64,000 nt of DNA, taken from positions 5,022,001 to 5,086,000 of the forward strand of contig NZ_JAPEOK010000001.1 in the NCBI RefSeq assembly GCF_026341515.1, read 5' to 3'. This document shows positions 1 through 64,000 of the stretch, piece after piece (the first letter of the stretch is position 1; the number at the start of each line of letters is the position of its first letter). The notes beneath the pieces were generated by a model. The model had not been told where the DNA came from and searched no databases. It saw nothing but the letters and a program-made list of their open reading frames with translations. The translations under genes and the position numbers were made by a program. This DNA is from Streptomyces sp. NBC_00878 (GTDB lineage Bacteria; Actinomycetota; Actinomycetes; Streptomycetales; Streptomycetaceae).

Positions 1-321
1 GACGGCCTCCGTGTCTACTTCCCGGACCCGTGGCCCAAGAAGCGCCACCACAAGCGGCGCCTGATCCAGCCCGAGTTCCTCACCCTCGCCGCGTCCCGCC
101 TCAAGCCGGGCGCGCTGCTGCACTGCGCCACGGACTGGGAGCCGTACGCCGAGGTCATGCTCGAAGTCCTCACCGCCCACCCGGACTTCGAGAACACCCA
201 GCCGGACGGCGGCTACGCGCCGCGCCCCGACTTCCGTCCCCTGACACGTTTCGAGGGCCAGGGCCTGGACAAGGGACACGTGGTGAACGACCTGCTCTTC
301 CGCCGCGTACCGCACAAGTAG
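1..321 (+). CDS. trmB: tRNA (guanine-N7-)-methyltransferase, 3' part
   Basis: This is the C-terminal 106 residues of TrmB, which methylates G46 in the tRNA variable loop using SAM. The gene enters from outside the window, so its start is not visible. The diagnostic motif [14 protein letters not shown] lies at residues 7-20, and [16 protein letters not shown] near residues 72-87 is the usual C-terminal substrate-binding stretch. The reading frame is open from base 1 and ends at a TAG. Confidence 0.93.
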
Positions 322-329
322 TAGGAGCC

Positions 330-412
330 GAACGCCCACGCAGGTGAACGCACCCACTCAAAGGAACCCACCCGCTCAGGGGAACCCACCCACAGACATG
401 AACGCACCCACA
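330..412. repeat. Degenerate tandem repeat, five copies of about 17 bp
   Basis: The spacer after trmB carries five copies of an AACSCACCC-type motif, starting near 331, 347, 365, 383 and 400. It is C-rich and has no stable coding frame. No function is evident. Confidence 0.6.
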
Positions 413-495
413 GCGAAGCCACACCACGCAGCGCCCCCGCGCCCCTGACAGGGCGCCCTCGCGGCCCAAGCCCCTCCCTCGTTAGGGTCATTGTC

Positions 496-1887
496 ATGGC
501 CACCGGTCCCCCACTCCCACCGCACTCCGGCCCACACAACAACCCGCACAACGACCCGCACACCAGCCCGCAGTCCGGCCCACCCCCCAGCGTCGCCCCC
601 AGCATCACCCCCGCCACCGTCCCCGGCGGAGCCGCACACTGGTGGCACCGCAGGTGGGTCCGCTACAGCGCCCTGACCACGCTGCTGGCCCTCTCCGGCC
701 TCGTCATCCTGGCCCTGGTCCGCAAACAGACAGGCACCGAGGGCTTCCTGGTGGGCCTGGGCCTCGCCGTACTGCCCGTCCCACTCCTGGTCGCCGCGTT
801 CCGCTGGCTGGACCGAGTGGAACCGGGCCCATGGCGCAACCTGCTCTTCTCCTTCGCCTGGGGCGCCTGCGCAGCCGCACTGATAGCCATCGTCGCGAAC
901 AGCTTCGCGACGAGATGGATAGCGACGGCGACGGCGGACCCGTCCAGCGCCGACACCCTCGGCGCGACGGTCATCGCGCCGATAGTCGAGGAATCGGCGA
1001 AGGCGGCCGCGGTGCTCCTCGTCTTCCTGTTCCGCAGACGGGAGTTCACCGGAATCCTCGACGGCGTGGTGATAGCCGGCGTCACGGCGACCGGCTTCGC
1101 GTTCACCGAGAACATCCTCTACCTCGGCACGGCGTTCGGGACGGACCAGCTCTCCGGCGAGACCGGCCTCTTCTCCGTCACGGCGGCGACCTTCTTCGTC
1201 CGCGTGATCATGTCGCCCTTCGCGCATCCGCTGTTCAGCGTACTGACGGGCATCGGCTTCGGCATCGCGGCGCTCTCCGCGGACCGCCACAAGGTACGCC
1301 GCGTACTGCTCCCGATCGTCGGACTGCTGCTCGCGATGGGCATGCACGCGATGTGGAACGGCTCGTCGGCCTTCGGCGAGTACGGCTTCTTCGCGGTCTA
1401 CGCGGCGTTCATGGTCCCGACGTTCGGACTGCTCACCTGGCTGGTGATCTGGACCCGCCAGCGCGAACTCGGCACGATCCGCTCCGAACTGCCCGCGTAC
1501 GCCATGGCGGGCTGGCTCACCGCCCCCGAACCGTTCGCCCTCGGCTCGATGAAGGCACGGCGGCTGGCCCGCGAGTACGCCACCCACCACGGCGGGCGCG
1601 CGGCGGGCCGGACGGTCGCGGAGTACGAGGCGTACGCGACATCGCTGGCGTTCCTGCGCCACCGGGGACATCAGGGCCGCGCGGACGCCGACTTCGTCTT
1701 ACGCGAACGGGAGTTGCTCCACGAACTGTGGACGCGCCGCGAACCGGCCCGCCCCGCCCTGCTGTACGCGGCCCACGCGACGGCTCCGGCACCAAGGGCA
1801 CCCCAATGGCCGGGCTACGGATCCCCGTACACGAACCCGCACCCGGCACAGACGCCGTACCCCGCATACAACCCGTACCGCTCGTGA
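496..1887 (+). CDS. PrsW-family intramembrane metalloprotease
   Basis: A 463-residue multi-pass membrane protein of the PrsW/CPBP-like family, whose members cut anti-sigma factors and other membrane proteins inside the bilayer. A Pro/His-rich cytoplasmic N-terminus (residues 1-55) precedes about eight hydrophobic segments. Family motifs are visible: PIVEESAKAAAV (the EExxK site), FAFTENILYL, FAHPLFSVLTGIGFG and GMHAMWNGS, supplying the Glu and His residues expected for metal binding. The C-terminal 110 residues are soluble and end in a Pro/Tyr-rich tail. No strong ribosome binding site precedes the ATG. A TAGGGT hexamer 8 bases upstream could be a -10 box of a nearly leaderless transcript, which is speculation. 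The substrate is unknown. Confidence 0.85.
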   Translation: MATGPPLPPHSGPHNNPHNDPHTSPQSGPPPSVAPSITPATVPGGAAHWWHRRWVRYSALTTLLALSGLVILALVRKQTGTEGFLVGLGLAVLPVPLLVAAFRWLDRVEPGPWRNLLFSFAWGACAAALIAIVANSFATRWIATATADPSSADTLGATVIAPIVEESAKAAAVLLVFLFRRREFTGILDGVVIAGVTATGFAFTENILYLGTAFGTDQLSGETGLFSVTAATFFVRVIMSPFAHPLFSVLTGIGFGIAALSADRHKVRRVLLPIVGLLLAMGMHAMWNGSSAFGEYGFFAVYAAFMVPTFGLLTWLVIWTRQRELGTIRSELPAYAMAGWLTAPEPFALGSMKARRLAREYATHHGGRAAGRTVAEYEAYATSLAFLRHRGHQGRADADFVLRERELLHELWTRREPARPALLYAAHATAPAPRAPQWPGYGSPYTNPHPAQTPYPAYNPYRS

Positions 1888-1968
1888 CCCGAGGCAATCA
1901 AGGCACCCGGCACCCCAGACACCACGTCCCGGGCACCCAAAGCGCCCAAGACGACCCGGTCGTCGGTG

Positions 1969-3006
1969 TTACGGAGTGAGCCCCTTGCCCCGCAGCCAAG
2001 CCATCGGGTCGATGTCGCCGCCACCAGGGGTGTGGACCTCAAGGTGGAGGTGCGCCCCGGTGACGTTGCCGGTCGCGCCCACGCGGCCGATGACGTCGCC
2101 CGTGTTGACCTTCTGCCCCACGCTGACGTTGATCGACGACTGGTGGGCGAACCACAGCTCCGTACCGTCGTCGAGGGTGAGGACCGTGCGGTAGCCGTAC
2201 GACCCGTTCCACCCGGCCTCGGTGATCGTGCCGCTGTGGACCGCCTTGATCGGCGTACCGGTGGGAGCGGCGAAGTCCAGACCCGTGTGGTACCCGGAGG
2301 ACCACAGCGCACCGGACTGCCCGAAGGTCGAGGTGATCGTGTACGAGGAGGTCGGCAGCGTGTACTGCTTGGCGAGCTCGGCGAGGCGCGCGGCCTCGGC
2401 CTTCTCCTTGGCCTCCTCGTCCGCCTTCTTCTTGGCGGCGGCGACCTTGGCCTCGGCGGCGTCCCGCTCCTTGGCGGCCTGGTCGGCGGCCTTCTTCGCG
2501 GCGGCGGCCTCGGCGGCCCGCTGGGCCTCGCGGTCCACCTGGTCCTGCTGCCGCTCGGCCTGGAGCATGATGCGGGCGCGCAGCGCCTCGCCCGCGTCCG
2601 AGTTGCCCTGCTCAGCGTCGGCGGTGGTGAGGCCGACGGAGGTGATCGGCGTGCTGGAGCCCTCGGGGGTGTCGTCGTCCGTGAACGGCGAGCCCACATT
2701 GGGCAGGTCGGGCATCGAGATCGACACCGGCGGCTTGCCGGTCTGCGCGGAGGCCATGCCACCCGCGCCGACGGCGGCTATGACACCGACGCCGAGAACG
2801 GTCGAGCTACGGGCGAGTCCTCCGCCGCGCTGCTTGGAGACGCGGTGCCGGCCGCGGACGGGAAGGACGGTCTCCGCGCTGGGATTCCAGACCTCCCACG
2901 TCTCCTCGTCCTGGCGGACGCCGTAGCCGAAGGTGTCGGGCTTCTTCTCACCCGACGACTCACTCGGCGCGAACGAGGTGGTGGGGGCAGGCCGGTTGGA
3001 CGCCAC
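1969..3006 (-). CDS. Secreted M23 (LytM) peptidoglycan endopeptidase
   Basis: A 345-residue cell-wall hydrolase. I place the start at the GTG at 3006 and not at the longer ATG frame, because AAGGAG sits 9 bases upstream and the preceding DNA is a riboswitch. A hydrophobic segment with an Ala-X-Ala end lies near residues 60-85, after a long charged N-terminus. An Ala/Lys/Glu-rich coiled coil spans about 140-213. The LytM domain follows, with zinc ligands H240 and D244 in YHTGLDFAAP and H319 and H321 in GAHLHLEVH. The family cleaves peptide cross-links in peptidoglycan. The riboswitch implies control by c-di-AMP, as known for other Streptomyces wall hydrolases. Confidence 0.9.
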   Translation of the reverse strand: MASNRPAPTTSFAPSESSGEKKPDTFGYGVRQDEETWEVWNPSAETVLPVRGRHRVSKQRGGGLARSSTVLGVGVIAAVGAGGMASAQTGKPPVSISMPDLPNVGSPFTDDDTPEGSSTPITSVGLTTADAEQGNSDAGEALRARIMLQAERQQDQVDREAQRAAEAAAAKKAADQAAKERDAAEAKVAAAKKKADEEAKEKAEAARLAELAKQYTLPTSSYTITSTFGQSGALWSSGYHTGLDFAAPTGTPIKAVHSGTITEAGWNGSYGYRTVLTLDDGTELWFAHQSSINVSVGQKVNTGDVIGRVGATGNVTGAHLHLEVHTPGGGDIDPMAWLRGKGLTP

Positions 3007-3031
3007 GTAGGCGCACTCCTTTCCTTCCTTC

Positions 3032-3180
3032 TCGCCTACCGGGTTAGCTGACGGGTTCGGAGCAGGAAGGTCTCCTACGCGCGTCAACCGCGGTGTGTTC
3101 CACCGCGAAAGACACGCGATTCACCCCAAGTGGTGGTTCCCCGGTTCCCTTGCGGAATTCGGCGCGTGCGCACGGCGCCG
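3032..3180 (-). promoter_or_regulatory. c-di-AMP riboswitch (ydaO-yuaA class)
   Basis: Read on the minus strand, the 5' part contains GGGAACCGGGGAACC and TTGGGGTGAATC. The 3' part contains CTCCGAACCCGTCAGCTAAC followed by CCGGTAGGCG. These are the conserved blocks of the ydaO class, and the intervening bases form the peripheral stem. It ends 26 bases upstream of the GTG start of the M23 peptidase. Ligand binding normally switches expression off. The bases from 3181 to 3533 contain no convincing gene and probably hold the promoter. Confidence 0.9.
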
Positions 3181-3533
3181 ACTCTAGTGACGGCAGGGAC
3201 GACCGCGCTGCGTTATCGAACGTTAATGGACCCCGGTACCGGATTCCAAGCTGTTCCTGATGATCGTTACGACCTCCGGCCTGGACTTACGGGTGATGAG
3301 CGGGCCAAAACGGGCGAGTTGATCGTCATTCAGGCATGGGGGCTTTGTTGATGGTGCGTCAGTTGTTATGCGGAGGGACGCCGTTCGACTACCACCAGTG
3401 ACAGAGCCTGAAAAGAGCGACGCATCTCACGATGGCCGCGGTCGCCACGACTCCCGACCTGTCCAGGCTTCCGAGAGCAGGAGTAGCGGGCGGCCGACGG
3501 GAGTTGGGCGAGTGAAAACACCTGGGGAAACGT

Positions 3534-3569
3534 CCAGGGCCGGAATCCTGAATCGGATTCCGGCCCTGG
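3534..3569 (-). terminator. Hairpin after tRNA-fMet
   Basis: The arms at 3534-3548 and 3555-3569 form a perfect 15-bp stem (CCAGGGCCGGAATCC) with a 6-base loop. It lies directly downstream of the tRNA. Confidence 0.8.
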
Positions 3570-3577
3570 GCCTTCAG

Positions 3578-3651
3578 TAGCGGGGACAGGATTTGAACCT
3601 GCGACCTCTGGGTTATGAGCCCAGCGAGCTACCGAGCTGCTCCACCCCGCG
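3578..3651 (-). tRNA. Initiator tRNA-Met (CAT)
   Basis: A cloverleaf is readable on the minus strand. The anticodon loop is CTCATAA, flanked by CTGGG/CCCAG, which has the three G:C pairs diagnostic of an initiator tRNA. The first acceptor position is a C:U mismatch, again typical of an initiator. The T-arm is AGGTTCAAATCCT. CCA is not encoded. Confidence 0.95.
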
Positions 3652-3789
3652 TCGTTAAGACCACTGTACGCCATCCGCGGGACCCGAAGCACACGCATTG
3701 ATGTCGACCGCGCTTCATCGGAGGTTTGACATGAAACGTGCCGATCACCGCACCGGCCAACCGAGATGGCGGCGCGCCGGTCGTACGCG

Positions 3790-4929
3790 TCAACCGAGAT
3801 GCCGGTTGGGCGACTTCGCGTCGGCCTCGTACTCGGGGAGCACCAGGACATCGGCACCGGCCGCGGCCAGCAGCCCGCTCCCGTCCGCGCCGGTCACGAA
3901 GGTGTCCGGCTCCCGCCACGCGGTCACGACCCTGCGTACGCCCGCGTCGAGGATCAGCCGGGCGCAGGGCGCGGGCCGTGACGACCGGCGGGCGCACGGC
4001 TCCAGGCTGCTGTAGACCGTGGCGGTCGTGAGACGCGGATCACCCGGCTCGACCTTGGCGAGCGCGGCCTCCTCGGCGTGCGACACGGGGTCGGACTCGC
4101 GGGAGTACCCGCGGGCCAGCTCCGTACCGTCGGCCGCGACGACGACCGCGCCGACGCTGAACGCGGTCCGCGAGGGCGGGCACTGGGCGGCCAGTTCGCA
4201 GGCGAGGGCCAGCCACCGGTGGTCGGCGGCGGAGGGTACGTTCCCGGTGCCGGGCGCGGTGGGGACGTACCGCATGAGGACGACGTCGCCCACGGGCCGT
4301 GTCTCGGTCAGCCGCATCCGGTTGCGGGGGCCGCCCGGATAGTCGCCGGGCCCGAACAGCCGTGGCGCGTCCGGCTCGCCCACGACGAGGGGGGCGACCG
4401 CGAGTTGAAGTTCGTCGGCGAGGCCCTGCCGGAGGAGCTGGGTGTGGACGCGACCGCCGCCCTCGACCATGAGCCGCCGTACGCCGCGTACGTCGTGGAG
4501 GTGGGTGAGTACGGCCCGCCAGTCGACGTCCGGGCCCACGGGGACGATGTCGACGCCCAGCCCGCGCAGCGCTTCGGCGGCCGTCACCGCCCCCTTGTCG
4601 GACGTATAGACGATCTTCTCGCCGCCCGTGGACCAGAAGTTGGCGTCGGGGTCGAGGTCGCCGCTGCCGCTGACGGTGACCTTCAGCGGGTACTCCGGCC
4701 GGCCGGCGGCGACCCGGGCCGCGCGCCGCTCGGCGGAGTTGACGAGGAGCCGGGGGTTGTCGGCGCGCAGGGTGCCCGCGCCGACGAGGATCGCGTCGGA
4801 CTCGGCCCGTACCTCGTCGACCCGGTCGAAGTCGGCCGGTCCGGAGAGCAGCAGCCGATCGGGGCCGGTGTCGTCCAGGCAGCCGTCGAGGGAGACGGCG
4901 GCGGACAACAGGACGTAGGGGTGAGGCAT
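3790..4929 (-). CDS. RibD-like fusion in reversed order: pyrimidine reductase then deaminase
   Basis: A 379-residue protein. I start it at the ATG at 4929, which is preceded by AAAGAGAG and followed by MPHPYVLLSAAVSLDG. Residues 1 to about 230 are a RibD-C/dihydrofolate-reductase-like domain (AVSLDG near the start, VEGGGRVHTQLL in the middle). Residues about 235-379 are a cytidine-deaminase-like domain with zinc ligands H284 and E286 in HAEE and C312 and C322 in SLEPCARRSSRPAPC. Canonical RibD has deaminase first, so the order is inverted. Together the two domains would convert the product of GTP cyclohydrolase II to 5-amino-6-ribitylamino-uracil phosphate. It is divergent from a MarR regulator, with ribA just beyond. 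It may feed a specialised pathway instead of the main riboflavin supply. Confidence 0.85.
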   Translation of the reverse strand: MPHPYVLLSAAVSLDGCLDDTGPDRLLLSGPADFDRVDEVRAESDAILVGAGTLRADNPRLLVNSAERRAARVAAGRPEYPLKVTVSGSGDLDPDANFWSTGGEKIVYTSDKGAVTAAEALRGLGVDIVPVGPDVDWRAVLTHLHDVRGVRRLMVEGGGRVHTQLLRQGLADELQLAVAPLVVGEPDAPRLFGPGDYPGGPRNRMRLTETRPVGDVVLMRYVPTAPGTGNVPSAADHRWLALACELAAQCPPSRTAFSVGAVVVAADGTELARGYSRESDPVSHAEEAALAKVEPGDPRLTTATVYSSLEPCARRSSRPAPCARLILDAGVRRVVTAWREPDTFVTGADGSGLLAAAGADVLVLPEYEADAKSPNRHLG

Positions 4930-5002
4930 TGACGCGCTCTCTTTCAGGGGCGGAGCCTGGGCTTGTCCGGGGTCAGGGGGAGGGTTCAGGGGCCGGTCTT
5001 GG

Positions 5003-5014
5003 TTCAAGTTTGAA
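5003..5014. promoter_or_regulatory. Candidate MarR operator
   Basis: TTCAA-GT-TTGAA is a perfect 5-2-5 palindrome, 20 bases upstream of the marR-type gene and between it and the divergent RibD-like gene. Related TTCA/TGAA dyads occur upstream of ribA. Confidence 0.55.
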
Positions 5015-5033
5015 ACAAAACTACACTGGGGGT

Positions 5034-5549
5034 ATGACGACCCGCTGGCTCACCCCCGAGGAGCAGCGCGCCTGGCGCGCCTACATCGCCGCCTCCCATC
5101 TTCTGGAGGACGCGATCGACCGGCAGCTCCAGCAGGAGGCCGGCATGCCACACCTGTACTACTCCATCCTGGCCAACCTCTCCGAGGCCCCGGACCGCAG
5201 CCTGCGTATGACCGACCTCGCCGAACGGACGAAGATCACCCGCAGCCGGCTGACGTACGCGGTGACCCGGCTGGAGAAGGACGGGGCGGTACGCCGTGAA
5301 GGATGCCGCACGGACAAACGGGGCAGCATCGCGGTCCTCACGGACGAGGGGATGGCCGTCCTGGAGCGCACGGCGCCCGGCCATGCCGAAACGGTCCGCG
5401 CGGCGATCTTCGACAAGCTCACCCCCGAGCAGGTGAGCCAGCTGGAGGAGATCTGCACGGGGATCGCGCGGGGCCTGGAGGGAGATGACCCGCAGGCGGC
5501 GCCGGACGACGTCCCGTGGCGCCGCCGCTCGTCCACACCCTGCACATAA
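5034..5549 (+). CDS. MarR-family transcriptional regulator
   Basis: A 171-residue winged-helix regulator. Residues 60-125 carry the MarR recognition helix and wing (MTDLAERTKITRSRLTYAVTRLEKDGAVRREGCRTDKRG, in sections). I use the ATG at 5034 because a TTCAAGTTTGAA dyad lies directly upstream. The longer frame would be read through that operator. It sits between a RibD-like fusion (divergent) and ribA (same direction), and similar dyads precede ribA. I infer autoregulation and control of this riboflavin-type module by an unidentified ligand. Confidence 0.88.
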   Translation: MTTRWLTPEEQRAWRAYIAASHLLEDAIDRQLQQEAGMPHLYYSILANLSEAPDRSLRMTDLAERTKITRSRLTYAVTRLEKDGAVRREGCRTDKRGSIAVLTDEGMAVLERTAPGHAETVRAAIFDKLTPEQVSQLEEICTGIARGLEGDDPQAAPDDVPWRRRSSTPCT

Positions 5550-5576
5550 ACCTCAGCACAACCGCTCCCAAGCATT

Positions 5577-5638
5577 GCTTCAACTTTAAAGCATGGGGTA
5601 AGGTCTCGCTCCGAGGAGCTGCTTCAAATCTGAAGCAG
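5577..5638. promoter_or_regulatory. Two candidate MarR operators before ribA
   Basis: GCTTCAACTTTAAAGC at 5577-5592 is a dyad with one mismatch. CTGCTTCA-AATC-TGAAGCAG at 5619-5638 is a perfect 8-bp dyad. Both share the TTCA/TGAA core of the dyad at 5003-5014, suggesting one regulator acts at all three. Confidence 0.6.
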
Positions 5639-5664
5639 TTGAGAGATCGGACCGGGAGAACCGC

Positions 5665-6333
5665 ATGCCCGACTACCCCGCCGCCACCCAGCGCTCGCGC
5701 GTCCGGGTGCCGCTGCGTTTCCACGACGGCTACAGCGTCGACGCCGAACTGGTCACCTTCCACGGCCTGACCGACGGCCTGGAACACGTGGCGATGGTCC
5801 TCGGCACCCCTTCGGCCTCGGCGCCCCCTCTCGTCCGCCTCCACTCCGAGTGCCTGACGGGCGACGCCTTCGGCTCGTCCCGCTGCGACTGCGGCCCCCA
5901 GCTCCGCGAGGCCGTCGAGCAGATCGCCACCCGGGGCGGCGTACTCCTCTACCTCCGCCAGGAGGGCCGGGGCATAGGCCTCTACAACAAGCTCGACGCG
6001 TACGCCCTCCAGGACCAGGGCCTCGACACGTACGCCGCGAACACGGCCCTGGGCCTCCCGGAGGACGCCCGCGACTACACGGCGGCGGCCCAGATGCTGA
6101 CAGCCCTCGGCATCACGGAACTGGACCTGCTCTCGAACAACCCGGACAAGGCGAACCAGCTCCGGGACCTCGGCATCACGGTCGGCCGCCGCGTCCCGAC
6201 GGGCGTCTTCACGACGGCCCACAACGTCCGCTACCTCCGGGCGAAGGTCTTGCAGACCCAGCACACACTGCGGCTCCCGGACCTGACGGAACCGACGGAA
6301 CTGGCCGGTCTGGCAGAACTGACGGCGGGCTGA
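5665..6333 (+). CDS. ribA: GTP cyclohydrolase II
   Basis: A 222-residue enzyme that opens GTP to 2,5-diamino-6-ribosylamino-pyrimidinone phosphate, the first step of riboflavin synthesis. The zinc cysteines are in HSECLTGDAFGSSRCDCG. The catalytic region is RQEGRGIGLYNKLDAYALQ. The Tyr in AYALQ is present; Streptomyces paralogues with Met at this place make a formylated product, so this copy should make the standard product. It stands alone without the DHBP-synthase domain of RibBA. It pairs with the nearby reductase-deaminase fusion and MarR gene. GGGAGAACCGC precedes the ATG. Confidence 0.93.
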   Translation: MPDYPAATQRSRVRVPLRFHDGYSVDAELVTFHGLTDGLEHVAMVLGTPSASAPPLVRLHSECLTGDAFGSSRCDCGPQLREAVEQIATRGGVLLYLRQEGRGIGLYNKLDAYALQDQGLDTYAANTALGLPEDARDYTAAAQMLTALGITELDLLSNNPDKANQLRDLGITVGRRVPTGVFTTAHNVRYLRAKVLQTQHTLRLPDLTEPTELAGLAELTAG

Positions 6334-6359
6334 CGCCTGCTTGTGCTGGTCGCGAAAAG

Positions 6360-6394
6360 GCGGCGTACGCCGACACGGTGTCGACGTACGCCGC
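6360..6394. terminator. Bidirectional terminator
   Basis: A 16-bp stem with one mismatch and a 3-base loop (arms 6360-6375 and 6379-6394, GCGGCGTACG core) lies between convergent ribA and the ABC permease gene. Confidence 0.75.
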
Positions 6395-6424
6395 GCTCGC
6401 GCTGGGAACGCTCGCTCAAGTCGC

Positions 6425-7216
6425 CTACTTCGGGTCGCGGTTGAACGAGGCCTTCGACCAGAAGTAGCCCAGCACGGTCAGCGCCAGGGACCAGGCGATC
6501 GCGAGCCAGCCGTTGTGGCCGATCTCGGTGCCGAGCAGCAGGCCTCGCAGGGTCTCGATGGCCGGGGTGAACGGCTGGTACTCGGCGATCGGCTGGAACC
6601 AGCCCGGCATCGCGTCGACCGGGACGAAGGTGCTGGAGATGAGCGGCAGGAAGACCAGCGGCAGCGCGTTGTTGCTGGCCGCCTCGGCGTTCGGGCTGAT
6701 CAAGCCCATCCCGACCGCGATCCAGGTGAGCGCCAGGGCGAACATCGCGAGCAGCCCGAACGCCGCGACCCACTCCAGGGCGGTGGCATCCGTGGACCGG
6801 AACCCGATGGCCACCCCGACGGCCCCGACGAGGACCACGCTCATCACACACTGCAGCACGCTGCCGACGACGTGCCCTATGAGCACCGACCCGCGGTGGA
6901 TCGCCATCGTGCGGAAGCGGGCGATGATGCCCTCGGTCATGTCCATGGAGACGGACACCGCGGTGCCGATCGTGGTGCCGCCGATGGTCATCATCAGGAT
7001 GCCCGGGACGAGATACGCGATGTAGTCGGACCGGTCGCCGCCGCCGTTGCCGATGCCGGCGCTCATCACGTCGCCGAAGACGTAGACGAAGAGCAGGAGC
7101 AGCATGACCGGTGTGAGCAGCAGGTTCAGGGTGAGGGACGGGTAGCGCCGCGCGTGCAGCAGGTTGCGGCGGAGCATCGTGTTCGAGTCGCGCACGGCGA
7201 GGGAGAGGGAGCTCAT
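6425..7216 (-). CDS. ABC-2 type exporter permease, DrrB-like
   Basis: A 263-residue membrane protein with about six hydrophobic segments, and in the middle the ABC-2 signature region MDMTEGIIARFRTMAI. It matches the daunorubicin-resistance DrrB pattern. Its ATG overlaps the stop of the ATPase gene by 4 bases, so the two are translationally coupled and form one exporter. The substrate cannot be told from sequence. Upstream in the same direction are DUF4097 and RHH genes. Confidence 0.88.
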   Translation of the reverse strand: MSSLSLAVRDSNTMLRRNLLHARRYPSLTLNLLLTPVMLLLLFVYVFGDVMSAGIGNGGGDRSDYIAYLVPGILMMTIGGTTIGTAVSVSMDMTEGIIARFRTMAIHRGSVLIGHVVGSVLQCVMSVVLVGAVGVAIGFRSTDATALEWVAAFGLLAMFALALTWIAVGMGLISPNAEAASNNALPLVFLPLISSTFVPVDAMPGWFQPIAEYQPFTPAIETLRGLLLGTEIGHNGWLAIAWSLALTVLGYFWSKASFNRDPK

Positions 7217-8289
7217 CGGACGTCCTCCTTGGACTGGCCGAGCTGGCTGAACTGGCTGAACTGGCCAGGCTGGTTGGGCTGGTTGGGCTGGTTGGGCTGG
7301 TTGGGCTGGTTGGGCACGGTGGTGGTGCCGCCGGTCAGGGCGAAGAACACGTCGTCGAGGTCGGGGGTGTGCACGGTCAGCTCGTCCGCCTCGACACCGG
7401 CCGAGTCCAGCCAGTTGAGGATGGAGCGCAGCTCACGCTGGGTGCCGTCGCTGGGGATGCGCAGCGACAGCGCCTCGTCGTCCCGCGCCGCCTCGCTCAG
7501 CGAGACGGCGGCGCTCTGGTACGCGGCCGGGTCGTCGAACCGCAGCCGCACGTGCCCGCCGGGGACGAGCCGCTTGAGCTCGTCGGCGGTGCCCTCGGCG
7601 GCGATCTTGCCGTCGTTGAGCACGGCGATGCGGTCGGCGAGTTCGTCGGCCTCCTCCAGGTACTGGGTGGTGAGGAAGACGGTGACGCCGTCGGAAACCA
7701 GCTCGCGGATGATCCCCCACATGTTGTGGCGCGAGCGCGGGTCGAGACCGGTGGTCGGCTCGTCGAGGAAGATGATCCGCGGGCTGCCGACCAGCGTCAT
7801 GGCGATGTCCAGACGCCGCTTCATACCGCCGGAGTAGGTGGAGGCGGGCTTCTTGGCGGCGTCGACGAGGTCGAACCGCTCAAGGAGTTCGGCGGCGACG
7901 TGCCGTCCCTCACGCTTGGACAGGTGGTGCAGGTCCGCCATGAGGAGCATGTTCTCCTCGCCGGTGATCAGCCCGTCGACGGCGGAGAACTGCCCGGTGA
8001 CGCCGATCGCGGCACGCACCCCGTCCGGTGACGCGGCGACGTCGTGGCCCGCGACCTGGACCTGCCCGCCGTCGGCGGAGATGAGCGTGGACAGGATCTT
8101 GACGGCGGTGGTCTTGCCCGCGCCGTTCGGCCCGAGCAGCGCGAACACGGACCCGGCCGGGATGCACAGATCGATGCCGTCGAGGACGGTCTTGTCGCCG
8201 TACGACTTGCGCAGACCGATGGCGGAGACGGCGGTCGGCGACGGGTGACCGTCGGTCCGGCTGGACGTGGACATGACAGAAGAAGGCAT
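7213..8289 (-). CDS. ABC exporter ATPase, DrrA-like
   Basis: A 358-residue ATPase. Walker A is GPNGAGKTT, the signature is YSGGMKRRLDIA and Walker B is IIFLDEPTTGLD. A DrrA-type C-terminal domain (residues about 230-320) follows. GGGAGGGCCC precedes the ATG at 8289. Close to the C-terminus there are five tandem Asn-Gln-Pro units followed by Gln/Phe/Ser-rich sequence, an unusual low-complexity tail for this family. The partner permease overlaps the stop codon. Drug or lipid export is the usual role of this family. Confidence 0.9.
   Translation of the reverse strand: MPSSVMSTSSRTDGHPSPTAVSAIGLRKSYGDKTVLDGIDLCIPAGSVFALLGPNGAGKTTAVKILSTLISADGGQVQVAGHDVAASPDGVRAAIGVTGQFSAVDGLITGEENMLLMADLHHLSKREGRHVAAELLERFDLVDAAKKPASTYSGGMKRRLDIAMTLVGSPRIIFLDEPTTGLDPRSRHNMWGIIRELVSDGVTVFLTTQYLEEADELADRIAVLNDGKIAAEGTADELKRLVPGGHVRLRFDDPAAYQSAAVSLSEAARDDEALSLRIPSDGTQRELRSILNWLDSAGVEADELTVHTPDLDDVFFALTGGTTTVPNQPNQPNQPNQPNQPGQFSQFSQLGQSKEDVR
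7271..7315. repeat. 9-bp tandem repeat inside the ATPase gene
   Basis: Five exact copies of TGGTTGGGC encode the (NQP)5 tract on the minus strand. The unit is in frame, so copy-number change would alter tail length only. Confidence 0.9.
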
Positions 8290-8353
8290 GGGCCCTCCCG
8301 TTCGAAGGCTGAAGGGGCTGGGGGGTGGTGAACGAGTTGCGGCTGGTTCGGTT

Positions 8354-8396
8354 CTCCGGCCAGGGCCCGGCCTGCGAGGTCGGGCCCTGGCCGGAG
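8354..8396 (-). terminator. Perfect 16-bp hairpin after the DUF4097 gene
   Basis: Arms CTCCGGCCAGGGCCCG (8354-8369) and its complement (8381-8396) are separated by 11 bases. It lies about 90 bases after the DUF4097 stop and before the ATPase gene, so the exporter probably has its own promoter or depends on read-through. Confidence 0.65.
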
Positions 8397-8463
8397 TCAG
8401 GTCCTGCTGGAGTCAGGCCCTGCCGGAGTCAGGCCCTGTTGAAGTCAGGCCCTGTTGGAATTT
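8383..8463. repeat. 16-bp tandem repeat, five copies
   Basis: The units begin at 8383, 8400, 8416, 8432 and 8448, with consensus GGCCCTGYYGGAGTCA. The first copy forms the right arm of the neighbouring hairpin. It is noncoding. Confidence 0.8.
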
Positions 8464-8483
8464 GGAGTAGGGCCTCGGTGAGG

Positions 8484-9332
8484 TCAGACCTTGGCGCGGC
8501 GGACGTCGATGTTGCCGTACCGGGTGCGGGCGCGGACCTTGACGGCGTCCTCGGTCTTCTCCGGGGCGTCGGACGAGGCGAGGGTGTTGCGCACCTGGCC
8601 GGAGCCCGAGCTGACGTCGAGCCAGGCGGCCGTGCCCTCGCGGACGCCGACCTCGATGGCGCCGTAGGAGGTCTCCAACTGGACGGTGCCGCGGGCCACG
8701 TCGTCCACGCGCAGGGTGCCGTGGGCGGTGGTGGCGGTGACCGAGTCCTCGGCGCGCCGGATCTCGATGTCGCCGTTGGCGCCGCTCACCCGCAGCTCGC
8801 CGGTCGCGGCGCCGACGGTGGTGGTGCCGTGCGAGTTCTTCAGGACGGCGGGGCCGTCGATGAGGCCGACGCGCAGGCTGCCGGAGCTGGTGGTGATCTC
8901 GGCCATGCCCTCGACCCGGTCCACACTGATCGAGCCGTGCGACGCGGTCAGTTGCAGCGGGCCGGTGGTGTCGAGGCGGACATCGCCGGACGAGGTCTTC
9001 ACACGGACCTCGCCGAGCCGGCCCTCGCCGAACACCTGGGCCCAGGCGCCGGTCATGTCGACGCGCGAACCCATGGGGAGTTCGACCGTCACGTCGACGG
9101 TGCCGGTGCGGCCGAGGCCGAACAGATTGGACTTGGGCGTCCTGACGGTCAGTGCGCCGCTCGCGTACGTGACCACGGTCTGATCGACCGCCCGTACGTC
9201 CAGGTCCTTGTTCGGATCGCGGGGGCGCACCTCGACGACGGTGTCGAGGCGGTCGCCCGCGGTGAACTGGATGGATCCGGCCTCCACGTGCGCCGTGACC
9301 GAGATCGCTTCGGGAGTGTCGAAAGAAGGCAT
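8484..9332 (-). CDS. DUF4097-family beta-strand repeat protein
   Basis: A 282-residue protein made of repeating short beta strands with Gly-Ser/Asp turns (SSGDVRLD, SHGSISVD, SSGSLRVG, ANGDIEIR, AHGTLRVD, SYGAIEVG). This is the solenoid pattern of DUF4097, often called putative adhesin. No signal peptide or membrane segment is present, so it is likely cytoplasmic. It follows the RHH gene by 125 bases in the same direction and precedes the DrrAB-like exporter. The biochemical function of the family is not established. Confidence 0.87.
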   Translation of the reverse strand: MPSFDTPEAISVTAHVEAGSIQFTAGDRLDTVVEVRPRDPNKDLDVRAVDQTVVTYASGALTVRTPKSNLFGLGRTGTVDVTVELPMGSRVDMTGAWAQVFGEGRLGEVRVKTSSGDVRLDTTGPLQLTASHGSISVDRVEGMAEITTSSGSLRVGLIDGPAVLKNSHGTTTVGAATGELRVSGANGDIEIRRAEDSVTATTAHGTLRVDDVARGTVQLETSYGAIEVGVREGTAAWLDVSSGSGQVRNTLASSDAPEKTEDAVKVRARTRYGNIDVRRAKV

Positions 9333-9457
9333 GGCTGTCCCGTCCTCTTGGGTCTTCAGGGCGTCCCCGCTGGTGGGACGTGGTGTGGGTGAAGTGGTGT
9401 GAGCTGAGAGGTGGTGTTGGCCGAGAGATGGTGTTGGTCAAGTGCTGCGGGGCACGG

Positions 9458-9982
9458 CTAGCGCACCCAGCCCGTGATGCTCTGTCCGATGGTCGGGATC
9501 TTCTCCGTCGTACGCGGCCGGGTGCCGCCGTCGACCGCGGCCGACACGGCGCGCACCAGCCACGCGTTGACCGACAGGCCCTCGCGGGCCGCGGCCTCCT
9601 CGGCGCGGGCCTTGAGGTGGGCCGGCAGACGCAGGTTGACGCGAGCGGTGCCGCCCTCGTCGCCGTCGGCCGGGGCCGAGGCCGGGGCGCCGAGCGGTTC
9701 GACGGGCGCGGTCGGCTCCGCGGGGGCGCCGCCGTCGCTGGGCGGCAGCGTCACCACAAAGTCGGGGTCGAGCCCGCGCAGCCGTACGTCGACCGAGCCG
9801 GGGGCGAGTTCGCGGGTGATCTCGTCCGTCGCGGCGGAGAGCACGTTGAGCATGGTCAGCCGGGTCGCCGACTCCAGGGGAGCGGTGAGCCTCTCGGCCA
9901 GCTCGCGAGCTTCGTCGCCACCGGCTTCGGCAGCCACCGCGAGTTCGCGGCGGAGGGTTTCGACGTACGGGGTGAGGTCCAT
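9458..9982 (-). CDS. Ribbon-helix-helix (HicB/Arc-like) regulator
   Basis: A 174-residue protein. I start it at the ATG at 9982 (MDLTPYVETLRRELAVAAEA); the longer frame runs through the repeat array. The N-terminal 80 residues are helical and of unknown type, followed by a Pro/Ala-rich linker. Residues about 125-165 form an RHH fold (ARVNLRLPAHLKARAEEAA then REGLSVNAWLVRAVSAAV). No HicA toxin is adjacent, so antitoxin is only a family label. The upstream region carries a phased TGRCRYC repeat array, which fits an RHH protein binding cooperatively to tandem half-sites. It probably regulates itself and DUF4097. Confidence 0.8.
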   Translation of the reverse strand: MDLTPYVETLRRELAVAAEAGGDEARELAERLTAPLESATRLTMLNVLSAATDEITRELAPGSVDVRLRGLDPDFVVTLPPSDGGAPAEPTAPVEPLGAPASAPADGDEGGTARVNLRLPAHLKARAEEAAAREGLSVNAWLVRAVSAAVDGGTRPRTTEKIPTIGQSITGWVR

Positions 9983-10262
9983 GACGCCATGATGGCACCA
10001 CATTGGCTCAGCACGCAAGCCGCAAGGTGACACCACTGGGACTGAGCCCGATGAAAACGACCTGACCTGCAAAAACATGATGGCGTCTACCTGAGCAACC
10101 ATGGCGCCACGCGCGCTCACCCACTCTCAGGAGCGCGATATGGCGTCGCAGTAGCGCGATATGGCATCGAATGGCACCCGAATGACACCCTGGTGGCACC
10201 GCGCGACACTGGATGGCGCCAGATGACGCCAGGCGGCGCCGCCCGACGCCATGGTGACGCCA
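9981..10262. promoter_or_regulatory. Helically phased operator-like repeat array
   Basis: At least 15 copies of an RTGRCRYC motif (ATGGCGCCA, ATGACGCCA, ATGGCACCC, ATGACACCC) fill this noncoding stretch. From 10161 onwards the copies start at 10161, 10171, 10182, 10193, 10204, 10213, 10223, 10233, 10243 and 10254, a mean spacing of about 10.3 bases. Further copies lie at 10140, 10101, 10080, 10027, 9992 and 9981. All have the same orientation. The spacing is not a multiple of three, so a coding origin is unlikely. Confidence 0.75.
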
Positions 10263-10288
10263 GAGCCGAGGCGCACCGCCGCCGCGAA

Positions 10289-11029
10289 CTACGCGCCGCG
10301 GTGCTGGTAGAGGCAGGTGTACAACAGCTCGTCCTCCCAGCCGCCCACCTCGGCGAAGGTGAGCAGGGCAGCCCGCGCGGGCACCTCACACGTCGGCGCC
10401 TCGGTGGAGAAGGGAGGCTGCTGCCCCGTCGGGTCGACCGGCAGCATGTCCTGGCACTGGTAGCCCGCCGCGTTCATGAGCAGGATCGCCTCGCGCTCCG
10501 GACCGGAGTAGCCGCCCGTGTAGACCAGGCAGTACGAAGCGCCCGGGTCGCCGCCCGTCTGGGGCGTCTGAATGACACGGACCTGCTCCAGCACGGGCCG
10601 CGGTTCCTGCCATACCGACTCCGCGGGGACCGGCGCCTCGGCCACGTGCGGCGGGCTCGGCGACGGCGTGGGCGGGGCGGAAGAAGCCGGTGCCTTCCTC
10701 ATGGCGGGAGGTTCGGGGGTCGCGGCGGCCGCACGCGCGGCCGGAGACGTCGGCTGTGCGGCCGACTCCGGGCCATGATCGGCCAGAACGAACGCCCCGA
10801 CACCGGCCAGCCCGCCAATGACACCCGCGACCGGGATCACGAGGGCGAGCAGCGGGAGGCGGGGCCGGACCCGACCGCGTACTACCGCCGCGGCGACCGG
10901 TCCGGCCGGACCGGCAAGTGCGACCGGACCGGCCGGGCGCACGACAGGGATGTCGTCGAGGGTGTCACCGTTGTGGAAACGGCGAAGCTCCTCGCTGAGA
11001 TGCGGTGGACGGTGCGGCTTGTCGCTCAT
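10289..11029 (-). CDS. Single-pass membrane-anchored protein of unknown function
   Basis: A 246-residue protein. The start is the ATG at 11029, preceded by GGGGGAGCC. A cytoplasmic N-terminus (MSDKPHRPPHLSEELRRFHNG) leads to one transmembrane segment near residues 60-85, then a Pro/Ala/Thr-rich extracellular linker, and a C-terminal domain of about 100 residues with four cysteines (SYCLVYTGG, YQCQDM, TCEVPARA, LYTCLYQ) that could form two disulfides. I do not recognise the family. It is upstream of the RHH gene but separated from it by the repeat array. Confidence 0.72.
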   Translation of the reverse strand: MSDKPHRPPHLSEELRRFHNGDTLDDIPVVRPAGPVALAGPAGPVAAAVVRGRVRPRLPLLALVIPVAGVIGGLAGVGAFVLADHGPESAAQPTSPAARAAAATPEPPAMRKAPASSAPPTPSPSPPHVAEAPVPAESVWQEPRPVLEQVRVIQTPQTGGDPGASYCLVYTGGYSGPEREAILLMNAAGYQCQDMLPVDPTGQQPPFSTEAPTCEVPARAALLTFAEVGGWEDELLYTCLYQHRGA

Positions 11030-11287
11030 GGCTCCCCCTGGCGGTGCGACGCGCGGTGCGCGAGGGAGGGAAGTCTTCCGCGACTTTGCGGTCGTTGTGG
11101 GCGCTATGAGCAACTGTCACCGCTCCGTGCACATCCTCGCGGCAACGGTGGACGCCTGGGCCACCAGGAGGCGGACGATCATCGTCTGGCCCGCTTCATC
11201 CCGTACCGCCGGCGTGACGATCCGGCACATGGACAGCGACGGGCCGGCCGCGCCGGCCACAGACCGCATCCAGCCCGTCCGGCCGGG
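11030..11287. other. Spacer without a supported gene
   Basis: No frame here has a ribosome binding site or recognisable motif. It marks the left edge of the decayed accessory region. Confidence 0.5.
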
Positions 11288-11480
11288 TCAGTGGAGCGCG
11301 TCGATGGCTTTCACGATCAGGGCGCGGGCGTCGGCTCCGTACACGGCCATGCTGCGCAGCTTCTCGAACGCCCTCAGGTACACGGCAATCTCGCTGGGCT
11401 GAGTGATCTTCACCCGGGCGGATACGAGTTCAACCGCCACCATGCGGTCGTCGGAGACATGGAACGTCCCAACCCCACCA
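11288..11480 (-). pseudogene. C-terminal fragment of an Scr1-type (DUF5753) regulator
   Basis: The last 60 or so codons read VKITQPSEIAVYLRAFEKL, then SMAVYGADARALIVKAIDAL. They align with the C-termini of the regulators at 20077 and 31839 (LYLRAFARLADLAVYGADARALVVKAIDGL in the latter, in sections). The HTH and the rest are missing. It is a remnant of a third copy of that gene family in the window. Confidence 0.75.
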
Positions 11481-11586
11481 CCCTGATTTCGTGAGGTGAC
11501 TCGGACCAAGGGATCCCGCGCGCCGCGACGAGTTCTGCGGTGTCCGGCGGTCGTACTGTTGAACCCGCTACCGAGGAGAACTCCCG

Positions 11587-12150
11587 ATGCGCAGCGTGAC
11601 CTATTCGATGAGCGTCTCGCTTGACGGCTACATCGTCGGGCCGGACGGCAGTTTCGACTGGTCGGTGCCCGACGAGGAGGTCTTTCGCTTCTGGATCGAG
11701 GAGATTCGCGGGGTAGGCGTCCACCTGTTGGGACGACGGCTGTACGAGACGATGCTGTACTGGGAAACGGCCGACCAGGATCCATCGCTCGACGACTCAA
11801 AGCTCGAGTGGATCGCGCTCTGGAACCCGCTGCCCAAGGTGGTGTTCTCCACCACTCTGCCGGAGGTGCAGGGCAATGCCCGGCCGGCCTTCGGCGGCCT
11901 GGCGGAGGAGATCGAGCGGTTGCGGGCCGGGCTGGGGGAGGGCGACATCGCGATCGGCGGCGCGACTCTCGCCGCCGAGGCGGCCGCGCTGGATCTGATC
12001 GACGAGTACCAGACCATGGTCTACCCGGTGCTGGTCGGTGGCGGCATCCCGTACTTTCCCCGGCGCGAGCGCCAGGTGGATCTCGAACTCGTCGAGACCC
12101 GCACCTTCAACTCGAAAGTCGTCCACCAGCGCTACCGCGTGACTCGCTAG
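11587..12150 (+). CDS. Dihydrofolate-reductase-family (RibD C-terminal-like) protein
   Basis: A 187-residue single-domain protein. It opens with YSMSVSLDGYIVGPDGSFDW, has the loop LLGRRLYETMLYW near residue 50, and ends with IGGATLAAEAAALDLIDEY and VLVGGGIPYFP. These are hallmarks of the stand-alone RibD-C/DHFR-like family common in Streptomyces, predicted to be NADPH-dependent reductases of unknown substrate. CGAGGAGAACTCCCG precedes the ATG. It is monocistronic. It is unrelated in arrangement to the RibD-like fusion at 3790. Confidence 0.88.
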   Translation: MRSVTYSMSVSLDGYIVGPDGSFDWSVPDEEVFRFWIEEIRGVGVHLLGRRLYETMLYWETADQDPSLDDSKLEWIALWNPLPKVVFSTTLPEVQGNARPAFGGLAEEIERLRAGLGEGDIAIGGATLAAEAAALDLIDEYQTMVYPVLVGGGIPYFPRRERQVDLELVETRTFNSKVVHQRYRVTR

Positions 12151-12215
12151 CCCGCTCGTCCGCCGAGCCCTGGCCTCCACGTTTCGGTTGAGTTCGCTGC
12201 AGGCTGCCACGTCGT

Positions 12216-12338
12216 GGGCCCTGCCACTTGGCGGTGACGAGCGGGACGTCGTGCCCGACGAGTGCGCCATCCCGCGGGCGCCCGGCAACCTCGGCATCGC
12301 CCCGAGCAGCGCGAGTGGCTGACGGCTCTCTTTGTCCC
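12216..12338 (+). pseudogene. Deletion scar: traB fragment fused to a 57-residue-protein fragment
   Basis: Bases 12216-12304 match the TraB-like gene at 28027-28115 (GGDERDVVPDE, GNLGIAP). From 12301 the sequence switches to match the small gene at 30604-30639 (EQREWLTALF). The junction falls in a shared CCCG. In the intact element the two sites are about 2.5 kb apart, so this is what is left of a related element after one internal deletion. Confidence 0.8.
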
Positions 12339-12499
12339 TACACGGAAGCCGGATCAGCGAGCGCGACGCTGGGGTGTAGCCACGGCAGGGCCTCAGCCGG
12401 CGCGGACGGCTCCTGACACCGTACGTACCTACGACGACGGCATCGTCTGCCGAGGAAGGGCACCTTACGGGCTGCCTTCCCTCGCGAAAGAATGGGCCC

Positions 12500-12800
12500 A
12501 TGTCCGATCCTCCTGGATGGCTCCGCCACCTGCACATCGCCCTCGAACAGGCGGCGGGCGACCGTGCAGCTCTCCGCCCACCGCTGATGCAGGTAGGGCT
12601 TGTCGGGATCGAGAATGCTGGTCATGCCGGTCCGCCGTCCGACCAGGAACTCGTCTGCGGTGGCCACATTCGCAAGTCGGCGAACCGCGTTGCGGGCCAG
12701 GCCCAGTCGGCGGGCGATCGGCTGCTTCCCGAAGCGGAGCTGGGCTACCGACCTGCCCGCGGCCCTCACCACCAGCCGAAACGCCCGGAGAGATACCGGC
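12500..12800 (-). pseudogene. ISL3-family transposase remnant
   Basis: The frame reads KQPIARRLGLARNAVRRLAN, then VGRRTGMTSILDPDKPYLHQ and RWAESCTVARRLFEGD. This corresponds to the HTH and following block near the middle of ISL3 transposases (IARRLG..RNTVRK; SxLDPYxPYLxxRW). Nothing similar follows on either side, so it is a fragment of at most 100 codons. It abuts the 3' end of the HTH gene at 12766. Confidence 0.7.
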
Positions 12801-13407
12801 GGACCCTTACGATAGATCGAGACTCCGCCGACATGCCCGAGACGGACACCGCACCGCTCAACCTTGAAGGCTCGGTTGCCTCCCGGGTGGTCGTGGCATT
12901 GGCAGCGAGGAACGCGCCGGCTGCGGCTTCCTCGCTGGAGCTGTAGGTGGCTTCCTCGGGAGCCTCGTCGCCCTGCCCGCTGGCTGCGTTCGCGATCCAC
13001 CACCAGGTGCCTTCTTCCGGGCGCCAGGTAGTGAGGGCCTCTCCGCCGAACGCCTTGAAGTGGCTGGGCCCGGCAAGCGCCTTCTCGGGGAGCACCGCTC
13101 CGGGCCAGCGCTTGCGGGCGGCTTGCCGGGAGATCTTCCACGCAGCTCCCAGGGCGGCGTAGCTCGCACCCTTGGCTCCCGCGATCCGAGCAGACCTCGC
13201 AGCAAGGCGCTCGGTCTCGTCGGACGGGGGCCGCCAAGCGGCCAGCGTTGCCAGCGCGGCCTCCATGGAAGTGTCGTCCCACGGGGTGTTGTCGTGGGCG
13301 TCGCTGGTCATTCGCCTGCGCATGGCCTGGGCCAGCGGTTGAATCGCGCCGTACAGCGCTCCGATCAACGCGGCCATCTCGGGCTCGGTCGGTTCTGGCA
13401 TGTCCAC
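12766..13407 (-). CDS. HTH protein of unknown function, possibly truncated
   Basis: A 213-residue frame starting at a GTG (MDMPEPTEPEMAALIGALYG). Residues about 80-102 (ASYAALGAAWKISRQAARKR) look like a helix-turn-helix. A segment TTWRPEEGTWWWIANA lies mid-protein. The last 15-20 codons run into the ISL3 transposase remnant, so the original C-terminus may have been replaced by the insertion. It lies in the decayed accessory region. No function is assigned. Confidence 0.55.
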   Translation of the reverse strand: MDMPEPTEPEMAALIGALYGAIQPLAQAMRRRMTSDAHDNTPWDDTSMEAALATLAAWRPPSDETERLAARSARIAGAKGASYAALGAAWKISRQAARKRWPGAVLPEKALAGPSHFKAFGGEALTTWRPEEGTWWWIANAASGQGDEAPEEATYSSSEEAAAGAFLAANATTTREATEPSRLSGAVSVSGMSAESRSIVRVRRYLSGRFGWW

Positions 13408-13707
13408 GGACGTAACTCAAGTCACGACAACCTGACATGCCGAGACAACCTAGGCTGTCGCCCAATGTGCGGATTCTGGCACCTTGTCCACGTGCAGCGA
13501 GGAATGACGGCGGTCTCCAGGAGCACCACGAGCGCCTGCATCACATCCGTGTCCTCAATCAGCGTCACCAGGTCCACACGGAGTGCGGGAGAGGGATTGC
13601 TGTAAAAAACGCTCGCCGACAGTACTTTCGCACTTGGGCAGCAACGCAATGTCCGCGGCGACGTCGATGCGTGCGTTGTCTGGGCCGGGTTCCGAGAGCA
13701 CCTACCC
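13408..13707. other. Spacer without a supported gene
   Basis: The frames here are short and lack family motifs or ribosome binding sites. Base composition is less GC-rich than the core genes. It lies downstream of the bacteriocin operon. Confidence 0.5.
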
Positions 13708-14415
13708 TTACTCAACCGTGACCGCTGCCAGCCGGGCAGCCGTAGAGGGCGCCGCCTTCATGGGGGAACTGACCAGAGACGACTCATTCACGGCAAAGAC
13801 GGTGTCACATCGATCCTGGACACGATCGTCGTGAGTGGCAATGACTACGGCACATCCGGCCTTGCTCATCTCGCGGAGGATGTCGACGACCATGGTGGCA
13901 TTGTCATGGTCGAGGGCGCCGGTCGGCTCGTCCGCGAGCACGAGGGCCGGCTGCTTGACCATGAGTCGGGCGAGGGCCACACGCTGCTGTTCTCCGCCGC
14001 TGAGGTGGTAGATCTTCTCCTTCTCCCGCTCGCCCAGGCCAACGCGATCGAGGGCCTTGGCGATAGCTGTGCCGACCTCGCTCCGCGAAGACCGCTGTGG
14101 TTTGACGGCCACCTTCAGATTTTCGGCGACGGTCGCGTTCTCGATCAGGGCATAGTTCTGGAAGAGGTAGCCGAGAATACTGCTGCGGAAGCCTCGAATC
14201 TCGCGTCGACCGAATCGGGTGATGTCCTTTCCCTCGTGACGGATCGCCCCCGCGCTCGGCCTGTCGAGCAGGCCGAGACAGTTGAGAAGGGTGGACTTGC
14301 CCGATCCGCTAGGGCCGACAAGGGCGAGCATCTCGCCGCGGCTGACCGTGAAGGTGACATCGGACCACAGGGTCCGGCGGCCGAAGGACTTCGACAGATT
14401 CTCGATTTCGATCAC
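13708..14415 (-). CDS. Bacteriocin export ABC ATPase (lactococcin 972 group)
   Basis: A 235-residue ATPase of the MacB/LolD type that accompanies lactococcin-972-like bacteriocins. The start is the GTG at 14415, with AGGAG 7 bases upstream and the sequence [20 protein letters not shown]. Walker A is GPSGSGKST, the Q-loop region is [10 protein letters not shown], the signature is [14 protein letters not shown] and Walker B is [12 protein letters not shown]. It is the last gene of a three-gene operon, 43 bases after the membrane protein. It probably powers secretion or immunity together with that protein. Confidence 0.88.
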
Positions 14416-14458
14416 GACAGTGCTCCTGCTGAGTGGAAGAGAATCGCATGTGCGGAGC

Positions 14459-16561
14459 TCACGCCTCGGTTGCCCCTTCTCTGACGATGCGACCGTGGAA
14501 AACTGCAAGAGCGAGGAGCACGGCGCCGAGTTCGACAGTGACCAGCCCAGCGATGATGCTGAGATCTAGTTCGGTGAGATGGACGAATGGGCGGGGAAGA
14601 GGGGTGCCAGCAGCAGCTAGCTTCTCCAACTCCTGGTTCTGCAGCCATGTTTCGAAAGGTACCCGCGTGGCGAGGAGAACTGCAATGCCCACCTCTATGC
14701 TGAGGATGAAGCGGTGGGTGACCGTGTATCTCCAACCACTGATGTGCTGCACGAAGATGGCCTGGGAATTCTTGCGCGAGTAGATGATGCAGACGCCGAC
14801 GCCAGCGATAAGAAGGACGATCACAGCCAGCACAAGGTTGAAGAGCTGTACTCGAAACTCGTTGACAGCATCCCTCAGTTTCAGGGCGGAGTTCTGGCCG
14901 ACTGGGCGTACGGCTGTCACATATGTCTGCAGTTTGTTCGCCTCGATGGCACCCAGGACGTCATCAGGGTCGGGAAAGACGACTCCTTCCTGGGTAGCGA
15001 ATGCGGTATAGCCGTCGTCGGAGAGAAATTTCGAGCCGTTGGGGACCACGACAAGAACCGGGTCGCGCACCAAAGACCGGTCGTCCTTCGGGCTGTGGGC
15101 TGCGTTGTAGACCTGGTTTCCGGGGTTGTAGGCGAAGAGACGTTGGCCGCTCTTCGCCCTCAGCGTCTCCAGCTGGGTATGCCGGTTAAAACTTGAAGCC
15201 AACACGTTGGGGATTGCCGCGGTTATGGCTGCTGTATGGCGACTGAGGGATTCAGGGATTATGAGCCGCACCGGGTACGCTTCTGGCGCCTTGCCGTCCT
15301 GGGCCACCGGGGTGTAGCGCCGTCCCGTCGGGGCGAGAACCGACTGTTTCGCAAGAAAGGTCTCATTCACGACGAGCACCTCTCCCGGCGGCATGTGCGA
15401 GTCCTGGGCAAGGCTCTGGAGATCTCGGCGCCCAGCCAGAATGATCTTGCCTTTCCCGTCAGCTTGGCGCAGCCACGGACCCACCTCCTTGATCACCTGG
15501 TCCGTTTCGCTGGGCAGGCTGCCGTTGAGGCGGATGGTGACGGCATCACCGGCTTCGGCGTAAGCCTCCCGGCTTTTCTGTCGGACCAGTACATCCTGGC
15601 CCGCCGATGCGACATCCATGGCGATGCCGAGGGCGAGCAGCAGTGCGGGGATACGCACCAGGTAAACACTGACAGATGCCGCCCGGGCGGGCAGTTCACC
15701 CTTGAGAGCACGCAGTACGTCAACCTTGAAGGTGAGGGCGAGCACGGCCGCGTGGGCGGCTAGCACCAGGAGAACGAACAGACCGGCAAGGCTCGCGGCA
15801 ACGGCGGCAAACATCCCCAGCCAGGCAAGGCCATTGTAGAAGCCGAGGAAAGCGAGCACCCCAGCTGCCACAACGCCGGCAGCCACCGACCAGGACGCCG
15901 TCAGCTGCCTCAGATCACGAACAAGGAGGTCAGCGAAAGACATGCCCTGCAGCCGCAGAACTCCGTACGCCTTCGCACTGAGCAGCACGCTCGCTCCGGT
16001 CATCGTCACCGCAGCGAGCGCAACCACCCAGAAGGACCAGGCCAGGACATCACCGATATACGCAGCGGCCAGAGTGGTGTACGAGAGAGGATGGGACACG
16101 CTTGCGCGCAGGCCGAGGTCCGCGAACTCGGCAACCAGCGCATCAGCAGCCGCAGGTGACCCGAACACGTAGTACTCGCCCCGCGGATCACGCTGCCCGA
16201 TCTCGGCGATCGGGTGCACGTCCGTCGTGTAATTCCTGCTGAACGCCGGATAGCCCTCGTCCAGCCACGCGCCCGCACCGGACTGCCGATTGTCCGGGGC
16301 CATATACAGATGCCGGTGACCGTCGGGGTCCCTCACATCGGGCACCTCACGAGCCACCGTGACTCCATGGTCGGCCGAAAACGACGCGATCGCCTGGGCG
16401 ACCTGAGCGCCGCTCACCGAATCGTCGGAGTCGAAGACCCAAATCAGAGCCGAGTTTCCCAGCACCCCGCCCTCATCCAACCCCCGCACGAACAGAAACG
16501 CCAACACTGCAGAGAAGGCCAACACGGCGGCGTGAACGAATTTAATACCTCGGTGCAGCAT
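14459..16561 (-). CDS. Bacteriocin-associated integral membrane protein (putative immunity/export)
   Basis: A 700-residue protein with an N-terminal membrane segment (residues 8-27), an extracellular domain, four closely spaced membrane segments near 180-320, a second extracellular domain of about 230 residues, and three C-terminal membrane segments. This FtsX/MacB-like layout matches the large integral membrane protein that accompanies lactococcin 972 genes. AGGAAACCC precedes the ATG. It lies 266 bases downstream of the bacteriocin gene and upstream of the ATPase. I infer that the protein and ATPase act together to export the bacteriocin or protect the producer. Confidence 0.82.
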   Translation of the reverse strand: MLHRGIKFVHAAVLAFSAVLAFLFVRGLDEGGVLGNSALIWVFDSDDSVSGAQVAQAIASFSADHGVTVAREVPDVRDPDGHRHLYMAPDNRQSGAGAWLDEGYPAFSRNYTTDVHPIAEIGQRDPRGEYYVFGSPAAADALVAEFADLGLRASVSHPLSYTTLAAAYIGDVLAWSFWVVALAAVTMTGASVLLSAKAYGVLRLQGMSFADLLVRDLRQLTASWSVAAGVVAAGVLAFLGFYNGLAWLGMFAAVAASLAGLFVLLVLAAHAAVLALTFKVDVLRALKGELPARAASVSVYLVRIPALLLALGIAMDVASAGQDVLVRQKSREAYAEAGDAVTIRLNGSLPSETDQVIKEVGPWLRQADGKGKIILAGRRDLQSLAQDSHMPPGEVLVVNETFLAKQSVLAPTGRRYTPVAQDGKAPEAYPVRLIIPESLSRHTAAITAAIPNVLASSFNRHTQLETLRAKSGQRLFAYNPGNQVYNAAHSPKDDRSLVRDPVLVVVPNGSKFLSDDGYTAFATQEGVVFPDPDDVLGAIEANKLQTYVTAVRPVGQNSALKLRDAVNEFRVQLFNLVLAVIVLLIAGVGVCIIYSRKNSQAIFVQHISGWRYTVTHRFILSIEVGIAVLLATRVPFETWLQNQELEKLAAAGTPLPRPFVHLTELDLSIIAGLVTVELGAVLLALAVFHGRIVREGATEA

Positions 16562-16827
16562 GGGTTTCCTAGATCAGGGCATTCGAGGAGCAAACATCTC
16601 TGAACAAGACTGGGATTGTGAAGCGGTCCAGCCGTGTGACGCAAATCTCTCGCCCCGACAGCTGATGCCGAGTCAGGCACGTTTGCCTACGAGAAGCCTC
16701 ATACGGTGCGATCGCAAGGCGGCCGAGAGCCCTGGCAGCAGAGCTACCTGAACTCTCGGCCAACGCAGCAATCCTGCCGGGCCGCAGGAGACTGACCGCG
16801 ACTACCGAAAGGCCCAGGAATGCAAAA

Positions 16828-17124
16828 CTACCTCGTGCAGCCCTTGTCCCAGTAGGACGAGCCGACCGAAGAGCTGTCCACCTCCGCCGAGGCCAGAGAC
16901 CACGGCCCAGGCGCGGTGCAGGCGCTGTAGGACCAGTAGTTACCGTGCACCGAAGACGAGTGGTTTGCGGTCGGGTGCTTGTAGTTCGACCACACGCTGC
17001 AACAGCCCACGCCGTAAGCCCACGTGCCGCCACCGACGTTGACAGACGCCAGCGCCGGAGTGGCAGCAGCCATGACCATGGCGGCGCCTGCCACCGCAGC
17101 CTTAACCCCGTTGGAGAGTCTCAA
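16828..17124 (-). CDS. Lactococcin 972-family bacteriocin precursor
   Basis: A 98-residue secreted peptide. It starts at a TTG (17124) with GGGG 8 bases upstream. Residues 1-26 are a Sec signal peptide ending in ATPALA; cleavage would give a mature peptide of 72 residues starting SVNVGGGTWAYGVG. The GGTWxYG and VWSNYKHP motifs and the C-terminal SSYWDKGCTR fit the lactococcin 972 family, which blocks septum formation by binding lipid II. The mature part has four cysteines, a CC pair plus two singles; as I recall, the founding lactococcal peptide has none. The membrane protein and ATPase follow in the same direction. Confidence 0.88.
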   Translation of the reverse strand: MRLSNGVKAAVAGAAMVMAAATPALASVNVGGGTWAYGVGCCSVWSNYKHPTANHSSSVHGNYWSYSACTAPGPWSLASAEVDSSSVGSSYWDKGCTR

Positions 17125-17813
17125 GATTGACCCCTAGTCATTTTGTTTTGATCGGGACAGGTCAAGAGCTTGATCGCGAAGCATGGTCTGAGCAACCGGA
17201 TATCCATGTGATCTAGGTAACGTCGAAATCCGGCCGTGGCCGAAGGAGTAGAGGCCGCAGGCGCTCGAGGTTGACGGCATCAAGAAGTCGTCAGCGTAAG
17301 CGGAATGTGGCCACATATTTTCTCCAATAGGACATAAACGCCGGTTGATATCGACGAAAGGTGGCGTTCGTCCGTTGTGTCGAGACGTCGCGCGCACGCC
17401 GGGGGAACGAGGGCGCGGAGGCGGAATGCGCCATTCAATGGCCGGATCGATGGCCCAGTGGTGGTGGCCGAAGTCATGGGATCTACTCCCCACCGGGGCA
17501 GGTTGGGGCTAAGGTAATCGCTCCTGTCGCGCCGTAATGAGTGGAGGGCATCGGCATGAAGGTGCTCACGCTTAGGCCCTGACGGTGCCTTGCCGCGCCG
17601 CGGCCCCGGAAAGCGGCGTCATCTTCCAGGAGCGGCTGTTGTCGAACGAGTCCCGAAGCAGTGGAACTATGCCTCCTGCCATCCGCAGGCGGTGTGGAAT
17701 TCGCGCCTCTCTGGCGCTCCGCGCTGCACAGCAGTCGGCCGGATAGCTCACTTTCATTGACATAGACCGCTGATGTCGATCCGCACCGCTATCCCGAGGG
17801 CCTGAACACCTTC
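17125..17813. other. Long intergenic region between divergent genes
   Basis: These 689 bases separate the bacteriocin gene from the glycosyltransferase gene. They are lower in GC than the surroundings and contain only short frames without motifs. The bacteriocin promoter must lie in the left part; TTGACC on the minus strand at 17160-17165 is a possible -35 box, with no convincing -10. Confidence 0.5.
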
Positions 17814-19307
17814 ATGACTTCCCACATAGCCGTTCTCCGGCGCTGTCTGCCTGTCTGGGCGATCCCGATGCTGTGGACTCTCGCCTTCGGCCTGTGGGGG
17901 CTGTCCCGGCAGCACAGCGTGTGGCGGGACGAGGCCGCGACCTGGCAGGTGGCACAACGGTCAGCAGCCGACATCTGGCACATGCTCGGGCAGGTCGACG
18001 CCGTGCACGGGCTCTACTACCTGCTGATGCACGGACTCTTCGAATGGTTCGGACCCAGTACCACGACCCTGCGGCTGCCCTCCGTGCTGGCGATTGCGGT
18101 GGCGGCGGGCAGTGTGGCGGTCATCGGCCACCGGCTGGCGGGCGCCCGGGCCGGCCTGGGAGGAGGACTGGCGTTCGGGCTGCTTCCGGCCGTGCAGTTC
18201 TATCTCCAAGAAGGCCGCCCGTACGCGCTGGTCGCGGCCGCCGCCGCGATTTCCACACTGCTGCTGGTGACCGCGTTCGAGGGGCGTGGTGGGGCGATGT
18301 GCTGGGCGGCGTACGGCACCACAATCCTCCTGTGCGGGCTGTTGAACTGGCTGTCGCTGCTCATACTGCCCGCGCACGTGGCGACCCTGGTCTGGACACG
18401 GGCCCGGCGCGGGATCTGGACACGCTGGGCGTCTGCCTCAGCGGTCGCTACAGCGTGTGTGCTGCCGTTGATCCTGTTCAGTCGGAGCCAGTCCAGACAG
18501 ATTTCCTGGATACCGCCGCTGACCTGGCACATGATGATCGGCCCGGCGGTCCTGCTGGCGATCGGCGGCCTCGGAGCCCTGCTGAATCGGCCGCAGGTAG
18601 GCCAATTGTCGGCGGCAGCCATCGGGCTGCCACTGCTGGCCGTGCCGCAGATCAGCCTGATCGGTCTCTCGCTGGTCCAGCCGCTGTTCTTGGACCGGTA
18701 CGTTCTCTTCAGCCTGCTGGGTCTGGCACTGTTGACCGGTGCGGGGCTGAGTGCGGCGGTGCGAGCAGCCACACCGCGGTTCCCGAGAGCATCGACGTGG
18801 GCTCTCCCTGTGGTGGTCGCCGTATCGATGGTGGCGCTGCTGCCGCAGTCGCTTGCCAAGCGGTCTTCGTCGAGCCGGGTGGACGACGTACTGGCGGTGG
18901 CAGTAGACGTGCGACGTCTGAAGGAGACCGGGGACGCGGTCCTCTTCGTGCCTGCGGCGCGGCGCGACACCAAGTTGGTCTCCCCCGACGCCTTCATCGG
19001 TCTGCGGGACATCGCTCTGACCGAGAGCCCGGCGAAGTCCGGGACACTGAAAGGTGTGGAGGACAGCCAAGTCCGGATACGGGCTGCGATGCTGACCCAG
19101 CGGCGGATCCTGCTGGTCACGGACGCAACGAAGGTGGCGAAGCCGGTGTCGGCGAAACGGGACAGGATGAAGATCTCCGTGTTGAAGGAGTACTTCACGG
19201 CGGTGGCGGACAAGCAGGTCCGCGGCCGGAGAGTGACGATGTACGAGCGGCTCGCACCAGCCCAACGATCTACCGACGGAAGTCCAGCGGGTAAGCCGGA
19301 CGTGTAG
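17814..19307 (+). CDS. GT-C fold membrane glycosyltransferase (mannosyltransferase/ArnT-like)
   Basis: A 497-residue protein with 10 or more hydrophobic segments. The first loop contains WRDEAATW, the acidic motif that binds the polyprenyl-phosphate sugar in GT-C enzymes, followed by VHGLYYLLMH. A loop with PAVQFYLQEGRPYALVAAAA is typical of the GT39/GT83-like actinobacterial family. The C-terminal 140 residues are soluble and extracellular. It is monocistronic. The acceptor is unknown; cell-wall glycan or protein glycosylation are the options. Confidence 0.82.
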   Translation: MTSHIAVLRRCLPVWAIPMLWTLAFGLWGLSRQHSVWRDEAATWQVAQRSAADIWHMLGQVDAVHGLYYLLMHGLFEWFGPSTTTLRLPSVLAIAVAAGSVAVIGHRLAGARAGLGGGLAFGLLPAVQFYLQEGRPYALVAAAAAISTLLLVTAFEGRGGAMCWAAYGTTILLCGLLNWLSLLILPAHVATLVWTRARRGIWTRWASASAVATACVLPLILFSRSQSRQISWIPPLTWHMMIGPAVLLAIGGLGALLNRPQVGQLSAAAIGLPLLAVPQISLIGLSLVQPLFLDRYVLFSLLGLALLTGAGLSAAVRAATPRFPRASTWALPVVVAVSMVALLPQSLAKRSSSSRVDDVLAVAVDVRRLKETGDAVLFVPAARRDTKLVSPDAFIGLRDIALTESPAKSGTLKGVEDSQVRIRAAMLTQRRILLVTDATKVAKPVSAKRDRMKISVLKEYFTAVADKQVRGRRVTMYERLAPAQRSTDGSPAGKPDV

Positions 19308-19455
19308 TCGGAATTCTTTGCTGAGGACACGGGCTCGTCGCCCGACCTGCTGTGTTCCTACCCTAGAACGGCAACAGCGTCGCCTGGGACGGCAACCGCT
19401 TCAAAAGGCAGAGTGAACCGCCCTGGTTCGCAAGAAGACGTCGGACTGTCCCGAG

Positions 19456-19965
19456 TTGGGTGAAGTCGAGGGCAGCACTCTCCCGGGCGCCAAGGTGATC
19501 AAGAAGCAGGTGAAGGAGGTCCTCCGGGAGATCCGGGAGACGGGACGGTACGAGGCCCCGGAATCCGGAGCGCCGCAGGACTACGAAGAGGCCCTCGTAA
19601 ACCTCCTCGACAAGGGCCGGCAGAACAAGGCACTGGAGGCGGCGAACAAGGTCCTCGCGCCGAAGGCGAACAGGTGGGACCAGTTCATGAACTCCGAGGG
19701 CCTGATCGGCATGACCGCCATCGCCGACATGCTCAACATGCCCGTGAGGGACATGACGAACTGGCTCGTCGACGAGGGCGTCTTCCATGAGCAGCCCTCC
19801 AGGTTCGGCGCGAACAAGAATATGCCGCGCCGCGCGTACCAGTCCTCGGATCACTTCAAGGTCAAGCTGGAGACGAACGGGAAGGTGTCCTACGAGGTGG
19901 CTTACGCCACCGTTCTCGGAGCCGACTTTGTCTTCGACCGCTGGCAGGCTCACGCCGCCGCCTAA
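19456..19965 (+). CDS. Phage antirepressor KilAC-domain protein, probably a fragment
   Basis: A 169-residue frame starting at a TTG. The C-terminal 100 residues (FMNSEGLIGMTAIADMLNM, then WLVDEGVFHEQPSRFGANKN) resemble the KilAC DNA-binding domain of phage antirepressors. The N-terminal 60 residues are helical, and no Bro-N or other partner domain is present. No clear ribosome binding site precedes it. I read it as a phage-derived remnant. It converges on the Scr1-type regulator with a strong hairpin between. Confidence 0.5.
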   Translation: MGEVEGSTLPGAKVIKKQVKEVLREIRETGRYEAPESGAPQDYEEALVNLLDKGRQNKALEAANKVLAPKANRWDQFMNSEGLIGMTAIADMLNMPVRDMTNWLVDEGVFHEQPSRFGANKNMPRRAYQSSDHFKVKLETNGKVSYEVAYATVLGADFVFDRWQAHAAA

Positions 19966-20015
19966 CCGAACGCCTGCAGCTCCGCTCTTCTCTGGGAGGG
20001 CGGAGCCGCTGTCGT

Positions 20016-20053
20016 GCGGACAGGGGTACCCGCCAGCGGGTACCCCTGTCCGC
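20016..20053. terminator. Perfect 18-bp hairpin between convergent genes
   Basis: Arms GCGGACAGGGGTACCCGC (20016-20033) and its complement (20036-20053) are separated by 2 bases. Confidence 0.75.
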
Positions 20054-20076
20054 GCAGGGCGTCGATGGCTTTCAGA

Positions 20077-20901
20077 TCAGGGCGCGCGATCCGCCCCGTA
20101 CACGGCCAGATCCGCCAGCCGGGCGAACGCCCGCAGGTACATGTCCAGTTCACCGGGAGCCGTGACGGTCACCTTCGCCGCGAGCAGTTCCACGTGAACC
20201 CGCACGTCGTCGAAGACCGTGAACTGTTCGAGCGGCCACATGTCCCCCTCCCTCGCGGCCGCGGCCGGGATGATGCCCAGCGACATGGACGGCAGGGTCA
20301 TCGCGACGAGCACGTTGCCGAGCTGGCCGGCCATCACGTCCTGGTCGCCGACCCGATGGTTGAGTACGCTCTCTTCGATCAGCGTCGCGAACCGGTGGTC
20401 GCCCTCGTGGATGACCCGGGCGCGGCGCATCCGGACCTTCACCGCATCGGCCACATCGTCGGGAGTGCCGCGGAAGCCCGCGATCGTGCCCATGAGCGCC
20501 GTCGCGTAGCCGGGCGTCTGCAGGTAGCCGGGCATGACGTGGGAGGCGTACACGCGGAACAGGCGGGTGCGCTCGTACAACCTCGCGGACGTCTCCGCCA
20601 ACTGCTTCATGCCCGTGCGCTGGAGCCGCTTCCAGTGCAAGTACATGGAGTCGGCCCGGCGGCTGGCCTCGATCAGGTCTGCCGCCTGGCAGTCGGCATC
20701 GCACGCCGCACACCAGGCGCGGATGTCCGCGTCCGCCGGGGCGGTGACGGCGTTCTCGATCCTGGACGACTTGGCGACGGACCAGCCGCACAGGCGGGCC
20801 GGCTCCTTACCGGAGATGCCCGCGTCCAGGCGCAGCTCCCGCAGACGGGCCGCGAGAGCCGCGCGCGCTTCCTGCACGCTGGACGTCGGGAACGTGGACA
20901 T
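20077..20901 (-). CDS. Scr1-type XRE regulator with DUF5753, frameshifted C-terminus
   Basis: A 274-residue paralogue of the regulator at 31839. An XRE helix-turn-helix (RLRELRLDAGISGKEPARLC) is followed by the DUF5753 ligand-like domain (LFRVYASHVMPGYLQTPGYA). Compared with the other copy, a deletion near 20080 changes the last residues from GADARALVVKAIDGLR to GADRAP. This suggests the gene is decaying, though most of the fold is intact. The family is described as antitoxin-like regulators that act with small partner proteins. Confidence 0.8.
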   Translation of the reverse strand: MSTFPTSSVQEARAALAARLRELRLDAGISGKEPARLCGWSVAKSSRIENAVTAPADADIRAWCAACDADCQAADLIEASRRADSMYLHWKRLQRTGMKQLAETSARLYERTRLFRVYASHVMPGYLQTPGYATALMGTIAGFRGTPDDVADAVKVRMRRARVIHEGDHRFATLIEESVLNHRVGDQDVMAGQLGNVLVAMTLPSMSLGIIPAAAAREGDMWPLEQFTVFDDVRVHVELLAAKVTVTAPGELDMYLRAFARLADLAVYGADRAP

Positions 20902-20907
20902 GGCTGG

Positions 20908-21248
20908 CTACTTGACCTCGTACTCGTCGTGCGGAGTGGCCCGCTCCCAGACGAACGCGGCCGCATGCTGCTCGACCACCGCGGGATCGTCGCTCAGTTC
21001 CTTACTGATCCACTCGCCGTCCCCGGCGAAGTGCGGACCCGCATCAGCCGGCCGTCGAAGACCCACAAGTCGGTGCCGGGCAGCAGCAGATCCCAGGCCG
21101 CACGGCGCGGCAGCCACCGCACCTGTTCGCCGGCTTCGACGTTGGCGCGGGTCTGGTAGTGCTCCCAGCGGATGTAGTCGGTGACCGGCTCGGACACGAC
21201 CCGGGCACGGCGCACGGTCACGCCGCGGGCGACAGCGTGTCGCATGAG
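20908..21248 (-). pseudogene. DUF6879 gene, N-terminal deletion and frameshift
   Basis: It matches the intact gene at 32700-33215. The C-terminal part (GEWISKELSDDPAVVEQHAA) and the middle (VARGVTVRRARVVSEPVTDY) are in different frames, and the first 65 or so codons are missing. The deletion joins GACAGCG to the GTGTCGCATGAGC of the upstream gene. In the intact copy these sites lie about 270 bases apart and share a GACAGNGT microhomology. Confidence 0.85.
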
Positions 21249-21268
21249 CTCGTCGTCTCCTCGTCGGC

Positions 21269-21373
21269 TTAGTAGCTCTGGGTCAGCAGGTCTGATGCGT
21301 CCGTGTCTACCCAGACCGTGGGGCATCCGTCCTCGTCTGTCTCGGGGTTGATCCCGACGAAATGAATGTTCAT
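21269..21373 (-). pseudogene. 83-residue gene, cut by a stop codon and deletion
   Basis: MNIHFVGINPETDEDGCPTV is nearly identical to the intact gene at 33190, but a TAA replaces the CAG codon after QSY and leaves 34 residues. The 3' half is lost in the same deletion that removed the DUF6879 N-terminus. Confidence 0.85.
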
Positions 21374-21610
21374 GGTGGCTGGCCTCCCGCGCTAGTCGGT
21401 TGCAGCGATTTACACCACCGTCGTGGCCTGGAGTCACATGGCCAAGAGCGCATACCGGCCATGGCCAGGGGTGTCCAACTGCCATGTAATTCGGTGCAAC
21501 TTCGTAGCCGAGCCGATGCGCGGGTTCCTGGCGTCGGCAGGTACCGACAAGACCCCGACGAGTCGGTCAGGACTCCCGGGGCGTGGCCAACGCTGAGCAG
21601 GAGCGCCGGC

Positions 21611-21986
21611 ATGGCAACAAATACCATCCACCCGACCGCCAGCGAAGCCCAGAATCAGGCCCCGCCGGACATTGAGACAATGCGCGAGACCGCTGATCGT
21701 CTGCTGGACCGGACGCCATCCCGCTGGCCGCTGCCGAGCTGGACACGCTCACTCTCACGATGCGCGGACATCTGGAGTTGCTGATCCCCGACGTCGAGCG
21801 CTCCGTTGGCGGACGCCCCAAGAACGTGGCGCAGTACTGCGCTCTGGCGTGGGTCGGGGAAGCGGGGGGAAGCTGCGCGTCGAGCCGCAGCCCGGCCCTG
21901 ATGGGGCGGCCGCCCACGCGCGGCGCCTGGCCCGCGTCCTGAACGCCCTGTGCCACCACTACGAGCGGCTCGGCGGGTGCCCGTGA
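21611..21986 (+). pseudogene. DUF6415 gene, frameshifted
   Basis: It matches the intact gene at 33678. After MATNTIHPTASEAQNQAPPD and ADRLLD, a short deletion shifts the frame. Downstream the homologous sequence continues in other frames to NALCHHYERLGG. Confidence 0.85.
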
Positions 21987-22408
21987 GTGGGACCCGACGC
22001 GTATGCCGCTACTGCGACGATCCCAACACCGACCTGGACGGCGCCGTGTGCCTGTGGCATGAGCCCGGCATGCTCGGCCCGGGGTGGGGCGTCTACACAC
22101 ACCGCGAGCACGCCGACCTCCTCACGCCGACCCCCGTGCGAATCCTGATCACGAAAGCGCCGCGGTCGGACGACCGACCCCCGGCCGGGCATGTCCACCG
22201 GCCGAGGCCGACCCATGTCCCGGGCCGTGATCGTCTGCACTTCGGGCGAGCACCGGGCGAGCTAACGATCTCTGCGGCTTCGAAACGGACCAAAGGCCCA
22301 GGTCAGATTGCCTCTGACCTGGGCCTTGTCGGTAGACCCTGTGGGACTCGAACCCACAACCAATGGATTAAAAGTCTCGATGACTTCATGCCGGACGGTG
22401 ACGCATGA
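21983..22408 (+). CDS. Paralogue of the 67-residue protein, reading into attL
   Basis: A GTG start gives MSGTRRVCRYCDDPNTDLDG and LWHEPGMLGPG, homologous to the gene at 34064. The original stop is gone; the frame continues through the 22293 hairpin and the attL core to a TAG-free end at 22408, giving 141 residues. The extension is very likely fortuitous. The CRYCD motif is kept. Confidence 0.35.
   Translation: MSGTRRVCRYCDDPNTDLDGAVCLWHEPGMLGPGWGVYTHREHADLLTPTPVRILITKAPRSDDRPPAGHVHRPRPTHVPGRDRLHFGRAPGELTISAASKRTKGPGQIASDLGLVGRPCGTRTHNQWIKSLDDFMPDGDA
22293..22327 (-). terminator. Original tRNA-Lys terminator, displaced by the element
   Basis: A perfect 15-bp stem (AAGGCCCAGGTCAGA, arms 22293-22307 and 22313-22327) sits two bases before the attL core. 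In the empty chromosome it would lie just after the 3' end of tRNA-Lys, the normal place for its terminator. Confidence 0.75.
22329..22376. repeat. attL core, 48 bp
   Basis: It is identical to 45490-45537 and carries the 3' 44 bases of tRNA-Lys on the minus strand, including the T-arm and anticodon-stem side. Confidence 0.93.
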
Positions 22409-22507
22409 TCCGGCATCGTCCTTCCAGTCCAGGTCAGACGCCGTTTCTCGGTGATGCGGTATCGATCGATACCGCATCGTCCGAAGGTGTCCGGGCTCAC
22501 GGCGGGC

Positions 22508-22771
22508 TCACTCGCCTGCCGTCCGTTTCGGCCGGCCGCCCTTCCGTGCGCGACGCTCGGCCAACTCCTGTTCGGCCTTCACGAGGTCGGCGCGGTCCTG
22601 ATCGTCGCCATGCTCACGAACGCGGCCTCGCATGTGGTCGAGCAGGTCGTTCGTGCGGTCCGTGTCGAGCCTCTCGCAGATCCGTCCGTACGCGTCCCAG
22701 AGCGGCCCGGGTACTCGGATGGGGCGGGTCCTCGTATGCCGGGGGGATGGGCTTTCCTGCTCGCCGCTCAC
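22508..22771 (-). CDS. Small AICE protein, RHH-like or other DNA-binding
   Basis: An 87-residue charged protein starting at a GTG after AGAGGGAGCAGC. The core (RPIRVPGPLWDAYGRICERL and DRTNDLLDHMRGRVREHG) resembles a strand followed by two helices, as in ribbon-helix-helix proteins. The C-terminus is Lys/Arg-rich (ERRARKGGRPKRTAGE). It is divergent from the rightward AICE genes across a dyad at 22818-22851, so it could be the regulator of that promoter. No function is assigned. Confidence 0.65.
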   Translation of the reverse strand: MSGEQESPSPRHTRTRPIRVPGPLWDAYGRICERLDTDRTNDLLDHMRGRVREHGDDQDRADLVKAEQELAERRARKGGRPKRTAGE

Positions 22772-22817
22772 GCTGCTCCCTCTCTGTAGATACAGGGAAT
22801 CTTTGCATGAGCCTTGT

Positions 22818-22851
22818 GCAACTACAAGGTTTCCGGATACTCTGTAGTTGC
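22818..22851. promoter_or_regulatory. Dyad in a divergent promoter region
   Basis: GCAACTACA (22818-22826) and its complement TGTAGTTGC (22843-22851) are separated by 16 bases. The region between 22771 and 22949 is AT-rich for this genome. It is a likely operator for the leftward or rightward AICE transcript. Confidence 0.55.
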
Positions 22852-22948
22852 AAGGTTAGCTACTCCGGAAACGGAGCGGCCCTCGGACGGTGTTACGAGC
22901 ACCGACTGAGGGCCTGACGGAACAACCTGATCTAGGCAGGAGCCCGCT

Positions 22949-23440
22949 GTGTTCAACCTTCTCACGTCCCCCCGGACCGTTCGTACGGTCCGCGGCATCC
23001 TCGGCACCGTTGCCGACGCCGTCCGCTCCGTCGTCGCCCCGGCGACGCTCGTCGAGCAGACCGAGACCTCCACGGTCGTTACGACCGTCGAGGCCCCGGA
23101 CCCGGCTGGCGTCCTCACCGCCGACGAACTCCCCCCGGTCGACACCATCGAGACCGCCGCCCGCGAGTACGAGCGCGCCGCCGACCAGGCCCGCCGCGCC
23201 GACCGCGGGAAGCGCGCCGCGAAGAAGGTCCTCGACCGCCTTCCGGCCGGGATCTACGGCGGATGGAAGGTGTTCCGCACCCCGTCCTCGCGGCAGACCC
23301 CGGACCTCGCTGCCATCACGGAGACCTACAAGCGCCTCGGTCTCGGCCCGGTGCCGATGAAGCCGTGCGCCCCCTCGCTGAAGGTCGAGCGCGTCGAGTT
23401 CGTCCCGGCCGCCAACGAGCTCGCGGCCCTGGCTGCCTAG
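22949..23440 (+). CDS. Hypothetical AICE protein
   Basis: A 163-residue protein starting at a GTG after AGGAGCCCGCT. An N-terminal helix-rich segment (TVRTVRGILGTVADAVRSVV) is followed by an acidic, Thr/Val-rich stretch and a C-terminal block, GWKVFRTPSSRQTPDLAAIT. The region YERAADQARRADRGKRAAKK could form a coiled coil. It is the first gene of the rightward AICE run. I do not recognise a family. Confidence 0.72.
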   Translation: MFNLLTSPRTVRTVRGILGTVADAVRSVVAPATLVEQTETSTVVTTVEAPDPAGVLTADELPPVDTIETAAREYERAADQARRADRGKRAAKKVLDRLPAGIYGGWKVFRTPSSRQTPDLAAITETYKRLGLGPVPMKPCAPSLKVERVEFVPAANELAALAA

Positions 23441-23586
23441 TCCGCCACCCGCCCGCGCCTGCCCCGCCCGCGTTCTGAAGGACGCGAATTCTACCGCCGG
23501 GTAACGGAGTTGGGCCGGACGTCCCCCAAACGGAGAAGGGACGCCTGGCCCACCCCCGGCGGGACGACTACGAGGAGAAGAGCCGC

Positions 23587-24696
23587 ATGCACACCACACC
23601 CGAGGGGACAGAGACCATGCAGAACACGACCGCCCTTGCCGCCGCCACCGCCCACCTCGTCGACACCGACCAGCCCCCCGCGACCTTCCGCGCCCGCACC
23701 GCGGAGACGGGTGCCGGCAGCCAGCAGCGGGCCCGCGCCGAGGAGCTCGTCGAGGACGGAGCCCGCGAGCACACCAACAACCAGGCCGCCGAGGCTGAGC
23801 GCGAGGCAACCCGCCGAAGCCTCCTCGACGACTGGAAGAAGGTCGGCGACCTCCACCGCGAACGCGGCACCTACACCCCGGCTGTGGAGAACTTCTACAA
23901 CGAGGTCGCGCTCCTCGTCTCCGTCTCCCCGGACCCCGCCGCCACCTTCGACACGCTCCTGAACGTCATCTCCAGCGAGAACGCCAAGAGGAACAAGACC
24001 ACCGCCGAGTGCCCCGTGTGGCCCGGCATCTGCACCGACACCGCCCCGGGGCACTTCGACCACTTCAACCACGAGCACCGCGTCCTCGACAAGAGCGGCA
24101 ACCCGCTGCTCGACGTCGGGTTCGTCCAGCTCTCCGACCTCGGCGGCAACAGTCCGGCGAAGATCTACGTCCGCGGCGAGGACTTCGCCCCGGAGGAGAT
24201 CCCGGCGAAGACCGCGGAGCTCCGGCGGCTCCTCGACACCGCCGACGCCATGGCCGAGAAGGTCCTCGCCATCGGCAAGCCCGAGGTGGCGCCGCACTCG
24301 TGGGCGTACACCCTCCGGGGCACTGACACCAGGGTCGACGTCACCTGCCCGCCGTGGTGCGAGAACACCCACGAGATGGATCAGTACTCCACTCAGGTCG
24401 CCTCGGACATCTACCACCAGGCGTGGGGCCAGGAGCGGACCGTCGAGGCCACCGACGAGTGCGAGAAGTACGAGCCGCGGCGTCTTCTGTCCGCGCAGCT
24501 CGCCGTGATCCCGGACTCCGAGCTGGGTGAGGCCGAGCGCGCCCCGCACGTGAGGGTCGAGGTCGTCGACGAACTGTGGACCCGCGCGATGGGCCGGGAC
24601 GAGCTGGCCGAGTTCATCGGCACGGTCGAGGGCCAGCTGACCGAGCTGCGGAAGCTCCACACCCGCCTCGTCCAGGTCCGCGCCGAGACCGCCTGA
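23587..24696 (+). CDS. DUF6907-like Cys-motif protein, long form
   Basis: A 369-residue protein preceded by GAGGAGAAGAGCCGC. The C-terminal third contains DVTCPPWCENTHEMDQYS, the CPxWC...H motif of the DUF6907 family found on Streptomyces plasmids and elements, and the following RVEVVDELWTRAMGRDELAE. The N-terminal 150 residues are helical and acidic. The shorter gene at 25248 shares the CPAWC motif. The Cys/His set could bind zinc. The function is unknown. Confidence 0.75.
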   Translation: MHTTPEGTETMQNTTALAAATAHLVDTDQPPATFRARTAETGAGSQQRARAEELVEDGAREHTNNQAAEAEREATRRSLLDDWKKVGDLHRERGTYTPAVENFYNEVALLVSVSPDPAATFDTLLNVISSENAKRNKTTAECPVWPGICTDTAPGHFDHFNHEHRVLDKSGNPLLDVGFVQLSDLGGNSPAKIYVRGEDFAPEEIPAKTAELRRLLDTADAMAEKVLAIGKPEVAPHSWAYTLRGTDTRVDVTCPPWCENTHEMDQYSTQVASDIYHQAWGQERTVEATDECEKYEPRRLLSAQLAVIPDSELGEAERAPHVRVEVVDELWTRAMGRDELAEFIGTVEGQLTELRKLHTRLVQVRAETA

Positions 24697-24784
24697 GTCC
24701 CACCCGCAAGACGGCCCCGAGGCCGGCGACCCTACCGCCGGCCCGGGGCCTGGATCCGACCCTTTCAACGCAAGGAGTCAGACC

Positions 24785-24931
24785 TTGTCCAGGACCGTAC
24801 CCGAGCAGGCCGCGCCCACCCGCCGCCTCGTCGCCGCGGGCGTCATCCGCCGGAGCGCGGACCGCACCACGACCGTGCGCGTCACCGCGGCCGGCGTCAC
24901 CGGCACCATCCGCAAGGGAGCCGGGCGATGA
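24785..24931 (+). CDS. Small basic AICE protein
   Basis: A 48-residue frame starting at a TTG with AAGGAG 8 bases upstream. It is rich in Arg and Thr (RRLVAAGVIRRSADRTTTVR). Its stop overlaps the next ATG by 4 bases, supporting translation. The function is unknown. Confidence 0.6.
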   Translation: MSRTVPEQAAPTRRLVAAGVIRRSADRTTTVRVTAAGVTGTIRKGAGR

Positions 24932-25251
24932 CCAACATCCCCGAGCCCGTCCGCGAACTCCTCGCCGCCGTCCTCGAAGCCATCGACCTCCCGCACCCCG
25001 CGACCATCGGCGGTAACGGAACCCACGACCAGCTGCTCGCCGTCCGCGCCTCGCACGCGAGGATCGCGCTGCGGGCCGTCCTCGACGGCGGACCCGACTT
25101 GGGCCCCGCCTGGAACGCCGGCTACCTGCGTGAGCGCCTCGCCGAGCACCCTGTCGCCGGGTACGTCACCGCCGACCAGGCGCACGCTGCTCTCGACGCC
25201 GGGAAGTCCTGGTCCGAGGCCGTCGCCCTTCCCGTCGGGGAGGGTCAGTGA
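24928..25251 (+). CDS. Hypothetical AICE protein
   Basis: A 107-residue helical protein (MTNIPEPVRELLAAVLEAID, then HARIALRAVLDGGPDLGPAW). It is coupled to both neighbours by 4-base overlaps (ATGA upstream, GTGA downstream) inside a run of small genes. No motif is recognised. Confidence 0.7.
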   Translation: MTNIPEPVRELLAAVLEAIDLPHPATIGGNGTHDQLLAVRASHARIALRAVLDGGPDLGPAWNAGYLRERLAEHPVAGYVTADQAHAALDAGKSWSEAVALPVGEGQ

Positions 25252-25622
25252 GCGTCGGCCGCACCGTCACCCTGCAGACCAGCGACCACGGGGACGTCAC
25301 CCTGCCGTGCCCGGCCTGGTGCGTCGGCCACGCTGACCACGACCCCGAGTCCGCCCGGGCCGACCTGATGCACGTGGGCCCTGAGGTCGACTGCACCCAC
25401 CTCGGCGTCACCCTGTTCACCGCCGAGCTGGTGCAGTCCCCGTTCGCCGGGCCGAGCTCGCGCTACCTCGGCGGCCGTACGCCTGGCGTCTCCATTCATC
25501 CGCTCGGCAAGACCCTCGACCCGGCCGACCTGTACTCCCTCGCCGCGCAGCTGGACGCGTACGCCGACCGGCTGCGCGACATGGCCGACCGGCTCTCCAC
25601 GATTCTCGGGGGCGCCGAGTGA
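25248..25622 (+). CDS. DUF6907-like protein, short form
   Basis: A 124-residue protein starting at a GTG that overlaps the previous stop. Residues 18-60 carry LPCPAWCVGHADHDPESARA and VDCTHLGVTLF, a CPxWC...H motif shared with the long protein at 23587. The C-terminal helix (LYSLAAQLDAYADRLRDMAD) may dimerise. It is likely metal-binding, with no known function. Confidence 0.75.
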   Translation: MSVGRTVTLQTSDHGDVTLPCPAWCVGHADHDPESARADLMHVGPEVDCTHLGVTLFTAELVQSPFAGPSSRYLGGRTPGVSIHPLGKTLDPADLYSLAAQLDAYADRLRDMADRLSTILGGAE

Positions 25623-25816
25623 AGCGCGGCCCCGTCCGTCGGCCGACCGAGCATGCGGCCCTCGCGGCCGTGTGCCGGTCCGCCCGGCGCCTCCCGCCTG
25701 TTCCCGCCTTGATGGCCGCGCTGCTCGACGCGAACGAGCGCCGTGACCGCGAGGGCGTCATCATCTGCGCGCACCGTGTGGTGCGCGCCGCCGCCCCGGA
25801 GGTGGGCGAGTCGTGA
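25619..25816 (+). CDS. Small hypothetical AICE protein
   Basis: A 65-residue, Arg/Ala-rich frame starting at a GTG in a GTGA overlap and ending in an overlap with the next gene. The dense coupling supports it as a real gene. The function is unknown. Confidence 0.6.
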   Translation: MKRGPVRRPTEHAALAAVCRSARRLPPVPALMAALLDANERRDREGVIICAHRVVRAAAPEVGES

Positions 25817-26619
25817 CAACTGACAGCACCCGTACGTGGATCCGCCGGACGTCGACCGCGGCCGGCCTCGCCTACACCGCCATCGCCGAGTACGAACTCG
25901 CCCGAAGGTTGGGGGCGCAGCAGCCCATCGCGGTCATGCTGCCGCTCTCCCTCGACTGCTACGTGATCGCCGCCCTGAAGTGGTTCCGCGCGTTCGACGT
26001 CGCCCTGTCGCTGATCCTGATGTGCGCGGCGCAGGTGGCCGCTCACGCTCTCGACGCGGGTGTCGTGAAGGTGAGCCTCGAACTCGTCACGGTCGTCTCG
26101 GTCCTCGTACCGGTGGCTCTGTGGAGGACGCACGCGCTCGCCCGCGGCGAGGATGCGCACGAGGTGCGTGCCCCTGAGCCGGAGTACGCGGCGGCCGTCG
26201 AGCGGGTACCCGTACCCGTCGCCGCGCCGCCTGTACCCGAGGTGTACCCGGCGCTCGCTGAGGCCGTACCCGCCGTACCCGCGGCCGTACCTCCGGGCGT
26301 CCGACTGCTGCCCACGGCGGCACCCTGCGGGCTCCCTCCGCTCATCCCCGAGCCGGTCGTGCGGGTACCCGTACCCGAGCCCGTACCTGCCCGCGAGTAC
26401 CCCGTACCCGAGGAGCCGGAGACCCGGGAGCGGACGGTCCCCACGGAGCCCGACGAGGAGCCGGAAGACGAGCCGGTGTACCCGGACCCGCTCATCCGTG
26501 AGGTACGCCTCGCTTTCCCCGACGAGGCACCCGGGGTACGGCGCCTGAGGGAGACGTACAAGATCGGCCAGGCCCGCGCGCAGCGCATCCGTGACGAGCT
26601 GATGGGGGTGCGGGCATGA
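25813..26619 (+). CDS. Membrane protein with Val-Pro linker, candidate spread (SpdB-type) protein
   Basis: A 268-residue protein. Three hydrophobic segments (residues 15-105) are followed by a 100-residue Pro/Val/Glu-rich linker encoded by repeated GTACCC, and by a C-terminal helical domain (LRETYKIGQARAQRIRDELM) resembling the HTH of SpdB/TraSA-associated proteins. In Streptomyces elements, such membrane proteins next to TraB help plasmid spread between hyphal compartments. It is coupled to both neighbours by overlaps. Assignment as Spd is inferred from position and layout. Confidence 0.65.
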   Translation: MTTDSTRTWIRRTSTAAGLAYTAIAEYELARRLGAQQPIAVMLPLSLDCYVIAALKWFRAFDVALSLILMCAAQVAAHALDAGVVKVSLELVTVVSVLVPVALWRTHALARGEDAHEVRAPEPEYAAAVERVPVPVAAPPVPEVYPALAEAVPAVPAAVPPGVRLLPTAAPCGLPPLIPEPVVRVPVPEPVPAREYPVPEEPETRERTVPTEPDEEPEDEPVYPDPLIREVRLAFPDEAPGVRRLRETYKIGQARAQRIRDELMGVRA

Positions 26620-26792
26620 CGCGTGTCCTGTTCGGCCTCGTCCTCGCGCTGCTCGTCGCGGTCCCGCCGCTCTTCGACATCGTCCTCGCCGCCGCGACCC
26701 TGGCCGCTTCTCAGCCGCCGGTCCTCGCGTTCGCCGCAGGCGTCTTCCTCTGGCCGCGCATCGTCCGCCGCGTCCGGGGGTGGCTGTCGTGA
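26616..26792 (+). CDS. Small two-segment membrane protein
   Basis: A 58-residue protein (MTRVLFGLVLALLVAVPPLF) with two hydrophobic segments and a basic tail RRVRGWLS. It starts in an ATGA overlap with the gene before and ends in a GTGA overlap with the gene after. Small membrane proteins at this place in AICEs are often called Spd. The role is inferred from context. Confidence 0.7.
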   Translation: MTRVLFGLVLALLVAVPPLFDIVLAAATLAASQPPVLAFAAGVFLWPRIVRRVRGWLS

Positions 26793-27115
26793 GCGACGCC
26801 CTCGACAAGGCCGAGGCCGCGGTGAGAGAGGCCTCGACGGACACGGCCGCCGTACAGCTGGCGTTCGCCGCGATGGAGCTGGCGAAGCTCGCCACCCAGC
26901 AGCAGGCGCAACAGCCCTCCCAGCAGCACGCATGCGAGCACCAGCACAAGCAGGGCCGCAGCGCCGGCGAGTGGATCGGCATCGCCTGCGCGGTGTGCGT
27001 CGGCTCCGTCGGCCTGGCCTTCGCGTCCCTCGCCATCGCCATCGCCGCGTGCTGCGCCACCGGCTGCTTCCTGATCCTCCGGTCCATCTGGCAGAGCACT
27101 CAGAAGGGGAAATGA
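26789..27115 (+). CDS. Small membrane protein, Gln/His-rich, spread-type candidate
   Basis: A 108-residue protein. I use the GTG at 26789 that overlaps the previous stop. An N-terminal helix (DALDKAEAAVREASTDTAAV) and a Gln/His-rich linker precede one or two membrane segments (GIACAVCVGSVGLAFASLAI) with several cysteines. It lies immediately upstream of a basic protein and traB. Confidence 0.7.
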   Translation: MSDALDKAEAAVREASTDTAAVQLAFAAMELAKLATQQQAQQPSQQHACEHQHKQGRSAGEWIGIACAVCVGSVGLAFASLAIAIAACCATGCFLILRSIWQSTQKGK

Positions 27116-27294
27116 CCATGGCTGCGACCAGCAAAGACCCGCACAACGCCCGCGAGTTGGCCCGCGTCGTGATCCTCGGCGCACGCATCGCCCGACGCGA
27201 GGCCCGAGGCAAGAAGGTCAAGGCGCTGGAGAACCGCGTCGACCGCATCCGCGAGCAGGCGCAGGCCCGCGAGGACGCCAAGCGCAAGAAGTAG
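27112..27294 (+). CDS. Small basic helical protein
   Basis: A 60-residue, Arg/Lys-rich protein (ARIARREARGKKVKALENRV) predicted as one long helix. The ATG overlaps the previous stop (ATGA). A strong hairpin follows, so it ends the spd-like operon. Confidence 0.68.
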   Translation: MTMAATSKDPHNARELARVVILGARIARREARGKKVKALENRVDRIREQAQAREDAKRKK

Positions 27295-27300
27295 GTACCC

Positions 27301-27343
27301 CACGGGGCGCCCGCACCCGGCCAAGGAATCCGGGCGCCCCGTG
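27301..27343 (+). terminator. Hairpin before traB
   Basis: CACGGGGCGCCCG (27301-27313) pairs perfectly with 27331-27343. Confidence 0.7.
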
Positions 27344-27380
27344 GTCCGCACGCCCCTCTCAGGAACGACGGAGAACCAGG

Positions 27381-29516
27381 ATGACGGACACAACCGCACC
27401 CGCCCACACCGACCCGACGGGTACACCCGTACCCGATGTACCCGAGCCCGCGGGTACCCGTACCCCGCCCGTACCCGCGACCGAGGTACAGCCCCGCCGC
27501 CGCGTCCGAATCGCCGCCCTCCGGCAGGCCGTCGTCGAGGCCCGCGAGCACGACGCGTACCGCGTACTCGTACGACACGGCGCCTACGTACTCGGGGGTA
27601 CCCGCGTCCTCACCCGACGGGCATGGGAAGCCCGGACCACCGCGATGCACTCGCGGATGATCCGCCAGGCCGAGGCCGCGGGGAACGAGGAACTGATCCG
27701 GCAGTGGGAGCAGCGCGCGTACGCGTTCCGCTTCGCCCGGCACAAGCGGCGCATGGACATCCTGCAGATGCTCCTCAACGCACCGAAGGCCATCGCGTCC
27801 GCGGTCCTCAGCGCGGGCAGCGTCCTGCTCGTCCTCGGCCTGATGCTGGCCTGGTACAACCACGACGTCTCCGACCTGCTCACCCCGCTCGATACGGCGG
27901 TCGAGCTGGTCGGCTGGGTCGCGTTCGTCGCCGGGGTGCTGTGGGAGCCCGTGCTGTACTCGCTGCCCTGGCTCGCCCTCGCCGGAGCGTGGGCCGTCGG
28001 CCGGCACCGCCAGACCGCACCCTTGTGGGCGCTGCCCGTCGGCGGCGACGAGCGGGACATCGTGCCCGACGAGGGCGCCATCCTCCGGGCGCTTGGCAAC
28101 CTCGGCATCGCCCCGCTGAACAAGGCCATCAAGGATGGCTGGCAGCCTCGTTGGGAGCAGCCCACCACCCGCTCGGGGAACGGCTGGCACACGCAGCTGC
28201 AGCTGCCCATGGGCGTCACCGTGGAAATGATCTGCGGGCGGAAGAACGTCCTCGCGCACAACCTCCTGCGGAAGCCGGTCGAGGTGTGGCCGATCGAGCC
28301 CCCGAAGCAGCCCGGGGTGCTCGATCTGTGGGTCGCCGATCAGGGCTCACTGTCCGGGGCGGTGCCGCCGTGGCCGCTGCTCACGGAGGGCGTGACCGAC
28401 TACTTCAAGGGCGTGCCGGTCGCGGTCTCGCAGCGGGGTGACGCCATCATCGGGAAGCTGATGGCCGCGAACTACATGGTCGGCGGGATCATGGGTTCGG
28501 GTAAGTCGTCGCTGGTCATCGCCCTGTTGCTCGGTGCGATCCTCGATCCGCTCGTCATCGTCGAGGCGTACGTCATGGCATATAACACCGATTACGACCC
28601 CTTGAAGCCTCGGCTGCGGACGCTGGTCAAGGGCGACGACGACGAGGACATCGAGGCCGCGCTGAAGGCGCTGCGCAGCCTGCGCGACGAGGTGACCCTG
28701 AGGGGCAAGCTGCTGGAGGAACTCGGCGAGGGTGCCACGAAGGTGACGCGCGAGCTGGCGCTGAAGGACCCGCGGATGCGGCCGAAGGTCGTCGTGTTCG
28801 ACGAGTGCCACGAACTGTTCATGCACAAGGAGTACGGCAAAGAGGCCGCTGAGCTGGCCATCAAGGTGATGAAGAAGGCCCGGAAGGTAGCCATCACCCT
28901 CGTGTGGGTCACGGTCTCCCCGACCGCCGATTCACTGCCGCGGGACGTCACCCGCAACACCTCCCACCGGGTCGCGTTCGCCGTCGGCGACCACGTTGCG
29001 AACGATGGCCTGCTCGGCTCCGGCAAGCACAAGGCCGGCATCACCGCGACCACCCTGATCCCCGGCGAGGACGTCGGGACCGCGGTGACCGTGGGGTTCA
29101 GCAACAAGCCGTTCGAGGTGGTGCGCGCTCACTACGTGGCCCGCGACCCCGACAAGGGCATCGACGAGGTGACGCCGATCGTCGTACGGGCGATGGGGCT
29201 GTACGAGGGTGGCGTGCCGGTCGACGACGAGCCGATGTTCCAGCCGGCCGACCCGCTCGCCGACACCGCGGCCGTCCTCGCGGATGAGACGCGCATCCTC
29301 GCGCAGGAGGTGCTGCACCGTCTCGCCGCCCGGAACCCGGAGGCGTACGGCAGTTGGGGGCCGACCGACCTGAAGCGTGCGCTGGAGCCGTACGGGGCCG
29401 AGCAGTACAAGTCGAACGGGGTCATGGTCGTGGCCAGTGAGCGCATCCAGGACGCCATCCTGGAGCGGTTCGCCGAGGACGTCGCGGATGTCGACGACGA
29501 GGAGGGACCCTCCTAG
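27381..29516 (+). CDS. TraB/FtsK-type conjugative DNA translocase
   Basis: A 711-residue protein. A Pro/Thr-rich N-terminus is followed by two to three membrane segments (residues about 140-215) and an FtsK/SpoIIIE-like motor with Walker A GGIMGSGKSSL and Walker B VVVFDECHEL. The C-terminal 70 residues (RNPEAYGSWGPTDLKRALEP) have the shape of the winged-helix domain that recognises clt repeats. In Streptomyces such a single hexameric motor moves double-stranded DNA between mycelia. A hairpin on each side suggests its own transcript. AGGAACGACGGAGAACCAGG precedes the ATG. Confidence 0.9.
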   Translation: MTDTTAPAHTDPTGTPVPDVPEPAGTRTPPVPATEVQPRRRVRIAALRQAVVEAREHDAYRVLVRHGAYVLGGTRVLTRRAWEARTTAMHSRMIRQAEAAGNEELIRQWEQRAYAFRFARHKRRMDILQMLLNAPKAIASAVLSAGSVLLVLGLMLAWYNHDVSDLLTPLDTAVELVGWVAFVAGVLWEPVLYSLPWLALAGAWAVGRHRQTAPLWALPVGGDERDIVPDEGAILRALGNLGIAPLNKAIKDGWQPRWEQPTTRSGNGWHTQLQLPMGVTVEMICGRKNVLAHNLLRKPVEVWPIEPPKQPGVLDLWVADQGSLSGAVPPWPLLTEGVTDYFKGVPVAVSQRGDAIIGKLMAANYMVGGIMGSGKSSLVIALLLGAILDPLVIVEAYVMAYNTDYDPLKPRLRTLVKGDDDEDIEAALKALRSLRDEVTLRGKLLEELGEGATKVTRELALKDPRMRPKVVVFDECHELFMHKEYGKEAAELAIKVMKKARKVAITLVWVTVSPTADSLPRDVTRNTSHRVAFAVGDHVANDGLLGSGKHKAGITATTLIPGEDVGTAVTVGFSNKPFEVVRAHYVARDPDKGIDEVTPIVVRAMGLYEGGVPVDDEPMFQPADPLADTAAVLADETRILAQEVLHRLAARNPEAYGSWGPTDLKRALEPYGAEQYKSNGVMVVASERIQDAILERFAEDVADVDDEEGPS

Positions 29517-29537
29517 ATCTTGGGGAGTTCTCCCTGA

Positions 29538-29604
29538 AGCCTCCCTGTCCTGCCTCCCCTGGGATGACCTGCGCATATGCCATTTCAGGGAGGGCAGGGA
29601 GGCT
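29538..29604. other. Purine/pyrimidine-rich inverted repeat after traB
   Basis: AGCCTCCCTG...CCTCCCCTG (29538-29561) is imperfectly complementary to CAGGGAGGGCAGGGAGGCT (29586-29604). More CCTCCC/GGGAGG words follow to 29670. It could be a terminator or a clt transfer locus. The bases from 29517 to 29846 contain no supported gene. Confidence 0.45.
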
Positions 29605-29680
29605 GATCTCCACACCTGTGGAAACCGGGAAACGGGAGGGTCTGCCTCCCCCGACCGGCCTCCCTCCCCGTACGACAACG

Positions 29681-29732
29681 GCCCCCGCATCGAGCGGCGT
29701 AGCGGACGCTACAGAGCTCGATGACGGGGGCC
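29681..29732 (+). terminator. Hairpin followed by CTTTCCC
   Basis: GCCCCCGCATCGAG pairs with CTCGATGACGGGGGC, with one bulge. Confidence 0.6.
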
Positions 29733-29846
29733 TTTCCCATGCTCACGCGGCCCACCCTGGACTGCTGACGACCGATCGCGTTACCTTGACGATGGCCCGC
29801 GCCGAGCCACGGAGTGCATCATGCGCTCACTACGAAAGGTTCGGCC

Positions 29847-30092
29847 GTGTCCATCCTTCTCACCCCCGCGCGTACCGCGCGACTCTTCGCCGCCGTCGCC
29901 GCCCAACAGCAGGCCTTCCCCAGCAAGCAGCATCCAGTGCCGCTGCCTTCCTGCCCTGCCTGCCGACGCCGCCCGCAGCAGATCGTCATCGAGGCCTACG
30001 GCACCCGCGTCGACTTCGACCAGTGCGGCCACGTCTTCGCCCTCACCCGCGAGGCGCTTCTCGCTGGTCTCGCGGCGCAGCGCGCGGTCTGA
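29847..30092 (+). CDS. Small zinc-ribbon-like protein
   Basis: An 81-residue protein starting at a GTG (MSILLTPARTARLFAAVAAQ) with GAAAGG 7 bases upstream. SCPACRRRP and later DQCGHVFALTREALL give a CxxC...CxH set that could bind zinc. It is cargo between traB and the two-gene module. No family is recognised. Confidence 0.62.
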   Translation: MSILLTPARTARLFAAVAAQQQAFPSKQHPVPLPSCPACRRRPQQIVIEAYGTRVDFDQCGHVFALTREALLAGLAAQRAV

Positions 30093-30280
30093 GCAGTCCG
30101 CGGCCCACTGCCCAGCACGGGCGGTGGGCCGCGTCTGTCTGTCCACGCGGGTTCGCCAGCCGCCGCTCTCGTAGGGCGGCTGTAGTCCGCATCCTCATAC
30201 CTCTGTCTGAGTGGCAGGCGCTCAGCAAACCGCGCGATCAGGCGGAGCCGGACCGATACCCCAAGGGCAGCCATGAAGGC

Positions 30281-30502
30281 ATGAAGAAGATTCCGTGCCA
30301 AGACTGCCCAGCCGTGACGCCAGCGGAACGACGCCGGGCCATCCTCGGCGACGATGTCATCGCGCACATCCGCGAACGAGTCGCCGCCGCACCTGATCCG
30401 AGCCCCGAGGTTGTCGAGCAGCTCCGTAGGATCCTCACTCGGCCCGGCGGCTCCGTACCGGAACGACGAGAGGTCTGCTGTCATCAGCCCGATTCCCCAT
30501 GA
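30281..30502 (+). CDS. Small Cys-containing hypothetical protein
   Basis: A 73-residue frame (MKKIPCQDCPAVTPAERRRA, then IAHIRERVAAAPDPSPEVVE). A CxxC near the start and a helical body are visible. The stop overlaps the next ATG (ATGA), supporting translation of both. The function is unknown. Confidence 0.6.
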   Translation: MKKIPCQDCPAVTPAERRRAILGDDVIAHIRERVAAAPDPSPEVVEQLRRILTRPGGSVPERREVCCHQPDSP

Positions 30503-30672
30503 GCGCGGGCCCGCTGTTCGACCGCGAGCAGGCCGAGCGTCGTCTCGGCCCGGCCGCTGTCGAGGCGTCACGCCGTAACGCGGCGGCTGCCCCTCCTCTT
30601 CGTCCCGAGCAGCGCGAATGGCTCAGGGCTCTCTTTGCCTCCGTACGACGACGAGACGACGGCTCCCGCTGA
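30499..30672 (+). CDS. Small helical hypothetical protein
   Basis: A 57-residue protein (MSAGPLFDREQAERRLGPAA, then RPEQREWLRALFASVRRRDD). It is coupled to the gene before it by a 4-base overlap and followed by a strong hairpin. A fragment of the same gene is preserved in the deletion scar at 12301, which shows it belongs to this element family. The function is unknown. Confidence 0.62.
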   Translation: MSAGPLFDREQAERRLGPAAVEASRRNAAAAPPLRPEQREWLRALFASVRRRDDGSR

Positions 30673-30680
30673 AACGCCAC

Positions 30681-30720
30681 TGCGCCCCCTGCACGGTCGC
30701 AATGACCGTGCAGGGGCGCT
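30681..30720. terminator. Bidirectional hairpin
   Basis: GCGCCCCCTGCACGGTC (30682-30698) pairs with GACCGTGCAGGGGCGC (30704-30719), with one bulge. It lies between convergent genes. Confidence 0.78.
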
Positions 30721-30729
30721 TCGGTTGTC

Positions 30730-31458
30730 TCAGCCTCGCCTCGGCTGTACTGGAAGAGACCCACTACGGGGTGGTGGTACACGCTGCCACCCGAGCTTCT
30801 CGCCGTACTTACCGAGGTACGCCTCGACCACGTCGGGTCGTTTACGCATAGCCGCCCTGAGCTGGACGGCCTGAAAGCCCTCCCGCCCCTCTTCTATGAC
30901 TTTCTGCCAGTCGGGGTGGCCTCTGGCGAGCCGCTCGGTGATGAGGAACTCGATGACGTCTTCCAAGCAGGGACGAAAGCGCCGACCACCGACCGGGAAG
31001 TGCAGCTTGGCCAGGGTGTCATCGTCGCGGCGTGCGGCTTTGCAGATCTTGGTGAGAGCTGGAGGCGTGGGGCCATGAATCTGCAGGTGTGCTTCTGGGT
31101 AGCCGTCGCCCTTGTCCCGCTCGTAGTCGAAGTGGCACAGCTGCGCCTCACCCACTGGGTCCGCTGCAATGGCGATGTAGGAGGAGCGCACCATGAGGTA
31201 CTCCCCCTGATCGTCCATGCACATCTGGAAGATCAGGTCCAGCCAAGCGGTAGGCGTCTCATTCCGCAGATGCAAAGGAATCAGCGTGGCGACGAGGCTG
31301 CGCTTGGTCAACCCCTGGCCAACGGGGATGAGGCTGCCGTCGGATCCGTCCGGCACGACAGCCTTGATCTTCGCGTTGTTGGTGATCGTCCGGTTAAGGG
31401 TCTTCTCGATCTGTCCCGCGAAGGCGTTGGCCAGGTTCCTGAGGTCAGCTCTGCTCAC
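30730..31458 (-). CDS. Unknown protein, second gene of a two-gene cargo module
   Basis: A 242-residue soluble protein. I start it at the GTG at 31458, which overlaps the end of the 72-residue gene by 14 bases; the longer frame would lie almost wholly inside that gene. Visible blocks are ADLRNLANAFAGQIEKTLNR, EYLMVRSSYIAIAADPVGEA, the central CHFDYERDKGDGYPEAHLQI and LHFPVGGRRFRPCLEDVIEF. The conserved-looking YPEAHLQIHG and FPVGG-RFRP blocks suggest a real fold, but I do not recognise it. Tight coupling to a small acidic partner, and its position as AICE cargo flanked by terminators, resemble toxin-antitoxin or defence modules. Confidence 0.7.
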   Translation of the reverse strand: MSRADLRNLANAFAGQIEKTLNRTITNNAKIKAVVPDGSDGSLIPVGQGLTKRSLVATLIPLHLRNETPTAWLDLIFQMCMDDQGEYLMVRSSYIAIAADPVGEAQLCHFDYERDKGDGYPEAHLQIHGPTPPALTKICKAARRDDDTLAKLHFPVGGRRFRPCLEDVIEFLITERLARGHPDWQKVIEEGREGFQAVQLRAAMRKRPDVVEAYLGKYGEKLGWQRVPPPRSGSLPVQPRRG

Positions 31459-31663
31459 CGAAGTGCCCCACGGCCGCCCACAAGGCGCGGGCGTCACGCG
31501 AAGAGAAATCTCCGCGCCGGGCTTGGTCCTGCAACTGTTCCCAGGTGAGCTCAAGCTGTTTCAGCGCGCGGCTAATCGCCTCGCGATACTCGTCTGCGGT
31601 TACCTCAACGACATGCGACTCTTCGTGCTCTAACGTCCGCTGCTCGTTCGTTGTCACGCTCAT
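31445..31663 (-). CDS. Small acidic partner protein of the two-gene module
   Basis: A 72-residue protein (MSVTTNEQRTLEHEESHVVE, then REAISRALKQLELTWEQLQD) that is acidic and mostly helical. GGGGGGTAATAG precedes the ATG. It overlaps the 242-residue gene by 14 bases. Its size and charge fit an antitoxin or chaperone-like partner, but no motif proves this. Confidence 0.68.
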   Translation of the reverse strand: MSVTTNEQRTLEHEESHVVEVTADEYREAISRALKQLELTWEQLQDQARRGDFSSRDARALWAAVGHFGEQS

Positions 31664-31838
31664 CTATTACCCCCCAGCCTCTGCCGCCAGTGTGCGGCAT
31701 AGGTGTGACACTCTGACGCATCATCAACATCAGTTCTAGCCATCGAACTTCCTGTTGTGAGGATTCCCTCAATCGGGTCAAAGACACGCCATCCACCCAC
31801 TTCCTCCGGGCAGGCGGGGGCGCTTTGCCGTGCCGGGG

Positions 31839-32693
31839 TCAGCGCAGGCCGTCGATTGCCTTCACGACCAGAGCACGTGCGTCCGCCCCGTACACGGCCA
31901 GATCCGCCAGCCGGGCGAACGCCCGCAGGTAGATGTCCAGCTCACCCGGGGCCGTGACGGTCACCTTCGCCGCGAGCAGCTCCACGTGGACACGCGCGTC
32001 GTCGAAGACCGTGAACTGTTCGAGCGGCCACATGATCCCCTCCCGCGAGGCCGCGGCCGGGATGATGCCCAGCGACATGGACGGCAGGGTCATCGCGGCG
32101 AGCAGGTTGCCCAGCTGGCCGGCCATCACGTCCTGATCTCCAACCCGATGGTTGAGGACGCTCTCCTCAATCAGCGTCGCGAACCGGTGGTCGCCCTCGT
32201 GGACGACCCGGGCGCGGCGCATCCGGACCTTCACCGCGTCCGCCACATCGTCCGGGGTGCCGCGGAAGCCCGCGATCGTACGCATGAGCGCCGTCGCGTA
32301 GCCGGGCGTCTGCAGATAGCCGGGCATGACGTGGGAGGCGTACACGCGGAACAGGCGGGTGCGCTCGTACAGCTTCGCGGACGTCTCCGCCAGCTGCTTC
32401 ATGCCCGTGCGCTGGAGCCGCTTCCAGTGCAGATACATGGAGTCGGCCTGCCGGTTGGCCGCGATCAGGTCCGCCGCCTGGACGTCGGCATCGCACGCCG
32501 CGCACCAGGCCCGGATGTCCGCGTCCGCCGGGGCAGTGACGGAGTTCTCGATCCTGGACGACTTGGCGACGGACCACCCGCAGCGGCGCGCGAGTTCCTT
32601 GCCGGAGATGCCCGCGTCCAGGCGCAGCTCCCGCAGACGGGCCGCGAGAGCTGCGCGCGCTTCCTGCACGCTGGACGTGGGGAACGTGGACAT
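31839..32693 (-). CDS. Scr1-type XRE regulator with DUF5753, intact copy
   Basis: A 284-residue regulator. An XRE helix-turn-helix at residues 15-50 (RLRELRLDAGISGKELARRC) is followed by DUF5753 (FRVYASHVMPGYLQTPGYAT, then VLNHRVGDQDVMAGQLGNLL), ending in YGADARALVVKAIDGLR. It starts 6 bases after the DUF6879 stop, so the order 83-residue gene, DUF6879, regulator is one operon. The family is known from whiJ-like loci, where such regulators pair with small proteins. This copy is full length, unlike that at 20077. Confidence 0.87.
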   Translation of the reverse strand: MSTFPTSSVQEARAALAARLRELRLDAGISGKELARRCGWSVAKSSRIENSVTAPADADIRAWCAACDADVQAADLIAANRQADSMYLHWKRLQRTGMKQLAETSAKLYERTRLFRVYASHVMPGYLQTPGYATALMRTIAGFRGTPDDVADAVKVRMRRARVVHEGDHRFATLIEESVLNHRVGDQDVMAGQLGNLLAAMTLPSMSLGIIPAAASREGIMWPLEQFTVFDDARVHVELLAAKVTVTAPGELDIYLRAFARLADLAVYGADARALVVKAIDGLR

Positions 32694-32699
32694 GACTGG

Positions 32700-33215
32700 C
32701 TACTTGACCTCGTACTCGTCGTGCGGAGTGGCCCGCTCCCAGACCTTCTCGAACGCGGCCGCATGCTGCTCGACCACCGCGGGATCGTCGCTCAGTTCCT
32801 TACTGATCCACTCGCCGCCACCGGAGAAGTGGTGAACCCGCATCAGCCGACCGTCGAAGACCCACAAGTCGGTGCCGGGCAGCAGAAGATCCCACGCCGC
32901 ACGGCGCGGCAGCCACCGCACCTGTTCGCCGGCCTCGACGTTGGCGCGGGTCTGGTAGTGCTCCCAGCGGATGTAGTCGGAGACCGGCTCGGACACGACC
33001 CGGGCGCGGCGCACTGTCACGCCGCGAGCGACAGCGTCCGCGATGTCCTGGTGATAGGGCCGCCACCAGGACGCGCGATCGTCCCAGTCGACGCGCTGGC
33101 CGTCCTGCCACGCCTCGAACCGGGGGTTGCTGAAGTAGGCGTCCCGCATCTCCAGGTGGACGGCCGACTTCCCGGTGTCGGCGAGGAGTTCAGCGAACTC
33201 CGGGATCGAGCTCAT
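32700..33215 (-). CDS. DUF6879-family protein
   Basis: A 171-residue protein. FAELLADTGKSAVHLEMRDA at the start, ARVVSEPVSDYIRWEHYQTR in the middle, and LLPGTDLWVFDGRLMRVHHF match the DUF6879 pattern seen beside Scr1-type regulators. It overlaps the upstream 83-residue gene by 26 bases. The family is thought to act with the regulator; its biochemical function is unknown. Confidence 0.85.
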   Translation of the reverse strand: MSSIPEFAELLADTGKSAVHLEMRDAYFSNPRFEAWQDGQRVDWDDRASWWRPYHQDIADAVARGVTVRRARVVSEPVSDYIRWEHYQTRANVEAGEQVRWLPRRAAWDLLLPGTDLWVFDGRLMRVHHFSGGGEWISKELSDDPAVVEQHAAAFEKVWERATPHDEYEVK

Positions 33216-33441
33216 CGCACGCCTTCCTGATGATCGGGATCATGCGCGCCGGGATCCTGATGACCGTCTCGCCGGGCGGGATCGGCGCCCGTGCGGGAGA
33301 CAGGGTGTCGCATGAGCCCGTCGTCTCCTCGTCGGCCTGGTAGCTCTGGATCAGCAGGTCTGATGCGTCCGTGTCTACCCAGACCGTGGGGCATCCGTCC
33401 TCGTCTGTCTCGGGGTCGATCCCGACGAAATGAATGTTCAT
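33190..33441 (-). CDS. Small partner protein of the Scr1/DUF6879 cassette
   Basis: An 83-residue acidic protein (MNIHFVGIDPETDEDGCPTV, then ETVIRIPARMIPIIRKACDE). GGGAGGCCAGCCACC precedes the ATG. It is the first gene of the operon and overlaps DUF6879. It is divergent from the DUF6415 gene; the shared region 33442-33677 is almost identical in the copy at 21374-21610, so it probably contains the promoters. Confidence 0.78.
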   Translation of the reverse strand: MNIHFVGIDPETDEDGCPTVWVDTDASDLLIQSYQADEETTGSCDTLSPARAPIPPGETVIRIPARMIPIIRKACDELDPGVR

Positions 33442-33677
33442 GGTGGCTGGCCTCCCGCGCTAGTCGGTTGCAGCGATTTACACCACCGTCGTGGCCTGGA
33501 GTCACATGGTCAAGAGCGCATGCCAGCCATGGCCAGGGGTATCCAACTGCCGTGTAATTCGGTGCAACTTCGTAGCCGGGGCCATGCGCGGGTTCCTAGC
33601 GTCGGCAGGTACGACAAGACCCCGGCGAGTCGGTCAGGACCCCCGGGGCGCGGCCAACGCTGAGCAGGAGCGCCGAC

Positions 33678-34067
33678 ATGGCAACAGATACCATCCGCCC
33701 GCCGGCCAGCGAAGCCCAGGATCAGGCTCCGCCGGACATCGTGACGATGCGCGAGACCGCTGATCGTCTGCTGGATGCGGACGCCGCCGCGGACGCCCTC
33801 CCGCTGGCCGCCGCCGAGCTGGACACGCTCACCCGCACGATGCGCGGGCAACTGGAGTTGCTGATCCCCGAGATCGAGCACGCTGCGGGGCCACGCCCCA
33901 AAGACGTGGCGCAGTACTGCGCTCTGGCGTGCGTCGGGGAAGCCCGGGGGAAGCTGCGCGTCGAGCCGCGGCCCGGCCTTGATGGGGCGGCCGCGTACGC
34001 GCGGCGCTTGGCCCGCGTCCTGAACGCCCTGTGCGACCACTACGAGCGGCTCGGCAGTCGACCATGA
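33678..34067 (+). CDS. DUF6415-family protein
   Basis: A 129-residue helical protein (DIVTMRETADRLLDADAAAD, then LRTMRGQLELLIPEIEHAAG-like repeats and RLARVLNALCDHYERLG). AGGAGCGCCGAC precedes the ATG. The family name in annotations, natural product biosynthesis protein, has no clear basis here. It is coupled to the 67-residue gene by an ATGA overlap. Confidence 0.78.
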   Translation: MATDTIRPPASEAQDQAPPDIVTMRETADRLLDADAAADALPLAAAELDTLTRTMRGQLELLIPEIEHAAGPRPKDVAQYCALACVGEARGKLRVEPRPGLDGAAAYARRLARVLNALCDHYERLGSRP

Positions 34068-34267
34068 GCGAGACCCGGCGCGTATGCCGTTACTGCGACG
34101 AGCCGGTCGCCGACCTGGACGGCGCCGTGTTCCTGTGGCACGAGCCCGGCCTGCTCGGCCCGGGCCGGGACATCTACACACACCGCGTGCACGCCGACAT
34201 CCTCGTATCGAGACTCCCGCCCGTCCTCGCACCCCAGGCTCAAGGGGGCGGGCGGGACCATCCCTGA
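34064..34267 (+). CDS. Small CxxC protein of the regulator cassette
   Basis: A 67-residue protein (MSETRRVCRYCDEPVADLDG, then LWHEPGLLGPGRDIYTHRVH). One CxxC and several His residues could bind a metal. It overlaps the DUF6415 stop, and hairpins follow. The function is unknown. Confidence 0.68.
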   Translation: MSETRRVCRYCDEPVADLDGAVFLWHEPGLLGPGRDIYTHRVHADILVSRLPPVLAPQAQGGGRDHP

Positions 34268-34304
34268 CGCCGCGGCGTACGCGTCTCCGCCGACCCGTCA
34301 GAGG

Positions 34305-34370
34305 GTGCCCGGCCTCGGCCCGGGCACGGCCGCCCTGCCCCTCCCCGGTACGAACAGGGGGCGGGGCGGC
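34305..34370 (+). terminator. Two adjacent hairpins
   Basis: GTGCCCGG-cctcg-GCCCGGGCAC type stem at 34305-34327, then CCGCCCTGCCCC against GGGGGCGGGGCGG to 34370. Confidence 0.6.
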
Positions 34371-34491
34371 CCCACGTTCGAGAGGTCGCACCGCACACAT
34401 CACCCCGCAGGGTCACAACACGGCCAACACGCCGCACAACGGTGCCCGTCCCACGATGATGCGACTCCACTGCACACGTCCTGGGGGGACC

Positions 34492-35055
34492 ATGCGTCGT
34501 ACCACTGTCCTGCTCGCAGCCTGCCTGCTCGCCACACTCACCGCTTGCGGAGGAAGCGACGACGACAAGCCCACCGTGTCGAAAGCCACCGACACTCCAT
34601 CGGCCACCACGAAGCCGACCCCGAGCCCGTCGCCAAGCAAGGAGGCTCTGCGCCTCGGGGACACCGCCAACGTCAACACGGGTGGCTTCAGCTTCTCCGC
34701 CGCCGCGCTCGCCTACAAGGACAAGGGCGTCAGCAGCCCGCCGGGCATGCTGCAAGACGGGATGAAGCTGGCCCTGGTCGAGGTGAAGGTGTGCAACAAG
34801 AACGACGAGCCGATTGAGGTGAGTCCGTTCGTGTGGTCCCTGGCCTACGAGGACGGGGTCCGGGTGGAGCCGTTCCACATGAGTGGGAGCGGGTTGCCGC
34901 AGCCGGTGTATCCGATGGACGCGAAGGTTCGTGGTGGGGATTGCGTGCGCGGCAATGTCTTCTTCGAGGTGCCGGAGGAGTCGGGCAGGGCGGAGCGGGT
35001 TCTGTACTCGCCGCAGGATTTGGATGAGCCGGTGGAGTGGCCGGTCGGCAAGTAG
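34492..35055 (+). CDS. Secreted lipoprotein, DUF4352-like
   Basis: A 187-residue lipoprotein. The signal peptide ends in the lipobox LTAC (Cys19). A Thr/Ser/Pro-rich linker (residues 25-50) leads to a beta-rich domain (ALVEVKVCNKNDEPIEVSPF, then GGDCVRGNVFFEVPEESGRA) resembling DUF4352/telokin-like extracellular domains. GGGGGGACC precedes the ATG, and a hairpin follows the stop. It is element-encoded cargo facing the cell surface; surface exclusion is possible but unproven. Confidence 0.83.
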   Translation: MRRTTVLLAACLLATLTACGGSDDDKPTVSKATDTPSATTKPTPSPSPSKEALRLGDTANVNTGGFSFSAAALAYKDKGVSSPPGMLQDGMKLALVEVKVCNKNDEPIEVSPFVWSLAYEDGVRVEPFHMSGSGLPQPVYPMDAKVRGGDCVRGNVFFEVPEESGRAERVLYSPQDLDEPVEWPVGK

Positions 35056-35070
35056 CCGAGCAACGACTGA

Positions 35071-35094
35071 GGGGTGGGCACTGGTGCCCACCCC
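35071..35094 (+). terminator. Perfect 11-bp hairpin
   Basis: GGGGTGGGCAC-TG-GTGCCCACCCC, 16 bases after the lipoprotein stop. Confidence 0.8.
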
Positions 35095-35135
35095 TTGCAG
35101 TGACCAGCGTCGTCCCGATGCCGCATCATCTGCCC

Positions 35136-35375
35136 ATGACACTCGCGCCGCAGCCGCTGGTACTCCGTGACCGCATCCGCCACGCCCTCGCCGACCAGCC
35201 CGGGCCCGTGACTGCCGCCCAACTCGCCGAGCAACTGCTCCCGCCCGATCTGGAGTCCGCCGCACAGCAGACGGCCCGAGCCCTGGGCCAGCTGGAGACC
35301 ACCGGCCTCGCCGTACGACAGCGCGGAGGCTGGCACGGGTACGGCCGAACCCCCGACCGGTGGACGTCACGGTGA
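35136..35375 (+). CDS. Small winged-helix DNA-binding protein
   Basis: A 79-residue protein (VLRDRIRHALADQPGPVTAA, then ARALGQLETTGLAVRQRGGW) with the helix-helix-wing order of MarR/GntR-type domains. An upstream in-frame ATG at 35118 is possible; I see no strong ribosome binding site for either. It converges with the next gene, overlapping by 9 bases. Confidence 0.62.
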   Translation: MTLAPQPLVLRDRIRHALADQPGPVTAAQLAEQLLPPDLESAAQQTARALGQLETTGLAVRQRGGWHGYGRTPDRWTSR

Positions 35376-35729
35376 CAGCCGCGCGCCCCCATCGGCCAAC
35401 ACGCCGGCCGCCCTCAGATGGTCCGTGATCTCGTGGGCAACCTGCGCCGGAATCACCTTCAACAGCGCACCCAAGGGACGTCGGTCGGTGGGCAGCATCC
35501 AGCGCCTGATCAGCACCATGGCTGCCGCGTAGTGCTGGGTCTGCTCCTCCATCGCGGCCAAGTCCCCGAGCGCGGCATCGAGCACTCCCGGGCGTCGTAC
35601 GAGAAGCCTCTCGCCGGTGTGCTGCTGCACCTCGCTGACGACGCTCTCCACCGCGACCTCGTGAGCGTGCTGCAACCGGGCGAGCGCCGCGTACCCGGCC
35701 TCCACCATTGCCTCGCGCTCGCCGGTCAC
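35367..35729 (-). CDS. Hypothetical helical AICE protein
   Basis: A 120-residue protein. I take the GTG at 35729 because it forms a GTGA overlap with the stop of the gene upstream. Sequence such as AGYAALARLQHAHEVAVESV and HEITDHLRAAGVLADGGARL is mostly helical. No family is recognised. Confidence 0.62.
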   Translation of the reverse strand: MTGEREAMVEAGYAALARLQHAHEVAVESVVSEVQQHTGERLLVRRPGVLDAALGDLAAMEEQTQHYAAAMVLIRRWMLPTDRRPLGALLKVIPAQVAHEITDHLRAAGVLADGGARLSP

Positions 35730-36574
35730 GACATGGCCCGCTTCGAAGCCCGTCGCGGGCACGCGCAGCCCGCCGCCAGAAGGTGACCGCAGCGCAGCGT
35801 CCCCGGCCGGGCAGACGCCGTCAGCCGCCCGTCGACGACAGCGGCATCCGCTTCCAGACCGCGCGCTATCTGCGTCAGCCGGATCGCGTACGCCTGGTCC
35901 CCGCGCCGCTTCGCATCCTTCAACCGGGCCCGGGTCTCACGGAGTCGAGACGCGACCAGCGCCTTCCCGTCGTCGTTCTGGACCGGCTGAGCGGGCTGAG
36001 GACGAGTAGCCGGAGCAGGGGGCCCCGCGGCCTCCGTACGGGCGCCAGACGGCCGCACGTCAGCCGGATGGACGCGCGCCCGCAGCCGCTCCATCTCCAC
36101 CCCGGTGAACCGCTTCATGTCCTTCGGGCACGGCTTGCCGAGCAGCGCAAGCATCGCCTCTCCGTACACCGGCGGCTCGGTCCCCAGCAGCTGCGCCGCG
36201 ATCTCCGACGCACACCAACAGCAGCCCTCCCGAACTCCGGCCGCGTGCAATGCCGCCGCGCCGAACGCCGCGACCACATCCGAGCCAACCGCCGACACCC
36301 TCCCGGTATTCGCACCGGGGTACGGCCGCATGAAGGCCCGCGTCGAGTGGGCGAGCCGGACCATGTCCGTCCCCTTCGCCGCGTACCGCTCCAACGCCGC
36401 CGTCTGCCTGGCCCTGCGGAACCGCTCAACGTCCGCCGGATCCAGCCGCGCCGGGCCACGCCCTGGAAGGCCCTTCAGATCGCCCCGCTCCAACGCCTTA
36501 TAGGCGCCCCATTTGCTGATCCCGAGCCGGGTCGCAGCCTGCTCGACGGACACCCCTTGCTGCTGCTTGCCCAC
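35726..36574 (-). CDS. HTH (excisionase-type) protein with Cys-rich C-terminus
   Basis: A 282-residue protein. The start is the GTG at 36574, with AGGAGGT 8 bases upstream. The N-terminus (GVSVEQAATRLGISKWGAYK) is a MerR/excisionase-like helix-turn-helix. Mid-protein GCCWCASEIAAQLLG and the terminal RCGHLLAAGCACP contribute Cys/His that could bind zinc. A Pro/Ala linker and a coiled coil (SRLRETRARLKDAKRRGDQA) lie between. Nested palindromes lie at its promoter. It may be an element regulator. Confidence 0.68.
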   Translation of the reverse strand: MGKQQQGVSVEQAATRLGISKWGAYKALERGDLKGLPGRGPARLDPADVERFRRARQTAALERYAAKGTDMVRLAHSTRAFMRPYPGANTGRVSAVGSDVVAAFGAAALHAAGVREGCCWCASEIAAQLLGTEPPVYGEAMLALLGKPCPKDMKRFTGVEMERLRARVHPADVRPSGARTEAAGPPAPATRPQPAQPVQNDDGKALVASRLRETRARLKDAKRRGDQAYAIRLTQIARGLEADAAVVDGRLTASARPGTLRCGHLLAAGCACPRRASKRAMS

Positions 36575-36590
36575 GCTTCCGACCTCCTGG

Positions 36591-36664
36591 TTGACCAACC
36601 GTGGAGGGAGCGTAAGAGCAGTACACACCTTGATCGTTCCGGCGCCGGAACGACAGTTGGTCAA
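36591..36664. promoter_or_regulatory. Nested palindromes upstream of the HTH gene
   Basis: The outer dyad is TTGACCAAC (36591-36599) with GTTGGTCAA (36656-36664). Inside it, 36635-36652 is a perfect 18-bp palindrome, CGTTCCGGCGCCGGAACG. Such nesting suggests an operator for the HTH protein. Confidence 0.6.
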
Positions 36665-36694
36665 CCACCGCTACCGTGGAACCGTGAAGAGGAA

Positions 36695-36746
36695 GTGCCG
36701 CCCCGGGGCCGGACCGCGAACCCGGCGCCCTTTACCGGGGCGGCAC
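36695..36746 (-). terminator. Hairpin after the gene at 36803
   Basis: GTGCCGCCCCGG (36695-36706) pairs with CCGGGGCGGCAC (36735-36746). Confidence 0.6.
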
Positions 36747-36802
36747 CACAACGGCCCGCCCCCGGTGTACGACGGGAGCGGGCCGCTGTGCGTCACACAG
36801 AC

Positions 36803-37279
36803 TCAGACGACCCCGTCCTGCCCCTCTCGGAACAGCAACTCCTGAGCCTTCGACAGCGCCGCAATCCTCTGCTCCTGCGACAACCCCGGCAACGCATCCA
36901 TCGCCGCCGCTAGCGCATCCGCAACCAACTGCCCAACCACGTCCATCCGCGCGTCCAACACCAGCTCAAGAGGCTCACTCGGATCGGTGCCCAGGGCCTT
37001 CGCCCGCCGCTCCAAAATCCTCAGCACCGCCGCCGTCGCCTTCGCATCCCCCGCCAGCGCCGGCGGCATCATCCCCGTCATCAACAGGTCCAACCGCTCA
37101 AGATCCAACAGGGCAGCGGCCACACGGGCAACCTCCGGAATCGACTCGCGCACCTCGTCGATGATCTGGCTCACACGCTGCTGCGAGATACCGAACCTCT
37201 CTGCGATGGCCTCTTGGGTGTGCCCCTCCAGGAACAACCGCCAGACCTGCCCGTTCCTGCCTTCCAGTCGCTCTCCCAC
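36803..37279 (-). CDS. HTH protein, terminase-small-subunit or sigma-like
   Basis: A 158-residue protein. The start is the GTG at 37279 after AGGGAGGCCACC. EGHTQEAIAERFGISQQRVS is a clear helix-turn-helix. The rest is helical and acidic, with LRILERRAKALGTDPSEPLE in the middle. Similar proteins occur in phages and actinomycete elements as small DNA-binding proteins. The role here is unknown. Confidence 0.65.
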   Translation of the reverse strand: MGERLEGRNGQVWRLFLEGHTQEAIAERFGISQQRVSQIIDEVRESIPEVARVAAALLDLERLDLLMTGMMPPALAGDAKATAAVLRILERRAKALGTDPSEPLELVLDARMDVVGQLVADALAAAMDALPGLSQEQRIAALSKAQELLFREGQDGVV

Positions 37280-37595
37280 GGTGGCCTCCCTTCTAGTAAA
37301 AACTTGTGAACCAGAGCGCTCACGACAGTGTCGGGCAGCGAAAGGGGCCGGCCTTCCGGAGAGGGAAGACAGGGCCAGGACGGGTCCAAGACGACGTCTC
37401 GTCACCCATCACAACCACCCCTTTCCGCCGCACCTCACCACCCCCACACCCCCACCAACACCCCACCGCTACTGAACATCCATTCAGTAGACCGACCCGA
37501 GACCATGGAGGTCAGGACCAACCCGCCCCCACACCAACCCGCAACATCAACGCAAAACGGGTCCGGCCGCCGCGGGGACGACCGGACCCAGATAG

Positions 37596-38012
37596 TCAGG
37601 CGAGCCGCTCGAACAGTGCCGCCTCGCCTCGACTGGCCGCCGCCTCCAGATCAGCCGCACGCTCGGCAAGCCGGCCGGAGTCGAGGCTGTCGGCGTACCA
37701 GGCGATGGCGTGCGCGTGGCAGAGCTGCGGGGCGCACCAACAGGCGAGGGTGCGGTCACGGAGTTGGGCCGCGGCGGCGAGGAGGGCGGGGCGGTCGAGG
37801 AGGTGGCGGATGTACGCGGCGACCGCGGCCTCGGGGGTGCCGGTCTGGCGCAGCGTGAACGGGTTGGCTAGCGGGTGCTTGTGCAGCTGCCAGCCTCCGG
37901 CCCGTACGCCGGTCATCGTGCGGCCGACGTAGACGAGGGCGTCGGTGACGCGTTCGAGGCAGGGGCCGTACTCGTGGATGCGGCCTTTGAGGCTGATCAC
38001 GGTGGTGGTCAT
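37596..38012 (-). CDS. DUF4326-family protein
   Basis: A 138-residue protein. The start is the ATG at 38012 after AGAGGACACCGAC. VYVGRTMTGVRAGGWQLHKH and LANPFTLRQTG, followed by LACWCAPQLCHAHAIAWYAD, match DUF4326, common in phages and mobile elements. The C-W-C and CHAH cluster may bind metal. The function of the family is not known. Confidence 0.78.
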   Translation of the reverse strand: MTTTVISLKGRIHEYGPCLERVTDALVYVGRTMTGVRAGGWQLHKHPLANPFTLRQTGTPEAAVAAYIRHLLDRPALLAAAAQLRDRTLACWCAPQLCHAHAIAWYADSLDSGRLAERAADLEAAASRGEAALFERLA

Positions 38013-38085
38013 GTCGGTGTCCTCTGCGATCCTGTCGGGGTGGCCGGCCCCGATACCCGCGGGGCCGGCCGACTGCGTGTGCGGG

Positions 38086-38484
38086 TCAGGCAGAAGTGCT
38101 GCTCTGCCACGGGTCGGTGTTGACGAGCCGCTCCCGCTGGAACGCCTGGGCGAGGTCATCCAGTTCAGCGGCGAGCCGGTAGACCGGGCCGAGGGGCATG
38201 CCGACGGGGGTCTCTGCGCTGCGGAAGAAGTAGGCGAGCCAGCCTTGGACCGCGTCGCGGAACACGACAGGGTTGGCGTGCAGTTCGCCGCTGTCGAGGC
38301 GGCGCAGGAGGGACTCCAGGCTGGTGAGGGCCGTCCGTTCCCCGGCGTTGAAGGTGGCTTCCTCGGGGGCGTAGTGGAGGTCTTCGGCGAGGCCTTCGAT
38401 CATGCTGGGGGCTACGGCGTTCCATAGGTCGGCGAGGCGGGCTGCGGTGAAGTCGTCGACGTCGGTGAAGGTGGTGCGGTGCAT
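38086..38484 (-). CDS. Hypothetical AICE protein
   Basis: A 132-residue acidic helical protein (FTDVDDFTAARLADLWNAVA, then QGWLAYFFRSAETPVGMPLG) preceded by AAGGGAGACCACC. It lies in the leftward run of small genes between the iteron array and DUF4326. No family is recognised. Confidence 0.62.
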   Translation of the reverse strand: MHRTTFTDVDDFTAARLADLWNAVAPSMIEGLAEDLHYAPEEATFNAGERTALTSLESLLRRLDSGELHANPVVFRDAVQGWLAYFFRSAETPVGMPLGPVYRLAAELDDLAQAFQRERLVNTDPWQSSTSA

Positions 38485-38571
38485 GGTGGTCTCCCTTGTC
38501 GGGGTTGGCCGGCCGCCGAGTGACGGCCGGAAGTTCGTACGCCTGAGGAGGGTGGTATCCGGATACGCGGC

Positions 38572-38817
38572 TCAGGCCCGGAAGGTCTCGGGCACGTGCC
38601 CGACGACGGCGCGCACCGTGTCCGGCATCGCCGACAGGACCCCGTTCGCGACCGGGCATCCCGAGTCGTGGGCGACCTGGACGTGAGGGAGACCGGTCTC
38701 GGAGTTGATGCTCAGGGTGGCGGGATCGCTGTTGCAGTGGCTGCACCGGTAGTGCTCGGTGAGTGCCAGGCAATCGACGTCGCCGAACAGGTAGTCGGTG
38801 CGGAGTGGGTCGCTCAT
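38572..38817 (-). CDS. Small hypothetical protein with CxxC
   Basis: An 81-residue protein (LALTEHYRCSHCNSDPATLS, then VQVAHDSGCPVANGVLSAMP) preceded by AGGAGACCCGTC. CSHC plus a third Cys suggest metal binding. It begins directly beside the iteron array. Confidence 0.65.
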   Translation of the reverse strand: MSDPLRTDYLFGDVDCLALTEHYRCSHCNSDPATLSINSETGLPHVQVAHDSGCPVANGVLSAMPDTVRAVVGHVPETFRA

Positions 38818-38872
38818 GACGGGTCTCCTGTGTGTCGTATTCGCCTATGGGTCTGGGTGCCGCGCGGGAAAG

Positions 38873-39125
38873 CGGTAGCACCGGTAGCGACGGTGGGCAT
38901 TCGCAGGTCAAGGGGCGGTTCTGCTGCTACCGGTTTGGGTCTCGAACCGGTAGCTGACCGGTAGCGGGCACCGGTAGCAGCGGCGGTAACCGGTAGCGCG
39001 CTACCGCTCTCACACCCCGCTGCTACCGGTCTGCTACCGCTGTCGGCGCCATACTGGTAGCACGGCGGTAGCTGGTTGAGCTGGGGCGATGCACCCCGGG
39101 GGGCGCGCTGCTACCGGTGCTACCG
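38873..39125. other. Iteron array, candidate replication origin of the AICE
   Basis: Thirteen exact copies of CGGTAGC occur in both orientations: forward at 38873, 38882, 38948, 38959, 38972, 38991 and 39066; reverse at 38926, 39000, 39022, 39033, 39110 and 39119. One-mismatch copies are at 38983 and 39055. Many extend to ACCGGTAGC. The array fills the noncoding gap just after the helicase gene. Two further copies lie inside that gene at 40343 and 40352. Confidence 0.7.
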
Positions 39126-39163
39126 CTTTTCTCATAGGTAGGGCGCGCCTAGAACGGAAAGCA

Positions 39164-41257
39164 CTACGCGCTCTCTCCTGTGATCCGGTCGACTCGGACA
39201 TGGAGCACCCGCCGGCTTCTGCCCGCAATCCTCCGCACGACGGACGGCCTACCGTCTTCGCTGTAGGAAGCAAGGTGATCGCCTTCCTTGAGCCGCTTGT
39301 GGATCGTGACCTTCGTCGTTGCCAGCGGCTCGGCCGCACGTCCGGCGTGGTCGCGCGCCACCTCGTACGCCACGTCCGGGTGCAGGTAGATGTCTCCGGA
39401 CTTCGAGAGCCACCCGATGCACTTGCCTTTCGCGTGGTACGCAGTCGCGTAGGCCGTCGGCCGCGACTCCCACCCCCACTTCTCCGGCTCGGCAGGCTCG
39501 CATCCGGTCTCCTGGTCGCCCAGGTGCGCGCCGCCGCCGACGAGGGCCGCAGCCAATGCCCGGAGATAGATCTCCGCGACGCTCATGTTCTTGGAGTAGG
39601 CTGCCTGGTCGGCAGCGACCTGGAGGAGTGCCGCCTTCACCTTGTCCATCTGCGCCTTCGCCTCGTCGCCCGTGAAGGCGCCGACGGTGACCGCATAGGT
39701 GAGGAACTCGCAGTACCCCGTCAGCAGGCCGGCTGTTGCCTCGGGGACGCGGGCATGCCCCACGGTTCCCCCGGCCAACTCGGCTCGGCGCTCGGCGATC
39801 TGCCCTCGCAGCCGGTCGGCGTACCCGGCGTCTCCGTCGAGGAGCCCCGCGAGGTGTCGTACGTACCCGGCCATCGCGAGTTCGTACACGCCGTTCGCCG
39901 CTCGCCGCTGGGCCTCAGTCAGCTTGGTGACGTCGATGGCTCCGGCGTCGACCGTGGTGACCGTCAGCCGGGCGCGCAGGGATTCGCCTGGCGGCACGTC
40001 CTCTCCGGTCGCAGCGATCTGCGCCCTGGGAGGACGCTCAGGGCGCCGGGTTCCGTCTGGGCGTAGCCGTCCGCGTCCAGCACTGTTCGCCGCCCCACGG
40101 AAGATCCGATCCGCTGCGGTGGCCAGACGGCGGGGGTCGTCCGCGGACTGTGGCGCGTAGTCGTCGATGACCAGCAGGACATTCGCAAGCTGGTTGGCGA
40201 TGGATTCCAGAGCGTTGCCCGTGAAGTTCCAGTTCGCCGGAAAGTGCCGTGCATCGAGGAGCCGTCCGAAGTGCTGAAGCACCGTGGCGGACGCCGCGCT
40301 TTTAAGTGATCCGCTGGGCCCTACTACGTACGCGGACGTTTCCGGTAGCAGCGGTAGCGGCGCGCGGTAGGCGGCACCGAGCAACGGCGCGGTGATGGTC
40401 AGCGGCGCCACGTCCAGCAGTGCCATGGACGCGCGCACGGCCACGGCCAGTGACTCGGCGCCCACCTCGGACGGGTCGCGCAAGGCGTACATGTTCAGCG
40501 CCTCGGTGCCCAGGTCGACGGTGACGGACGTGTCCAGGCCGGCCGCGCCCAGGGCGCCGGAAGCAGTGAGGAACCTCCACGTTCCGTCGATGTCCGCCCG
40601 CCATCCGGTGTGGGCATAGGTGGTCTGGCTGTCCCACTGGTCGTTGCCGAAGTACTGCGCGGCCGTGGCGACGTGGGCCTCGTCGCGAGACATCGGGGTG
40701 ATGACCGCTGAGGCGCCGATCGCCTGCGCTGCCCAGCGGCGGGCCATGGGGAGCCGATCGGCGGGAACCTCCACCTCGACCGAGTAGCCACCAGGCCGCG
40801 TGACCCGGATCTTGATGAGCGTGGTGACCTCGGCGCCGTCGTCCCGGATCACCTGCGCCACGACCTCGGGCACGAAACGGGCGAGGAGCATCTGACCGCC
40901 GTCCGGGGTGGCCAGGTACAGCAGACCGTTCTCGGAGGTGTACGGGCAATCCGAGCGGACGGCCGTCCTGATGGCGGTGACGTGCCGCTTCTTCGCCTCC
41001 GAGGCAAGGGAACGCCAGTCTCCGGCACCGATCAGCTCCGCCTCGACGACCGCTTTCTTGTACCGCTGGAGTTCGAGTTGGCTATGACCAGCTGCCCATG
41101 CCACAAGCTCACCGATGCGGTCGAGCCGCTTGTCATCCTCCAGCCCGGCAAGCTCGTTGACGGCTTCCTCGGGTGTGCCGAAAGGGCACTGTTCGACCTC
41201 GTCAGCGTCGATGCCGTTGGCCTGGAGGAGTTCGCGGGCCCTGTCGTCGTTGCTCAT
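39164..41257 (-). CDS. AICE replication helicase-like P-loop ATPase (DUF927-like)
   Basis: A 697-residue protein. The N-terminal 230 residues precede a primase-linked domain, then a P-loop ATPase with Walker A VVGPSGSLKSA and Walker B VLLVIDDYAP. EDVPPGESLRARLTVTTVDA lies in the usual arginine-finger region. The C-terminal 100 residues may be a winged-helix DNA-binding part. It overlaps the Prim-Pol gene by 4 bases, so primase-polymerase and helicase are made together. The iteron array lies just beyond its 3' end. Confidence 0.83.
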   Translation of the reverse strand: MSNDDRARELLQANGIDADEVEQCPFGTPEEAVNELAGLEDDKRLDRIGELVAWAAGHSQLELQRYKKAVVEAELIGAGDWRSLASEAKKRHVTAIRTAVRSDCPYTSENGLLYLATPDGGQMLLARFVPEVVAQVIRDDGAEVTTLIKIRVTRPGGYSVEVEVPADRLPMARRWAAQAIGASAVITPMSRDEAHVATAAQYFGNDQWDSQTTYAHTGWRADIDGTWRFLTASGALGAAGLDTSVTVDLGTEALNMYALRDPSEVGAESLAVAVRASMALLDVAPLTITAPLLGAAYRAPLPLLPETSAYVVGPSGSLKSAASATVLQHFGRLLDARHFPANWNFTGNALESIANQLANVLLVIDDYAPQSADDPRRLATAADRIFRGAANSAGRGRLRPDGTRRPERPPRAQIAATGEDVPPGESLRARLTVTTVDAGAIDVTKLTEAQRRAANGVYELAMAGYVRHLAGLLDGDAGYADRLRGQIAERRAELAGGTVGHARVPEATAGLLTGYCEFLTYAVTVGAFTGDEAKAQMDKVKAALLQVAADQAAYSKNMSVAEIYLRALAAALVGGGAHLGDQETGCEPAEPEKWGWESRPTAYATAYHAKGKCIGWLSKSGDIYLHPDVAYEVARDHAGRAAEPLATTKVTIHKRLKEGDHLASYSEDGRPSVVRRIAGRSRRVLHVRVDRITGESA

Positions 41258-42135
41258 GCGCTGTTCCTCACAGGTGCGTTGCGGGCACTGCTCACGGTGC
41301 GTTCAGCAGCACGTTCGGGGTGCCCGAGAGAGACGGCGGCATCGACCAGGGCGCGGCTGATGGAGTCGGCATCGACGCCGGTCTCGTACGCCCGGCAGGC
41401 CGACCAGTACAAGCGGGTGTTCAACTGCCCCTCAGGCGCCTCCAGCACGAACTTGACTAGGCCGACCAGGGCCGCGCCCCGGCGAGGGCCAGGCAGCAGC
41501 ACCGGGCGCGGCCGAGACGGAGGGGGAGGCAGCATCAAGGCGAGCAGTCCGTCCGGAAGTTCAGCGGCCGGCCGCCGCTCGACGAACCGGTAGATGCCTT
41601 TCGGGGTCCAGGAGCCGGGGCCGACGAGGTATCCGCCGTATCCGCGGACGTCGATGCCCGGACCGAGCTTGCCCGCGCTGTTTCGTACGGGAGCGCCGGC
41701 CGGACCGGTGAACCAGCGGTGTTCGCCGCCGGACGGGGTGGCGATGACAGCCGTCTCGGGCACGGTGAATCGGTGCTGCTCGGCAAGGGCAGCGAGGGAG
41801 GCCACGCCGTCGACACCGTTCTTCCGGTCGAGGTCGACGCCGAGGAGCGGCTCGTTACCGTGACCGCAGGCGATCCCATAACCGGCGGCGTACGGAGCCG
41901 CGTCGAACAGTTCGTCGAGCCGCGTCGCGTCGGTCGTCGCGTCGTGCACGCCGTGCCCGATTCGCCCGCAGGTTCCGCGGCAGGACGGTGTGCCGGGCGA
42001 GTCGTCGCGGTGTGGTGAGCGGATCGCGGGCAGCTTGGACCGGCCGATCGGGAAGACGTGCATCCCGCGCTGCGCCGCCTGGTGTGCGGACTCGTACGCA
42101 CGGAGCCAAGCAGCGCGGGTGTACTGCGTGCTCAT
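41254..42135 (-). CDS. Prim-Pol family primase-polymerase (RepPP-type)
   Basis: A 293-residue protein. The start is the ATG at 42135 (MSTQYTRAAWLRAYESAHQA). Prim-Pol motifs are visible: LLGVDLDRKNG with the catalytic Asp pair, SGGEHRWF with the His, and GPGIDVRGYGGYLVGPGS. The enzyme makes primers and copies DNA in archaeal-type and mobile-element replication. It is coupled by 4-base overlaps to a small gene upstream and the helicase downstream. This places the element in the Prim-Pol class of AICEs, as opposed to the RepSA rolling-circle class. Confidence 0.9.
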   Translation of the reverse strand: MSTQYTRAAWLRAYESAHQAAQRGMHVFPIGRSKLPAIRSPHRDDSPGTPSCRGTCGRIGHGVHDATTDATRLDELFDAAPYAAGYGIACGHGNEPLLGVDLDRKNGVDGVASLAALAEQHRFTVPETAVIATPSGGEHRWFTGPAGAPVRNSAGKLGPGIDVRGYGGYLVGPGSWTPKGIYRFVERRPAAELPDGLLALMLPPPPSRPRPVLLPGPRRGAALVGLVKFVLEAPEGQLNTRLYWSACRAYETGVDADSISRALVDAAVSLGHPERAAERTVSSARNAPVRNSA

Positions 42136-42374
42136 GCGCCCCTCCCCCGACGTACTCGTCTGGGCTGGAGGTTGTAGCGAGCGCCACACGGGCCGGTGAC
42201 CTTGCCGAGGTGAATGTGTCGGTGCCAGCCCTCGCACTTCGGACAGCGGCCGGTGAACTCGACTCGGCCACGGGTGGCGATGGCGATGGGTCGTACGACC
42301 GGCAGATGGCTATCGACCGCGCCCGAATCGACCGGGAAGAGCGCCGCCTGATCGGCGGTCGTACGGCTCTTCAC
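42132..42374 (-). CDS. Small zinc-finger-like protein
   Basis: An 80-residue protein starting at a GTG. RVEFTGRCPKCEGWHRHIHL and VTGPCGARYNL give CxxC...H...C, a zinc-ribbon pattern. It overlaps both neighbours by 4 bases, so it is part of the replication operon. Confidence 0.7.
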   Translation of the reverse strand: MKSRTTADQAALFPVDSGAVDSHLPVVRPIAIATRGRVEFTGRCPKCEGWHRHIHLGKVTGPCGARYNLQPRRVRRGRGA

Positions 42375-42562
42375 GCGGACCCCACGGTGAGCTGGACCTC
42401 GCGGAGTTCGGCGCGCGTCTCGGTACGAGACGGACCGGCCAGGGCGCGCAGCTGCGCGGCGGACTTACAGGCACCGATCCGCATCCGCGCACTACGCGGG
42501 CGGCCCCTGCGGCGCCGCTTGCCTCGTTCCTTGGGCGGCGGCTGATGTGCCATGCTTGCCAT
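42371..42562 (-). CDS. Small basic protein of the replication operon
   Basis: A 63-residue Arg-rich protein (MASMAHQPPPKERGKRRRRG, then RIGACKSAAQLRALAGPSRT). A second in-frame ATG gives 60 residues. The GTGA overlap downstream supports it. It is likely nucleic-acid-binding by charge only. Confidence 0.58.
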   Translation of the reverse strand: MASMAHQPPPKERGKRRRRGRPRSARMRIGACKSAAQLRALAGPSRTETRAELREVQLTVGSA

Positions 42563-42722
42563 TGGTGATGGATCCACTTCTGTGAAGCGATGCCCTGGGT
42601 GCTGTGGTAGGCGGCCTGGGGCATCGCTGTTGGGGTCTGTTGCTTGGCGCCCCTCGCCGCTGGTGCTGAAGACACCGGCGCCGGGGGGCTGTCTCGTGGG
42701 GGGGGACAGCGCGGGCGCGCTG

Positions 42723-42938
42723 TCAGGCGACCTCCGCGGAGCGGCCGTCCTGGATGCCCAGGACACGGAGGAGATCGGCCCTGGTAACGCGATATGCGTT
42801 CCCGAAGCGCAGGACCGGGACTGGGTATTGGCCGCGTTTTGCCAGGTCATAGCCGGTCGTACGGCCGAGAGACAGAGCCCGGTTCGCCGTCTCCAAGGGG
42901 AAGGACACCGGGAGGCTCAGGAGCTCCGTCTGGGTCAT
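42723..42938 (-). CDS. xis: Excisionase-like MerR/HTH protein
   Basis: A 71-residue protein. ETANRALSLGRTTGYDLAKR is the helix-turn-helix and YPVPVLRFGNAYRVTRADLL the wing of the AlpA/excisionase family. It is divergent from the XRE regulator and separated from the integrase by it. The family bends attachment-site DNA so that the integrase can excise. Assignment rests on domain type and context. Confidence 0.78.
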   Translation of the reverse strand: MTQTELLSLPVSFPLETANRALSLGRTTGYDLAKRGQYPVPVLRFGNAYRVTRADLLRVLGIQDGRSAEVA

Positions 42939-43007
42939 AGCGCGCTCGGTCTTCCTACGGGCATGTGATTTCACGTGGCAACTCCGATGGCTCAGGTGCT
43001 CACCGAG

Positions 43008-43055
43008 CACAATACCGTGCCGTGCTAGACGATGCCACCGTGTCCGCGTATTGTG
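43008..43055. promoter_or_regulatory. Dyad between divergent xis and XRE genes
   Basis: CACAATAC (43008-43015) and GTATTGTG (43048-43055) are perfect complements 32 bases apart, centred in the divergent promoter region. It is a likely operator for the XRE protein. Confidence 0.6.
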
Positions 43056-43062
43056 ATCGTCC

Positions 43063-43854
43063 GTGACAGATGAACCGTGGGCCGCACAGATCGCAAGGGC
43101 AGTAGCGGGAGAAGTCCGCCGCCACCGCCTGCGCCGCGGCATGAGCGCGCAACAGTTGTCCGACGCCTGCACTCGGCTTGGGCATCCCATCGCGAGAAGC
43201 GTGCTGGCGAACTTCGAGAGCGGGCGCCGGCCGACGGTATCCATCCCGGAGCTACTGGTGTTCGCCCGCGCACTTGAGGTCCCGGCTGTCCAGCTCGTGT
43301 TCCCCATCGGGCAGGCCGATACCGTCGACGCGCTACCAGACTCACCCGCAACCACCTGGGAGGCCCTCAAGTGGTTCACCGGCGAGGCCAACCGACTCCC
43401 CAGCGACCTGGAGAAGACCCAGGACGTTGAGGCCGTCCAGCTCTACCGCGAGCATGAACGGCTCGTCTTGGACTGGTGGACAAACCGGCAAGAGATGGAC
43501 CAGATCATCGCGACCAGGGGACGGACAGACCTTCGTGAGTTCCGCAGGGAGGCCGACCCCGACGCGATCGATGACCGGCTACTTGAACTCAAGGTCGACC
43601 GGATGCGCGACCTCTCAGACGCGATCGCAGCCGTCCGGCAGGAGATGCGCAACCTAGGCCTGACGCCTCCCCAGCTTGGGGCCGAGGCAGCGTACGTCGA
43701 GCCGGAGTCCTTCAGTGAGGGGACGACGCTCGACGAGCTGGCCCGGACCGTTGCGTACACAGAGCGGATCAGCCTCGCGGAGGCGGTCCGCAAGGTGTAT
43801 CGCCGGGCCGGTGAAGCGCCGCCGGAAAACAGTAGGGGGGAGGGGACCCAGTGA
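43063..43854 (+). CDS. XRE-family regulator of the element
   Basis: A 263-residue protein starting at a GTG. The helix-turn-helix covers residues 12-65 (VRRHRLRRGMSAQQLSDACT, then RSVLANFESGRRPTVSIPEL). The C-terminal 190 residues are helical and charged. Its stop overlaps the integrase GTG by 4 bases, so the two are co-transcribed. It probably represses xis, or controls excision, through the dyad at 43008-43055. Confidence 0.83.
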   Translation: MTDEPWAAQIARAVAGEVRRHRLRRGMSAQQLSDACTRLGHPIARSVLANFESGRRPTVSIPELLVFARALEVPAVQLVFPIGQADTVDALPDSPATTWEALKWFTGEANRLPSDLEKTQDVEAVQLYREHERLVLDWWTNRQEMDQIIATRGRTDLREFRREADPDAIDDRLLELKVDRMRDLSDAIAAVRQEMRNLGLTPPQLGAEAAYVEPESFSEGTTLDELARTVAYTERISLAEAVRKVYRRAGEAPPENSRGEGTQ

Positions 43855-45560
43855 AGGGCTCCACATTCCGGCGGTGTGCCTGCCGCAACCCAGAGACCGG
43901 CAAGCAGTACGGCCAGGCGTGCCCAAAGTTCTCGCAGAAGCGCCACGGTCTGTGGGCCCTCCGCCAGGAACTCCCTCCACGCGAGGACGACACCCGTCGC
44001 ACGTTCCGCCGAGGCGGCTACACCTCCGCCAAGGACGCCCAGGACGACCTCGACAAGGTCCGCGCGCTCCTCGGACTCCCCGAGCCCGACGACGACGAAG
44101 GGCGCCGCCGTGTCGCCGAGTTGTTGGAGCAGGTCGCCAAGGACCGAGCGCCGCTGCCTGACCTGGAGGAGACGCGTCGCAAGCTGAACTATGGGCAGTC
44201 GCTCACCAGCCGCATGACCGTGGGCGAATGGCTGGACACCTGGTTCGCGGCGAAGAAGACCAGGAAGAACACGAACAACGGCTACGCCTCCCACATCCGC
44301 GTGCATCTAAAGCCCCGCATCGGGCACATCCGGCTCGACCGACTGAACGTCGGCCACGTTCAGGAGATGTTCGATGCGGTCGCCGACGACAATGAGGTGA
44401 TCGAAGCTGAGAACGCCGCACGACGGGAGCAGGAAGCACGGTGCCGGCCAGGCAAGCCGGGCGCACCGAAAGCTTCGGAGCGGCCCGCGCTGACAGCAGA
44501 GCGGGCGAAGCTCGCCGAGATGAAGCCGCACCGCAAGACGAACGGGCCAGCCACCCGCCAGGCCATCCGTCGGACGCTGCGCACCGCCCTGAATGCGGCC
44601 ATCGCTCGTCAGCTCATCGTCTTCAACCCGGCCTCCCACGTCGAGTTGGAGTCCGGCAAGCGGCCGAAGCCACAACTGTGGACCCAAGACCGGGTACAGC
44701 GATGGCGGGAGACGGGCGAAAAGCCCAGTGCCGTCATGGTGTGGACCCCGGCGCAGTTCGGGGTGTTCCTCGACCAGACCGAGGCCGACGGCGAGCGCCT
44801 GTACGCCCTGTTCCACCTCATGGGCTTCCGGGGGCTTCGCCGCGGCGAGGCAGTCGGCCAGGGTTGGACGGACGTAAACCTCGATGGTGGGGAACTCACG
44901 GTGTCCACAGAAATCGTGATGGACGGCTGGATGCCGTACGAATCGGCTCCCAAGACGGACAGCAGTGCCGCCACGATCGGACTCGACAAGGCCACGGTGT
45001 CGGCGCTGCGGGCGCACCGGGCCCGGCAGAACCGGGAGCGCCTGAAGTGGGGCGGGGCCTGGATGGACACCGGCAAGGTGTTCACCCGCGAGGACGGAAC
45101 GTGGCTTCACCCCGAGGCGGTGTCAGAGGCCTTCCGCCGCATCTGTGCCCGTACGGACCTTCCGCCGATCAACCTCCGGGATCTGCGGCACGTGGCGGCG
45201 ACCTTGATCCATGCGGGTGGCGGCGACCTGCACACGATCAAGGAGACCTTGCGGCACGGCACGATCGTGCTGACGTCGGACACGTACACGAGCCTGCTCC
45301 CCGAGGTCGACCGTGAGGTGTCAGAGAAGGCCGCGGCGATCGTGCCAAGGGCTCGCAGGGAGGCGGTTGGCGAAACCTCCGGGCTCACTTCGGGCTCACC
45401 TGCGCCCGACCAGAAGAAAGCGCCCCGGCTGAACAAGATCAGCCGGAGCGCTCCGCTACTGGTCAACAAGGGTTTCCCTGCTGACCCGTTCGGTAGACCC
45501 TGTGGGACTCGAACCCACAACCAATGGATTAAAAGTCCACTGCTCTGCCAATTGAGCTAA
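43851..45560 (+). CDS. int: Tyrosine-family site-specific integrase
   Basis: A 569-residue recombinase. The N-terminal arm-binding and SAM-like core-binding domains (residues 1-300, with SRMTVGEWLDTWFAAKKTRK) precede the catalytic domain. The visible catalytic set is Arg in LMGFRGLRRGEAVGQ, the Arg-His in INLRDLRHVAATL, the His in TLRHGTIVLTSDTY and the Tyr in the same block. The reading frame runs 16 codons through the attR core and stops inside tRNA-Lys. In the excised circle, the same frame would continue from 22377 to a stop at 22408 and give a different last 10 residues. It starts at a GTG. Confidence 0.93.
   Translation: MKGSTFRRCACRNPETGKQYGQACPKFSQKRHGLWALRQELPPREDDTRRTFRRGGYTSAKDAQDDLDKVRALLGLPEPDDDEGRRRVAELLEQVAKDRAPLPDLEETRRKLNYGQSLTSRMTVGEWLDTWFAAKKTRKNTNNGYASHIRVHLKPRIGHIRLDRLNVGHVQEMFDAVADDNEVIEAENAARREQEARCRPGKPGAPKASERPALTAERAKLAEMKPHRKTNGPATRQAIRRTLRTALNAAIARQLIVFNPASHVELESGKRPKPQLWTQDRVQRWRETGEKPSAVMVWTPAQFGVFLDQTEADGERLYALFHLMGFRGLRRGEAVGQGWTDVNLDGGELTVSTEIVMDGWMPYESAPKTDSSAATIGLDKATVSALRAHRARQNRERLKWGGAWMDTGKVFTREDGTWLHPEAVSEAFRRICARTDLPPINLRDLRHVAATLIHAGGGDLHTIKETLRHGTIVLTSDTYTSLLPEVDREVSEKAAAIVPRARREAVGETSGLTSGSPAPDQKKAPRLNKISRSAPLLVNKGFPADPFGRPCGTRTHNQWIKSPLLCQLS
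45490..45537. repeat. attR core, 48 bp
   Basis: It is identical to 22329-22376 and overlaps both the 3' part of the integrase reading frame and the 3' part of tRNA-Lys on the other strand. Confidence 0.93.
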
Positions 45561-45566
45561 GGGTCC
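45494..45566 (-). tRNA. tRNA-Lys (TTT), attachment site of the AICE
   Basis: A complete cloverleaf is readable on the minus strand: acceptor GGACCCT/AGGGTCT, D-arm GCTCAATTGGCAGAGC, anticodon loop CTTTTAA, T-arm GTGGGTTCGAGTCCCAC. The first acceptor pair is G:U. Positions 45494-45537 lie in the attR core, so the 3' part is shared with the element. CCA is not encoded. A TATGCT on the minus strand near 45619 could be the -10 box. Confidence 0.93.
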
Positions 45567-45750
45567 GTGCGTTGGACCGCGCCAGCGCACGCACCGACCC
45601 GTGTCGATGCAGGAACGAGCATAGCCGGACGCGGCCGGGACTCCGATCGGGTATCGGTGTCCCGGCCGCGCGGGAGGGCAACTCAAGGTGCGACGCAGGG
45701 CGCGAGCCAGGCACGAGGCCACGTGCGACGCAGAGCGCAACTCGGATGAG

Positions 45751-45807
45751 ACGCCCAGCGCGACGCCCAGCGCGACGCCCAGCGCGGCGCCCAGCGCGAC
45801 GCCGAGC
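45751..45807. repeat. 12-bp tandem repeat
   Basis: Nearly five units of ACGCCCAGCGCG lie downstream of the APC permease gene. It is noncoding and probably slippage-prone. Confidence 0.85.
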
Positions 45808-45828
45808 ACCGGCTCGGTGTCCCGCGTG

Positions 45829-47364
45829 TCAGGGGTCCACCGGATCCGGCGCCCCCGCCCGAGCCGCCTCGCGGGCGTGGGTGCGTTCGTGGTCCGGGTT
45901 CAGGAACCAGTGGCGGGCCGAGGCGAACCACCAGGCCGCGGCGAAGCCCAGGACGGCCAGGACGGCGAGCGGGGCGTAGTTGAAGGTCTCCCAGGTGACC
46001 GGGGAGACCTGGGGCAGCATGAAGAGGATCGTGATGACGACCACCCACGCCACCGCCACCACGCCGATCGGGCGGGACCAGCGGCCCAGGTGCCACGGGC
46101 CGCGGTCGAAGGCCTCGCCCTTGCGCAGGCGCAGCAGTGTCGGGATGACGTACGCGATGTAGAGGCCGATCACGGCGATGGACGTCACCGCCGCGTACGC
46201 GGTCACGTTGATCAGGTACGGCAGGCCGAGCACCAGCGCGCCCATCGCCGCCAGCCACACCGCCGCGACGGGCGTGCGCGTACGCGGGCTCACCGTGTGC
46301 CAGACGTGCGAGAACGGCAGGGCCCCGTCGCGCGAAAAGGCGTAGATCATGCGGGAGTTGGCCGTCACGGACGCCATGCCGCAGAACAGCTGGGCGCCGA
46401 TCACCACCAGCAGGAGGAGTTTGCCCGCCGTGGCGCCGAGCGCGTCCAGGAGGATCTGGGCGGGCGGTACGCCGGTCGGCGAGCCGAGGGCACCGTCGTA
46501 CGACTGGATCGCGAAGGTGAAGCCGAGGAGCAGGACGAAGCCCGCTATCCATGATGTCCAGATCGATTGGACTATGCCCTTCGGGCCCGCCGTCGACGCG
46601 TCGTGCGTCTCCTCCGTCATGTGCGCGGAGGCGTCGTAGCCGGTGAAGGTGTACTGCGCCATCAGCAGGCCGAGCAGCACCACGTAGAAGCTGCTGCCCC
46701 AGCCCGTGTTGTTCACGAACTCCGTGAACACGAAGGACGCCGACTGGTGGTGGTCCGGCGCGAACGTCAGCGCGCCCACGAGGACCGCCACACCCACCAC
46801 GTGCCACCACACGCTGACGCTGTTGAGGAGGCCGACGATGCGTACGCCGAAGGTGTTCAACAGGCCGTGCAGGACCAGGATCCCGGCGAAGAGCAGGATC
46901 GTACGGCCGGGCGTGACCTCGAAGTCGAACTGCAGGTTCAGGTACGCGCCCAGGAAGGAGGCCGCGCCGAAGTCGACGCCCGCGGTCACCGCGATCTGGC
47001 CGAGGACGTTGAACCAGCCCGTGAACCACGCCCAGGCCGCCGCCGAACGCGGCGGGGCAAGGCGGTGGGCCCAGAAGTAGAGGCCGGCGGAGGTCGGGTA
47101 TGCCGAACAGATCTCGGCCATCGCCAGCCCGACGAACAGGGTCATCAGGCCGACCGCGACCCAGCCCCAGGTGATCACGGCGGGCCCGCCGGTGTTCATG
47201 CCGAACAGGTAGAGCGTCAGGCACCCGGAGAGCACCGAGATGATCGTGAAGGAGACCGCGTAGTTGGAGAACGCCGACATGCGGCGGGCGAGGACCTGCG
47301 TGTAGCCGAGCTGCGCGAGACGTTCCTCGTCCGACAGCCCACTTGCTCTGGCGTCATCTGTCAT
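45829..47364 (-). CDS. APC-superfamily amino-acid permease
   Basis: A 511-residue transporter with 12 predicted membrane segments. The first-segment motif region (FSNYAVSFTIISVLSGCLTL) and the loop after segment two (AEICSAYPTSAGLYFWAHRL) are typical of the amino-acid/choline/GABA (ACT) branch of APC. TGYDASAHMTEETHDAS in the middle is a second family signature. It is alone, with a repeat-rich spacer toward the tRNA. The substrate may be GABA, choline or another amine. Confidence 0.88.
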   Translation of the reverse strand: MTDDARASGLSDEERLAQLGYTQVLARRMSAFSNYAVSFTIISVLSGCLTLYLFGMNTGGPAVITWGWVAVGLMTLFVGLAMAEICSAYPTSAGLYFWAHRLAPPRSAAAWAWFTGWFNVLGQIAVTAGVDFGAASFLGAYLNLQFDFEVTPGRTILLFAGILVLHGLLNTFGVRIVGLLNSVSVWWHVVGVAVLVGALTFAPDHHQSASFVFTEFVNNTGWGSSFYVVLLGLLMAQYTFTGYDASAHMTEETHDASTAGPKGIVQSIWTSWIAGFVLLLGFTFAIQSYDGALGSPTGVPPAQILLDALGATAGKLLLLVVIGAQLFCGMASVTANSRMIYAFSRDGALPFSHVWHTVSPRTRTPVAAVWLAAMGALVLGLPYLINVTAYAAVTSIAVIGLYIAYVIPTLLRLRKGEAFDRGPWHLGRWSRPIGVVAVAWVVVITILFMLPQVSPVTWETFNYAPLAVLAVLGFAAAWWFASARHWFLNPDHERTHAREAARAGAPDPVDP

Positions 47365-47513
47365 GCCCCCAGCAATTCCCCCGCCGGGGGTGTGACATGC
47401 GCCACGGAAGGGCTCATTTGGCTAAATATGAGCCCTCCGGCAACTGACCTAGACGTCCGTGGCCCCGGCCCCCAGGTGAGCGACCTGTGTGGCGAGCCGG
47501 CGTCCGGAAAATG

Positions 47514-47555
47514 CTGAAGGGGCCCGGACGACCAAGGTCGTCCGGGCCCCTTCAG
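47514..47555 (-). terminator. Perfect 20-bp hairpin after the DEAD-box gene
   Basis: Arms 47514-47533 and 47536-47555 (CTGAAGGGGCCCGGACGACC) are separated by AA. Confidence 0.88.
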
Positions 47556-47601
47556 TTGCTCGGCGGTCGCCCAGTTGATGGGCGGTGCCGCTCAGGCGAC
47601 C

Positions 47602-49893
47602 TCAGCCGTTGCGCTTCCAGCGCGGCTTGTCGTCACGGCGGCCGAAGGACGGGCCCGAGCCGGAACCGGCGCCGCGGTGGTCGTCACGACGGCCGTACGG
47701 GCGGTCGTGGCCGCCGGCACGGAAGCCGCCGCCCGCGGGGCGGTCGCCCTGGCGGTCACGGTTGAACGGACGGTCGCTGCCCCGGTGACCGGCGGGACGG
47801 TCGTCGCGGCGGAAGCCACCACGGTCACCGCCACGGTCGCCACCGGAGGGACGCTCGTCACGACGGTCACGGTTGAAACCGCCACCCGAGGGGCGGTCGT
47901 CGCGGCGGAAGCCGCCACGGTCACCGCCGCGGTCGCCACCCCGGTCGTCACGACGGTCGTCGCGGCGGAAGCCACCCGACGGACGGTCGTCACGGCGGAA
48001 CCCGCCACGGTCACCACCGGAAGGACGCTCATCGCGACGGTCACGGTTGAAACCGCCCGACGGACGGTCATCGCGACGGTCACGGTTGAAGCCACCCGAC
48101 GGACGGTCGTCACGGCGGAAACCGCCACGGTCGCCACCGGAAGGACGCTCGTCACGACGGTCACGGTTGAAGCCACCCGACGGACGGTCATCGCGACGGA
48201 AACCACCACGGTCACCACCCGAGGGACGCTCGTCACGACGGTCACGGTTGAAACCGCCCGACGGACGGTCGTCACGACGGTCACGGCGCTCGTAGTTGCC
48301 GCGCTCGTCACGACGCTGACGCGGCTGCTCCTCGCGCACGGCCGCCGCGGCTTCCGCCGCCACCGCCTGCTCGGCCACGGCGGCCGCTGCCGCCTCGACC
48401 ACGGCGGCGGCCTCGGCGAGCGCGGCCTCCGGGTCCTCGCCGCGCTCACGAGCGGCACGGGCGATCAGCCGGTCCGACTCCTCGCGCAGCTCGGTCGCAC
48501 GCCGCTGCGCGCGCTCCAGCTGCTTGGTGAGGTCGGTGACCTCGCGCTCGGCCTGCTGCGCCGCGTTGCCCGCGGACTCGGCCTGGACCTCGGTCATCGA
48601 CCGGGCACCGGTGATGTCGGCGACCTCCGGGTCGAAGGTCGTACCGCCCTGGATGATGTGGCGCGAGGCGTCGACGCCCGCGTCCTCCATCAGCCGGAAG
48701 ATCTGGCGGCGCTGGTGCGGCAGGGAGAGCGAGACGACCGTGCCGGAGCGGCCCGCGCGGGCCGTACGGCCGGAGCGGTGCAGGTAGTCCTTGTGGTCAC
48801 CGGCCGGGTCCACGTTCAGGACCAGGTCGATGCCGTCGACGTGGATACCGCGGGCGGCGACGTCGGTCGCGACGAGCGCGTTGACGTAGCCCTTCTTGAA
48901 GTCCTCAAGCACGCGGGTACGCGCGCCCTGCGTCATACCGCCGTGGAGCGCGTCGGCCTTCACACCGGAGTCGCAGAGCTGCTCGGCGATACGGTCGGCG
49001 CCCAGCTGGGTGCGTACGAAGATGATCGTGCGGCCCTTGCGGGAGGCGATCGCGGCGGTGACCGGCGCCTTGTCCTTGGGCTTCACGATGAGGATGTGGT
49101 GCGACATGGTCGTGACGTTGCCCTGGGCGCTGTCGACCTCGTGCGTGACGGGGTTGCTCAGGTAGCGCTTGACCAGCGTGGAGATCTCGTTCTCCATGGT
49201 GGCCGAGAACAGCATGCGCTGGCCGCCGCCCGGGATCTGGTCGAGCAGTTCGGTGACCTCGGGCAGGAAGCCCAGGTCGGACATCTGGTCGGCCTCGTCG
49301 AGGACGGCCACCTGGACGTTCTCCAGGGAGCAGGCGCCGCGGTTGATGATGTCGCGCAGCCGGCCCGGGGTGGCGACGAGGACGTCGACGCCGCGCTCCA
49401 GGGCGTAGATCTGGTTGCCCATCGACGTACCGCCGCAGACGACCTTCATCTTCAGGCCGAGCACGTCGCCGTACGGCTGGAGGGCGTCCGCGACCTGCAT
49501 CGCGAGCTCACGCGTCGGCGTGAGGATGATGCCGCGGGGCTTCTTCTTCTCGGTGTGGCCGCCGGAGAGCTGCGTCAGCAGCGGCAGGCCGAACGAGAGG
49601 GTCTTGCCGGAGCCGGTGCGGCCACGGCCGAGGATGTCCTTGCCTGCCAGGGCGTCCGGGATGGTCGCGGCCTGGATCGGGAAGGGGGCGGTCACGCCGT
49701 TCTGCGCGAGCTTGCGCACGACGCCCTCGGGCAGACCGAGGTCGCCGAAGGTGACCTCGGGGGCCGCGGGAGCGGCGGTCTCGTCGACAGAGTCGATGGC
49801 CTCGATGGTGTCGACACCATCGACCACATCGGCAACGTCCCCGATGTTCTCGTTCTCGGGCACGACGACGTGATCAGTACTGGAAATGGACAT
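47602..49893 (-). CDS. DEAD-box RNA helicase with long RDG-rich tail
   Basis: A 763-residue helicase. After an acidic N-terminus (residues 1-48) the motifs appear in order: Q (PFPIQAATIPDAL), I (GRTGSGKT), Ia (PTRELA), Ib (TPGR), II (DEAD), III (SAT), IV (IIFVRT), V (ATDVAARGIHV) and VI (HRSGRTARAG). A coiled coil (residues about 470-540) precedes about 230 residues of Arg/Asp/Gly/Pro/Ser repeats built from units such as FRRDDRPSGGFNRDRRDERP. The repeat tail is basic, disordered and likely RNA-binding; phase separation is plausible by analogy. Role in ribosome assembly or RNA turnover is typical. Confidence 0.92.
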   Translation of the reverse strand: MSISSTDHVVVPENENIGDVADVVDGVDTIEAIDSVDETAAPAAPEVTFGDLGLPEGVVRKLAQNGVTAPFPIQAATIPDALAGKDILGRGRTGSGKTLSFGLPLLTQLSGGHTEKKKPRGIILTPTRELAMQVADALQPYGDVLGLKMKVVCGGTSMGNQIYALERGVDVLVATPGRLRDIINRGACSLENVQVAVLDEADQMSDLGFLPEVTELLDQIPGGGQRMLFSATMENEISTLVKRYLSNPVTHEVDSAQGNVTTMSHHILIVKPKDKAPVTAAIASRKGRTIIFVRTQLGADRIAEQLCDSGVKADALHGGMTQGARTRVLEDFKKGYVNALVATDVAARGIHVDGIDLVLNVDPAGDHKDYLHRSGRTARAGRSGTVVSLSLPHQRRQIFRLMEDAGVDASRHIIQGGTTFDPEVADITGARSMTEVQAESAGNAAQQAEREVTDLTKQLERAQRRATELREESDRLIARAARERGEDPEAALAEAAAVVEAAAAAVAEQAVAAEAAAAVREEQPRQRRDERGNYERRDRRDDRPSGGFNRDRRDERPSGGDRGGFRRDDRPSGGFNRDRRDERPSGGDRGGFRRDDRPSGGFNRDRRDDRPSGGFNRDRRDERPSGGDRGGFRRDDRPSGGFRRDDRRDDRGGDRGGDRGGFRRDDRPSGGGFNRDRRDERPSGGDRGGDRGGFRRDDRPAGHRGSDRPFNRDRQGDRPAGGGFRAGGHDRPYGRRDDHRGAGSGSGPSFGRRDDKPRWKRNG

Positions 49894-50216
49894 GCGAATG
49901 CGAAACCTTCCGGAGTCTCGTACGGCACGCGCCCGTCAACTCCGTGATTTCGCAAACGACCGCCTCAATGCGGTCAGCCACGGCAAGGGAGAGTACGCGC
50001 CACACGGCGCGCTCTACTTGGCGCCGGGCAATGGGATCAAACGATCTACCACCATACGCACCCCCCACCCCCCAAGGCAAACCGGCTCCGAGAGGCTCTG
50101 GTCACACCCCACCTCCGGACATCTCCAAGCCCACCCAAGCCGACCCCCAAGCCGACCCAAGCACATCCAAACCCACCCAAACTCGTTCAGGCCCGTTCAA
50201 GGCCGTTCAAGGCCGT
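49894..50216. other. Leader of the DEAD-box gene and repeat-rich spacer
   Basis: No gene is supported here. From about 50118 to 50222 there are short repeats (CCCACCCAAGC and GTTCAAGGCC types). The 5' side should contain the DEAD-box promoter; cold-shock type regulation is possible but no motif is certain. Confidence 0.5.
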
Positions 50217-50747
50217 TCAGGCCTTGACCCCGGCCTCCGGGGCCGGTTCACGCCGCTCGACGAGCTGCGGCTCGGGCTCCGGATGGGCCGAGGACGACGG
50301 CTCGGCGGTGGTCGGATCCGGCGACGGCGGCGGGGGCTCCTCCTTGGTGGGCGTCGGCTCGGGATCCGGCCGCGTCGGCGTGGGCTGCGCGTTTGTCGGT
50401 GAAGGCGCCCCCGGCTTGGGCTTGTTCACGTCCTTGCCGCCCTTGCCGTCCTTGCCCGGCTTGGGCGGAGCGGCCGTCCCGCTCTCCCCCGCGGACGGCG
50501 ACGCCGACCCGGACGCGGACCCGCGCGGCTTCCCCGCACCGTGTTTTCCGTCACTCGCCCCGTGATAGCCGGGTCCCCCGCCGCTCACCGCCGACCCGCC
50601 GTCGGGCGCCGCACCGCCCCGCTGCCCCGCCGAGTGCGAGGGCTTCGCGTGGTCCCCTCCACCGTCACCGACGCTCATACAGCCGGTGGACGCGGCGACG
50701 GCCAGGGCCGCGGCGGCCAGACGGACGGGTACGTACATGGCGCGCAC
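50217..50747 (-). CDS. Low-complexity secreted lipoprotein
   Basis: A 176-residue protein. I take the GTG at 50747, with GGAGG 9 bases upstream. The signal peptide ends in the lipobox STGC. The mature part is almost wholly Gly/Ser/Pro/Lys/Glu (GKDGKGGKDVNKPKPGAPSP, then PTPTRPDPEPTPTKEEPPPP), so it is likely an extended wall-associated stalk without a folded domain. The function is unknown. Confidence 0.72.
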   Translation of the reverse strand: MRAMYVPVRLAAAALAVAASTGCMSVGDGGGDHAKPSHSAGQRGGAAPDGGSAVSGGGPGYHGASDGKHGAGKPRGSASGSASPSAGESGTAAPPKPGKDGKGGKDVNKPKPGAPSPTNAQPTPTRPDPEPTPTKEEPPPPSPDPTTAEPSSSAHPEPEPQLVERREPAPEAGVKA

Positions 50748-50935
50748 GAGCAGCCACCTCCGAGGCGGTGTGGGGAGTCCCCCTGCCCAACTCCCGCCGC
50801 CCGCAAGAAGACACGCCGCCACTCAAGAGACCCGAGCGACACAAAGGATTACGAGAGATACGTCACGCCCGTGCCGTGCCACCCCTACCGCGCCACCCGT
50901 ATCGCGGCACCGGCGCCGCGCCACCCCCGTACGCG

Positions 50936-51286
50936 TCACCCGTACCCGAGGGCGTGCAGCCGTGCGTCGTCGATCCCGAAGTGGTGGGCGATCTCGTGGA
51001 CCACGGTCACCTCGGTCTCGGCCACCACTTCCTCCCGCGTCGCGCACATCCGCAGCGTGGGCCCCCGGTAGATCGTGATCCGGTCCGGCAGCACCCCGGC
51101 GTACCACTCACCGCGGTCGGTCAGCGGAGTCCCCTCGTAGAGCCCGAGCAGCTCGGGATCGTCGGCGGGCGGCTCGTCCTCGACGAACACCGCCACGTTG
51201 TCCATCAGCCGCGTCAGTTCCGGCGGAATCCGGTCCAGCGCCTCGGCGACCAGTTCCTCGAACTCCTCGCGCGTCATCTCCAGCAC
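50936..51286 (-). CDS. Zincin-like metallopeptidase family protein
   Basis: A 116-residue protein with TVVHEIAHHFGIDDARLH near the C-terminus, the HExxH-x-x-G/D motif of the minimal zincin family (PF06262-like). The start at the GTG at 51286 gives MLEMTREEFEELVAEALDRI. The ATG 9 bases later is too close to the candidate ribosome binding site. Proteins of this family are conserved in actinobacteria; their substrates are not established. Confidence 0.85.
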   Translation of the reverse strand: MLEMTREEFEELVAEALDRIPPELTRLMDNVAVFVEDEPPADDPELLGLYEGTPLTDRGEWYAGVLPDRITIYRGPTLRMCATREEVVAETEVTVVHEIAHHFGIDDARLHALGYG

Positions 51287-51411
51287 AGGGCCATTGTCCG
51301 GCACGAACGCACGGGCGCCACGGGACGCGGCGTACGAGAACACACCCCGAGCACGCCCGAGAGCGGGAGCCGCACCGCATATCCACCCCCGACCTTGGGC
51401 ATACGGGACCA

Positions 51412-53001
51412 ATGGCCCGCGTCCCCGCTGCCGCCACCGCTCTGCACCGTGTACGAAGGGCTCCCCGTGCCCTCGTACGCCGCTACCGCGCGCGCCGCAC
51501 ACACCCGGTCGACCCCGTCGTCGAACTCGTCCACCAACCCCACCCGTGGTCCCGCGCCCTCGGGCTCATCGCTGTCGTCCTGCTCGGCGCGTGGCTGGGC
51601 CTGCTGATCGTCGGGAACGTCCGGGCGCCGGTGGGCCCCATGGACACCACGATGACGCTGCGTCCCTCCCTCACGGGCGGCACGAAGATCAACGTCTCGC
51701 CGCTGGGCGCCCTGGAGCTGCGCAGCCACACGGCGCCGCTCCGCCTCGACGTGGACGTCGACCAGCTCGACCCGGTCCGCTCCCAGGCCTTGGTCGACCA
51801 CCCCGAACGCCTCTCCGGCCTCCAGGACGAGGTGGCCCAGGACGTCGGCGACGGCACGCTCGACCTCGCCGTACGGTCCGTCGTCGCCGTCGTCTCCGGT
51901 GCGACCGCGCTCGGCCTCGCGGTCTACCGCCGTCCCCGCCGGGCCCTGGCGGCGGGCGGCCTGGCCCTGACGCTGCTGGCGGCCTCGGGAGTGACGGCCT
52001 TCGCGACGTGGAACCCCAAGTCGGTCCTGGAACCGAAGTTCTCGGGCCTGCTCTCCTCCGCCCCCTCGGTCGTCGGCAACGCCCGCAGCATCGTCAGCGA
52101 ATTCGACGTCTACCAGAAGGAGTTGGCGCGCCTGGTGACGAACGTGACGAAGCTGTACGACGCCACGTCCACGCTCCCGGCCTACGCGCCCGACCCCTCC
52201 ACCGTCCGGGTCCTGCACGTCTCCGACATCCATCTGAACCCGGCGAGCTGGAAGATCATCGCCTCGCTGGTGAAGCAGTACAAGATCAACGTGATCGTCG
52301 ACTCCGGCGACACCATGGACCACGGCACGGCGGCGGAGAACGGCTTCCTGGACCCGGCGGCCGACCTCGGCGCCCCGTACGTGTGGGTGCGCGGGAACCA
52401 CGACTCCGGGATCACCCAGGACTACCTGGAGCGCATGAAGAACGTGCACGTACTCGACGACGGCCGGGCCGTCACGGTCGCGGGCCTGCGGTTCGCGGGC
52501 ATCGGCGACCCGCAGTTCACCCCCGACCGCACGGCCAAGCTGGGCGGCGACCAGGCGGAGGAACTCGCGGGCGCCCGGCTCGCCTCCTCCCTCCGCGACC
52601 AGGAGGCGGCGGGCACCCCCGTCGACATCGCCGTGGCGCACAACCCGACGGCCGCGCGCCAGACGGACGGCGACGTGCCCCTGGTCCTGGCCGGCCACCT
52701 TCACCACCAGGAGATGGAGGTCATGAAGTACGGCACCCGGCTGCGCATCGAGGGCTCCACGGGCGGCAGCGGTCTGCGCGCGGTCGAGGGCAAGAACCCC
52801 GACCCGATCGAGACGTCGATCCTCTACCTCGACCGCGACACCCGCCGCCTCCAGGCCTGGGACGAGATCAAACTCGGCGGCCTGGGCCTCACCACGGCCG
52901 AGGTCAGCCGCCATCTCCCCGAGGAGAACCAGCCGGGCGCGTCGACCACCCCGACCCCTTCCGCCTCCACCCCCTCACCCCCTTCAACCCCCACCCCGTA
53001 A
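51412..53001 (+). CDS. Membrane-anchored metallophosphoesterase
   Basis: A 529-residue protein. Two membrane segments (residues about 50-70 and 155-205) flank an extracytoplasmic domain of about 90 residues. The calcineurin-like phosphoesterase domain has VSDIHLN, DSGDTMDHG, RGNHDSG, VAHNP and GHLHHQE, all five metal-binding blocks. The tail is Pro/Ser/Thr-rich. The family hydrolyses phosphodiesters or pyrophosphate-linked lipids. tRNA-Glu follows. Confidence 0.9.
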   Translation: MARVPAAATALHRVRRAPRALVRRYRARRTHPVDPVVELVHQPHPWSRALGLIAVVLLGAWLGLLIVGNVRAPVGPMDTTMTLRPSLTGGTKINVSPLGALELRSHTAPLRLDVDVDQLDPVRSQALVDHPERLSGLQDEVAQDVGDGTLDLAVRSVVAVVSGATALGLAVYRRPRRALAAGGLALTLLAASGVTAFATWNPKSVLEPKFSGLLSSAPSVVGNARSIVSEFDVYQKELARLVTNVTKLYDATSTLPAYAPDPSTVRVLHVSDIHLNPASWKIIASLVKQYKINVIVDSGDTMDHGTAAENGFLDPAADLGAPYVWVRGNHDSGITQDYLERMKNVHVLDDGRAVTVAGLRFAGIGDPQFTPDRTAKLGGDQAEELAGARLASSLRDQEAAGTPVDIAVAHNPTAARQTDGDVPLVLAGHLHHQEMEVMKYGTRLRIEGSTGGSGLRAVEGKNPDPIETSILYLDRDTRRLQAWDEIKLGGLGLTTAEVSRHLPEENQPGASTTPTPSASTPSPPSTPTP

Positions 53002-53081
53002 ACCGTTTTGGCGATCCCTCCCGCTATCCCATATGCTTTTGACGTCCCCGACGCGCCGCGAGGCGCCCAGGTGGGCCGATA

Positions 53082-53157
53082 GCCCTCATCGTCTAGCGGC
53101 CTAGGACGCCGCCCTTTCAAGGCGGTAGCACGGGTTCGAATCCCGTTGGGGGCACCA
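53082..53157 (+). tRNA. tRNA-Glu (TTC)
   Basis: Acceptor GCCCTCA/TGGGGGC, anticodon loop CTTTCAA, T-arm CGGGTTCGAATCCCG. CCA is encoded at 53155-53157. Confidence 0.95.
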
Positions 53158-53195
53158 GAACGTTTAGTTGTTTTCGCAGGTCAGACAGGCCTTTT

Positions 53196-53227
53196 GCCCT
53201 ACCAATGGGAACCCCCAATGGTAGGGC
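53196..53227 (+). terminator. Hairpin after tRNA-Glu
   Basis: GCCCTACCA (53196-53204) and TGGTAGGGC (53219-53227), followed by TTTTGGTATTTTC. Confidence 0.85.
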
Positions 53228-53429
53228 TTTTGGTATTTTCTGCGCTCGGCAAACCGCAGGCTTCGCGTGATGCCACGGACCGGTTCGCCGCTCCCCCGCC
53301 ACCGTATGCCGCCCATGACGTCCGCTGGGCGCCCCCGCCCGGCCGTGCTCCGGGAGTCCTCGAGGCAGGGCCACGTACGATCGAACGGCGCGGCCTGTAC
53401 TGACAGTTCGGACGCTTCTCGGAGGCCTG

Positions 53430-54077
53430 ATGATCCGTGTCCTTCTCGCCGACGACGAGCACCTGGTCCGCGGTGCGCTCATCGAGCTCCTGCGAGGTGA
53501 GCGCGATCTGAGTGTCGTCGCGGACACCGGTGAGGGGCTCCAGGTCCTGCCCCTCGCCCGGGAGCACCGCCCGGACGTGGCCGTCCTCGACGTGAACCTC
53601 CCGGACCGGAACGGGATCGAGGTGGCGGCACTCCTGCACGAGCAGCTTCCCCGATGCCGCACGCTGCTCGTAACGAGCCTCGGCCGGCCGGCCACGGTGC
53701 GGCTTGCCGTGGAGCGCAACATCGGCGGCTATCTCATGAAGGACGCCGCCCCCGGCGAACTGGCCGCCGCCATCAGGAAGGTGGCCTCCGGGCAGCGGGT
53801 CATCGCTTCCGAGCTGATGCTCGCGGCCTGGGAGAGCAGCCGGATGCCCCTCACCCCGCGCGAGGCCGAGATCCTGATGCGGGCCGCGGAAGGGTCCCCC
53901 GTGCGGGAGATCGCCGCCGCCACGAAGCTGTCCGTCGGCACCGTCCGCAACTACCTCAGCAACTGCGTCACAAAGCTCGGTGCGCGTAGTCGTCTCGACG
54001 CGGTGCGCATTGCGCGTCAAGCGGGATGGCTGCCCCTCGCCGGCGATCGCGCTCCTTCACCGGACACACCACCGTGA
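53430..54077 (+). CDS. NarL/LuxR-family response regulator
   Basis: A 215-residue regulator. The receiver domain covers residues 1-120 (ADDEHLVRGALIELL; phospho-acceptor Asp in DVAVLDVNLP; Lys in YLMKDAAPGE). The LuxR-type helix-turn-helix is LTPREAEILMRAAEGSPVRE and SVGTVRNYLSNCVTKLGARS. GGAGGCCTG precedes the ATG. The 3' end overlaps the facing histidine-kinase gene by 110 bases. It probably responds to that kinase and may control the adjacent PKS cluster. Confidence 0.92.
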   Translation: MIRVLLADDEHLVRGALIELLRGERDLSVVADTGEGLQVLPLAREHRPDVAVLDVNLPDRNGIEVAALLHEQLPRCRTLLVTSLGRPATVRLAVERNIGGYLMKDAAPGELAAAIRKVASGQRVIASELMLAAWESSRMPLTPREAEILMRAAEGSPVREIAAATKLSVGTVRNYLSNCVTKLGARSRLDAVRIARQAGWLPLAGDRAPSPDTPP

Positions 54078-55179
54078 AGCGGAACCATCCGGCGGGGGTG
54101 ACCCGTGCCGTGCACGTACCGCCGAGTTCCGCGGCCCGCGCGGCCAGGTTGCCGAGGCCGTGTCCCGGGGCGACCTCCACGGAGCCCGGCGGCGCGCTCA
54201 CCCCGTTGTTCGCGACGGCCAGTGTGACCGTCTCCCGGTCCTGCCCCAGGGTGATCGCGCACGCATCGGCCTCGCTGTGCCGCAGGACGTTGGTGACGGC
54301 CTCGCCCACCGCGACCGCGAAGAGGTTCTCGACCTCACCCGGTGGAACACGCGCGCCGTCGCGCACGGTCACGACGAGGCCCATGCCGCCCAGCACGGTG
54401 CGGGCGGTGTCCATCTCCTCGTGGAGGGTGCGGTCCCCGAAGCCGTGGGCCATGGACCGCATGTCGGCGAGCACCCCGCGGGTCAGCATGAGCAGCCCCC
54501 GCAGCTCGGAGCGCGCGCGCTCGTCCTCCACGCCCAGGTAGCGGTTGACCAGTTCACCGCGCAGGGCGGCGAACGTCAGCCGGGCCGCCAGCAGATCGTG
54601 CAGGTCGCGCCCGATCCGTATGCGCTCGTCCTGGAGGGCGCGCTGGATCGCGCTGGCCTCCGCCCGTCTCATCCAGCTGAGCCGACAGGCGATCCGCATC
54701 AGGGAAGCGGCCACCAGCCCGATCATCAAGGTGACGGCGAGGGCGACGGCGCTCTCTTCGTACGAGAGGCCACTGAGTCTTTGCGCCGCCCAGTCGGCCG
54801 CCAGCACAGCACCGAACGCCAGGGCCCCCGCCCGCCCGCGCAGAACGGCCAGCACCGATCCGGCCGCGAAACCGCCCATGCCCCGCCATTCGGCGCCGAT
54901 GAGAAACAGCGGCGCGTACGTCAGCACCACCTGGAGGGCCAGAGTCCACGGCGCGAGGGGTCGCCTCAGCCGCTTGGTCACGGGAGCGCTGTGCAGTGTC
55001 TGCAGGAGCACGAGGGCGGCCAGGAGCGACGGCCAGAGGGCGATCGGCGATCTCCCCTCGCCTCCCCGGGGCACCACCAGAGGCCCCGACGATCCCTGCA
55101 GCGCCACACCGCACTGCAGTCCGCATATGACGAATGTTGTGATCCATGCCATCGAAACGTCTCGCTGGAGTTTACTCAT
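53968..55179 (-). CDS. NarL-type sensor histidine kinase
   Basis: A 403-residue kinase. I start it at the ATG at 55179 after GGGGGTGGA. About five membrane segments (residues 10-165) precede the dimerisation domain with the phospho-acceptor His in RIGRDLHDLLAARL. The ATPase domain has the N box GEAVTNVLRHSEA and the G box GHGLGNLAARAAELGG. No extracytoplasmic sensor domain of size is present, so the signal may be membrane-derived. It is convergent with the response regulator and divergent from the PKS operon. Confidence 0.9.
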   Translation of the reverse strand: MSKLQRDVSMAWITTFVICGLQCGVALQGSSGPLVVPRGGEGRSPIALWPSLLAALVLLQTLHSAPVTKRLRRPLAPWTLALQVVLTYAPLFLIGAEWRGMGGFAAGSVLAVLRGRAGALAFGAVLAADWAAQRLSGLSYEESAVALAVTLMIGLVAASLMRIACRLSWMRRAEASAIQRALQDERIRIGRDLHDLLAARLTFAALRGELVNRYLGVEDERARSELRGLLMLTRGVLADMRSMAHGFGDRTLHEEMDTARTVLGGMGLVVTVRDGARVPPGEVENLFAVAVGEAVTNVLRHSEADACAITLGQDRETVTLAVANNGVSAPPGSVEVAPGHGLGNLAARAAELGGTCTARVTPAGWFRFTVVCPVKERDRRRGAAIPLDAQCAPRRDDYAHRAL

Positions 55180-55355
55180 TCCACCCCCGCGGGCCATCGG
55201 CAGCCGATCCAGCGCCAACTCCCGAATCATAAACAAGCGATCAGCGATGTGCGCGGAAATACCGAGACCAGCCTCGCATCCCCATCACCTACATGGCACA
55301 TGAAATATTGTCGACTCCTGCCCGTCACCGGCTCGTCATTTCATTTCACGCGGAT

Positions 55356-55377
55356 CGATTCGGATCGATCCGAATCG
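55356..55377. promoter_or_regulatory. 22-bp perfect palindrome upstream of the PKS operon
   Basis: The half-site CGATTCGGATC is repeated as its complement with no spacer. It lies in the 368-base region between the divergent kinase and KS-alpha genes, about 170 bases before KS-alpha. It is a good candidate operator. The rest of 55180-55547 has no gene. Confidence 0.65.
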
Positions 55378-55547
55378 CCGCGGAAACACCGAATATCGGC
55401 CACCGCGGCGAAATCGATACCCGTCCCGGACCCCATCCGCTCCCGAGCCGGGCTCAAGTGGGCCCCTGGAGTGTTGCCCCCGTCAACGCAGCGCAGGCAC
55501 GACCGGAGAGGCTTTCGGACCATGGCGGATTACACGGGAGGCACGCG

Positions 55548-56816
55548 ATGAACCGGCGGGTGGTGATCACGGGAATGGGTGTGCGGACACCGGGCGGAGC
55601 CGGCACGAAGGAGTTCTGGGAACTGCTGACCGCGGGACGCACCGCTACCCGGCCCATCACGTTCTTCGACGCCTCACCCTTTCGTTCCCGAATCGCGGGA
55701 GAAGCCGACTTCGACGGACGGGCGGAGGGGTTCAGCCCGCGGGAGCTGAGGCGAATGGACAGGGCAACGCAATTCGCCGTGGCATGTACGCGGGACGCGG
55801 TCGCCGACAGCGGCCTGGACTTTACGTCGTCCGACCCGCACCGGGTCGGCGTGGTGCTCGGCAGCGCTGTCGCCTCGGCGACCAGTCTGGAGCGGGAATA
55901 TCTGGTGATGTCCGACGCGGGCCGCGAGTGGCTCGTCGACCCCGCGCACCTGTCGCCGTACATGTTCGACTACCTCAGCCCCGGTGTGATGCCCGCCGAG
56001 GTCGCCTGGGAGGTGGGGGCCGAAGGACCCGTCACGATGGTCTCCGACGGCTGCACGTCGGGGCTCGACGCGGTGGGATACGGCGTCCAGCTCATCCGCG
56101 AGGGCGCCGCGGACACGGTGCTGGCGGGCGCCGCGGACACCCCCGTATCGCCGATCGTCGTCGCCTGCTTCGACGCGATCAAGGCGACGACGCCCCGCAA
56201 CGACGAGCCCGCGACCGCGTCGCGTCCCTTCGACGGCACCCGCAACGGCTTCGTCCTGGCCGAGGGCGCGGCGATGTTCGTTCTGGAGGAGCACGAGGCG
56301 GCGCGGGCCCGCGGGGCGACGGTCTACGCCGAGATCGGCGGCTACGCCACCCGCAGCAACGCGTATCACATGACCGGCCTGAAGAAGGACGGCCGGGAGA
56401 TGGCCGAGGCGATCCGCGCCGCGCTCGACGAGGCACGGCTCGACCGCACCGTGGTCGACTACGTCAACGCCCATGGCTCCGGCACGAAACAGAACGACCG
56501 GCACGAGACGGCCGCCTTCAAGCGGAGCCTGGGACCGCACGCCCACGACGTGCCGGTGAGCTCGATCAAGTCGATGGTGGGGCACTCCCTGGGAGCGATC
56601 GGATCCATCGAGATCGCCGCGTCCGCGCTGGCGATCAAGTACGGCGTGGTGCCGCCGACAGCCAACCTGCGCACCCCCGACCCGGAGTGCGACCTGGACT
56701 ACGTGCCGCTCACCGCCCGGGAGCAGCGGGTGGACACGGTCCTGACCGTGGGCAGCGGATTCGGCGGCTTCCAGAGCGCCATGGTGCTGCACGCTCCTGA
56801 GGTGAGGGCCGCATGA
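55548..56816 (+). CDS. Type II PKS ketosynthase alpha subunit
   Basis: A 422-residue condensing enzyme. The start is the ATG at 55548 after GGGAGGCACGCG. The active-site Cys is in [11 protein letters not shown], and the catalytic His residues in [15 protein letters not shown] and [13 protein letters not shown]. With the chain length factor and ACP it builds the poly-beta-ketone backbone of an aromatic polyketide. The next gene overlaps by 4 bases, as is usual for KS-alpha/CLF pairs. Confidence 0.95.
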
Positions 56817-58036
56817 GCGACGTCCGCACGGTGGTGACCGGGCTCGGCGTATTGGCACCCACCGGCCTGGGCACCGAGGAGTACTGGAAGGCGCTGCTCG
56901 CCGGCGAGAACGCCATCGCCCGGCTCAGCCGCTTCGACCCGGCCGGCTATCCGGCGACGCTCGCGGGCGAGATCCGGGACTTCGACGCCACGCGGCATCT
57001 GCCGAACAGGCTGCTGCCGCAGACCGACGTCTCCACGCGCTACGCGATCGCCGCGGCGGACTGGGCGCTGACCGACGCCGGTGTCGGTCCCGAGTCCGGT
57101 CTCGCCGACTACGACATGGGGGTCGTCACGTCGACGGCGCAGGGCGGATTCGACTTCACGCACCGGGAGTTCCACAAGCTGTGGAACCAGGGCCCCCAGT
57201 ACGTCAGCGTCTACGAGTCCTTCGCCTGGTTCTACGCGGTCAACACCGGACAGATCTCGATTCGCAACGGCATGCGCGGTCCGAGCGCGGCACTCGTCGG
57301 CGAACAGGCGGGCGGCCTGGACGCCGTGGGCCACGCCCGCCGCACCGTCCGGCGCGGTACTCCCCTCGTACTGAGCGGAGGGGTCGACTCGGCCTTCGAT
57401 CCATGGGGCTGGTCCGCCCAGCTGGCCGGTGGACGGGTCACCGCCTCCGCAGATCCCGAGCGTGCCTATCTGCCCTTCGACCGCGAGGCCGACGGCCATG
57501 TCCCCGGTGAGGGGGGCGCGATCCTCGTCCTCGAGGACCTCGCCACGGCCAGGGAGCGCGGCGCCGAGCGGATCTACGGCGAGGTCGCCGGATACGCGGC
57601 CACCTTCGACCCGGCGCCCGGATCCGGGCGGCCCCCGGGCCTCCGGCGTGCCGCCGAACTCGCTCTCGCCGACGCGGGCCTCGATCCCTCCGACATCGGG
57701 GTGGTCTTCGCCGACGCGGCGGCGGTCCCCGCACTGGACCGGGCCGAGGCACAGGCACTGCGCCAGCTCTTCGGCGTACGCGGCGTCCCGGTGACCGCGC
57801 CCAAGACGCTCACCGGGCGGATGTACGCCGGCGGCGGCCCGGCCGACATCGTCGCGGCGTTCCTCAGCCTGCGCGACCAGATCGCTCCGGCCACCGCCCA
57901 CACCCACTCCGTACCGGACGACTACGGCCTCGACCTGGTCCTCGGCGAGCCGCGCGCACTGCGGACCCGGGCGGCGCTCGTCCTGGCCCGCGGACGGCAT
58001 GGATTCAACTCGGCCGTGGTGCTCACCACCGCCTGA
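56813..58036 (+). CDS. Type II PKS chain length factor (KS beta)
   Basis: A 407-residue KS-like partner. The active-site Cys is replaced by Gln in [12 protein letters not shown], the signature of a chain length factor, which decarboxylates malonyl-ACP and sets chain length. It forms a heterodimer with the upstream KS alpha and starts in an ATGA overlap. The chain length of the product cannot be read reliably by eye. Confidence 0.94.
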
Positions 58037-58087
58037 TCAACCACTCACACAATCCGCTGCACGCGGCACACAAGGGAGACAACCGCC

Positions 58088-58345
58088 ATGGCACAGATGA
58101 CCCTGGACGAACTCCGCACGACGCTCATCGCCTGCGCGGGCGAGGACGATTCCACGGACCTCAGCGGCGACATCCTCGACATGGCCTTCGACGACCTGGG
58201 CTACGACTCGCTGGCACGGATGGAGAGCGCCGCCAGGATCGAGCGCGAGTACGGCATCGCGCTCCCCGACGAGGCCGTCGCCGATGCGGAGACTCCCCGG
58301 GCCCTGCTGGACCTCGTCAACGGCATCACCGCGGCGTCCGCCTGA
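58088..58345 (+). CDS. Type II PKS acyl carrier protein
   Basis: An 85-residue ACP. The phosphopantetheine Ser is in DLGYDSLARMES. GGGAGACAACCGCC precedes the ATG. It follows the CLF by 51 bases, completing the minimal PKS. Confidence 0.94.
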   Translation: MAQMTLDELRTTLIACAGEDDSTDLSGDILDMAFDDLGYDSLARMESAARIEREYGIALPDEAVADAETPRALLDLVNGITAASA

Positions 58346-58440
58346 GCACGACGGCGTGACGAGGGCCCGTCCCACCGCGGAACGGGTCCTCACCCCCGTC
58401 CGCTTCCCCCACCGTCCCGACATCCCGAGCAGGAGACCCG

Positions 58441-59385
58441 ATGGCCTCTGTCACTCCGCTCCACCGCACCGAGCACACCTGGACCACCGACGCGCCGGCG
58501 GACGTCCTGTACGCCCTCGTCGCGGATGTCACCCGCTGGCCCGCGATCTTCGAACCCACCGTTCACGTACGGCACATCGAGCGGTCGGCGCGGTCCGAGC
58601 GCTTCGAGATCTGGGCCGTGATGAACGGCGAGGTCGCGCACTGGACGTCACACCGTGTCCGCGACGCCGACCGCCACTGCGTCACGTTCCGTCAGGAGCA
58701 CGCCAGGCCCCCCGTCACCTCGATGTCCGGCAGCTGGCTCTTCCGCGAACTCCCCACCGGAAAGACGGAGATCGTGCTGCGCCACCGGTTCACCGTGGAG
58801 GACGACGACCCTTCCGCGGTCAGCGCCGTATCGGCGGCCCTCGACCGCAACAGCGCGCGCGAACTCGCCGCTCTGACCCAGGTCGCCGGGGCCGGACACC
58901 CCGTGGACGAACTCGTCTTCGCCTTCACCGACACCATCGAGCTGACCGGCACCGCCGCCGAGGCGTACTCGTTCGTCGCCCATGCCGAGCGCTGGCCGGA
59001 TCTGCTGCCCCATGTGGCCCGGGTACGGCTCACGGAGAACGAACAGCGTGTGCAGGACCTGGAGATGGAGACCGTCACCGCGGACGGCGCCCGGCACACC
59101 ACCCGCTCGTCGCGGATCTGCCGCCCCGGGCAGTGGATCGCGTACAAGCAGCAGATCACGCCACGGCTGCTGAGCGGGCACAGCGGTGAGTGGACTTTCA
59201 CCGACGGCCCTTCGGGGTCGGGGGCGGTCGCCACCGCCCGGCACGTCGTGGCGATCGCTCCCGGTGCGGTCGCCGAGGTGCTCGGCGCGCACGCCTCTTT
59301 GGCCGACGCCCGCGCCTACGTCCGGGAGGCACTCGGCCGCAACAGCCGCACCACGCTGGAACACTCTGCCGCGGTCAGGGCCTGA
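58441..59385 (+). CDS. Polyketide aromatase/cyclase, two START-like domains
   Basis: A 314-residue protein with two Bet v1-like/SRPBCC domains. The first opens with HTWTTDAPADVLYALVADVT and the second with DTIELTGTAAEAYSFVAHAE; both have the RWP that follows the first helix. Didomain enzymes of this type (ActVII/TcmN-like) cyclise and aromatise the first ring, usually of reduced polyketides. No ketoreductase gene is in the window, so one may lie outside, or the pathway may be unreduced. It is the last gene of the rightward operon and ends in the 64-bp palindrome. Confidence 0.9.
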   Translation: MASVTPLHRTEHTWTTDAPADVLYALVADVTRWPAIFEPTVHVRHIERSARSERFEIWAVMNGEVAHWTSHRVRDADRHCVTFRQEHARPPVTSMSGSWLFRELPTGKTEIVLRHRFTVEDDDPSAVSAVSAALDRNSARELAALTQVAGAGHPVDELVFAFTDTIELTGTAAEAYSFVAHAERWPDLLPHVARVRLTENEQRVQDLEMETVTADGARHTTRSSRICRPGQWIAYKQQITPRLLSGHSGEWTFTDGPSGSGAVATARHVVAIAPGAVAEVLGAHASLADARAYVREALGRNSRTTLEHSAAVRA

Positions 59386-59444
59386 GCTGTGTACGAAGGG
59401 GGGGCTGCCCGGCCGGGCAGCCCCCCCTTCGTACACAGCTCAGG
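59381..59444. terminator. 64-bp perfect palindrome between convergent PKS operons
   Basis: The 32-bp arms (59381-59412 and 59413-59444) are exact complements with no spacer. It contains the stop codons of both the aromatase/cyclase and the ABM gene. As RNA either strand would form a very stable hairpin, so it should act as a bidirectional terminator. Confidence 0.85.
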
Positions 59445-59793
59445 AAGGGGAGACGGCCGCCGCCACCGTGCGGTAGGGGTGGCAGGCCACCAGGTCCGGT
59501 CCGGCCTGCACTCCGGGCAGAGACCGCATCTCGCGGCCGAGCGCCGCGCGGTCCTCGTCGGTGGCGAGGAACTCCCGGTAGCACTCCTCGTCGCGCCAGT
59601 CGGCCACGAGCACGACCTGTCCTCCGTCGGTGCTCAGGTGGACGGTCGCGCGCAGGAAGCCCCTGCGGTGCCGTACCCAGCCCTCCGCCCCCTTGAGGAA
59701 CAGGCCGGCGACGGCGCGCTGGGTGGACGGACCGTCCACCCGGGTGGTGATGACGGCGGTGAACGTGCCCTCGTCCGGCGCCGGTCGGCTCAT
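59440..59793 (-). CDS. Antibiotic biosynthesis monooxygenase (ABM) domain protein
   Basis: A 117-residue single ABM domain (EGTFTAVITTRVDGPSTQRA, then QVVLVADWRDEECYREFLAT). Such cofactor-free or quinone-forming oxygenases act on anthrone-type intermediates. Of two adjacent ATGs I take the second at 59793, with GGGAGGC 3-5 bases further upstream. Its start overlaps the stop of the flavin enzyme gene. The stop codon lies in the palindrome. Confidence 0.85.
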   Translation of the reverse strand: MSRPAPDEGTFTAVITTRVDGPSTQRAVAGLFLKGAEGWVRHRRGFLRATVHLSTDGGQVVLVADWRDEECYREFLATDEDRAALGREMRSLPGVQAGPDLVACHPYRTVAAAVSPS

Positions 59794-60878
59794 CATGCCT
59801 CCCGTGCCGCGTGGGCAGCGGCGCCGAACGCCGTGGCGGCCGTGGGGAACCTGAGGACGGCGTGGGTCGTCGCCGTGCTGACGTCCCGCCACACACGCTG
59901 GGCGGGGTGGGCCTCGGACTGTCCTCGCGTGCCGTGTGCGCGAAACAGCCGTCCCGTCGCGGTGGCGAGCAACTCCGCCGCCACGGCGCAGTCCCTCGTC
60001 GCGCGGGCGGTGAGCAGAGGGCTGTACTCGCCCGCGTCGGCGGCGGCCGCCGTCCGCTCCAGCAGGAGCTGCGCCGCGTCGATCTCGGCGCCCGCGCGCA
60101 CCACTTCGGGTTGCGGTGCCTCCCAGTCAGTCCAGCGGCGCAGCAACCCGCGTGCGGCGCCCAGGACCGGTGCGACGAAGGACAGCCCGTTGACCGCCCG
60201 GTGCGGGACCCGGTAGCACCTGCCTCCCCGGTCGCTGCCACGGAGCAGATCGTCGTACGGAAACGACAGGTGCGCGGGGACGACGGCGCCCTCCACCACC
60301 AGCGTGTGGCTGCCGGTGGCACGCATCCCGACGCTGTCCCAGGTCTCCTTGATCCGGTATGTGCTCCGGGGCACGGCGAAGAACCTCAGTTCACCGCCCC
60401 CGACGCCGGGGACCCGGCCGCAGAGCAGCGCCCAGTCGGAGAAGTCGACGCCGCTCACATAGGGCCACGCGCCGTCGAGGAGCCAGCCGCCGTCCGTCGC
60501 CGTGGCCGAGCCGGACGGGACGAGTCCGCCGACGAGCAGAGTGTCCGGGCCCTCGCGCCACACCGCCCCGCCGCCCTCCTCGGGCAGGAAGGCGGCCATG
60601 CGCCCCACCTGGGCTCCGAGCGACGCGATCCAGGCCGTGGAGGTGCACCCTTCCGCGAGCACGGAGACGGCATCGAGGAGTTCGGTGAATCCGCCTTCCT
60701 GCCCGCCCCGGCGCTCCGGTACGAAGTGACGCGCGAATCCGGCGGCCAGCAGGGCCTTCACCGGCTCGGGCGCGAGCCGCCGGTCGGTGTCCGCCTGGGC
60801 CGCGTACGCCGCCGCCACCTGCAGGGCGTCGCGGGCCGTCGCCCGCAACCCGTTGGCCGACAGGGGGTGTTGGGGCAT
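59793..60878 (-). CDS. Acyl-CoA-dehydrogenase-like flavin monooxygenase
   Basis: A 361-residue flavoprotein of the two-component hydroxylase type (ActVA-ORF5/HpaB-like). Blocks are FARHFVPERRGGQEGGFTEL, TSTAWIASLGAQVGRMAAFL, SWDSVGMRATGSHTLVVEG-like segment and the C-terminal helical domain with RLFRAHGTRGQSEAHPAQRV. Such enzymes hydroxylate aromatic polyketides with reduced flavin supplied by a separate reductase. An upstream GTG at 60881 with a slightly better distance to AAGGAG is an alternative start. Confidence 0.84.
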   Translation of the reverse strand: MPQHPLSANGLRATARDALQVAAAYAAQADTDRRLAPEPVKALLAAGFARHFVPERRGGQEGGFTELLDAVSVLAEGCTSTAWIASLGAQVGRMAAFLPEEGGGAVWREGPDTLLVGGLVPSGSATATDGGWLLDGAWPYVSGVDFSDWALLCGRVPGVGGGELRFFAVPRSTYRIKETWDSVGMRATGSHTLVVEGAVVPAHLSFPYDDLLRGSDRGGRCYRVPHRAVNGLSFVAPVLGAARGLLRRWTDWEAPQPEVVRAGAEIDAAQLLLERTAAAADAGEYSPLLTARATRDCAVAAELLATATGRLFRAHGTRGQSEAHPAQRVWRDVSTATTHAVLRFPTAATAFGAAAHAAREA

Positions 60879-60940
60879 CACTGCACACACTCTCCTTGTT
60901 CTCGAAGGCCGTCCCGAAGTCCGTCCCGAAGGCCGCGCGC

Positions 60941-62611
60941 TCAGGTTCCGGGGAGTTCGACCGACTGCCGGTGGTGGAAGATGTCACGCGGGTCCCAGCG
61001 GGCCTTGACCCGTTGCAACCGGGGGTAGTTGCCCTTGTGGTAGAGGCGGTGCCAGGACACTCCGGAGGTGTTGGCATCGGGATCGTCGACGCCGGTGTCC
61101 GGGTAGTTGATGTAGCAGCCGTCCGTCGTGCCGTTCGGCACCGGGACGCCTCCGCTCTCGGCATACACGGCTCGGTAACAACCGCTGGTCCAGGCGATGT
61201 TGGCCGCGTCGTCCGCCGGGTCCTGCCACCTGCTCTGGTACAGCAGTTTGAAGATCGCGTCCCGCTGGGCGACAGCCGTCTCGTCGGGCCCCACCCGGTC
61301 GATGGCACCGCCGACCAGGTTGATCACGACCATGGCCATCGGGTTGTCGACGCTGTCGCTGCTCAGCCAGTCGTGGATGCGCCGGATGTGCTGGGCCGGC
61401 AGGCGCCTGCGCAGATAGGCGGAGTGGTGGTCGCTGCGCACCGCGGGATCGGTGATCATCGGAGAGCTGGTGCCCAGCCTGCGCGTGGCGCGCAGCCATG
61501 GAAGGCGGGTGGGCTCGGCGAGTTCGGGCAGCGGGCCCAGCTCGCCCGTCTGCGTGGTGGCGGCTTCCGGGGCGGCCTGGACCCCGTCGGTGATGGCGTC
61601 CACGTACTCCTGGAAGAGCCGCTCCGCGTCGGGGACGGTCGCGTCGATCTGGGTCATCATGCCGATGCCGCCGCCGGCGCGGTGGGTGAGGCTGAAGGAG
61701 CCGCTGAGCGCCGCGAACGGTGAGTCGGGCGCGCTGTTGTCCTCGTACCAGGCACCGATGTTCTCCAGCAGCCGCTGGAAACGGCGTGCGTCCAGCCGGT
61801 CCCAGGGCAGGGTCACCGCCTGTACGAGCACCTCCTCCGGGGGCCGTACGAGCAGCCGGCCGGGGTCGCTGCCCGACGTGCCGGGGGTGCGGAACCAGTA
61901 GCGGGTGATCACGCCGAAGTTGCCGCCCCCGCCACCCGCGCACCCCCACCACAGGTCGCGGTGGGGATCGCCCGGCTCCCTGGTGGCCACCACGCTGCGG
62001 ACGCGGCCCGTGCCGTCCACGACCACGACCTCGACGGCGTACAGGTGATCGACGGTCAGTCCGTGCTGTCGGGAGAGCAGGCCGAACCCGCCGCCGGACA
62101 CGTGCCCGCCGACCCCGACCGAATAGCACAGGCCCCCGGGGACGGTGACGCCCCACTCCTTGTACAGCGTGTCGTAGACGTCCATCAGGGTGGCGCCGGC
62201 CTCCACCGCGAAGGCCCCGCGCGACTCGTCGAAGTACACCCGCTTCATCAGGGACATGTCGACGACCAGGTCGACATCCCGGTGGAACACGAAGTCGGCG
62301 AGGCAGTGGCCGCCGCCGCGCACCGTGATGCGGAGCCCGTCGCTCACGGCCTTGTCGACGGCGTCCCTCACCTCTGCCGTGGAGCGGACCAGGCGTACCT
62401 CGCCGGGTGAAGCGGTCCACCGTCGGTTCACGCCCGTGGTGAGCTCGGCGTACCTGCTGTCGCCCGGCCGCACCGACACCGGCGAGGCCGCCGGGGCGGC
62501 CTCCCGCACGGCCCCCGCGGCACTCGCCGGACCGGTACCGGCGGCCACGGCGGTGGAGGCCAGGCCGGCCGCACCGAGGACGATTCTTCTGCGACTTACG
62601 TCCCGGTCCAC
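60941..62611 (-). CDS. Tat-exported FAD-dependent oxidase, BBE type
   Basis: A 556-residue enzyme. The start is the GTG at 62611 after AAGGAAATCCC. The N-terminus RDVSRRRIVLGAAGLASTAV is a twin-arginine signal, so folded enzyme is exported. The FAD domain has RGGGHCLADF (His for covalent FAD) and WGCAGGGGGNFGV (Cys for a second covalent bond), the bicovalent pattern of berberine-bridge-type oxidases. The C-terminal YNYPDTG-like segment is INYPDTGVDDPDAN. It probably oxidises a late pathway intermediate outside the membrane. Confidence 0.88.
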   Translation of the reverse strand: MDRDVSRRRIVLGAAGLASTAVAAGTGPASAAGAVREAAPAASPVSVRPGDSRYAELTTGVNRRWTASPGEVRLVRSTAEVRDAVDKAVSDGLRITVRGGGHCLADFVFHRDVDLVVDMSLMKRVYFDESRGAFAVEAGATLMDVYDTLYKEWGVTVPGGLCYSVGVGGHVSGGGFGLLSRQHGLTVDHLYAVEVVVVDGTGRVRSVVATREPGDPHRDLWWGCAGGGGGNFGVITRYWFRTPGTSGSDPGRLLVRPPEEVLVQAVTLPWDRLDARRFQRLLENIGAWYEDNSAPDSPFAALSGSFSLTHRAGGGIGMMTQIDATVPDAERLFQEYVDAITDGVQAAPEAATTQTGELGPLPELAEPTRLPWLRATRRLGTSSPMITDPAVRSDHHSAYLRRRLPAQHIRRIHDWLSSDSVDNPMAMVVINLVGGAIDRVGPDETAVAQRDAIFKLLYQSRWQDPADDAANIAWTSGCYRAVYAESGGVPVPNGTTDGCYINYPDTGVDDPDANTSGVSWHRLYHKGNYPRLQRVKARWDPRDIFHHRQSVELPGT

Positions 62612-62737
62612 GGGATTTCCTTCCTCTTCTCCAGCCTTCGTCAACTCGTTGGTTTTCGTTCGCCGCGACGGACCGGCGCTGCGTGGCCAGGGCAACAGGC
62701 CGCCCTCGCGGGGCACTTGAGCGATCCCGGCGCGGAG

Positions 62738-64000
62738 TCAGCCGCTCAGCTCCTTCTCGGTGTGCCCGGACGCCGGCACGCGGGCCGCCCCGGAGCCCGC
62801 GCGGGCGACCGCGGCGAGCGGGGCGATGACGGCGCCCGCCAGGCCGACGGCGGTGGCCAGCCAGAACAGCGAGGTGTAGGTGGAGCCGGTGACCGTGCCG
62901 CCCGTCGCGCCGGCGCTGAGAAAGGCCGCCGCCAACTGGCTGCCGACGACGCCGCCGACGGTGCGGGCGATGTTGTTGATGCCGTTGGCCGTACCCATCC
63001 GGGTGGGCGGTGCCAGCGCGCCGATGAGTTTGGGCAGGGCGGCCATCACCAGTCCCGTCCCGACCCCGACCAGGGCGTAGAAGACCAGGTGCTGCCACAT
63101 GGCGGTGTGTGCCGCGGCGAGCAGGGCCGAGCCGACCGCGCACACGAGGAAACCGATGACCAGTGGCGCCCGTTCGCCGGCGTGCCGGGCGATCCAGCCC
63201 ACAGCCATGCTCGCGGGCAGCACGGTGAGCGCGCCGGGGAGCATCAGCAGGCCGGCCAATGTGATCGTGGCGCCGAAGCCGAAGCCGGCGGCCTCGTGGG
63301 GCGTCTGGGCGAAGCGGGGCAGGGCCACGTAGAAGACGTAGGAGAGCACGCCGAAGGCGAAGGCCGACAGATGGGTCAGCAGCATCGGCCGGTGGGTGAA
63401 CTCCGCGATGTCGACCAGGGCGTTGCTCCTGCCGGACTCGACCGCCGCGAGCACCGCGAAGAAGCAGAGGGCGAGCAGGAAGAGCCCGAGGACCCGCCAG
63501 GAGGTCCAGCCCCAGCCCGGGCCCTCGGTGAGGGCCAGCAGCAGGGCCACAAGACCCAGGCCGAGCAGCGCCGCACCGGCCAGATCCAGGCGCCCGCCCT
63601 CGGTGTGCCGGCTGTCCGGCACCCACCAGGCGACGAGGACGAGGCTCACCGTGGCGAGGATCGCGCCGAGGACGAACAGCGCCCGCCAGGAGAAGTGGTC
63701 GGCGAGCAGACCGCCGACGACCAGGCCCCCGCCGGCCCCGACGCCCACCACACCCGAGACCATGCCGGTGCCGAGGTGCAGTCGCTTCGGCGGAAGCGTC
63801 TCGCGCAGGATGGCGAAGGCCAGCGGCAGCACGGAGAGCGCCGAGCCCTGCACCACGCGGGCGGCGATGAGCTGTCCGATGGTCTGGGCGGCGGCCGCGC
63901 CGAGGGTGCCCAGACCGTAGACGGCCAGCACCCACAGCAGAACGCGGCGCTTGCCGTACTGGTCTCCCATCCTGCCGATGAGCGGGGTGAGGACCGCGCT
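62738..64000 (-). CDS. MFS drug exporter, 5' end outside the window
   Basis: At least 420 residues of a DHA2-type (14-segment) major facilitator. The window edge cuts the gene before its start; the last visible bases read SAVLTPLIGRMGDQYGKRRV, the motif A loop after segment two. GMVSGVVGVGAGGGLVVGGL is the motif C of antiporters. It is the probable efflux pump of the PKS product. Confidence 0.9.
   Translation of the reverse strand, partial: SAVLTPLIGRMGDQYGKRRVLLWVLAVYGLGTLGAAAAQTIGQLIAARVVQGSALSVLPLAFAILRETLPPKRLHLGTGMVSGVVGVGAGGGLVVGGLLADHFSWRALFVLGAILATVSLVLVAWWVPDSRHTEGGRLDLAGAALLGLGLVALLLALTEGPGWGWTSWRVLGLFLLALCFFAVLAAVESGRSNALVDIAEFTHRPMLLTHLSAFAFGVLSYVFYVALPRFAQTPHEAAGFGFGATITLAGLLMLPGALTVLPASMAVGWIARHAGERAPLVIGFLVCAVGSALLAAAHTAMWQHLVFYALVGVGTGLVMAALPKLIGALAPPTRMGTANGINNIARTVGGVVGSQLAAAFLSAGATGGTVTGSTYTSLFWLATAVGLAGAVIAPLAAVARAGSGAARVPASGHTEKELSG

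Follow-up and report, generated by a model that had tools for sequence, protein, structure and literature searches.

Gene organization of the locus

The window, i.e., the whole stretch of 64,000 nucleotides analyzed here, comprises positions 5022001-5086000 of the 10.2-Mb chromosome of Streptomyces sp. NBC_00878. Its minus strand carries an operon in which a gene for a ribbon-helix-helix (RHH) protein is followed by genes for a DUF4097 protein, a DrrA-type ATPase, and an ABC-2 permease. These genes and the reading frame upstream of the repeats described below are as follows:

9458..9982, minus strand, RHH regulator gene, 174 amino acids (translation; ATG at 9982-9980)
8484..9332, minus strand, DUF4097 (Toastrack) gene, second in the operon, 282 amino acids (Pfam PF13349, 48.9 bits)
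7213..8289, minus strand, DrrA-type ABC ATPase gene (TIGR01188, 317.7 bits at a cut-off of 312.45)
6425..7216, minus strand, ABC-2 permease gene, DrrB-like (PF01061; the DrrB models match below their cut-offs)
10289-11113, minus strand, 274-amino-acid ORF upstream of the repeats (without Pfam or NCBIfam match)

In all 110 loci compared, the RHH gene had a DUF4097 gene as its neighbor, and a DrrA-type ATPase gene was matched in 101 of them, some of the loci being incomplete. A relative of the upstream 274-amino-acid ORF was found around the RHH gene at the window's own locus alone (1/110). Tandem repeats occur at three places in the operon: between the DUF4097 and DrrA-type genes, a 16-bp repeat (GTCAGGCCCTGCTGGA) is present five times at 8379-8459; between the RHH and DUF4097 genes, 9395-9437 holds a 17-bp repeat in 2.5 copies; and 7268-7315 is a perfect 9-bp tandem repeat that is translated into a Pro-Asn-Gln repeat near the C terminus of the DrrA-type ATPase.

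The RHH protein consists of a helical N-terminal part, a C-terminal ribbon-helix-helix at about residues 112 to 151, and a conserved tail. As is characteristic of the RHH superfamily, a ribbon followed by two helices spans about 45 residues, and the ribbon shows alternating polar residues in its sequence, which are predicted to read bases. Three of these residues, R114, N116, and R118, were invariant across 29 aligned rows. The AF2 model of the protein was of low confidence (mean pLDDT of 57), and VIA-align matches for the N-terminal part were weak and mixed. Most PDB sequence matches were to TAL effectors, whose kinship was rejected as a composition artefact of Ala/Leu-rich repeats.

The protein matched the Pfam model HicB (PF05534) with 23.9 bits at a cut-off of 21. 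Its named orthologs are up to 92% identical, and the database names for the orthologs are "toxin-antitoxin system HicB family antitoxin," hypothetical protein, or histidine kinase. The Pfam match and the first of these names would fit a HicAB-type type II toxin-antitoxin locus with the repeats as the operator of the antitoxin. We see next to no likelihood of this, as the partner is the 282-amino-acid DUF4097 protein, invariably adjacent and followed by a transporter, and no HicA match was obtained among the six window proteins scanned with Pfam.

Repeats upstream of the RHH gene

Between the RHH gene and the ORF ending at 10289, 15 sites with the motif GRCRYC are located within 9983-10261. A reading of this DNA made from its letters alone (the sequence-only reading) had reported about 15 copies of TGRCRYC; the count is right for GRCRYC, but the literal TGRCRYC is present only 13 times, with plus-strand starts at 9982, 9993, 10028, 10081, 10102, 10141, 10162, 10172, 10183, 10194, 10214, 10224, and 10255. 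At 10234 and 10244, CG replaces TG and the sites still read GRCRYC. The repeats and a further conserved element are arranged as follows, positions with a minus sign being relative to the RHH start codon:

10163..10261, minus strand, distal array of ten units 10 to 11 bp apart (motif search)
10142..10147, minus strand, isolated site, 21 bp off the distal array (motif search)
10103..10108, minus strand, single site near -126, GGCGCC (motif search, ortholog positions)
10082..10087, minus strand, single site near -105 (motif search, ortholog positions)
10062..10075, minus strand, conserved element TTTTTGCAGGTCAG at about -93 to -80 (ortholog column conservation)
10029..10034, minus strand, single site near -50 (motif search, ortholog positions)
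10005..10010, minus strand, proximal site at -28, degenerate in the window (TGAGCC; column conservation)
9994..9999, minus strand, proximal site at -17, GGTGCC (motif search, column conservation)
9983..9988, minus strand, proximal site at -6, GGCGTC on the gene strand (motif search, column conservation)

The hexamers of the distal array start at 10163, 10173, 10184, 10195, 10205, 10215, 10225, 10235, 10245, and 10256. Nine of them match GRCRYC and one is degenerate (CGACACT at 10204), and the mean step is 10.3. The ten sites previously placed in 10161-10262 with a mean spacing of about 10.3 are thus obtained if the degenerate site is counted; the range of 9 to 11 bases given for the spacing has to be narrowed, because the steps are 10 or 11 only. 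At the other end of the region, the -6 site touches the start codon (9980-9982), so that the operator extends to the RHH gene itself. The -28 site, degenerate here, is of the GGCGCC type in most of the 80 Streptomyces orthologs described below.

In 9983-10288, the longest exact chain of GRCRYC sites placed 10 or 11 bp apart comprised five sites, compared to a maximum of two in 5000 dinucleotide shuffles. When both strands of the 64 kb were searched in 306-bp windows, a chain of five was present at this place alone; the minus-strand windows containing such a chain share the coordinates of the plus-strand array. An Rfam scan of 9000-11600 gave no family reaching its gathering score. A long repeat array with periods of 39, 81, 90, and 120 is located elsewhere in the window, at 47795-48286.

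Conservation of the distal array and the proximal triplet

The best 80 of 353 relatives served as the ortholog set, of which 79 with 400 bp of upstream sequence were combined with the window to give 80 promoters; one locus (L018) was too short and was left out of the 400-bp analyses. In these promoters, same-strand GGYGYC sites were most often separated by 10 bp (129 times), 11 bp (85), 20 bp (85), and 22 bp (64), whereas one occurrence or fewer was expected for each of these distances in shuffled promoters. The sites were positioned at -6, -17, -28, about -50, -105, and -127, and then every 10 bp outward from -166. The hexamers in phase were GGCGCC (188), GGTGCC (151), GGCACC (82), GGCGTC (73), and rarer ones, including GGTACC once, which indicates that a unit mostly consists of two half-sites GGC or GGT placed face to face. 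An element resembling TTTCCGCAGGTCAG was kept at about -93 to -80 in the 80 Streptomyces orthologs, between the distal and the proximal module.

When a broad set of 36 hexamers was used for counting, the promoters differed in their longest distal run, which ranged from 0 to 15 units; it was 0 in 4 of the 80 promoters and 3 to 6 in 62. Its downstream end was at a median of -166 (25th to 75th percentile, -170 to -165) and stayed there while the sequence around the array diverged. We also scored phased pairs of sites in the window plus all of the best 80 of 353 relatives (81 loci), using control windows placed further upstream. A phased pair was present within the last 40 bp in 78/81 loci versus 10/2202 control windows and within the 250-bp distal zone in 77/81 loci versus 11/313 control windows. 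A second group of 22 loci (L090-L111), some of which are strains already among the 81 loci, had a pair in the last 40 bp in 16/22 cases versus 2/612 controls and in the distal zone in 18/22; for family f3, the numbers were 7/7 versus 1/173 controls and 3/7, respectively. The motif and its 10-bp spacing, on whose conservation upstream of orthologs the sequence-only reading had staked its proposal, are therefore conserved, as judged from the distances in the 80 promoters and the phased pairs in 78/81 loci. The same reading had spoken of one operator array. The array is real, but a second module accompanies it, the proximal triplet with its 11-bp step, which is the more widely kept of the two. 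A placement of both modules on one face of the DNA was considered and dropped, because the best-fitting period varies with the module pair chosen.

A profile search with 29 orthologs detected the RHH family in 101 of 296 genomes and 38 of 114 genera of the class Actinomycetes. For the class-wide comparison, 60 upstream stretches were combined with 13 of the 14 loci L183-L196 (n = 73), L189 being dropped since the reading frame at its assumed start was wrong. Full GRY-RYC sites at -28, -17, and -6 were found three times in 43/73 and twice in 26/73, i.e., at least two sites in 69/73. At six upstream control positions, the same triplet test gave two sites in at most 2/72 and three in none. Distal chains of at least three units occurred in only 3/70 class-wide loci outside the window's family. 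As the triplet is kept throughout the class and the array is mostly confined to the window's family, the triplet looks old, and the distal array looks like mainly a Streptomyces elaboration. Its absence from 4/80 promoters and its rarity outside the window's family show that the array is not required everywhere.

The variable unit number and the patchy distribution might also mean that the distal array is a functionless by-product of unit duplication by slippage and that the proximal triplet is the sole operator. In line with this, adjacent linkers within the array were identical in 23/205 pairs versus 4% between species, and in two loci (L023 and L046) three identical 10-mers follow one another consecutively, so slippage does contribute to array growth. 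In the other 182/205 pairs, however, the linkers differ while the core and the 10-bp step stay, the array ends near -166 despite diverging surroundings, and phased pairs are far commoner in the distal zone than in the control windows. We consider a functionless array rather unlikely. The previous argument against simple slippage applies to most of the linkers and has to be amended for the identical ones.

Putative leaderless promoter

Column conservation in the ortholog alignment pointed to two promoter elements:

10013..10018, minus strand, inferred -35 element TTGCGT (column conservation)
9989..9994, minus strand, inferred -10 element CATCAT, consensus CATGAT (column conservation)

In columns anchored on the ATG, the letters TTGC at -36 to -33 were present in 79, 78, 77, and 77 of 80 rows, and CATGAT at -12 to -7 was followed by the ATG. 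Shine-Dalgarno-like 4-mers preceded the start codon in 1 of the 73 class-wide orthologs, compared to a mean of 7.8 for upstream windows. From the TTGC and CATGAT columns and the near-absence of Shine-Dalgarno-like 4-mers we infer a leaderless transcript whose first nucleotide is the A of the ATG or close to it. Together, the -28, -17, and -6 sites span this putative promoter from its spacer across the -10 element to the start, a location that suits a repressor. As in RHH autorepressors with tandem operators, tandem sites thus lie over the gene's own promoter, which was predicted from the sequence.

Covariation of residue 116 and the putative operator half-sites

All Streptomyces and family f3 rows carried an R-x-N-x-R ribbon, as did f22, f40, and some members of f20 and f48; the other rows had R-x-T-x-R or R-x-S-x-R. 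We compared residue 116 with the half-sites at the three proximal positions of 98 loci. The site at each position was picked from three shifts by its fit to GRY-RYC, which does not favor GG over GA; L189 and L103 were left out, and sites under 5 of 6 were dropped, so that one locus (L250) was uncountable. The ratio of GG to GA half-sites was 166:28 for Asn116 and 85:255 for Thr/Ser116, corresponding to an odds ratio of 17.8, with a Fisher p-value that treats related sequences as independent and is no gauge of strength. Counted by locus, Asn116 went with a GG majority in 36 cases, a GA majority in none, and a tie in one, and Thr/Ser116 with a GA majority in 47, a GG majority in one, and ties in 12 (8 of them Ser rows), besides the uncountable locus. 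The most common site of T116 proteins was GACGTC.

For a quick tree, the alignment columns around residues 113-119 were removed beforehand. On the best tree, residue 116 changes four times and the operator class five times, and in every Asn group all Asn rows have a GG majority except for one tie. The best tree contains four independent pairs, one of them on well-supported branches; only the latter was scored, with agreement in nearly every one of 200 random pairings. The link between residue 116 and the half-sites is strong in size and direction, and shared ancestry could explain part of it. Among all observations, this covariation is the strongest sign suggesting that the RHH protein reads the sites.

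Proposed autorepression of the operon

We consider it very probable that the RHH protein has its operator in the repeats, that dimers bound to the proximal triplet repress the protein's own operon, and that the distal array serves as a loading platform. Autoregulation of the RHH-DUF4097-DrrAB operon, as put forward by the sequence-only reading, is the best reading of the conservation and the residue-116 covariation. The cooperative, filament-like complex that it also put forward stays at the level of a hypothesis. Each RHH dimer would recognize one near-palindromic GRYRYC unit by means of a two-stranded ribbon placed in the major groove, and with units one turn apart, adjacent dimers would be aligned on one face of the DNA. 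Dimers on the -28, -17, and -6 sites would cover the promoter and switch off the leaderless RHH-DUF4097-DrrA-DrrB operon. In Streptomyces, the distal array would provide an extra loading platform that most likely aids the proximal sites, possibly through cooperative binding, through wrapping of the DNA, or through a loop across the spacer of roughly 130 bp; it may increase the local density of dimers and clasp the spacer. Repression might be lifted by a signal that possibly acts via the transporter or the Toastrack protein.

MetJ belongs to the RHH proteins, and its Thr25 contacts an adenine of the met-box core, and Arc carries an asparagine at the matching ribbon position. MetJ of the gamma-proteobacteria responds to S-adenosylmethionine, and its met boxes follow one another with a step of 8 bp, whereas the units described here are 10 to 11 bp apart and the triplet lies on a putative leaderless promoter; no sequence kinship between MetJ and the RHH protein was shown. 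The met box has the consensus AGACGTCT and is bound by the repressor MetJ in tandem repeats (PMC4239095); the T116-type site GACGTC equals its core. Likewise, dimers of omega (ParB) of plasmid pSM19035 are described in PMC9499535 as binding 7 to 10 consecutive repeats of mixed orientation over promoters including their own, a stable complex with ParA requiring at least four contiguous repeats. Omega resembles the RHH protein studied here in that RHH dimers occupy tandem repeats over their own promoter, but it acts in plasmid partition with ParA on 7-bp WATCACW heptads, in contrast to 10- to 11-bp units at a chromosomal Toastrack/ABC operon.

ParR is similar in site geometry, which here fits 10-bp iterons. 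According to PMC5016525, its RHH dimers bind 10-bp repeats, and some plasmids carry a split parC array around a promoter, which is looped out and repressed in a wrapped complex. This raises the alternative of a type II partition (ParR/parC-like) centromere with its iterons split around the promoter; a comparable wrapped complex might form at the present locus. Such a centromere is highly improbable here, since the operon contains no ParM-like, actin-like motor gene and encodes a DUF4097 protein, an ABC ATPase, and an ABC-2 permease, and the operator also precedes P450, GtrA-like, and DrrA-type genes, i.e., metabolic and membrane genes (see below). Another difference from ParR/parC is the array length, which varies from 0 to 15 units among species. 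A variable number of direct repeats at Streptomyces promoters is also known for BldC, which forms cooperative oligomers on them according to PMC5859096; BldC differs in having a MerR-like winged helix and AATT-type repeats, whereas the present regulator is an RHH protein.

An operon of Toastrack, ABC ATPase, permease, and RHH factor was derived from comparative genomics for Actinobacteria and linked to envelope stress, as stated in the available text of PMC11237479, and it most likely represents the operon type studied here. In that text, no operator, leaderless promoter, covariation, or further target is mentioned. A literature search with subscription papers and preprints mostly outside its range gave no description of this operator. 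The arrangement had been taken as undescribed, which holds for the operator, but an operon of this kind with an RHH factor is in print. Repressors of the RHH type with tandem operators were already known; what is new is a triple operator kept class-wide on a leaderless-type promoter, the link between residue 116 and the half-sites, the variable Streptomyces array, and the further target genes. A regulator now named antitoxin, hypothetical protein, or histidine kinase would thereby gain both a function and an operator that can be read, and, because of the reported link of the operon to envelope stress, a handle on its regulon would be obtained. The switch at residue 116 would offer a recognition code for RHH ribbons that is simple and testable, and the species, with their arrays of 0 to 15 units, form a natural series relating repeat number to cooperativity.

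Putative operators upstream of other genes

Of 392 genomes in the genus, 205 matched the strict proximal pattern when up to three mismatches were allowed, and no row matched the reversed pattern. Within a set of 61 genomes, the pattern was found in 19, all of them among the 36 with an RHH match, and in 0/25 without one. The 21 places concerned were 18 RHH starts, one reverse reading of such a start, and two located elsewhere. Seventeen of these 36 RHH-positive genomes lacked the strict pattern; 11 of these carry divergent sites, one has a weak, partial RHH match, and a looser pattern catches one of the other five.

In the window's own genome, strict pattern searches gave no second operator, and an operator site was not found at its GtrA homolog. 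Looser pair patterns were no more common there than the reversed controls (10 versus 15 and 5 versus 11 places). A triple pattern occurred at 13 places versus 5 for the reversed one, four of the 13 belonging to the window array and four to two other 10-bp repeats. Two places with at least three phased GGYGYC sites (C1:6647375 and C1:6856359) were rejected as operators, as they look like simple 10-bp tandem repeats and unlike this promoter.

Twelve stretches were chosen from the matches listed because the letters after the pattern were not MDLTP-like or because they lay near such places, with G235:C38 left out. Among the matches listed, these stretches contained 11 operators before other genes. 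Four precede DUF4097 genes (L153, L154, L156, and L157) and two precede genes for DrrA-type ATPases (L159 and L161). Two P450 genes were identified, one by Pfam (L160) and the other by 54% identity to it (L163). The remaining three operators are located before GtrA-like genes, of which L162 scored above and L158 below the Pfam cut-off, and L164 had no Pfam match but shared 60% identity with L158 across 129 positions. Four more operators among the matches listed precede RHH-type genes, one with an RHH domain (L157), one incomplete (L155), and two with the N-terminal part only. The two P450 genes (L163:3989, plus strand, and L160:3244, minus strand) belong to different genomes; in one of them the ATG coincides exactly with the position of the RHH start, and in the other it follows about 55 bp downstream, after an RBS-like stretch.

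Operators before genes without an adjacent RHH gene would also be expected if an unlinked regulator bound the repeats and the RHH gene were merely one of its targets. This is quite unlikely, because the half-site letters track residue 116 of the linked RHH protein, the proximal pattern was missing from all 25 genomes without an RHH match, and the eight genomes whose other operators were retrieved also have the RHH gene, or its operator together with an MDLTP start. Binding by the linked RHH protein is thus the preferred reading. Beyond it, we tentatively entertain the possibility of an ancient actinomycete RHH repressor family with a one-residue code (Asn116 for GG, Thr/Ser116 for GA) and a leaderless triple operator, to which a chromosomal parC-like array of up to 15 units, wrapping or looping the promoter, would have been added in Streptomyces as a cooperative nucleoprotein switch and which may have been recruited to P450, GtrA-like, and transporter genes.

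In two Streptomyces loci (L155 at about 15893 and L157 at about 17474, both minus strand), the gene after the operator encodes the N-terminal part of the RHH protein joined to a stretch that, judged by eye, is similar to the C-terminal domain of DrrA. The joined genes contain neither an RHH nor an ATPase domain and could be deletion remnants or real fusions.
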